Part shown: positions 1 to 33,654 of the stretch, in pieces
Position numbering within the stretch: position 1 is the stretch's first letter
How the letters are laid out: the number at the start of each line of letters is the position of its first letter
Assembly: GCA_013204185.1 (NCBI GenBank)
Contig: JABMOI010000202.1
Span: 1 to 33,654, forward strand
DNA from: a bacterium
GTDB taxonomy: Bacteria > Bacteroidota > Rhodothermia > Rhodothermales > UBA10348
Direction: 5' to 3'
Length of the DNA: 33,654 nt
Notes under the pieces: model-generated
Databases searched by the model: none
The model's input: only the letters and a program-made list of their open reading frames with translations
Told to the model about the DNA's origin: nothing
Position numbers and translations under genes: made by a program

Positions 1-187
1 GCCAAATTTCGCCTGACAGGTTAACAACCCAGCCTCTGGTTGCCGTGACAAAATCCATGTCGTCATACCGGCCATTACGAGCATCAGGCAATGAAGAAAG
101 ATGATTCCAGTTTGGGGCAACCACCTGAGCCAAGGCTGAAGGCGCCCATAACAAGCAGGCAAATAAATAGAAGACGCAGCGTTTCAT
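1..187 (-). CDS. Secreted protein, N-terminal part only (runs off left edge); possibly YCF48/BNR-repeat-like
   Basis: Reverse complement of 1-187 reads MKRCVFYLFACLLWAPSALAQVVAPNWNHLSSLPDARNGRYDDMDFVTATRGWVVNLSGEIW: clear Sec signal peptide followed by a GWVV-x-GxI-like motif. Confidence 0.6.
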   Translation of the reverse strand, partial: MKRCVFYLFACLLWAPSALAQVVAPNWNHLSSLPDARNGRYDDMDFVTATRGWVVNLSGEIW

Positions 188-311
188 TTTTGGTACTTCA
201 ATTTAGGACAATAGAGTAGACAAGCTAATCTATGTGCGAGGATTTACTCAGGTCAAAAGGAGAACCCACATGCAAGGTGTGGGGGAATGGGTCCAATAGG
301 AAAATACCATT

Positions 312-1307
312 CTAGGGCTGTGGATAGCTATCTGAACCTGACGAATGAATGGATTGAAGCAAGATCTCGACATTGCGCTTGCCTTCTAGTTGCCCCACTT
401 CTGGTTGGGCGCCGTTCCGGACGCATTCAATAAAATTATTAAGTTCGCCAGTGAATGGGCTGACTGGTTCAAACGGGAAGGGCTCCTTGTTGATATAAAT
501 GTCGCCTTGCCCGTGACGCCCCATGGTTGCCTCCATTCGAACTGATCCGGTGTCGCCGTAGACTTCAATTCGAGAGTCGGACTCAAACTGAACCGATACG
601 CAGATTTCTGCCGTGGCACCAGACTCAAAGAGCAGTGCGACGATGGATGTCTCGTCGTGGGGACTTTGAAATTTCGAGTTGCTGGTTAGGGTTTTTACCT
701 CAATGATCTCACCTTCCGTGGGTATCATAAACCACCGAATCAGGTCCAAACAGTGGGTTCCATTGGCTGCAAGGCTCCACCATCGTCCCGTTTCGGGAGA
801 TGAGCGCCAATTCGTACCGTCTTTTGCAGCAAAGGTCCAATGCACTCTCATATGCCTTAAAACGCCCAAAGCGCCTTCTTGGATGCGGGTTCGCACCATC
901 CGATGGCCCGCATGCCACCGCAAATGGTAGGCGAGTGCTAAGGTTACTTTGTTTTCTGAACAGGCCCGAATCATAGCATCGCATTCGGCGAGGCTGGTTG
1001 CCATTGGTTTTTCCAGCAGGACGTGTTTGCCAGCACGTGCGCAGGCAATGACCTGCTCTGCGTGAAGTCGATCGGGCGTTGCAATGACCACTGCATCTAG
1101 CAAGGGATCGGCCGAGAGCTCATCCAAAGAAGAAAAACATGGCTGAGGAGCACTTAAACCATGTTTGTTCGCAAAATGAAGCCCTCGCTCTGGGGAGCGG
1201 CTAAGAACCGACCACAAGACGGCATCAGGATGCCGTTTAATGGCCGGAGCATGTTGGTCGTCGGCGATTCCGCCAGGTCCCAAGATTGCAAAGTTAAGAG
1301 GTTGCAT
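312..1307 (-). CDS. Gfo/Idh/MocA family oxidoreductase
   Basis: N-terminal Rossmann motif NFAILGPGGIADDQH, and VLLEKPMATSLAECDAMI (EKP motif). Start chosen at the internal Met (MQPLNFAILG) rather than the ORF start at 1358. Confidence 0.9.
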   Translation of the reverse strand: MQPLNFAILGPGGIADDQHAPAIKRHPDAVLWSVLSRSPERGLHFANKHGLSAPQPCFSSLDELSADPLLDAVVIATPDRLHAEQVIACARAGKHVLLEKPMATSLAECDAMIRACSENKVTLALAYHLRWHAGHRMVRTRIQEGALGVLRHMRVHWTFAAKDGTNWRSSPETGRWWSLAANGTHCLDLIRWFMIPTEGEIIEVKTLTSNSKFQSPHDETSIVALLFESGATAEICVSVQFESDSRIEVYGDTGSVRMEATMGRHGQGDIYINKEPFPFEPVSPFTGELNNFIECVRNGAQPEVGQLEGKRNVEILLQSIHSSGSDSYPQP

Positions 1308-1457
1308 GTTCGTTGTTTGAGCTAATACGAAGGCCCAATCTAACACCGAATGCGGCATACAGCGAAATACTTAGGCTAAATCAATTCTGCCCAGACCCGT
1401 TGTGCATTGTGCTTCCCGACTCGTACCTTTCAGTTCATCTAACAACCCACGCATGCT

Positions 1458-2054
1458 ATGACACGTTCTCTTTCTTTGCTCGTCGCAATTGTTTTCTCAT
1501 TAACAACCGCGGCTTGTGCTCAAAACTCAGCAGATAAACACGGTATTAATCAGGCCGTGTCGGCAGCTCCGGATGAGATGAAAGAAGGAGCAAGCGTGTA
1601 CGGTTATAATGAGGATGGAACGCTTCGCCTCATTCGTCAGGGAACGAATGAACTGGTTTGCACCACGGACGACCCTGCTCGCGAAGGGTTTGAAACCGCG
1701 TGCTTTCAAAAAGATTTGCTTCCCTACATCAGCAGAGGCCGCGTTTTGCGCGCCGAAGGGATGGATGGACAAGCGTCTGTAACTCTACGCAAACAAGAAA
1801 TTGAATCTGGTGAACTTCCATTTGTCACAGGCCAGGCCATACAGTACATCCGGTATGGCGAAAATGCTTCCTACGATGAGGCCACAGGTGAGGTTTTGAA
1901 TTCCCAGGTTCGGTTTGTGATCTATATCCCAGGTGCCACGCCAGAATCGACGGGACTACCTACATCGCCAATGGCTCCTGGAGCACCGTTTATCATGGAC
2001 GCAGGATCCTTCCGCGCTCACATCATGATCGTTCCGCCAGAAGAGTCCAACTAG
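1458..2054 (+). CDS. Hypothetical secreted protein or lipoprotein
   Basis: 198-aa ORF with signal peptide [22 protein letters not shown]; no family recognised. Confidence 0.7.
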
Positions 2055-3037
2055 CTTCCCTGAGCTAGTCTTTGTTTCTCTTTTTCAGCCAGTTTTTCGC
2101 GACGACGTTGCTCCCGAATCTGAGGAAGATTCGATCCCAAGTGACGTTCGCCTCGTTCTTTTGCCAATTCGATCTGACGTTGACGTTCACGAAGTCGGGC
2201 TCGATCTTCTGGCGTGTGCTGTTCGTGGCAGAAAGGACAGCTTTCTCCTAGCACATAAAGCTCAGACTGTTTGTCTTCATCTGAAATGGGCATCCGACAC
2301 GCATGGCACAGGTCGTATTCTCCGGGATTCAGATTGTGATCTACCGAAACGCGGTCGTCAAATACAAAGCACTCACCTTCCCACAACGACTCCTTCGGGT
2401 CTACTTCCTCCAGGTATTTGAGAATACCGCCTTTGAGGTGGTACACTTCTTCAAAGCCCTGCATCTTCATGTAGGAAGTGGCTTTTTCGCAGCGAATACC
2501 ACCGGTGCAAAACATGGCCACTTTCTTGTTTTTTCCAGGGTCTAGATTCGCCTCGACATAGGCAGGAAATTCGCGAAAGGATGTTGTGTCTGGGTTGAGT
2601 GCCTGCTTGAAAGATCCAATTTGATATTCGTAGTCATTACGCGTGTCTACCAAAATCACGTCTTCTCGGGCAATCAGGTCGTTCCATTCTTTAGGATTAA
2701 CGTACGTCCCCACTACTTTATTTGGATCGACGCCCTCTACGCCAAGCGTTACAATTTCTTTTTTAAGGCGAACTTTCGTTCTCAGAAAAGGGCAATCGTC
2801 AGTGTAAGATTCTTTGTGGTCGAGGTTTGCAAAACGACTGTCTGATCGTAGGTACTCGAGAAGCGCATCGACATGTGCTCGAGATCCGGAAATGGTCCCG
2901 TTGATGCCCTCGTTTGCTACCAGGACAGTTCCTCGAATTTCATTCTCGTTCATGAACGAAAAGAGAGCATCCCGAAATTGCTCGGGCTCATCGATTGTTA
3001 CGAACTTATACAGGGCAGCAACAACACACTTGGACAT
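2051..3037 (-). CDS. trhO: Rhodanese-domain tRNA uridine(34) hydroxylase
   Basis: 328 aa; N-terminal acylphosphatase-like part [16 protein letters not shown], rhodanese active site [17 protein letters not shown]-terminal CxxC pairs. Matches the TrhO/YceA architecture. Confidence 0.93.
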
Positions 3038-3085
3038 GACTCGACGTTGTTTTTACAGTGGAAAAGGGTAGTGAAGTAAAACGGT

Positions 3086-3751
3086 TTAGTCTGCTTCAAA
3101 GCCGCTATCTCTATGGCTCCCATCACAAAACGGTTTTTGTTTAGACAGCCCGCATCTACACATGCTCACTTTGGGGCCATTCCAACGCGAGCACCCACTG
3201 GCTGCCATAATGGTCACATTTCCGACCAACCGTACAGATCCATTCTTGTTCGTCAGGATTTCAAGCACGCCGCGCTTTTCCTCTAGACCGGGGCCTTCAC
3301 GTCCCACCGCGCCAGTGTCACTGAACCCAGCTTCAATGTGACTATTGTCGCAAAAAGGCTTGTTTTTCGAGTGGCCACAACGGCACAAGGCTACTCGTGT
3401 GGCATGTACTGGGTTTTCAGGGTCAGCTCCAGGAATGCGAAGATTTCCGCGGACAAATAAAGGGCCATTTGGCAGCGGCAATGCCGTGTTTTCTGCCTCG
3501 GGCATTTCGGGAGAACTCCCATCTTTGGCGGTGTACTTGATAGCGCCAGACGGACACCGTCGTACAATGCGATCCAATTCAGCGGCATCTACTAGGTCCG
3601 GCTGCCCCCATGGAGTCCTTCCTTTTTCGAACAATTTACTGTCGGTTCGAACACACTCTTCGGCATGGGTGCATAGCGCGCCATCCCAGGTTACGTCGAA
3701 TTCAGTTCCTTCAAAAGAAAGTATCTTTTTGTTGCTCATCGGTAAGGGCAA
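3086..3751 (-). CDS. Fe-S protein with N-terminal divergent 4Fe-4S (Fer4_19-like) domain and two CDGSH zinc-finger/Fe-S motifs
   Basis: CTHAEECVR...RRCPSGAIKY, then CRCGHSKNKPFCDNSH and CRCGLSKQKPFCDGSH. Start may be the internal MSNKKIL. Confidence 0.88.
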   Translation of the reverse strand: MPLPMSNKKILSFEGTEFDVTWDGALCTHAEECVRTDSKLFEKGRTPWGQPDLVDAAELDRIVRRCPSGAIKYTAKDGSSPEMPEAENTALPLPNGPLFVRGNLRIPGADPENPVHATRVALCRCGHSKNKPFCDNSHIEAGFSDTGAVGREGPGLEEKRGVLEILTNKNGSVRLVGNVTIMAASGCSRWNGPKVSMCRCGLSKQKPFCDGSHRDSGFEAD

Positions 3752-3854
3752 ATATCAAGTGATTGGGCTTCGCGGAAATCAACGCCAAAGTAATTGAATT
3801 GTTTGTCGGCTAAATCCGTTGCATTTTGTAGGGGTAAATTCTTAGGCCAGCATA

Positions 3855-4667
3855 TTGTATCGACTCAATCCGTATCCAAGCTTTTTCCGCACTAGACTCG
3901 CGCTGCTGGTCGTGATGTTGGCGGGGTTTTTCTATATCAGTGCCCCGATTTTGGCGACCGGCCAACCATCTGTAGTAACGCCAGCCCAACTTATTCGAAG
4001 CGAAATATTAGGATATACCTCCCAGTATTGGGTGTATAAGCCTGCGGGATACGATTCAGAGTCTGAACTTCCCGTTCTTTTTCTATCCGATGGCGCTTGG
4101 TACATGGACCCAGGAAATATGCCTCAGGTGTTGGATTCTCTCATTTCTGCCCAATTAATCGAACCAGTGGTCGCTGTTTTTCTGGATGCGCGGATTCCTG
4201 AAAATGTTCGGTTGAACAGGCGGACGGGTCAGTTTTTCTGTAATCAAAAATATATCGAGTTCTATAAAAAAGAGCTCATTCCCACCATCGATCAAGAGTA
4301 CAAGACACGAAAGGATCGTAGCGCCCGGACCATAGCAGGGCTTTCGTTTGGGGGGCTTAATTCGGCTTGCTTTGGGCTCCACGCAAATGATGTGATTCAA
4401 GGGATTGCCATGCAATCTCCTGCGACGCATCCAGTTCGAACCATTCACCAGGCGTATCAGGATTCTGTGCTTCTACCAATTCGGATATTCCTTTCATCGG
4501 GCGACCACAAAGACAACGAGGCCCAGACGAGGAAATTCAGAGACATTTTGCAAGAGAAAGGGTACCCTTTAAAGTACATAGAAGTGCCTTTTGCGCACAA
4601 TTGGGAGAACTGGGGACCTCTTCTTGATGATTTCTTGCTGTATTTCTACGGTACAGGCAACCGATAA
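3855..4667 (+). CDS. Secreted alpha/beta-hydrolase, esterase D/enterochelin-esterase-like
   Basis: N-terminal hydrophobic signal; PVLFLSDGAWYM; nucleophile elbow AGLSFGGLNS; C-terminal FAHNWENW histidine. Confidence 0.85.
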   Translation: MYRLNPYPSFFRTRLALLVVMLAGFFYISAPILATGQPSVVTPAQLIRSEILGYTSQYWVYKPAGYDSESELPVLFLSDGAWYMDPGNMPQVLDSLISAQLIEPVVAVFLDARIPENVRLNRRTGQFFCNQKYIEFYKKELIPTIDQEYKTRKDRSARTIAGLSFGGLNSACFGLHANDVIQGIAMQSPATHPVRTIHQAYQDSVLLPIRIFLSSGDHKDNEAQTRKFRDILQEKGYPLKYIEVPFAHNWENWGPLLDDFLLYFYGTGNR

Positions 4668-4703
4668 GGGGGGCTGCGGTGCGAGTTAAACTAGGTGCGC
4701 GAG

Positions 4704-5255
4704 TTAAACCAGGTGCGCGAGTTCTGGATGAGCCCGTTTGATTTGTTCGCCGAGAGGCACATCCTGTGCCAATTCAAAGTCTTTAAAATCAAATCCGGGC
4801 CCAACGCTGCAAGAGCTGAGTGCATAGGTCGAAAGGGGAATAGCTGCTTGCCACCAGTTTGCAGGTACCACGCAAATGGCCTCGCCTACGGTGGCTGGTT
4901 CAAGAATGAGCGTGGTTTGCTCGGTGAGATCCGGCGATATGAGAACCAATTGGAGAGGGCCACCGCCTAAATGATGCCATGCTTCATCGGATTCTACGCG
5001 ATGGAAGCGAGAGAAATCACCTTTTTCAAGTAGGAAGTAGATGTCGGTTAGCGCGGCTCGGACGGTATCACTTTCGCGATTGCTAAAGTCAAGGGAAGCT
5101 CCTCCTGAGCCACTAGAAAGCCGTTTTACCTGACGAGTTGACCGGAATACTTCCCTGTAAAACCCGCCTTCTGGATGGGGTAAGAGCCGAAAACGATCGA
5201 TCAGTGATTGAACTTCGGATGGTCGAACTGGAGAAGAGGAAAATTCGTTAGTCAT
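4704..5255 (-). CDS. Cupin, DUF985 family
   Basis: LLPHPEGGFYREVFRS, TDIYFLLEKGDFSRFHRVESDEAWHHLGGGPL and FDFKDFELA are DUF985-like motifs. Confidence 0.88.
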   Translation of the reverse strand: MTNEFSSSPVRPSEVQSLIDRFRLLPHPEGGFYREVFRSTRQVKRLSSGSGGASLDFSNRESDTVRAALTDIYFLLEKGDFSRFHRVESDEAWHHLGGGPLQLVLISPDLTEQTTLILEPATVGEAICVVPANWWQAAIPLSTYALSSCSVGPGFDFKDFELAQDVPLGEQIKRAHPELAHLV

Positions 5256-7443
5256 GGAGAGTTACAAGTGCGCCCTTGAACGCAGGCGTTCGGCTTAGTG
5301 GATCCAATTCGCGCCCCAAAAGCACATTGGCTTCTGGGAAGTACATGGCTACGTTTCCTGGCTTGATTCGATCAAACGAAATCAATTGAACATAGGGCAT
5401 ACGGCCCGCCGGACCATGGACCGATATTCTTTGCCCCGCCGTGAAGCCGAATCGACTGAGGTCCTCGGGATGAATGAGGACGACGTCCCTTCCTGGCGCC
5501 CCTCGGTAGGCATCATGATCCTCGTAGACAACCGTGTTAAACTGTCCTTCGCTTCGAATGGTCATTAGGCGTAGGGACGCCTTTTCGCTGAGGTTGATGC
5601 TTGGGAAACGGGCAGGATGAAGCCGCGCTCTCCCATCATCGGTCGGAAACTTGGGTGCGTGAAAGGTTCTGCCCTCAATTTGAAACTCTTCTTTCGATTC
5701 ATCCATCGTACCCATGGCTTGCCAACCAGGCACAACGCGAGAAATCATAGATCTGATGCCTTTCGTGTCGTTTAAATTCGCCCAGTTAAGCCCTTGAAGC
5801 GGAGAGGTGGTGTTCAGGTTTTGGACTTTCATCCCCAATTCTGCAATCACAGAAACCTCACTCCGAGGACCGTCCACCCGTGGTTCGCCGCCTTCGCTCA
5901 TCCGGACAAAGTTGAACATGGACTCCTGCGTGGTGGCCTGGGGTTCTTCGTCTCGAGGCAGAACAGGAAGTACAATGGTGTCTTTTGCCAAAGCCCAGGC
6001 ATGTCCCGTGTTCAGGGTAGTAGACAGGGTGACAAGCAGGTCTAGCTTCGAAAGAGCTTTCGATGCGAAAAGGGAGTCCGGGTTTGAGCCGTACAAATTC
6101 CCACCAAGACATATACCAACAGACATGTTGCCCGCGGCCGCTTCTTCCATGCAGGCCATCGTATCAAGGCCTTTCGAAGTGGGCAATTTAAGCTGAAAGG
6201 TTTGGGTCAGGTTCTCAAATATGGCGTTCTTTAATTTGGGCGTCACGCCGACAGACCCAATTCCTTGGACATTTGAGTGGCCACGAATAGGCATTAATCC
6301 GGCCCCTTTTTTGCCCACCATCCCTCTGAGAAGTGCTAGAGAGGCTATCATTTGCACTGTTTCGGTGCCGTGGAGATGGTGTGTGACGCCCATGGCCCAC
6401 GCAAAGACTGCGCAGTTGGAATTCGCATACTGCCCGGCAAGGTTTTCGATTTCGGGCCTTAAGACGCCCGACTGCTTTTCAATGTCTTCCCAGGAAAGCG
6501 AGTCAATGGAGGACTTGAATGGTTCATATCCTACGGTGTGATTCGAGAGGAAAGCTGAATCGACCATCGAGCCTTCGATAAGCGCCTTGGCCACTCCGCA
6601 GAGCATGGCGTAGTCTCCACCGGCGTGAGGCTGGACCATTTCGGTGGCAATCTTACTTCCGAACAGTAAGGACCGAGGGTCAGATGGAATGCTGAACGAC
6701 TCCAGACCAGGTTCTCGAATTGGATTGACGACAATCACTTTTCCCTTACGACGCCTGATATTTAATAGGGAGCGCATCAATCGCGGATGATTACTAGCTG
6801 GATTGGCCCCAATCAACATGACGAAGTCGGTCTTATCGAGGTCCTCCAGCGCAATGGTAGCCGTTCCGCTTCCAATGGCTGAGGTTAGCCCAACTCCACT
6901 CGCTTGATGACAGTAAAAACTGCAGTTGTTGACATTGTTTGTGCCATATAGACGGGCGAACAACTGGAGCAGAAATCCTGCTTCGTTGCTGCTTCTGCCA
7001 CTGAAATAGAAGAAAGACTTATCTGGCTTGGTGGCGTTCAGCTTTTCGGCAATCGTTTTGAGGGCTTCATTCCAGGAAATGACTTCATACCCTAGGCCAC
7101 CACGTTTGTATCGGATGGGATCGGTTAGCCTACCGAACGCTTCAAGTTGCCGAGGACTGGCCTGTTGAAGCCGTCGAATGGGGTATTTGGTCCAAAAATC
7201 AGAGGAGATGCCCGGCTGCATATCCGCCGCCATGGCTTGAATGCTTTTTTTACAAAATTCTGGAAAATGCCCGGTTTCATTGACCATGCCGCCTGCTTGT
7301 CCGCCCATTCCAACAGCGCAGGTCTTGCAGGCATTCTTGGAGCGCATGGCGCGCCACATGGGCAGAATTCCTCCTGCTTCGCGTGCTTTTTTTAATGTGT
7401 AGGCGATGGAGGCCCAACCCCCAGCTCGAATTTTCGTAGGCAT
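5248..7443 (-). CDS. FdhF/YdeP family molybdopterin oxidoreductase (formate dehydrogenase alpha-subunit-like)
   Basis: 731 aa; N-terminal KNACKTCAVGMGGQAGGMVNE, RYKRGGLGYEVISWNEAL, IGANPASNHPRLM, C-terminal molybdopterin dinucleotide-binding region. Confidence 0.9.
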   Translation of the reverse strand: MPTKIRAGGWASIAYTLKKAREAGGILPMWRAMRSKNACKTCAVGMGGQAGGMVNETGHFPEFCKKSIQAMAADMQPGISSDFWTKYPIRRLQQASPRQLEAFGRLTDPIRYKRGGLGYEVISWNEALKTIAEKLNATKPDKSFFYFSGRSSNEAGFLLQLFARLYGTNNVNNCSFYCHQASGVGLTSAIGSGTATIALEDLDKTDFVMLIGANPASNHPRLMRSLLNIRRRKGKVIVVNPIREPGLESFSIPSDPRSLLFGSKIATEMVQPHAGGDYAMLCGVAKALIEGSMVDSAFLSNHTVGYEPFKSSIDSLSWEDIEKQSGVLRPEIENLAGQYANSNCAVFAWAMGVTHHLHGTETVQMIASLALLRGMVGKKGAGLMPIRGHSNVQGIGSVGVTPKLKNAIFENLTQTFQLKLPTSKGLDTMACMEEAAAGNMSVGICLGGNLYGSNPDSLFASKALSKLDLLVTLSTTLNTGHAWALAKDTIVLPVLPRDEEPQATTQESMFNFVRMSEGGEPRVDGPRSEVSVIAELGMKVQNLNTTSPLQGLNWANLNDTKGIRSMISRVVPGWQAMGTMDESKEEFQIEGRTFHAPKFPTDDGRARLHPARFPSINLSEKASLRLMTIRSEGQFNTVVYEDHDAYRGAPGRDVVLIHPEDLSRFGFTAGQRISVHGPAGRMPYVQLISFDRIKPGNVAMYFPEANVLLGRELDPLSRTPAFKGALVTLHD

Positions 7444-7481
7444 AGCTATATTCTACAAAATCATTCAATTAGATACGCAAT

Positions 7482-7832
7482 ATGGATTGGCTCAATCCGC
7501 TTTCTATTGTTTTGGGGTCGACAGGGTTCGTGTACTGGGCAATGGCGTTGTATTTAAGATCTAGTCCACCGAAGAAGATTAATCATGTGTACGGGTACAG
7601 AACCAAACGTTCGATGGCTTCACAGGAAGCGTGGGACTTTGCCCAACTCTATTCTGCAAACCTGATGCATCGAAGTGGTTTAATGTTATTGGCAGTGAGC
7701 GCAGTCCGAGTGTTTATGTCTGGGATTCTGGAAGTAATAGAAGTGATCATATCCCTGTTTATCGTGATTGGATCGTGCCTTTATTTGATCGTGGATACGG
7801 AAAATGCGCTGAAGGCAAAGTTTGGAAGATAG
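7482..7832 (+). CDS. SdpI/YhfL family membrane protein
   Basis: Hydrophobic 116-aa protein with NHVYGYRTKRSMASQEAWDFAQ, the hallmark SdpI motif. Confidence 0.85.
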   Translation: MDWLNPLSIVLGSTGFVYWAMALYLRSSPPKKINHVYGYRTKRSMASQEAWDFAQLYSANLMHRSGLMLLAVSAVRVFMSGILEVIEVIISLFIVIGSCLYLIVDTENALKAKFGR

Positions 7833-7864
7833 CCCGTCAGGTTTAGAAGAGCTTTAAAACGCAA

Positions 7865-7907
7865 TTTGGGGCGGTGGGTCGGGAAATCCCGACCCCCCGC
7901 CCCAAAA
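7865..7907. terminator. Bidirectional intrinsic terminator between convergent SdpI-like and cytochrome c peroxidase genes
   Basis: TTGGGGCGGTGGGTCGGGA/AA/TCCCGACCCCCCGCCCCAA: long GC-rich stem with one mismatch, A/T-rich flanks. Confidence 0.8.
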
Positions 7908-8011
7908 GCTGCACTTATCGCCAAAACATCTTGAAATAGGAGGGAGGTTTACCTTGTTTTGAATGGAGAGACACCCAACCTCAGGTAGTTGCCCTTGTTA
8001 TTTACGAATGG

Positions 8012-9367
8012 CTATCGCAGAAAAGGATTGGAGAATCGTTCATCTACGGCCAGAGAGTTGTCCGTCAACGTTCTCATAAAGGCCACCAAGGCTTGTTTTT
8101 CCTGATCGGTCAAGTTCATTCGAATCGGGCGACCTTGCCTGTTTTTTAGGCGATTGTCTAGCTCTGGATGCGCCTGGATACCTGAGTTATAGTGCTCTAC
8201 CACTTCCAAGAGTGATTCAAATCGACCATCGTGCATGTACGGAGCAGTTAGCTCAATATTCCGTAGCGATGCCATTTTGAAACGACCGCCTCCAGCACCC
8301 TCGTCCGTGGACGTATCTAGGTCGAGGCCGTTGTTTCGCGGTATGTCGCCGACAAAAGCATTGCCTCGATGGCAGTTGCTGCACTGAGTGCGGCCGCTGA
8401 AAAAGAGACGGCGCCCTTGTTCTTCTTGAGGAGACAGTACGAGGTTCGCGGTTTGGATTAAGCCCGTTCCTTGACCGGCGTTTACTGGGCCGAGGTTGCC
8501 GCCGCCGTTCTGCCCGTTTCCGTTTTGCCCGGGACCGCCAATTCCTTGCGCTCCATTCCCTGGACCGCCGTTACCAGGTCCTCCGTTGCCTGGGCCACCA
8601 TTTCCAGGGCCACCATTTCCAGGGCCACCGTTTGGTGGGCCGCCAATACCTAGTCCGCCATTACCGGGTGCTCCATTTCCGCCTAGGTTGGGCAATCCGG
8701 AAGCTAGAGCTAGGTCGTATTTGGAGTTCACGCTGACAATCGATCGCTCAAAGTCTGCCAGTGCCTGACCAATTCGGTCCTCGGTTACGTCATCATCACC
8801 AAAGGCATTTGTGAACAGTGAGGCATAGTATGGTTGCTGCTCAACCCGCTGAACGGCTTCTTCCAACGTTAGCCCCATTTCTACTGGGTGTTGAATAGGT
8901 TCGAGCGCCTGCTCTTCTAAGCTGGCTGCCCGCTCGTCCCAAAACATTCTACCGCTTCTATAAAACCTGACGTTGGCCACTGACATGGCTTGACGGGTAG
9001 TTTGTCCGCCATCAAAACCAGGGCTGAATTGCCTAGAATCGGCAAAGCCTTGCTCTTGTTTGTGGCACGATGCGCAGGAGACCGTGCCATTTTTTGAAAG
9101 CTGTGTTTCGTAAAACAAAACCCGTCCGAGTGCTGCTCGTGGGTTTGAAATACGTCGCTGCTGGATTTGTAGCTGGGGTTCGTTTACCGAAATCAGTTGT
9201 TCAGCAACAGCGACGTTGGCTGCATAGTCGACTTCCTCCTGTGGAAGCGTGAGTCTCATGGCAACTGCATCTTCAGAAACTGTAGCCAAATCATTCATTT
9301 CAACAGGTTGATCGCATCCAGTCCAGAGTACTAGAGCCAGCAACATGAGGGCGGAAATTCGTTTCAT
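8012..9367 (-). CDS. Di-haem cytochrome c peroxidase (MauG/CcpA-like) lipoprotein with Gly/Asn/Pro repeat linker
   Basis: Lipobox LWTGC; two haem motifs CASCH and CSNCH; TAPYMHDGRFESLLEVVEHYN. About 70-aa (GPGNG)n-type insertion between the two haem domains. Confidence 0.92.
   Translation of the reverse strand: MKRISALMLLALVLWTGCDQPVEMNDLATVSEDAVAMRLTLPQEEVDYAANVAVAEQLISVNEPQLQIQQRRISNPRAALGRVLFYETQLSKNGTVSCASCHKQEQGFADSRQFSPGFDGGQTTRQAMSVANVRFYRSGRMFWDERAASLEEQALEPIQHPVEMGLTLEEAVQRVEQQPYYASLFTNAFGDDDVTEDRIGQALADFERSIVSVNSKYDLALASGLPNLGGNGAPGNGGLGIGGPPNGGPGNGGPGNGGPGNGGPGNGGPGNGAQGIGGPGQNGNGQNGGGNLGPVNAGQGTGLIQTANLVLSPQEEQGRRLFFSGRTQCSNCHRGNAFVGDIPRNNGLDLDTSTDEGAGGGRFKMASLRNIELTAPYMHDGRFESLLEVVEHYNSGIQAHPELDNRLKNRQGRPIRMNLTDQEKQALVAFMRTLTDNSLAVDERFSNPFLR
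8465..8698 (-). repeat. Coding minisatellite (15-bp unit, GPGNG pentapeptide) within cytochrome c peroxidase
   Basis: Repeated gggccaccatttcca units on the + strand; minus-strand translation GNGGPGNGGPGNGGPGNGGPGNGGPGNG plus degenerate flanks. Confidence 0.85.
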
Positions 9368-9503
9368 TTTTCTTCTCTTAAGTGACCAATATTCAATGGT
9401 TGGTCAAATATGACTTTTTACGAGAAGGAAGATGTGTCGGAAATGTCACAATAGTCCGACAAAATGTGGCCCCGAAGGGCCCCCTCAGTCCGATAAAACG
9501 CAA

Positions 9504-9530
9504 GCGGGGCCGCCCAAAGGGCGGCCCCGC
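9504..9530. terminator. Intrinsic terminator downstream of the S9 peptidase gene
   Basis: Perfect 12-bp stem GCGGGGCCGCCC/AAA/GGGCGGCCCCGC, followed on the minus strand by TTGCGTTTTA. Confidence 0.7.
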
Positions 9531-9559
9531 ACACTCACACACTTATTTAGGCGGCCGTT

Positions 9560-12094
9560 CTATTGTTTTGGCTTCTCCACGTTGAGTTGCCACATATCGG
9601 CATTCCACTCGGTGGATCCTAGTAGGTGCTCAACGAAGTATTCGGCCCGGAGCCAGAACCAATAATCGGACATACTTCCATATCCATGGCGTTGGCCCGT
9701 GAAGAGGAAGAAGTCAAATCGCTTGTTCGCTTTGATTAAGGCATCCGCCATCCGATAGGTATTGGCTGGGTGCACGTTGTTGTCTTCATCCCCTGTCGTG
9801 AGCATTAGATGCCCCTTTAGGTTTTTAGCCAGATCCGGGTTTCTGTCGATCGCGTATTCAAACGTGACTTTTCCGGAATCACTTACAACTTCTTTGACGC
9901 CGTGGTGCTTTTCAGACCACCATCTATTGTAGATGTCGTTTGTGTGGTTCCCAGAGCTTGAAACAGCCACTTTAAAGAAATCAGGGTAGACGAGCATCGC
10001 AGCAGTGGACATAAATCCGCCACCGGAATGACCATAAATACCGACGCGATCCTGATCAATGAACTCATGACGATTGGCCAATTGTTCGACGGCTACCTTT
10101 TTGTCTTCCAATCCATAGTCCCGCAAATCTCCGTATCCGAAGTTGTGATACCACTTAGATCGATTCGGGTGACCACCACGGTTTCCGACTGTAACTACGA
10201 CCATTCCAAATTGAGCCAGAGCGGTCTCAAATCGGCTTGTGGAAAAGGCTTTGGAAACAGATTCGGTTTGAGGACCGGGATACACGTACTCCACAATCGG
10301 GTACTTGCGCTCAGGGTTGAAATCAAAAGGCTTGTACATCACGCCGTAAAGATCCGTAACTCCATCTCCCGCTTTGACTTTGAACGGCTCAGGGAATTGA
10401 TAGCCTGCCTCAAGGAGCTGGCTGAAGTCCGACACTTCAAGGTCCAATACTTTCTGTCCAGTGCTGTTGATCAAGGTCGCCGTCGGAATGGTGTTGACTC
10501 GAGAGAAGTTGTTTACAAAGAACTTGCCCGATTCCGTGAACGAAGAACGATGGTCGAAATCGCCTGGGTTCAGTAGTTGAAGTCCCGTTCCATCCAATTT
10601 GACACGGTATGCATGTTGGTAGTAGGGGTCTTCGCTTTTTTCACGCGCATTGGCTTCAAAGTAGATAACACCTGCGGATTCGTCGATTGCCTCAATACCA
10701 CGCACGGAGAACGGGCCAGATGTAAGCTGTTTGATCAGCTTACCATCGGCACTAAATCGATAAATATGTCCCCAACCATCTCTTTCTGACCACCAAAGCA
10801 GGTCGCCATTGGCCAACTGATCCATCCTTTGCACTTCAACGTAGGTGTTCAAGCGCTCTTCAATGAGTACCTGTACTTCTCCAGTCGAAGCATTGGCCTT
10901 CATCACATCGACGCGCTTTAGGTCACGACTGATGCTCGACATGTAAAACTCGTCGGGGCCGGCTGAAAGCCAAATGGATCTGTACGGTTCGTCACTCGAC
11001 GGATAGCGGAACTGGCGCTCAGACATTAAGCTGAAATTTTCGTCAGTAAATCGATTTCCGTTGATTGTAGTGAGCGAATCCGATGCAAGGTCAAAGACTT
11101 GAACGAGTTCTTTTCCTACGTGCTCTTCTCCCGGCATCGCATACTTATACGTTTCAAGCTCAGGACGTTTGTTTCCCGTAGAATGGATAATCCATAAATC
11201 ACCGACTTCACGCTGATCTGTTCTATTGGTAACAAAGCGTTTTGAGTCAGGCGACCACGTAACGCCAACCCGTTTGCGCTTGTCTTTATTTTTTTCAACT
11301 TCAGTCTGTGTCGCGCCATAATCCGACCCAGTGAACGAAAAGTTTTCGACGCCTTCAGTCGTTAACTGGACTTCAGTGACTTCTACTTTGTCTTCCGCTT
11401 TGGTAGCATCATCACCTGATTTATCGATGCGAGCGGCAAGGATCTTGTCGTAGTCCTCTTTGCTCATTTTATAGATGTTGTGATTCCTGCCAAACAGGAT
11501 GGTTTCGCCATCAGGGGAGATCGATGCCCACGATGGGTGATTTGCAGGCTCCTCAAAATCCTCTAGCTCTCTCAGCGTTTGGGTGCTGACGGTATACTCG
11601 AAGTTGAATACTTTCTTTTTAGTTTTCGGCTTTTTGGGTTTTTTATCCTCTTGGGTGTTGCCTTCTTCGCCTTCTTCGGATTCTTCTTCCACCTCTTCAT
11701 CCTGAGAACCTTCCACCTCAAATTGAAGGGTATTCGCGCTGATGAATTTGATTCCACGAATAGGCAAATGCTGCCCGTCCCATGGATCCTTCGTAATGCG
11801 AGTTAACTCTGCAGCAATACGATCATTGTCGAAGATCTGTTTTTTCGTACCCGCCTTAGAATCAACGATGTAGAAATACGTGCCATCGGACGTTTTCCAT
11901 TCGTACCAAAAGTTCTCGGTGCCCTCAATCCAGCGCGGAGCCACTGAGGTCGAGTAGAGCATGCTTTCAATTTTGTACGGAGCGAATTTGGCCGCAAGGT
12001 CATAATTCGGTTTTGGATCTGGATGATGTTGGGCCGAAGCCGTGAAGGTCCATGAGAACAACATCAACAGAATAAAGAGGGAAGTTCGTTTCAT
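9560..12094 (-). CDS. S9 family peptidase, dipeptidyl-peptidase IV-like
   Basis: Signal peptide; beta-propeller N-terminal part; nucleophile GIYGHSGGGFMS; catalytic Asp region TTGDEDNNVHPANT; His region GQRHGYG. Confidence 0.92.
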   Translation of the reverse strand: MKRTSLFILLMLFSWTFTASAQHHPDPKPNYDLAAKFAPYKIESMLYSTSVAPRWIEGTENFWYEWKTSDGTYFYIVDSKAGTKKQIFDNDRIAAELTRITKDPWDGQHLPIRGIKFISANTLQFEVEGSQDEEVEEESEEGEEGNTQEDKKPKKPKTKKKVFNFEYTVSTQTLRELEDFEEPANHPSWASISPDGETILFGRNHNIYKMSKEDYDKILAARIDKSGDDATKAEDKVEVTEVQLTTEGVENFSFTGSDYGATQTEVEKNKDKRKRVGVTWSPDSKRFVTNRTDQREVGDLWIIHSTGNKRPELETYKYAMPGEEHVGKELVQVFDLASDSLTTINGNRFTDENFSLMSERQFRYPSSDEPYRSIWLSAGPDEFYMSSISRDLKRVDVMKANASTGEVQVLIEERLNTYVEVQRMDQLANGDLLWWSERDGWGHIYRFSADGKLIKQLTSGPFSVRGIEAIDESAGVIYFEANAREKSEDPYYQHAYRVKLDGTGLQLLNPGDFDHRSSFTESGKFFVNNFSRVNTIPTATLINSTGQKVLDLEVSDFSQLLEAGYQFPEPFKVKAGDGVTDLYGVMYKPFDFNPERKYPIVEYVYPGPQTESVSKAFSTSRFETALAQFGMVVVTVGNRGGHPNRSKWYHNFGYGDLRDYGLEDKKVAVEQLANRHEFIDQDRVGIYGHSGGGFMSTAAMLVYPDFFKVAVSSSGNHTNDIYNRWWSEKHHGVKEVVSDSGKVTFEYAIDRNPDLAKNLKGHLMLTTGDEDNNVHPANTYRMADALIKANKRFDFFLFTGQRHGYGSMSDYWFWLRAEYFVEHLLGSTEWNADMWQLNVEKPKQ

Positions 12095-12104
12095 GATTGG
12101 GGTG

Positions 12105-12755
12105 TCAATAGGCTGCTAACAATGCATCTAGTTCGGACTGCATTGTCTGTTTAACGTCTTGTGATTGTTCTGCTAGAAATGAAAGTAACCTAACTACATC
12201 TTTAAAACGTAGCGTGTATGCTTCAAATTCTGGATTGAGGGCGCCGGCTTGGGTGTAAAAAGGGTTTAGACTTGTGGACGTAAAGGGAATGATGCGTGTG
12301 TTTCCAAAACTAAACACGTCATCATACTTCGATTCCATCATGTTTAAGGCGTGGTAGAACTGAGAAGCGGCATAGACCGTGGGGATGGGGAGATGGCTCA
12401 ACCCATCCGACGCAACGGTGGCGTCCCACATACTGTGCGGAGGCATTTCTATTCCTGTCGCCGAAAATACAGGTGGCCTGGGATGCTCGCCTGCTGCATA
12501 TTGTTGTTCCCATCCGGCTACATAAGCTTCAAATCGTTGTGCAGTTAGTTCTCCAGTCGCCGCGAAGACGTCCAATTCCTGAATTAGGGCAGTGTAAATC
12601 TGAGTTTGTCTTAATTTTTCTTCCTGAGCCGCTTTGTGGTCGGCAAACATGGTTCCCAGATACACGCCAAACGAGACCACCGCAATCTCCGTCACGACCC
12701 GGAAAAGGACGGTTTTCCAGCTTTTAAACTCAAACTTTGTTCGGAATGGTACCAT
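12105..12755 (-). CDS. Hypothetical protein with N-terminal transmembrane helix and helical extracytoplasmic region
   Basis: 216-aa ORF; TEIAVVSFGVYLGTMFADHKAAQEEKLRQTQIYTALIQEL; family not recognised with certainty. Confidence 0.65.
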   Translation of the reverse strand: MVPFRTKFEFKSWKTVLFRVVTEIAVVSFGVYLGTMFADHKAAQEEKLRQTQIYTALIQELDVFAATGELTAQRFEAYVAGWEQQYAAGEHPRPPVFSATGIEMPPHSMWDATVASDGLSHLPIPTVYAASQFYHALNMMESKYDDVFSFGNTRIIPFTSTSLNPFYTQAGALNPEFEAYTLRFKDVVRLLSFLAEQSQDVKQTMQSELDALLAAY

Positions 12756-12757
12756 GC

Positions 12758-14281
12758 TTAGTTGTCCAGTGTGGAAACAGTGATCTGTTCTAAAGGATAC
12801 ACTTCGACGTCAACAAACGAAATGGAATTTCCTTGCACATCCTCTGCTTGCTCGGCTGTGAGCCGTTTTCCATTGACCGCCAACTCAGCAAAGGCGCCTT
12901 GGAAAGTAGCTCGCCATGTTAACTTATCGCCGGACAATACGGAAAAAGTGGAACTTGATAAGCCGTCGTGTCGAAGACTGGCTACAGAGTTTCTGTGAGA
13001 GAAGTGATTGAGTTCCACCCAATCGGAGGCCGTCCCAACGCGAGAAATAGTAGCGATACCTGTTTCCAACGGCGAAATCCCCATAAGGCCTGTTGCTACG
13101 GCTCCAACCACTGAAAATGATACTTCGGGATATGTTCTTCTGGAAGCGGAAGGGTCGCTGATGAGCATGATCATATCGAGTGCTTCGGCATGTAGACCAT
13201 ATTTGTACAAGACCTCCGGGTAATGCGACCGCATTTCAATGTTGCCAGGATCTTTATTCAAAACGGAGATAGCCGCAGCGTTTGCCTGTTCTGGAATTGA
13301 GATCGCATCGTTTTAAAGTGCATAGACCTGCATTCCTCCTCCCATGCTCGTTCGGTTATCGGAGAGCAGTAATTCATGGAAGCTGTTGATATCCTGCTTC
13401 CAAAACACCTCAGTAATAAGGTTCGAAGTCCTAACGGCTTTTGAAAGGTATTCCGTCGACTTTGTGGGTTGACCAGTATGTGACAAAATAGCGGCATACG
13501 AACGGTACGCCGCGACTTGAAACGCAAGCAAATCAATGCCTAGTTGCGTCGCATCTTGGTTGGATTCATGATAACTCGGAATCCCTCTGGCGTATTGATA
13601 GGGGTCGTTCATATCAAAGGATTCTCGGTTCATGTATCTCTCTCGCGTGAGAATTTCCTCTGATCCGAGTTTCCAACGATCTACGTAGTCCAACACGGTG
13701 CGTTCGTAAAAATTCAAAAACACAGAGTCTTGGATGTAGGTGGAGTCGTTGGTCCACTGAAACATCCGATAACTTGCATCGAGCACGTCGAAATTGGCTG
13801 GCAAATTGTACCAAAAGGCGGAATCGTCTCGGTAGTCGACCGGGGCGGCCTCGCCAGTTGACGTAATTTCCCAAAACGAGCACCAATCTTTGGTCTCAGT
13901 CACGTTTCTGGCAAACTGAAACAGCATATTCCGAGTGTGAGCGTCCAGGCCCAAGAAGTGAGCGCCTAAGGCTTGGTGGGATACGTCCCGCATACAAAAC
14001 GCATCGCGCCCGGGAAGGGCAGCTTCATACCAGAGGCCTACTGCATCACTATCGCTGTGGGCGTATGAAAGGGCAGTATCTCTGGCCCATTCAAACCGCT
14101 GCTCAAGACCGCTAATCGAGGAACGAACGGAAATCGGATCCAGCACGATCTCAGTACTGGGGCGAGCGCATCCCGTGATTGAGATGGCACTGATTGAGAT
14201 GGCACTGATTGAGATGGCAGTGATTGCGATGGCAATGACTGAGATGGCAATGATGACGAAAGGCAGGTACCTGTTAAGCAT
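12758..14281 (-). pseudogene. Six-hairpin glycosidase-like lipoprotein interrupted by one in-frame TAA (13313-13315)
   Basis: ORFs 13313..14320 and 12758..13261 lie in the same minus-strand frame, separated by one TAA. Read-through junction MGGGMQVYAL*NDAISIPEQANAAAISVLNKDPGNIEMRSHYPEVLYKYG. GRDAFCMRDVSHQALGAHFLGLD resembles glycosidase motifs. Start placed at MLNRYLPF. Confidence 0.75.
14176..14250 (-). repeat. Five tandem 15-bp units within the signal peptide of the glycosidase-like lipoprotein
   Basis: + strand units tgattgagatggcac / tgattgagatggcac / tgattgagatggcag / tgattgcgatggcaa / tgactgagatggcaa; translated on the minus strand as AIAITAISISAISISAISIT. Confidence 0.9.
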
Positions 14282-14484
14282 CTTGGAGGGCGTGCAAGTT
14301 CTGGAATTGAAACGTATCATTCGGGAACGAAAAAATAGGGCACTGGCAATCGAAAGTAGCCTTGGTTGAATTGCGCTTCAACATTCAAGGGTAATCTATA
14401 TTGCCCCGTTGGTATTTTAATCTGTAATAACTAGTTCGTTTCTTCTGAGAACCCAGTCCACTTTCAAACATCAGTACTAAAATC

Positions 14485-14952
14485 ATGCATTGTCGCATAT
14501 TGAGTCGACGTTGGTCTACTCTTTCGGTTGTCACCCTCAGTTTTCTCTTCGTCCTTTCCCTAAGCTTGGCGGGTTGCGGAAGTGACTCCAAGGCCGCCGA
14601 TGATTTGGTTGGTCCTGGGGATGACGGGGGTAATGGGCAATCGGGCCCGGTTAGTTTCTCGCAGCAGGTCGCTCCCATTTTTCAATCGTCCTGTTCGGGT
14701 TCTGGATGCCATATAAACGGCGCAAAAAACGGCGTCAACCTAACAAGTTACGCTCAAGTGATCGCGAGTCGTGGACAGCAATATGGGTCTTTGGTGGTGC
14801 TCCCCGGCAACGCTGCTCAAAGCCCGCTGGTGGACAAACTTGGCTCAAATCCTCTGTTCGGTATTCGGATGCCAGACGGCAAGTCAGCACTTTCTAGCTC
14901 GCAAATCACATTAATTCGGACATGGATCAATGAAGGAGCTCTCAATAATTAA
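14485..14952 (+). CDS. Lipoprotein with c-type-cytochrome-like domain carrying CX4CH (CSGSGCH)
   Basis: Lipobox LAGC; VSFSQQVAPIFQSSCSGSGCHINGAKNGVNLTSYAQV...GIRMPDGKSALSSSQITLIRTWINEGA, resembling PSCyt1/cytochrome c-like domains. Confidence 0.82.
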   Translation: MHCRILSRRWSTLSVVTLSFLFVLSLSLAGCGSDSKAADDLVGPGDDGGNGQSGPVSFSQQVAPIFQSSCSGSGCHINGAKNGVNLTSYAQVIASRGQQYGSLVVLPGNAAQSPLVDKLGSNPLFGIRMPDGKSALSSSQITLIRTWINEGALNN

Positions 14953-15496
14953 GCGATCAATTGGCTTGGTCCTGTTTTTATTAGCCGCTCTGCCCGTCCT
15001 CGCTTTCGGTCAAGTCGTGCTCACGAAGTCCGGCACGGTTTCGTTCACGTCCCATGTCCCATTGCATGATTTTACTGGGACGTCTGATACGATGGTTGGG
15101 CAGATTGATTTTGCCGAAGGAACCGTTGATTTTTATGTGGATCTTGCCACGTTGAAAACTGGTATCGGTAAGCGAGACAAAGATATGCGGCTAACTTTGG
15201 ACGTGAAGAACTATCCTTTTGCCGAGTTTTTTGGGAAGCTAACTTCGCCCGTTAATATGGAAGCTACCGCTCCTCAAACTGTGTCGGTTCAAGGGACGTT
15301 TTCAATTCACGGGGTTTCCAACGAGGTCACTGTTCCGGGCACACTAAAGCGCGAAGGAACGGCTTGGGTGTTGAGTGCAAAGTGGTCGTTGTTGTTAGGC
15401 GACTACAACATTGAACCACCTAAACTCCTCATCATGAAAGTAGACGAAAAACAAGAGATCGAGATTCTAGCCAGACTTGAGCCACAAACCAATTAG
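14930..15496 (+). CDS. YceI family protein
   Basis: 188 aa with signal peptide; MVGQIDFAEGTVDFYVDLATLKTGIGKRDKDMR and GTFSIHGVSNEVTVPGTL are YceI-like. Overlaps the upstream CDS by 23 nt. Confidence 0.87.
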   Translation: MKELSIIKRSIGLVLFLLAALPVLAFGQVVLTKSGTVSFTSHVPLHDFTGTSDTMVGQIDFAEGTVDFYVDLATLKTGIGKRDKDMRLTLDVKNYPFAEFFGKLTSPVNMEATAPQTVSVQGTFSIHGVSNEVTVPGTLKREGTAWVLSAKWSLLLGDYNIEPPKLLIMKVDEKQEIEILARLEPQTN

Positions 15497-15500
15497 AAAC

Positions 15501-16352
15501 ATGTCCAAAATTTCCCTGATCTGCGCATTAACCATATTTCTGGCTAGCTCAGCAAGTGGCCAGATGAAGCGGGAACGTAGTAGCACTGCGCAACCTTCGC
15601 CTGAACTATTTTGGGCGACCTCAATTGTGACGCTGCCCAGCGTTACCGCCGTTCCGAATGGCGATTTGGTTTTCACAATTCAGCATGCTTTTGGGCCCGT
15701 TTCCGATGGATTCAAGGAGCTTTTTGGCTTAGACCGATCTTCGAACATCCGATTTGGATTGGATTACGGGGTCTCAGATCGGGTTTCGATTGGAATGGGT
15801 AGGTCACGATTCGACAAAGTCTATGATGTGCGAGCCAAAGTGGGGTTGGCAACCTGGATGCGCGGCTCGAAAGCCACGATGTTGAGCGTTTTTGGAAATA
15901 TTGGAGTCGATTCCCAAGACAACGGACTTGATTTTGGAGATAGGCTGTCGAGTTATGCGTCAGTACTTGTGGCACACACGGTTTCTGAGAAATTTTCTAT
16001 TCAGGTATCGCCAGCGTGGACACATTTCAATCTGGCTAAAGAAAATGTCGTGTTTGGAGGGGGGATCGAAAAAGAAGCGTCGGATTTAGTGAGTCTTGGA
16101 CTGGCTGGCCGGTACGTCGTGTCATCGCGGGCATCCATTATGGTGGAGTACATCCCAGTTCTGGGGACCCGATCAGATGGTACCAATGACGCTTTTTCAG
16201 TGGGTGTTAATTTGGAAACCGGCGGTCACGTATTTCAGCTATTTGTAACCTCTACTCAATGGATTGCCCCTCAATACGTAGTAGCTAGGTCCCGAGACAA
16301 GTTCTTTGACGGTGATTTTGGTTTCGGTTTTAACGTTCACCGTGCATTTTAA
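15501..16352 (+). CDS. DUF5777-like beta-barrel protein
   Basis: Signal peptide MSKISLICALTIFLASSASGQ; ATSIVTLPSVTAVPNGDLVFTIQHAFGPVSDGFKELFGLD plus alternating beta-strand pattern. Start after the YceI stop. Confidence 0.8.
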   Translation: MSKISLICALTIFLASSASGQMKRERSSTAQPSPELFWATSIVTLPSVTAVPNGDLVFTIQHAFGPVSDGFKELFGLDRSSNIRFGLDYGVSDRVSIGMGRSRFDKVYDVRAKVGLATWMRGSKATMLSVFGNIGVDSQDNGLDFGDRLSSYASVLVAHTVSEKFSIQVSPAWTHFNLAKENVVFGGGIEKEASDLVSLGLAGRYVVSSRASIMVEYIPVLGTRSDGTNDAFSVGVNLETGGHVFQLFVTSTQWIAPQYVVARSRDKFFDGDFGFGFNVHRAF

Positions 16353-16382
16353 CATCACACCTGATGCGAGCTAGGTTGCGGT

Positions 16383-17093
16383 TTACCGAGCTAGGTTGAC
16401 TAAAGCTTCGACCTTGTCCCTTGATGTTAGTCCGTTTTCTAGGACTGAGGAATAAGCATGGAGGGAAATACGATGGCCAGCGAGGGCTTCAAGTAAAGCA
16501 GGGGCATTGGTTTCTGACACGCCTCCTCCAATCACAAATTCCATTTTAGGGAAGGCGGCTGCATAGTTTTGAATCTCTTGAATTCCTTCGGTGGCATTTT
16601 TACCTGAAAGCCACAGGTTGCCTGATGTAAGAATGCGTTGGAAGCGGCAATCTGTAAGTGCTTGAAGAGCATCAATTGGGTTGTCCAAGGCATCAAATGC
16701 CCTGTGGAAGGTGGTCAGAACCCCATTGTAACTAGAAAATGTGCCTATTTCCTCGCAGAATGTTTCGTCAATCTCTCCGTTATCGAGCGAGCCAACTACA
16801 ATTCCGTCAACACCAAGAGCTATCATTTCTTCGGCGCTGGTAAGCATGGTTAGCCGTTCGGAGCGGGAAAAATTGAAGTCTCCAGATCGAGGTCTGATCA
16901 TCACCAAAATGTCGATTCGACCGCCAACCGCGTCCACAATATTTTGAATGATCTCAGAGTCAGGGGTTAACCCGCCTTCATCCATAGAGGCACAGCACTC
17001 AATTCGGTGGGCGCCAGCTGCTTCAGCTGCCGTGGCAGAAATGAGCGCATCAGCAGGATTGGAACAATCGATACAAATTTCGACTTGAGTCAT
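16383..17093 (-). CDS. cutC: CutC family protein
   Basis: MTQVEICIDCSNPADALISATAAEAAGAHRIECCASMDEGGLTPD...DILVMIRPRSGDF...FHRAFD...RILTSG are canonical CutC motifs. Confidence 0.93.
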   Translation of the reverse strand: MTQVEICIDCSNPADALISATAAEAAGAHRIECCASMDEGGLTPDSEIIQNIVDAVGGRIDILVMIRPRSGDFNFSRSERLTMLTSAEEMIALGVDGIVVGSLDNGEIDETFCEEIGTFSSYNGVLTTFHRAFDALDNPIDALQALTDCRFQRILTSGNLWLSGKNATEGIQEIQNYAAAFPKMEFVIGGGVSETNAPALLEALAGHRISLHAYSSVLENGLTSRDKVEALVNLAR

Positions 17094-17218
17094 GGCAATG
17101 AGGTTAGATTTATGCTCAATTTAAGACATCCATTTCATCTTAAATCGGATTGTCTGAAAACAGTACCTATCTTGGATCCGGCCATTTACGGTCTGTTTAG
17201 CACTAATTATACACCGCT

Positions 17219-18541
17219 ATGCGCCTTAGTCGTAACCTTTTAACCGTTTTTATTTTAACCGTCCTCATGGCATATACGAGAGACTCTCTTGCCCAATCCA
17301 ATCTGAGTACTTCTGAGCGCCAATTGGTGGAGTTCATTGAGTCACGCGTTGATCCAGCCATCTCCTTTTTGGAGCGCGTCGTCAACATAAATAGCGGCTC
17401 CATGAATTTTGACGGGGTAAAGGAAGTTGGTGCCGAGTTTGCCAAGGAGCTTGAACCACTGGGTTTTAAAACATGGTGGGTGGATGGGACCGCGTTTTCT
17501 CGGGCGGGGCATTTGTTCGCTTCTCGGGGTACGCGCGGGCCGCATTTCTTATTGATTGGGCATTTGGACACGGTGTTCGAAATAGACAGCTCCTTCCAAA
17601 AATTTACCCGTCTATCTGAAGAAAAGGCAGAAGGTCCCGGCGTCATTGACATGAAAGGCGGCGATGTGGTGATGGTAGAGGTTGTGCGCGCCCTCTACGA
17701 GACGGGCGTTTTAGACAACATGACCGTGACCATTGCATTGATTGGAGACGAAGAGTCCTCTGGTGATCCTCTAGAAGTGGGGAGAGCGTCTCTTGTAGAG
17801 GCAGCTGACAATGCGGATATAGCCCTGGCGTTTGAACCAGGCGACGGAGATCCTCAGACGGCTGTGTTAGCCCGGCGTGGTTTCACCGGTTGGGAGGTAC
17901 ACGCCAAAGGGATCAGGGGGCATTCATCAGCGGTGTTTTCGGATGAAATGGGGTACGGCTCCATCTACGAAGCAGCGCGAATTCTGACTCATTTTCAGGA
18001 GTCTCTGGTCGGAGAGGAATTGCTCACATTCAATCCGGGCCTCATTCTCGGCGGTACGACTCTCGAGTATGATGAGGAAAATGACAGAGGGAGTGCTATC
18101 GGGAAATCGAATGTCATCTCAGAAAAAACCATCGTAACAGGAGACCTGAGGAGCATTTCTCCCGAGGTACGCGAGCGAGTAAAGACAAAAATGCGGGAGA
18201 TTGTGTCAAATAATTTGCCTGGAACGAGTGCTGAAATCATTTTTAGGGATAGCTATCCTCCTATGGGGATGACAGCGGGGAATGAGGAACTCCTCACCAT
18301 GCTTAGCAAGGCCAGTGTAGACGCAGGGTATGCCCCAGTTAGGGCAGGTGATCCTGCAGATGCAGGCGCAGCGGACGTATCGTTTGCCGCAGGTCGCGTA
18401 GAAATGGCGCTGGACGGGCTTGGGATGACGGGAGATGGAACTCACACCACGACCGAATGGGCTGATTTGAGCACGCTGCCCATGCAGACCATCCGAGTTG
18501 CCCTACTTATGAAGCGAATTACTGAGTCCTGGGGCAAATAA
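17219..18541 (+). CDS. Secreted M20 family metallopeptidase (glutamate carboxypeptidase-like)
   Basis: Signal peptide; LLIGHLDTVFE, GPGVIDMKGGDVVM, GDEESSG, GIRGHSSAV metal-ligand/dimerisation motifs. Confidence 0.9.
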   Translation: MRLSRNLLTVFILTVLMAYTRDSLAQSNLSTSERQLVEFIESRVDPAISFLERVVNINSGSMNFDGVKEVGAEFAKELEPLGFKTWWVDGTAFSRAGHLFASRGTRGPHFLLIGHLDTVFEIDSSFQKFTRLSEEKAEGPGVIDMKGGDVVMVEVVRALYETGVLDNMTVTIALIGDEESSGDPLEVGRASLVEAADNADIALAFEPGDGDPQTAVLARRGFTGWEVHAKGIRGHSSAVFSDEMGYGSIYEAARILTHFQESLVGEELLTFNPGLILGGTTLEYDEENDRGSAIGKSNVISEKTIVTGDLRSISPEVRERVKTKMREIVSNNLPGTSAEIIFRDSYPPMGMTAGNEELLTMLSKASVDAGYAPVRAGDPADAGAADVSFAAGRVEMALDGLGMTGDGTHTTTEWADLSTLPMQTIRVALLMKRITESWGK

Positions 18542-18585
18542 AAAGCAGGCGGAGATAGGACGTTGATGAAGAATCCACAAAGTAG

Positions 18586-18625
18586 TTGACTAGACAAGTA
18601 AGTCGTAGTATATTTGACCAATCAA
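18586..18625. promoter_or_regulatory. Two TTGA-N4-TCAA-like operator sites overlapping a Bacteroidetes-type promoter for the marR-like gene
   Basis: TTGACTAGACAA (18586-18597) and TTGACCAATCAA (18614-18625), start-to-start 28 bp. TATATTTG (18609-18616) matches TAnnTTTG and lies 20 nt after GTTG (18585-18588). Confidence 0.7.
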
Positions 18626-18657
18626 TTAAAGCACTCCGGTAACGGGTTGTTTACTTC

Positions 18658-19125
18658 ATGAAGTCGATTCAATCAGATCTAAAGCCATCAAAGCGGGTTC
18701 CGACACTAGGTGCGGAGGCGACGATAGCTTTATCTAGAACCGCTTCGTTAGTCAAGCATGAGTTGGAAATTGAACTTGAGGAGCATGGTATCACGCTACA
18801 ACAGTTTAACGTTCTGCGCATCTTGAGAGGGGCTAAGGAGCCTCTGCCCACCATGGAAATTGGTGCTAGGATGATTGAGCGAGAACCGGGTATTACCAGG
18901 TTGTTGTCTCGACTTGAAGCAAAAGAATTAGTGCAGCGGACTCGTTGCACGGAAGACGCTAGACGAATTTGGATAGCTATCACAGACAAAGGATTAAACT
19001 TACTGACTGATATTGGTGAGTTATCTGAGTTTGGTGTGAGAGAGCCAATTCAAACGCTGGACTCGGAAGAGTTAACCGTCTTTATCAAAATCCTGGACAA
19101 AATTCGGGCGGCAATGCCATCCTAG
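18658..19125 (+). CDS. MarR family transcriptional regulator
   Basis: 155 aa winged-helix: ITLQQFNVLRILRGAKEPLPTMEIGARMIEREPGITRLLSRLEAKELVQRTRCTEDARRIWIAITDKG. Confidence 0.9.
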   Translation: MKSIQSDLKPSKRVPTLGAEATIALSRTASLVKHELEIELEEHGITLQQFNVLRILRGAKEPLPTMEIGARMIEREPGITRLLSRLEAKELVQRTRCTEDARRIWIAITDKGLNLLTDIGELSEFGVREPIQTLDSEELTVFIKILDKIRAAMPS

Positions 19126-19140
19126 TTTTTTCCGATATAG

Positions 19141-19262
19141 TTGACTAGTCAAACAAGAGAAAACAAATGCAAAGCAACGGACCACTTCGCTAGATAGTTG
19201 ATTAATCAATTATGTGGCCCATTACTTGACTAGTCAACTAGCAACCTTTCTTGATCACTCAA
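19141..19262. promoter_or_regulatory. Four TTGA-N4-TCAA sites between the MarR and NTF2-like genes
   Basis: TTGACTAGTCAA (19141-19152), TTGATTAATCAA (19198-19209), TTGACTAGTCAA (19226-19237), TTGATCACTCAA (19251-19262). First three are perfect palindromes. Confidence 0.78.
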
Positions 19263-19278
19263 AAAACAACCAGATACA

Positions 19279-19662
19279 ATGGAAGCAAATACGATTACAC
19301 GTAAAGAAGAACTGCTAAATTTAGTAACCGACCTGAACGGAATGATCCTGAACGGTCAAGTACTAGAAGCACACGATAAGTTTTATGCCAATGATGTCAT
19401 TCAAATGGAAAACTCAGAAATGAGCTTTGAGGGCAAAGAACTAAATCGGAAAAGAGAAGAGGAGTGGGTCAACAACATTGTTGAGTTCCGCGGTGCTGAA
19501 GTCAAATCGATCGCAGTAGACGAGGCAAACGACATCACGATGGTCGAATGGTTCATGGACTACACTCACAAAGAATGGGGATCCAAAACCTACCAGCAAG
19601 TCTGTGTCCAACGTTGGAATGGAAACCACATTGTTCACGAACGCTACTACAATGGCGGCTAG
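19279..19662 (+). CDS. SnoaL/NTF2-like small protein
   Basis: 127 aa; LNGMILNGQVLEAHDKFYANDVIQMENSEMSFEGKELNRKREEEW...VEWFMDYTHKEWG...QVCVQRWNGNHIVHERYYN resembles NTF2-like folds. Confidence 0.8.
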   Translation: MEANTITRKEELLNLVTDLNGMILNGQVLEAHDKFYANDVIQMENSEMSFEGKELNRKREEEWVNNIVEFRGAEVKSIAVDEANDITMVEWFMDYTHKEWGSKTYQQVCVQRWNGNHIVHERYYNGG

Positions 19663-19694
19663 ATTCAAGCCGTGTAGCTTTTAGAGCTGAAACG

Positions 19695-19731
19695 GAAAGA
19701 GGGCGCGATGCAAAGCATCGCGCCCTCTTTC
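19695..19731. terminator. Intrinsic terminator between convergent NTF2-like and PHP genes
   Basis: Perfect 17-bp stem GAAAGAGGGCGCGATGC/AAA/GCATCGCGCCCTCTTTC followed by TTTTAT. Confidence 0.92.
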
Positions 19732-19739
19732 TTTTATAT

Positions 19740-20870
19740 CTAAATGGAAGCGCTTAGGTTAAGAACTGGGTGTTTACCTGGAGCGGTGATCACGTTCAAT
19801 AGATCGAAAGAAAGATCTATTTGGCTCTTGCGATCTCCGGTTTTGACGAGGACTTCAACCGTATGATGTGGGGGTACAATCATTAAGTCTGCTCTGTCAT
19901 GGAAACGGAAATCAGAAGTATTTCTGAGCGTGAACTCGGATTCGGAAGAGTTGGTGATATTCACTTTCAAAATGGAGGTGTCTCCTTGATAAGCAGCTGA
20001 TGTGATGGACAGCGATGCGTTTACTAAGGGCATAACGTGTTCTTCACGTCCAATTAGGGTGTTCATGTACCATGCTACGGTTCTGCGAGCCAACAAGGCT
20101 TCTTTTATGCCTTCCTCTGAACGTTCTTTTGCCAACACAATTGTTACTGGCCGATGCCCTCCGCCTGGTATATCGTATTGCCAATCCACCAAGCCATGAA
20201 TATCTGATGTTCCGATAATGGCCAGGTTGTATTCCAGTGCGATCTCTAACGCTTCATCCGAATAGGTAATGTCGTTTACGACCTCGATACCTTGCACCTG
20301 TCCTTTGTTGATCAATTCGATGTTTTTTTCCTCGACCCGGGCAACTCCATCTTTACGCTGAGCCGTCCAGTTGGGGTGGTTCATAAACGTAAAGCCACCC
20401 TGTTTTTGGGCTTCTGCATAAGCGCCTTCCGCATCATCAAGTAATAACGGATTCGCATCCTGAATGAAAATGGTATTCGCATGTCCAAAAGGAAGTGAAC
20501 GTGTGATCTCTGATCCTCGAATCACAATCAGATCACTCGCTGCAGCGGACTTAATGGCTAGGTCAAATGCACGGTTTCGATCGGGGTGGGGGATGTCATC
20601 TTTATGCGGTTGATACTCTAAGTGCTCTGTCACAGCGATGCAGTCAATCTGGTCACGCAAAGCCTCTTGAACCCGAATGGAAGGCCATACTTCTCCATCT
20701 GAGAACACGGTATGCATATGGAAATCGCAGGTCAAGCTTAAAAAACCTTCTGTATCTGGAAATTCTATAGCTCTACCATTTCCGTGCTCATGTGCCTGAC
20801 GAGCCTGGACTGTGCTTGAGAAAGCTCCAAGGAAAAGAAAAAATGCCGTAAGCGGTGTAATACGTTTCAT
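19740..20870 (-). CDS. Secreted PHP-domain phosphoesterase (Sb-PDE-like)
   Basis: Signal peptide; LTCDFHMHTVFSDGEVWPSIRVQEA (PHP HxH), VTEHLEYQPH, GSEITRS, TSDIHGLVDW. Confidence 0.87.
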   Translation of the reverse strand: MKRITPLTAFFLFLGAFSSTVQARQAHEHGNGRAIEFPDTEGFLSLTCDFHMHTVFSDGEVWPSIRVQEALRDQIDCIAVTEHLEYQPHKDDIPHPDRNRAFDLAIKSAAASDLIVIRGSEITRSLPFGHANTIFIQDANPLLLDDAEGAYAEAQKQGGFTFMNHPNWTAQRKDGVARVEEKNIELINKGQVQGIEVVNDITYSDEALEIALEYNLAIIGTSDIHGLVDWQYDIPGGGHRPVTIVLAKERSEEGIKEALLARRTVAWYMNTLIGREEHVMPLVNASLSITSAAYQGDTSILKVNITNSSESEFTLRNTSDFRFHDRADLMIVPPHHTVEVLVKTGDRKSQIDLSFDLLNVITAPGKHPVLNLSASI

Positions 20871-20924
20871 ACTTGTAGAGATTTCGAAGGTGTAGTCTTT
20901 GGAACCAGTTAGACGCCCACAAAA

Positions 20925-20950
20925 AAGGGGGTCCGATCTCGAACCCCCTT
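20925..20950 (-). terminator. Intrinsic terminator of the cytochrome c-like gene at 21003-21563
   Basis: AAGGGGGT/CCGATCTCGA/ACCCCCTT, followed on the minus strand by TTTTG. Confidence 0.7.
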
Positions 20951-21002
20951 AATCTCCTGAAAAAAAATGACTGAAGTGGAATCAGATTGTTAAGAATTTG
21001 GC

Positions 21003-21563
21003 TCAATCCATTTTTTTATGCTGGGGCATAGCGCCTTTCATTCCTTTCATGTCATGATCCATCTTGCCCTTCATGTCATGCTGCATTTTACCCTGCATAC
21101 CGTTCATTCCTTCCATTCCTTCTTCAGATAGCAGCGATACTAAGTATTGCACAACCGCCGTGCGTTCCTCTTCGGTAATGGTGAGGGGCGGCATTAAGCC
21201 ATGCTCTTCAATTGCCATAGCAGGAAGCGCTGAGCGCTCTTTATCTGGGGCCTCCAACCAAGAAGTAAGTGCGTTTTGCAAAGCCTCAGTTGAATCGTAC
21301 TTCATTTGATAGTGCCGCAAAATCATTTTCATGGGTGGGGCAATAGGTTTCCCATTTTCCATGGATGCAGGTGGATCCATTTGGTGGCAAGTCGAACAAA
21401 CTTGGTTGAAAACCCGCTCTCCTTCGTCGGTTTTTAGTTGATTCGAGTTGGTTTGCTGAAAGGCACTCAACAGGAGCGTTGCAAGAAAAACGATTAGGAG
21501 TAAGACCAAGAACCTGACAGTTCCGGCCACGGGTTTCGATTGATGATTGTGTACAACGTTCAT
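21003..21563 (-). CDS. Membrane-anchored cytochrome c-like protein with Met/His/Lys-rich C-terminal tail
   Basis: N-terminal TM helix; VFNQVCSTCHQMDPP (CXXCH); tail MEGMNGMQGKMQHDMKGKMDHDMKGMKGAMPQHKKMD. Confidence 0.85.
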   Translation of the reverse strand: MNVVHNHQSKPVAGTVRFLVLLLIVFLATLLLSAFQQTNSNQLKTDEGERVFNQVCSTCHQMDPPASMENGKPIAPPMKMILRHYQMKYDSTEALQNALTSWLEAPDKERSALPAMAIEEHGLMPPLTITEEERTAVVQYLVSLLSEEGMEGMNGMQGKMQHDMKGKMDHDMKGMKGAMPQHKKMD

Positions 21564-21751
21564 TGTCGAAGGTCACCTCAGGACGATTGAATCTAAATAT
21601 GAACAATTGCCCCCAGAGGGCTCTCATTCTCATTTAGAGCATAGCAAACAATCGCTCCGTATGGAATAAGCGAGATTCCTAGTTCACCGTGGAGGTTGAG
21701 GGGCCATTTGGTTGAGGTGGAATTCCCTACTGGATGGAATTGCCTACCAAA

Positions 21752-22309
21752 CTAGGCCATCGTCTTTTTCCAATCCCGATACCCAATGCCACACAAAATG
21801 AGGAAAATGAAGTATTGGCCGGAGAACAGGTAGAGGCCTTTTAACGCGTAAATCGAGATCGCTACGATGTCAATGATGAACCAATAGATCCAGTTTTCTA
21901 GTCGTTTTTGAGCCATAAACCATTGCGCTACAAGGCTTGCCACGGTTGTGAATGCATCCCCGTATGGAAAGGCAGCTTGAGTATTCTTACTCATAACCAG
22001 GCCCCACAAAACGGTACCTATCGCCGTAAAACCAACCCAAAAAGCATTTTGACGCACAGACATTGTGCTGACTGGCAACGCCTCAGAACCAACCGGCTTT
22101 CGTGACCAATGAATCCATCCATACACATTCATCCCAAAATAGTACACGTGCAGGATCATGTCCGAGTAGAGGAAAGAATCATAGAACACGATGGCGGCAA
22201 CTGCTACGGATACCAATCCAATGGGCCAGCACCAAATGTTCTGCTTGGTAACCAAATAGACACTCCACAGGCCCGTAATAGCAGCCAATGCTTCAAGAGC
22301 TAACATCAT
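21752..22309 (-). CDS. pnuC: Nicotinamide mononucleotide transporter PnuC
   Basis: 185-aa integral membrane protein; GLWSVYLVTKQNIWCWPIGLVSVA and NWIYWFIIDIVAISIYALKGLYL are PnuC hallmarks. Confidence 0.92.
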   Translation of the reverse strand: MMLALEALAAITGLWSVYLVTKQNIWCWPIGLVSVAVAAIVFYDSFLYSDMILHVYYFGMNVYGWIHWSRKPVGSEALPVSTMSVRQNAFWVGFTAIGTVLWGLVMSKNTQAAFPYGDAFTTVASLVAQWFMAQKRLENWIYWFIIDIVAISIYALKGLYLFSGQYFIFLILCGIGYRDWKKTMA

Positions 22310-22812
22310 AATGTTGGAACTGTCATGATATTGGGTACGTGACCCGTAATCTGGAAAATGGATTTGAGACCCAGATTACTAAGCACAACGGTGCTCGTGT
22401 TCTGAAGTGGGTGGCACCGGACAAAGTCTGCATTCCAAATGCTCGAATCTATTATGACATCCACCTGATGTTGAGGATCGTTAATGACCCCCATCAACGT
22501 AACGGAGCCTGGAGACACGCCAAGATAGGTATTCATTCGCTGCTCTGACGCGAAACTGAGCCGACCATACCCTGTGATTTCTCCAAGATGCATGAGATCT
22601 ACAGATACGTCGTGTGGAACGACAATTAGAACATGCCTTTTCCCTTTCTTGTCCCGAACAAAGAGGTTTTTCGTACGCGCACCACCAATCTCAAAGGACA
22701 CCATTTCTGAAACCTGTTCCACGGTGAAAACAGCCTCATGATCGTGCCGCTCATATTCGATGCCGTTTTGTTCAAGAAACGAAATTGCGCGGTCAACTCG
22801 AGAGTCGGTCAT
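22306..22812 (-). CDS. YbaK/ProX family aminoacyl-tRNA editing protein (prolyl-tRNA deacylase-like)
   Basis: EYERHDHEAVFTVEQV...GARTKNLFVRDKKGKRHVLIVVPHD...GYGRLSFASEQRMNTYLGVSPGSVTLMGVINDP. ATGA overlap with pnuC. Confidence 0.9.
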   Translation of the reverse strand: MTDSRVDRAISFLEQNGIEYERHDHEAVFTVEQVSEMVSFEIGGARTKNLFVRDKKGKRHVLIVVPHDVSVDLMHLGEITGYGRLSFASEQRMNTYLGVSPGSVTLMGVINDPQHQVDVIIDSSIWNADFVRCHPLQNTSTVVLSNLGLKSIFQITGHVPNIMTVPTL

Positions 22813-22897
22813 GTGGTATCCATTTCAATAGGAGGGTCTGCCATAGAGCACGTTCCGGAACTGGCCGAGGCGGGTTGGGGCATACTCGAGCTCTGTC

Positions 22898-23326
22898 TTA
22901 ATTTAAATTGACAGGCAGAGCCGAGTCCTCCAGTGGTGTATGACCGAAAATAGAAAAATACACCCATAAAATGCCTGAAAAGAACACACCGTGTAGCAAC
23001 AGAACGATACCAGCCCCGGAAAACGAACCACCCGATTTGTTGAATTCGAAGACCAAAAACTTCGTTTCTTCAGACATAAAGAGAAATCCGGCTAACAATA
23101 TTCCGCTAAACAAGGCCAACGTAAAAAGTTGAATTCGCCCTATCCATTTCCAAAACGACTTGGGTTGAAGTAAGCCAATGCCAACAGGAAATAGCAGCGT
23201 CTCAAAGTTTAGCAGGTCCAATTCACCCGAAGTGATTTCGCCCACAAAGTCTAGCCAGGCAAACAATCCGAGAACCACGCAGACGACGCCGGCGCAGAAA
23301 AATGAGGAGCGAGTCGTGTCAATCAT
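22898..23326 (-). CDS. Hypothetical membrane protein
   Basis: Several hydrophobic segments. Start taken at MIDTTRSSFFCAG because the longer ORF would run through a terminator hairpin. Confidence 0.65.
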   Translation of the reverse strand: MIDTTRSSFFCAGVVCVVLGLFAWLDFVGEITSGELDLLNFETLLFPVGIGLLQPKSFWKWIGRIQLFTLALFSGILLAGFLFMSEETKFLVFEFNKSGGSFSGAGIVLLLHGVFFSGILWVYFSIFGHTPLEDSALPVNLN

Positions 23327-23339
23327 ATTATTTAAGGAG

Positions 23340-23378
23340 TTTTGGGTCTGGAGCCCTTCATGGGCTCCAGACCCAAAA
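23340..23378 (-). terminator. Intrinsic terminator after the lipoprotein gene at 23383-24015
   Basis: Perfect stem TTTTGGGTCTGGAGCCC/TTCAT/GGGCTCCAGACCCAAAA immediately after the stop codon on the minus strand. Confidence 0.88.
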
Positions 23379-23382
23379 AGAC

Positions 23383-24015
23383 TCACATACCTAGTTTGAA
23401 TTCAACTTCGAAGCTGCATTGAAAGCCACACCAGCAAACTGCAACGCTCGTATCGTATTCAATAAGACCCCAAAGAAGTGAGCGGCTAACCTCCTCCGGA
23501 CAAATTCCGTGTCCTTCGCATTCTTGGCCCGGCAAGAGAAAGTCCCCCTCGCACGTAATGGATATTGAAAAAATATCTTTTCCAGCCACACCTTCCGGAA
23601 TTTTATAGGGTGAGCATGCTTCCAGAACTACTCCCGTAAATACCAGATCGTTTGGAGCCTGGTCATACCCAGACCCATCGTCGTAGATCAGTGATGCTGG
23701 CATATTCTCAGACATCCCTAATAAATTGATGACGTCTGGATACTGGATGTCGTCGCGCGGTTTCATGGTGACCTTTAGCAAGTATTCCTGCTCCGCCTCT
23801 TCGTCTGCCTTGGGAATAGGTGTCATGACCATCGACTCAATGAGTTCGATGGACGACAACGACGTCACGGCTTCTTGTTCATCACCTAAATTTGAAGCAT
23901 CGCACGCACTAAAAAACAAGGCCGCGATAATAAATGAGAGCATCCACAACGAATTGCCTCTGTCCTGAAAGAGCAATTTGTGGTACTCGGCATACGGTTT
24001 TGGTTTGATTTGCAT
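23383..24015 (-). CDS. Hypothetical lipoprotein with Cys-containing C-terminal region
   Basis: LSFIIAALFFSACDAS lipobox; AGGAGG Shine-Dalgarno (complement of 24025-24030) 9 nt before ATG; 210 aa. Confidence 0.72.
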   Translation of the reverse strand: MQIKPKPYAEYHKLLFQDRGNSLWMLSFIIAALFFSACDASNLGDEQEAVTSLSSIELIESMVMTPIPKADEEAEQEYLLKVTMKPRDDIQYPDVINLLGMSENMPASLIYDDGSGYDQAPNDLVFTGVVLEACSPYKIPEGVAGKDIFSISITCEGDFLLPGQECEGHGICPEEVSRSLLWGLIEYDTSVAVCWCGFQCSFEVEFKLGM

Positions 24016-24223
24016 CTGTTCTGTCCTCCTCTAGTCCTTCTTCACGTTGTACATCTGCCGCGCACCGTTGCGCAGCGGACGGCCAGCTGCGCAGGTTCAG
24101 AGTGGGACATTAAATCCCGTCCGAGCCAGCAGCATGGCACTAGTAAGAGGAGGAACGGCCGTGCAATGCAACAGGCCAATTGTCAACAAACACAGAAGGC
24201 CATTAACAGCTCAAGGGCCTGTT

Positions 24224-25162
24224 CTACCAGCCGTATTCGTGTTTGTCCACGACCTGAGAGGGGCTTCCGACAATGAGCGGGTCTGGTTCACGAACAACAG
24301 AAAGATCTTTTTCTGGATAATCCAACGAGTTCAAAAAGTGCATCATACAATTGAGGCGAGCTCTCTTTTTATCGTCTGACTTGATAATGGTCCACGGAGA
24401 ATCAAGGGTGTCCGTATGAAAAAACATTTTGAGTTTGGCTTCCGTGTACTCGTCCCATTTGTCTCGGGATGCCGTGTCTATGGGGCTAAGCTTCCATTGT
24501 TTGAGAGGATCTTTCAAGCGCGATTCCATGCGATCGCTTTGAGCTTCCCGGGTAACAGAGAACCAATACTTGAATAGAATCGTGCCTGATCGAATGAGCA
24601 TGCGCTCTAGTTCGGGAGTTTGGCGCAAAAACTCTTTGTACTGTTTCCCCGTGCAGAATTTCATGACACGTTCGACACCGGCTCGGTTATACCAAGACCG
24701 GTCAAAAAACACGATTTCTCCGTGCGTCGGAAATTGTTTGATGTAGCGCTGAAAGTACCACTGTCCCTTTTCTTCATCCGTCGGTTTATCGAGCGCCACG
24801 ATGCGCGCTCCACGAGGATTAAGATGCTCCATAAATCGTTTAATGGTGCCACCCTTTCCAGCTGCGTCGCGGCCTTCACAAATAACAACAACACGCTTAC
24901 CACTATCCTTTACCCAACGTTGCACCTTCAGCATCTCAATTTGGAGGAGGCGCTTTTGATCTTCGTATACTTTCCGACTCACTTTTTGCTTGTACGGATA
25001 GATCCCTTGGTCAAACAGTAGGTTTATTTCCTCGGGACTGTAGCCCAAGTTTTCCCGGATATCTTCCGTCTTTGCGGCGTCTGATTCCAACTTGCTGGTA
25101 GTAGGATCTCCCAGATATACCATTTCGGGTTGGTCGTCTCTTTTTTTCGCCTTGGGGGACAT
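24224..25162 (-). CDS. ppk2: Polyphosphate kinase 2 (PPK2) family protein
   Basis: VVVICEGRDAAGKGGTIKRFMEHLNPRGARIVALDKPTDEEKGQWYFQRYIKQFPTHGEIVFFDRSWYNRAGVERVMKFC: Walker A plus PPK2 signature. Confidence 0.95.
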   Translation of the reverse strand: MSPKAKKRDDQPEMVYLGDPTTSKLESDAAKTEDIRENLGYSPEEINLLFDQGIYPYKQKVSRKVYEDQKRLLQIEMLKVQRWVKDSGKRVVVICEGRDAAGKGGTIKRFMEHLNPRGARIVALDKPTDEEKGQWYFQRYIKQFPTHGEIVFFDRSWYNRAGVERVMKFCTGKQYKEFLRQTPELERMLIRSGTILFKYWFSVTREAQSDRMESRLKDPLKQWKLSPIDTASRDKWDEYTEAKLKMFFHTDTLDSPWTIIKSDDKKRARLNCMMHFLNSLDYPEKDLSVVREPDPLIVGSPSQVVDKHEYGW

Positions 25163-25238
25163 ACGCTTTCGTCAGTTGAAGTCTTTTGTGATCGAGCCTT
25201 TCAGAAGGTATGAAGTCTTTTATTCGATATCGACTGCA

Positions 25239-26318
25239 TTACGCTTTTTTTAGATATTGTTGCGGATTAGTCAATGAGATCAGCCGAAACTCTTCTTCTG
25301 AAAGCAAACTCCGAATTCGCAAACTAAATTCCCTCTCCGTTACGTCTTGATGGACCATATAATAGTCTGACCCAAACAAGATTCGCTTTCCAATGACCGG
25401 GTCTCGAACCAATGCGTGAATAACGGGGTGAACCGCGACCTGAAAGCCGACATACGAAATGTCGGTATAGACGTTAGGAAATTCCTTGATCAATCCCAGA
25501 ATAACCGTGAGCCAATTGGATTGACTAAGGTGGTTGGGCCATGGCTCGGACAACCAGGCTTGGCAGGCCTCATGCCCGCCCATGTGCGCGAGACATATTT
25601 TTAGACTTGGATACTGGCGAAGGATACTTCGGTAGCCGGCCGGGTCGGATAAATGATCAGTCCAAACATCGTTAGAACGCGAAAAACGAGGGTGTATGGC
25701 CGTTTTATCTGGCCAGATCACATCGCTAATTTTGCCGCGGAAATACACTCCTCCAGAAGAACAATGCACCATAATGGGGACCTGCTTTGCCTCAGACCAC
25801 TCCCAAAGAGGCGTGAGGCGTTCGTCCAGAGGGGAGAATCCTAGTGGAGGATACAATTTGATCCCCGCGAACTCATGCCGCTCGATATACGTTTTGGCGA
25901 GCTGAAGAAAACCTTCCCGCCTAGGGTCAATTCCCACAAAAGGGTGGATTCGCGGTCCAACCACAGGGTCTCTTTTGAGTTGTCTGAGTTCGCCGAGTTG
26001 GTCCAGATAGGGTTGCTTGGGGTTTCCTGCCCCCATGTAGCTAAAGTCCACCGGAAGAACGACAAATTGGGTATCGGAAGGGTAGTACCCTTGCAGGATA
26101 TTGAAAACGTCTTCTTGGGAGGCTTGTGAACCAATCCCAGCAAAAGCGGCAACTCGTTCAAATTTACGCGTGTTTGAAAGCCGACCTAACCAGGTTAGTA
26201 ATTTTGAAACCAGCCTTGATCCAACTGGATTCCAAAGCAGTTTCATGACAATCCTGAATCGAAAAAACCGTTCGGGAATGGCTTTGACCGTAAAGAGATG
26301 GACGTGGCAGTTTATCAA
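25239..26318 (-). CDS. Amidohydrolase-family TIM-barrel protein, probable TTG start
   Basis: From TTG at 26318 the product begins (M)INCHVHLFTVKAIPERF, with the amidohydrolase HxH; also FAGIKLYPPLGFSPLD, VPIMVHCSSGG, ICLAHMGG, RILFGSDYYM. The first ATG in frame would delete the HxH. Confidence 0.8.
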   Translation of the reverse strand: MINCHVHLFTVKAIPERFFRFRIVMKLLWNPVGSRLVSKLLTWLGRLSNTRKFERVAAFAGIGSQASQEDVFNILQGYYPSDTQFVVLPVDFSYMGAGNPKQPYLDQLGELRQLKRDPVVGPRIHPFVGIDPRREGFLQLAKTYIERHEFAGIKLYPPLGFSPLDERLTPLWEWSEAKQVPIMVHCSSGGVYFRGKISDVIWPDKTAIHPRFSRSNDVWTDHLSDPAGYRSILRQYPSLKICLAHMGGHEACQAWLSEPWPNHLSQSNWLTVILGLIKEFPNVYTDISYVGFQVAVHPVIHALVRDPVIGKRILFGSDYYMVHQDVTEREFSLRIRSLLSEEEFRLISLTNPQQYLKKA

Positions 26319-26444
26319 GTTCTCGTTCAGACAGGTTATTACCAAGAGAAACGAAATCTTCCAACTCGAACGACATACCGAGCCCACGGACCAGGAAATC
26401 ACTAGATTAAACTCTCGCCCTCCAATCGAATCTAAACGAGCTGG

Positions 26445-28712
26445 ATGAAGAAACAAGCTAAGAGAGTTGCCGGCAATTGGTATGAGGCTTCCAAACGGGT
26501 TTTCATTCTAACCGCCTTTCTTGTTGCGGTCATGAGTTCGGGTTTTCCCTTGCCCCTGGTTGCTCAGCAATCCGTGGCCCGATTGTGGAATGAAGCGCTG
26601 TTGCAGTCTATCCGAGAGGATTTTGCTCGTCCCACAGTTCATGCTAGGAATTTATTCCATGCATCTGTTGCCATGTGGGATGCATGGGCGGCTTACGATT
26701 CAGTTGCTGAACCCTTCTTATTGGGTAATCGAATTGAAGGATTTACATGTGACTTTACAGGAATACCCGAACCCGCAAATCGAAGTGCCGCAAGGAATCA
26801 GGCCATTAGTTACGCCATGTTTCGGTTGCTTAGTCACCGATTTGAACAATCGCCAGGGGCGCTGGCAGCCGGCTCACGATATCAGGCCCTGATGAACCAG
26901 CTGGGGTTCGATACATCAGTGACTACCCTCGATTATCAAAGTGGAGACCCGGCAAGCCTCGGAAACTATATCGCACAATGCCTGATCGATTTTGGGCACC
27001 AGGACCGGTCCAATGAGCAAAACTTGTATGCAAATCAGTTCTATAGGCCAGTAAATCCTCCGTTGGCACCTGCCTTGGCAGGTAACCCACTGATCACCGA
27101 TATGAATCGGTGGCAGCCACTCTCTTTCGACGTATTCATTGATCAAGCTGGCAATCAGATTCCGCTAGGGACCCCGGCCTTTTTGGGCCCTGAATGGGGA
27201 GCCGTTGTCCCGTTTGCACTAACCCCAGAGGAACGGTCAATCCGTTATCGCGATGGGAATGAATATTGGATTTATCACGATCCCGGTCCGCCGCCAATGC
27301 TTGAAATGCTGTCTGAAGGGGGAATAGCAGACGAGTACAAATGGAATTTCTTACTCGTAGCGATGTGGTCTTCCCATTTGGATCCTTCGGACGATGTTCG
27401 AATTGATATTTCACCTGCCGCTATTGGGAATAATCCCATGCGCTCCTATCCCAGAACGATTGCTGAGCTGCGCAATTTTTACAACCTAGAGGAAGGCGGC
27501 GATTTTAGCCCGGGCCATGGCCAAAATCCAGCGACGGGGCAGCCGTATTGGGCCCAAATGGTGAATCGAGGAGATTACGCTCGCGTTCTGGCTGAGTTTT
27601 GGGCTGATGGACCAGACTCTGAGACGCCGCCCGGCCACTGGTTCACTATTCTCAACTATGTTAACGATAACCCCCAGTTTTCCAGGCGTTTCCGAGGGCA
27701 GGGCTCCCCGCTAGACGCTCTGGAATGGGATGTAAAGGCGTATTTAGCCCTTGGAGGAGCCATGCATGATGCTGCCATCGCGGCATGGGGTGTAAAAGGA
27801 TGGTACGACTACATTCGGCCTATTTCTGCCATTCGCGGTATGGCTGAAATGGGGCAAAGCAGCGACCCGAATTCACCTCGATACCATCCAGGAGGAATTC
27901 CGCTAGTGCCTGGCTTTGTTGAACTTGTTAGGCCAGGCGATTCCATGCTGGACCTTCCGTACGTCTCGCTGAATGACATCAAAATCAGAGGATGGAAAGG
28001 ACCCAACGCTGTATTCAACCCTGAATCAGACCAAGGCGGCGTAGATTGGATTTTGGCCGATTTGTGGTGGCCATACCAGCGCCCCACCTTCGTCACGCCG
28101 CCTTTCGCCGGGTACATTTCCGGTCACTCAACCTTTTCCCGTGCGGCGGCTGAAGTCTTGACTGAGCTCACCGGAGATCCGTTTTTCCCGGGAGGAATGG
28201 GCGAATTTGTAGCTCCGAAGAATGAGTTTCTTGTGTTTGAAGACGGTCCTAGCGAAGATGTGATTTTGCAATGGGCCACCTATCGAGATGCTTCAGATCA
28301 ATGCAGTTTGTCGAGAATATGGGGCGGAATTCATCCTCCAGCCGACGACATTCCAGGAAGGCTGATTGGGGAGCAAATTGGTAGGGCTGCCTTTACCTTC
28401 GCCAGTCGTTTTTTCACCGGTATGGCCACGGACGCGGAGAAAGTCCTGCCTAGTTTGGCGTCTGGATTGATGGAAGTGTTTCCAAATCCTGTGAAAGAAG
28501 GTGAGGTGTTGAACATTCGGATGGGTGATTCCGAATTGAACGGTTTGTTCAACTTGAATGTATATGACACGCTAGGCCGAAAAATGGCTTCTTCTCGGCA
28601 AAATAGGTCAAGTGCCTCGGTGGACACTCGGGGCCTTGCTCCAGGAGTCTATCTTATCGTCCTTGAGAACGAAACGAATCTGCAATACAAAACAGTTGTC
28701 GTCTCGCGCTAA
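26445..28712 (+). CDS. Secreted vanadium-dependent haloperoxidase-like (PAP2 superfamily) protein with T9SS type A sorting domain
   Basis: KGWYDYIRP (KX6RP), YISGHSTFSRAA, SRIWGGIHPPAD (SRX5HX3D); C-terminal VFPNPVKEGEVLNIRM...LGRKMASS...TRGLAPGVYLIVLENE...KTVVVSR. Confidence 0.93.
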   Translation: MKKQAKRVAGNWYEASKRVFILTAFLVAVMSSGFPLPLVAQQSVARLWNEALLQSIREDFARPTVHARNLFHASVAMWDAWAAYDSVAEPFLLGNRIEGFTCDFTGIPEPANRSAARNQAISYAMFRLLSHRFEQSPGALAAGSRYQALMNQLGFDTSVTTLDYQSGDPASLGNYIAQCLIDFGHQDRSNEQNLYANQFYRPVNPPLAPALAGNPLITDMNRWQPLSFDVFIDQAGNQIPLGTPAFLGPEWGAVVPFALTPEERSIRYRDGNEYWIYHDPGPPPMLEMLSEGGIADEYKWNFLLVAMWSSHLDPSDDVRIDISPAAIGNNPMRSYPRTIAELRNFYNLEEGGDFSPGHGQNPATGQPYWAQMVNRGDYARVLAEFWADGPDSETPPGHWFTILNYVNDNPQFSRRFRGQGSPLDALEWDVKAYLALGGAMHDAAIAAWGVKGWYDYIRPISAIRGMAEMGQSSDPNSPRYHPGGIPLVPGFVELVRPGDSMLDLPYVSLNDIKIRGWKGPNAVFNPESDQGGVDWILADLWWPYQRPTFVTPPFAGYISGHSTFSRAAAEVLTELTGDPFFPGGMGEFVAPKNEFLVFEDGPSEDVILQWATYRDASDQCSLSRIWGGIHPPADDIPGRLIGEQIGRAAFTFASRFFTGMATDAEKVLPSLASGLMEVFPNPVKEGEVLNIRMGDSELNGLFNLNVYDTLGRKMASSRQNRSSASVDTRGLAPGVYLIVLENETNLQYKTVVVSR

Positions 28713-28722
28713 TCAGCCTGCA

Positions 28723-30480
<1,758 letters not shown>

Positions 30481-30568
30481 CTAGCTGAAAGGCAACGTCG
30501 TCGAGTGGTGTAGTGTGGCCCCTACATTTGTGTAGGACTCGATCCCTACAGTCTGCCGAAATCTGATG

Positions 30569-30964
30569 TTAGGACGATGCCCTTGGCTTGATTTCTCGAC
30601 CCTTTACGATCACGTATGCAATCAGGGTAACGAGAAAAAAGACAAGGAGCATCCAAGCTACACTCTGGAGTGTGCCTACAATGGCTCGGTAAATTTCCAG
30701 CGTCCAATAGTCAGGTGTTAATTGGGCCATCATCTCTCCGTTCTCAAGCGGGGTGATGTACTTTTCGAAATCCCAAACTCGGACTCCTCCAGACACTCCG
30801 ACTACGTAAATGGCGAAGGTTAGATAACGAGTCCACGCAGAGGAAATCTCGTCCGCGATAATGCGATCCAAAATGCGTTGGACCGGCGAACGAAACATGC
30901 GAGTTAGAATCCAAGACACCAAGAGGGCAAGGGCAAATGTTACGATGAGTAAGGAAATGAACAT
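30569..30964 (-). CDS. Hypothetical small membrane protein
   Basis: 131 aa with N- and C-terminal hydrophobic helices; no family recognised. Confidence 0.55.
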   Translation of the reverse strand: MFISLLIVTFALALLVSWILTRMFRSPVQRILDRIIADEISSAWTRYLTFAIYVVGVSGGVRVWDFEKYITPLENGEMMAQLTPDYWTLEIYRAIVGTLQSVAWMLLVFFLVTLIAYVIVKGREIKPRASS

Positions 30965-30979
30965 GGCTCTACCTTCAGT

Positions 30980-31243
30980 TTAAATCAAATCTAGCGCGGT
31001 GGAAAGGTCGTCTAAGAGGTCACCTGCATCTTCTAGTCCGACCGATATCCTCATGTCGCCCAACGAGATACCAAGATCTTTAAACCTCTCCGGGGGTAAC
31101 TCTTTCAAATAACTTATGGCCGGAGCATAAATCAAGCTTTCGTGCCCGCCCCAACTTACGCCGATTTTGAAGTAAGTCAAGCCGTTGAAAAAACGTTTGA
31201 TCGAGGGGAGATCCTCAGTTGCTAGCTGAAATTTTTTTGACGA
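30980..31243 (-). pseudogene. C-terminal remnant of a Cys/Met-metabolism PLP-dependent enzyme (cystathionine gamma-lyase/synthase-like)
   Basis: In-frame FQLATEDLPSIKRFFNGLTYFKIGVSWGGHESLIYAPAISYLKELPPERFKDLGISLGDMRISVGLEDAGDLLDDLSTALDLI* is typical of the C-terminus; catalytic Lys domain is absent from the window. Confidence 0.82.
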
Positions 31244-31454
31244 TGGAGTCTTGAATGGTGTGCCACGAAAACCCCAGATAAAACAACTCCGATACGGAAA
31301 AGAACGCAGCCAGAATAAACACGACTTCCAACGAGAGCGCTTCTTGGCCAAGAAACAGAGGCCGCGCAATCAACCCATACAGAATTACGACCATCAAAAA
31401 TGAGATCGGAAGGATGGCATGAAGGAAAGTAACGGGTCGTTTACTCATGCTCAT
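31215..31454 (-). pseudogene. N-terminal remnant of an NhaC-like Na+/H+ antiporter
   Basis: 79 aa MSMSKRPVTFLHAILPISFLMVVILYGLIARPLFLGQEALSLEVVFILAAFFSVSELFYLGFSWHTIQDSIVKKISASN*, like the NhaC N-terminus, ending at the junction with the PLP-enzyme remnant. Confidence 0.7.
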
Positions 31455-31860
31455 TCGGTAGTTGATCGTACGCTTTCATGACGTCGTCTGGGATGGCGCG
31501 CGGCCGGCCGGACACTTTATCTAAACACACCCAATTTGTCCGGCCGCGCGCCACAATTTTCTCATCCGTTACTCTGGTAAATACATACCTCCGTACTGAA
31601 GTCGCACGCTGTGTGTCTTCAATAAACGTTTCTGCGCGAAGCACTTCTCCCACAAAAACCTGCCTTAAATACTCTATTTCATGGGATCGCACCACCCAAA
31701 TGATGCCATTTTGGTCTGCAACCACATCGCCACCCACACTTTGAGTATGCTTAACAGCCAAATCTTGCATCCACTGAACATACGCTACGTTGTTCACATG
31801 CCCCTGAGAATCGATGGCTTCTTGCGGCACAGAGAATTTCCAAGCAAACGAAGGTGTCAT
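31441..31860 (-). CDS. Hotdog-fold acyl-CoA thioesterase
   Basis: FSVPQEAIDSQGHVNNVAYVQWMQDLAVKH (4-hydroxybenzoyl-CoA thioesterase-like). Start at the ATG overlapping the upstream stop. Confidence 0.88.
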   Translation of the reverse strand: MTPSFAWKFSVPQEAIDSQGHVNNVAYVQWMQDLAVKHTQSVGGDVVADQNGIIWVVRSHEIEYLRQVFVGEVLRAETFIEDTQRATSVRRYVFTRVTDEKIVARGRTNWVCLDKVSGRPRAIPDDVMKAYDQLPNEHE

Positions 31861-32123
31861 GAGCGTTCTGAGGGAGGCTCTGAGGATCTGGTTCGAAACC
31901 AATTGACGATGCCCCACAAGCTAATCAAAATCCAAAATACTTCGATAATGGCCGATGCTAGATTGAAATTGTACAGGAGGGAAACCAAGATGAGGATGGC
32001 TCCAACCAAGTTCAATACAGAATACGATAGGCGGCTTGAGGCCAATTTACCCGACTGCACTGCGGCGAACGCGAACACAATGAATGCGACTCCAACCGTG
32101 CCAAGAACGTCATACCAAAACAT
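31857..32123 (-). CDS. CBU_0592-like small membrane protein
   Basis: YDVLGTVGVAFIVFAFAAVQSGKLASSRLSYSVLNLVGAILILVSLLYNFNLASAIIEVFWILISLWGI. Confidence 0.78.
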   Translation of the reverse strand: MFWYDVLGTVGVAFIVFAFAAVQSGKLASSRLSYSVLNLVGAILILVSLLYNFNLASAIIEVFWILISLWGIVNWFRTRSSEPPSERS

Positions 32124-32144
32124 GTAGATCTCGATTTTACGGAA

Positions 32145-32960
32145 CTAGGTAACGGGGCGTAGGATTGCCAAGGCTTCTTGATGGAGCTGCGGTGTGGAAG
32201 AGGTAAGCAAGCTCTTTGCAAAGAGCAGGTTGTCGGTATTTCCACTTCCATCTGAAACAGATCCACCAGCTTCTAAGATACACGGAATAATGGCAGCATT
32301 ATCCCAAGGGTTCATTTCTGGGTCAAACGCGGCGTCAATCAACCCACGCGCAACAAGGGCGTGTTGAAGGCAATCGCCAACAAATCTGAATTTGGATGAT
32401 CCTCGAATGAGCGCCGTCATGTTGAAGGGTGTTTTTGCCTGTTTTGGATCGATATCGGTACAATAAACTCCCGTGGTCGATACCATGGCGCTATCTAGTG
32501 TTTTGGTGGTCGATACGGACTGGCGGCTCAACTCACCAAATCTATTGAGGAACCAGCAACCATATCCGAGTTCGGCATAGACCGTTTCTTTTAGCCCAGG
32601 CAGGTTAATGACGCCCAAAATGGGATGGCCATTTTTTAATAGGGCCACGAGCGTGCCAAACGTGGGGACTCCAAGGGCAAACGAAGCTGTTCCGTCTATT
32701 GGATCCAATACCCATGTGTACTCACCCCCGCCAAGGACCTCGGGATGCTCTTCGCCCATGATACCGTGGTCTGGGAAGATAACTCCAATCAATTCTCTCA
32801 TGACCCGCTCGGCTTCCAAATCAGCTTCTGTGACGGGGGTGCCATCCACTTTCGTGTTCACAACCACGTTTTGAAAGCGCGGCATGATCTCGGCTGCAGC
32901 GGCACCTGCCAATTGAAGAGCAAATTGAAGAAATGGACTTGGCGGTCTTGGGTCGCTCAT
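32145..32960 (-). CDS. Inositol monophosphatase family protein (histidinol-phosphatase-like)
   Basis: GEEHPEV, WVLDPIDGTASFALGVPTFGTLVAL, MNPWDNAAIIPCILEAGG. Confidence 0.92.
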   Translation of the reverse strand: MSDPRPPSPFLQFALQLAGAAAAEIMPRFQNVVVNTKVDGTPVTEADLEAERVMRELIGVIFPDHGIMGEEHPEVLGGGEYTWVLDPIDGTASFALGVPTFGTLVALLKNGHPILGVINLPGLKETVYAELGYGCWFLNRFGELSRQSVSTTKTLDSAMVSTTGVYCTDIDPKQAKTPFNMTALIRGSSKFRFVGDCLQHALVARGLIDAAFDPEMNPWDNAAIIPCILEAGGSVSDGSGNTDNLLFAKSLLTSSTPQLHQEALAILRPVT

Positions 32961-32996
32961 GGCTTTTCGATAGGTGGTGACGGCCGGTAAATAAGT

Positions 32997-33654
32997 TTAT
33001 AATTCTACAGAAATGGGTTCTGAGTCGAGAGCATGGGCCAATTCGGATAGTACCTGAAGAGCCATGTCGACATCCGTTTGGTGCGATCTAAAACAAACCA
33101 CCGCCAAGCGCAGCATAAACACCCCGTTAAGCCGCGTGGAGGATACAAAAATACGCCCATCTTTGTGGATTGCTTGAACCAATCGTTCATTAAATGAATC
33201 GGGATCTTGCGACGTAGGAAGGAATCGATACGTTACTACGCTTAAATCGGGCTCCGGCCCGACTTCAAATCCCTCCATTGTAGAAAGTCTCAAATGAAAA
33301 TGGCGAGCCAAGAGCATTTTTTCAGCGAGTGCACTTCTAAACGGAGCCACGCCAACCACTTGAAGGGGGAGCCACATTCGCAGCCCTCGGAAGTGTTTGG
33401 TCAATTCAGGCGAAACGGTGGAGGGGGACGTGGCCTCTACATGGATCACGTCCTGCATGTAATCGGCACCAACGGCATGAGAAGCCAATAATCTGTTTTT
33501 GTCTTTTACTAACAAAGCGCCAATTCCATAGGGCAAAAACAGCGTTTTGTGAGGATCCATGACAATTGAGTCAGACCATTCCATACCCGCTAGCATTTCC
33601 TTTCCTTCATCGCACAGAGCAAAAAGGGCGCCGTAGGCGCCATCAATGTGATAC
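32997..33654 (-). CDS. Group II PLP-dependent decarboxylase (aromatic-L-amino-acid decarboxylase-like), C-terminal part; runs off right edge
   Basis: Open frame to the edge: YHIDGAYGALFALCDEGKEMLAGMEWSDSIVMDPHKTLFLPYGIGALLVKD (PLP-Lys motif DPHK). Confidence 0.9.
   Translation of the reverse strand, partial: YHIDGAYGALFALCDEGKEMLAGMEWSDSIVMDPHKTLFLPYGIGALLVKDKNRLLASHAVGADYMQDVIHVEATSPSTVSPELTKHFRGLRMWLPLQVVGVAPFRSALAEKMLLARHFHLRLSTMEGFEVGPEPDLSVVTYRFLPTSQDPDSFNERLVQAIHKDGRIFVSSTRLNGVFMLRLAVVCFRSHQTDVDMALQVLSELAHALDSEPISVEL

Follow-up and report, generated by a model that had tools for sequence, protein, structure and literature searches.

A gene for a MarR-type repressor, followed on the same strand by a small gene of the SnoaL/NTF2 kind and with repeated palindromes ahead of both, raises the question of what the repressor binds and which gene it controls. 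The window, the whole stretch of 33,654 nucleotides that was analysed, holds the following features around this pair:

17219-18541, + strand: gene for an M20-family peptidase, the upstream neighbour of marR
18586-18614, + strand: predicted marR promoter TTGACT-N17-TATATT (-35 at 18586-18591, -10 at 18609-18614, 10 of 12 matches)
18586-18597: operator-like site 1, TTGACTAGACAA within TAGTTGACTAGACAAGTA, one mismatch; its left arm doubles as the marR -35
18614-18625: operator-like site 2, TTGACCAATCAA; starts on the last base of the -10, at about the expected transcription start
18658-19125, + strand: marR, gene for a winged-helix repressor of 155 aa (Pfam PF01047/PF12802, PDB homologue 3u2r, AF2 model)
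18889-18921, + strand: codon of Gly78 and predicted recognition helix a4 (residues 79-88, ITRLLSRLEA)
19141-19152: operator-like site 3, TTGACTAGTCAA
19198-19209: operator-like site 4, TTGATTAATCAA
19226-19237: operator-like site 5, TTGACTAGTCAA; best match to the 18-mer described below, 17 of 18
19251-19262: operator-like site 6, TTGATCACTCAA; the weakest, its core and flanks misfit the 18-mer
19279-19662, + strand: snoaL, gene for a SnoaL-like (NTF2 superfamily) protein of 127 aa (Pfam SnoaL_5 PF20409, AF2 model)
19694-19732, + strand: intrinsic terminator, the end of the unit after snoaL (-34.8 kcal/mol, z -9.75)

The reading preferred here, drawn from sequence comparison, is that a MarR-type repressor very probably regulates its own gene together with its target, the neighbouring snoaL, as a local module.

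The six sites of the form TTGA-N4-TCAA that an earlier note on this DNA had described, two upstream of marR and four between marR and snoaL, are all present, the one at 18586 with one mismatch, and the spacings it gave of 28, 57 and 28 bp are also correct, with a further one of 25 bp. Spacings of 28, 57 and 25 bp amount to 2.67, 5.43 and 2.38 helical turns, which are not whole numbers. Clustering was set against 2000 dinucleotide shuffles, in which the 737 bp from 18542 to 19278 gave a mean of 0.034 exact sites and a maximum of 2 where five are found, and the 153-bp gap between marR and snoaL, which has four exact sites, gave a mean of 0.012. Across the whole window the loose motif with one mismatch is not enriched, with 23 found and 22.3 expected; what stands out is that the sites cluster and share a longer motif, not that the loose motif is abundant. 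The arms of the motif as first described stand, the free N4 does not, as CTAG is found there in three of the six sites and the flanks repeat too. The sites are copies of an 18-bp palindrome, TAGTTGACTAGTCAACTA, with site 19251 the poorest fit. In pattern searches of the 3.44-Mb genome this palindrome, at up to three mismatches, occurs in five places (reversed control, one), four of them at the marR-snoaL locus and the fifth inside a phosphatase-like ORF. Restriction to the locus is therefore a property of the extended motif and not of the bare 12-mer, which is common at 104 places (reversed control, 38) and, being so frequent, is not diagnostic and is unfit as a genome-wide test.

The window MarR scores 36.8 bits against PF01047 (cut-off 24.6) and 35.6 against PF12802 (cut-off 27), which places it in the family, and its AF2 model (pLDDT 91) shows the MarR fold, wing strands and helices included. 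Against the HpaR equivalog TIGR02337 it scores 59.5 bits, below the curated cut-off of 121.2. The nearest solved homologue is 3u2r ('Regulatory protein MarR', 66 bits, 150 bits by profile), which has Asp (APDITRL) at the position of Gly78 in the window protein. A cysteine in the wing (RTRCTED) is frequent in proteins with Gly at this position, found in 14 of 21, yet it is not universal, and MhqR can do without its Cys95 (PMC6798810); a role as redox sensor is therefore not claimed for the wing cysteine.

The window SnoaL belongs to the SnoaL-like/NTF2 proteins (SnoaL_5, 28.3 bits, cut-off 24.1), with an AF2 model of pLDDT 95. Its top fold match in the PDB is 3hk4 (MLR7391 of Mesorhizobium, 25% identity), for which the function label is merely 'putative', and the next matches are limonene-epoxide hydrolases, at 14% identity and at the level of fold only. 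Such matches tell neither ligand nor activity. As a rule it is the MarR protein that senses the ligand, and the SnoaL-fold protein could equally be an enzyme; the suggestion that it serves as sensor is therefore not upheld.

How the sites might act is seen most clearly ahead of marR. The overlap of operator and predicted promoter that had been noticed there is supported; its reading as a GTTG -33 and a TAnnTTTG -7 is replaced by the standard pair TTGACT-N17-TATATT, which fits better, the TAnnTTTG at 18609 being the same -10 position as TATATT. In loci L127, L132, L134 and L204 the left arm of the operator is likewise the -35, with a 17-nt spacer; the first three, from Acidobacteriota, are marR-snoaL operons with TTGACTAGTCAA 35 bp before marR and have TAAAGT, TAATGT and TAATCT as -10 elements, 17 nt from the operator -35. 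A TTTG -33 and a TAnnTTTG -7 are published promoter elements of Bacteroidota (PMC7366714), and this reading fits the snoaL promoters of Chitinophagaceae very well, where the two elements exactly bracket ATGTTGCAACAT or ATGTTTAAACAT in at least 16 loci. The relatives of this locus do not fit it, and for marR the standard pair is preferred. A search for promoter hexamers of snoaL in the window found no clear ones. On the minus strand a promoter-like TTGACT-N17-CATAAT (19209-19237) points from site 5 back towards marR; it could be an antisense promoter or simply follow from the palindromic sequence.

In sequence terms, the 18-bp palindrome with sites 1 and 2 over the repressor's own promoter agrees with the 16-20 bp palindromic operators that characterise the MarR family. 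A MarR dimer would bind TAGTTGACTAGTCAACTA, and with sites 1 and 2 occupied the marR promoter would be covered at its -35 and around its -10 and start; as site 1 lies on the -35 and site 2 at the end of the -10, binding would exclude RNA polymerase. Sites 3 to 5, and perhaps 6, would serve to repress snoaL, the next and single gene, in a unit ending at the strong terminator, with the four sites probably giving tighter or graded repression. Release of MarR by a small molecule would then induce marR and snoaL together. Phenolics, quinones and other electrophiles release many MarR proteins, and the effector would most plausibly be one of these. By analogy the best guess for the inducer is an electrophile or quinone, since other MarR proteins control genes of quinone stress that encode nitroreductases and enzymes of that sort (PMC6798810).

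The palindromes recur at orthologous loci of relatives. Close MarR orthologues, of 49-61% identity, are found in five other genomes of the family. In L004 and L005 the order M20 peptidase-marR-snoaL is kept with one site before each of marR and snoaL, TAGTTGACTGGTCAAGTA ahead of marR and TACTTGACTAATCAAGCA or TACTTGACTAATCAAACA ahead of snoaL; L002 has a site ahead of marR and no snoaL, and L003 and L006 have the MarR orthologue with neither site nor snoaL. Elsewhere in the order the arrangement marR-site-snoaL is kept in L039 and L040/L068, and of 114 genomes scanned across the order, 12 contain the pattern TANTTGAYTNRTCAANNA, most of them in the window's family (reversed control, one genome). 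The dense array, in which a compact sensor module had been seen, is not conserved: close relatives carry a single site ahead of each gene, and six sites are found in the window's genome alone.

Regulation of the genes upstream was rejected, as the M20 peptidase, YceI and CutC genes have only scattered one-mismatch matches near them. The YceI gene overlaps a gene for a DUF5777 beta-barrel protein (window 14930-16352), and a similar order is found in L153 and L154, behind a gene for a small CxxCH-like lipoprotein.

A scan of named genomes that used the alignment of SnoaL proteins as query found 80 loci, and the distinct SnoaL loci number 90 in total. A MarR gene lies within 400 bp of snoaL in 42 of the 90, always on the same strand, with marR before snoaL in half of the pairs and after it in the other half; only one further MarR was found in the SnoaL loci retrieved (L116, 665 bp off). 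Rhodothermota, Chitinophagaceae, Acidobacteriota and Gemmatimonadota all have such pairs, and in relatives of Salinibacter the palindrome is GTGTTGCAACAC or similar. Perfect 12-mer palindromes of the form TG-N6-CA are found in 43 of 106 MarR neighbourhoods and in 3 of 643 background stretches. This conservation argues for the earlier proposal that MarR regulates itself and that the SnoaL/NTF2 gene is its main target. Of the conditions that the earlier note had set against itself, two turned out in its favour: the sites do return in relatives, and the motif, in its extended form, is not common across the genome.

Related MarR proteins have other partners, in L007, L008, L012 and L017 and in L010, L013-L015, L022, L024 and L026, where the neighbours are NmrA/SDR-like genes (with TTGTATATACAA sites) or YceI-like genes (with GTGTTGTAACAC sites) and a site is often ahead of both genes of the pair. 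In L161/L028 (G004) TAGTTGATTAGTCAAGCA lies in the gap between the gene of a more distant MarR and a YceI-like neighbour, so that a second MarR clade has nearly the same operator. In the sister genus g2 a TAGTTGACTRRTCAACTA-type site lies 20-40 bp ahead of a nitroreductase-pirin operon (L150, L151, L152). SnoaL genes that have no MarR in L074, L090, L095, L097, L098, L106, L109 and L123 are downstream of a gene whose product ends like a Crp/Fnr regulator (SLSRIR), several with TTAAC-TA-GGT-AA-like motifs in the gap, and here the same SnoaL is perhaps under another redox-type regulator.

Of the other explanations, the one that survives best puts MarR at the head of a wider regulon for detoxification, with nitroreductase-pirin, DoxX and YceI genes as members (nitroreductase, pirin and DoxX are names assigned by eye from sequences) and the window locus as a reduced form of it. 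It would account for the same 18-mer preceding the nitroreductase-pirin operon in three genomes of genus g2 (G001, G002, G003), and for L204 (G209), in which a MarR with Gly at the same position (PGMTRL) has TTGACTAGTCAA upstream and TTGATCAATCAA between itself and a DoxX-like gene. G002 has the site before the operon, but no close MarR orthologue was detected in that genome. Against such a regulon here, the window's own genome was searched and has no credible site elsewhere, and the nitroreductase of genus g2 is absent from it. The explanation is less likely than not, though it is the strongest of the rivals.

Far less probable is that a different regulator, of FNR/CRP type or the genome's other MarR, binds the palindromes and that marR is a bystander or itself one more target. 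The TTGA...TCAA half-sites do look like FNR boxes and some Bacteroidota SnoaL genes adjoin Crp/Fnr-like genes. The FNR box is TTGAT-N4-ATCAA, which puts 6 bp between TTGA and TCAA, whereas all six sites at the marR-snoaL locus have 4, and an operator of FNR/CRP type was rejected on this spacing. Other MarR clades also have TTGACTAGTCAA-like sites beside them (L028 with YceI; L157 and L030), so a match to the motif does not by itself tell which protein binds there. The genome does have a second, more distant MarR (G000:C129) of the L157/L030 type, yet no palindrome site lies beside it. The palindrome co-occurs with the window-type MarR clade across genera and phyla, even upstream of the marR of L002 that has no snoaL, and where SnoaL genes adjoin diverged MarR proteins the palindrome has diverged to match. 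That the repeats are chance, or a mobile or structural repeat with no regulatory role, is scarcely credible: the frequency of the loose 12-mer across the genome would suit it, and the shuffle tests, the confinement of the 18-mer to this locus and the conservation of position across genera all oppose it.

A further pattern is apparent in that the operator core tracks the residue preceding helix a4, Gly going with TTGACTAGTCAA and Asp with TGTTGCAACA/TGTTTAAACA. Where a palindrome is nearby, 14 of 15 Gly-type proteins have TTGA...TCAA and 38 of 40 Asp-type proteins have TG-T...A-CA, counts that include one-mismatch palindromes, some of them chance; proteins of the SNATR type go with TTGTATATACAA. 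A single change on the tree is enough to explain the Gly group (bootstrap range 1-2), the branch that leads to the SGVTR paralogues being very long, and a count of the link as many independent events was rejected. As a single change suffices there are one or two independent contrasts, and the link between residue and operator is put forward as a hypothesis. A tentative and less than even chance is given to the fuller idea that MarR-SnoaL is an undescribed conserved stress module in which the residue before the helix (Gly, Asp or Asn, the last with TTGTATATACAA) sets the operator core, in a natural specificity series.

The motif itself is not new, as TTGA-N4-TCAA has been measured before as the operator of a MarR protein: the footprinted operator O3204 of SCO3205 from Streptomyces coelicolor contains ...TACTTGAACTCTCAATC... 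(PMC3737563). Both are winged-helix MarR proteins, SCO3205 binding as a dimer, and in O3204 the motif is preceded by TAC (ATACTTGAACTCTCAATC) as in the window sites. Like the module proposed here, SCO3205 acts on itself and an adjacent gene from sites near each start (O3204/O3205). Its major-groove base contacts come from recognition helix a4, those to the TTGA half-site from Arg72, Ser73 and His77 in its own numbering (PMC3737563). The differences are that its target is divergent and dioxygenase-like where that of the window is SnoaL, that its consensus TTnAAnnnTCAA is without the CTAG core, and that it has two sites and not six. MhqR of Staphylococcus aureus is a quinone-responsive MarR-type autorepressor of mhqRED, which binds an inverted repeat of 9-9 bp that overlaps the start (PMC6798810). 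It controls an adjacent small operon together with itself, as proposed for the window MarR, and the nitroreductase-pirin and DoxX sites of the window protein's relatives have a similar flavour of detoxification, whereas its operator, TATCTCGAA-aTCGAaATA, and its targets are different. The literature searched gave no account of a MarR-SnoaL pair, of a TTGACTAGTCAA operator, of GTTGCAAC with MarR or of a YceI or pirin version.

MarR autorepressors with adjacent targets are the classic kind. The locus itself is a textbook autorepressor, ordinary but well supported, and it is the comparative series around it that is of interest. From sequence, a putative regulator, operator and target relationship can be assigned to a SnoaL gene that is common in genomes of Acidobacteriota and of Bacteroidota-related groups, yet unstudied. 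The repressor and operator pairs from several phyla provide a test set for the rules of recognition between MarR proteins and DNA. If the residue rule is true, one or a few substitutions could rewire the switch.
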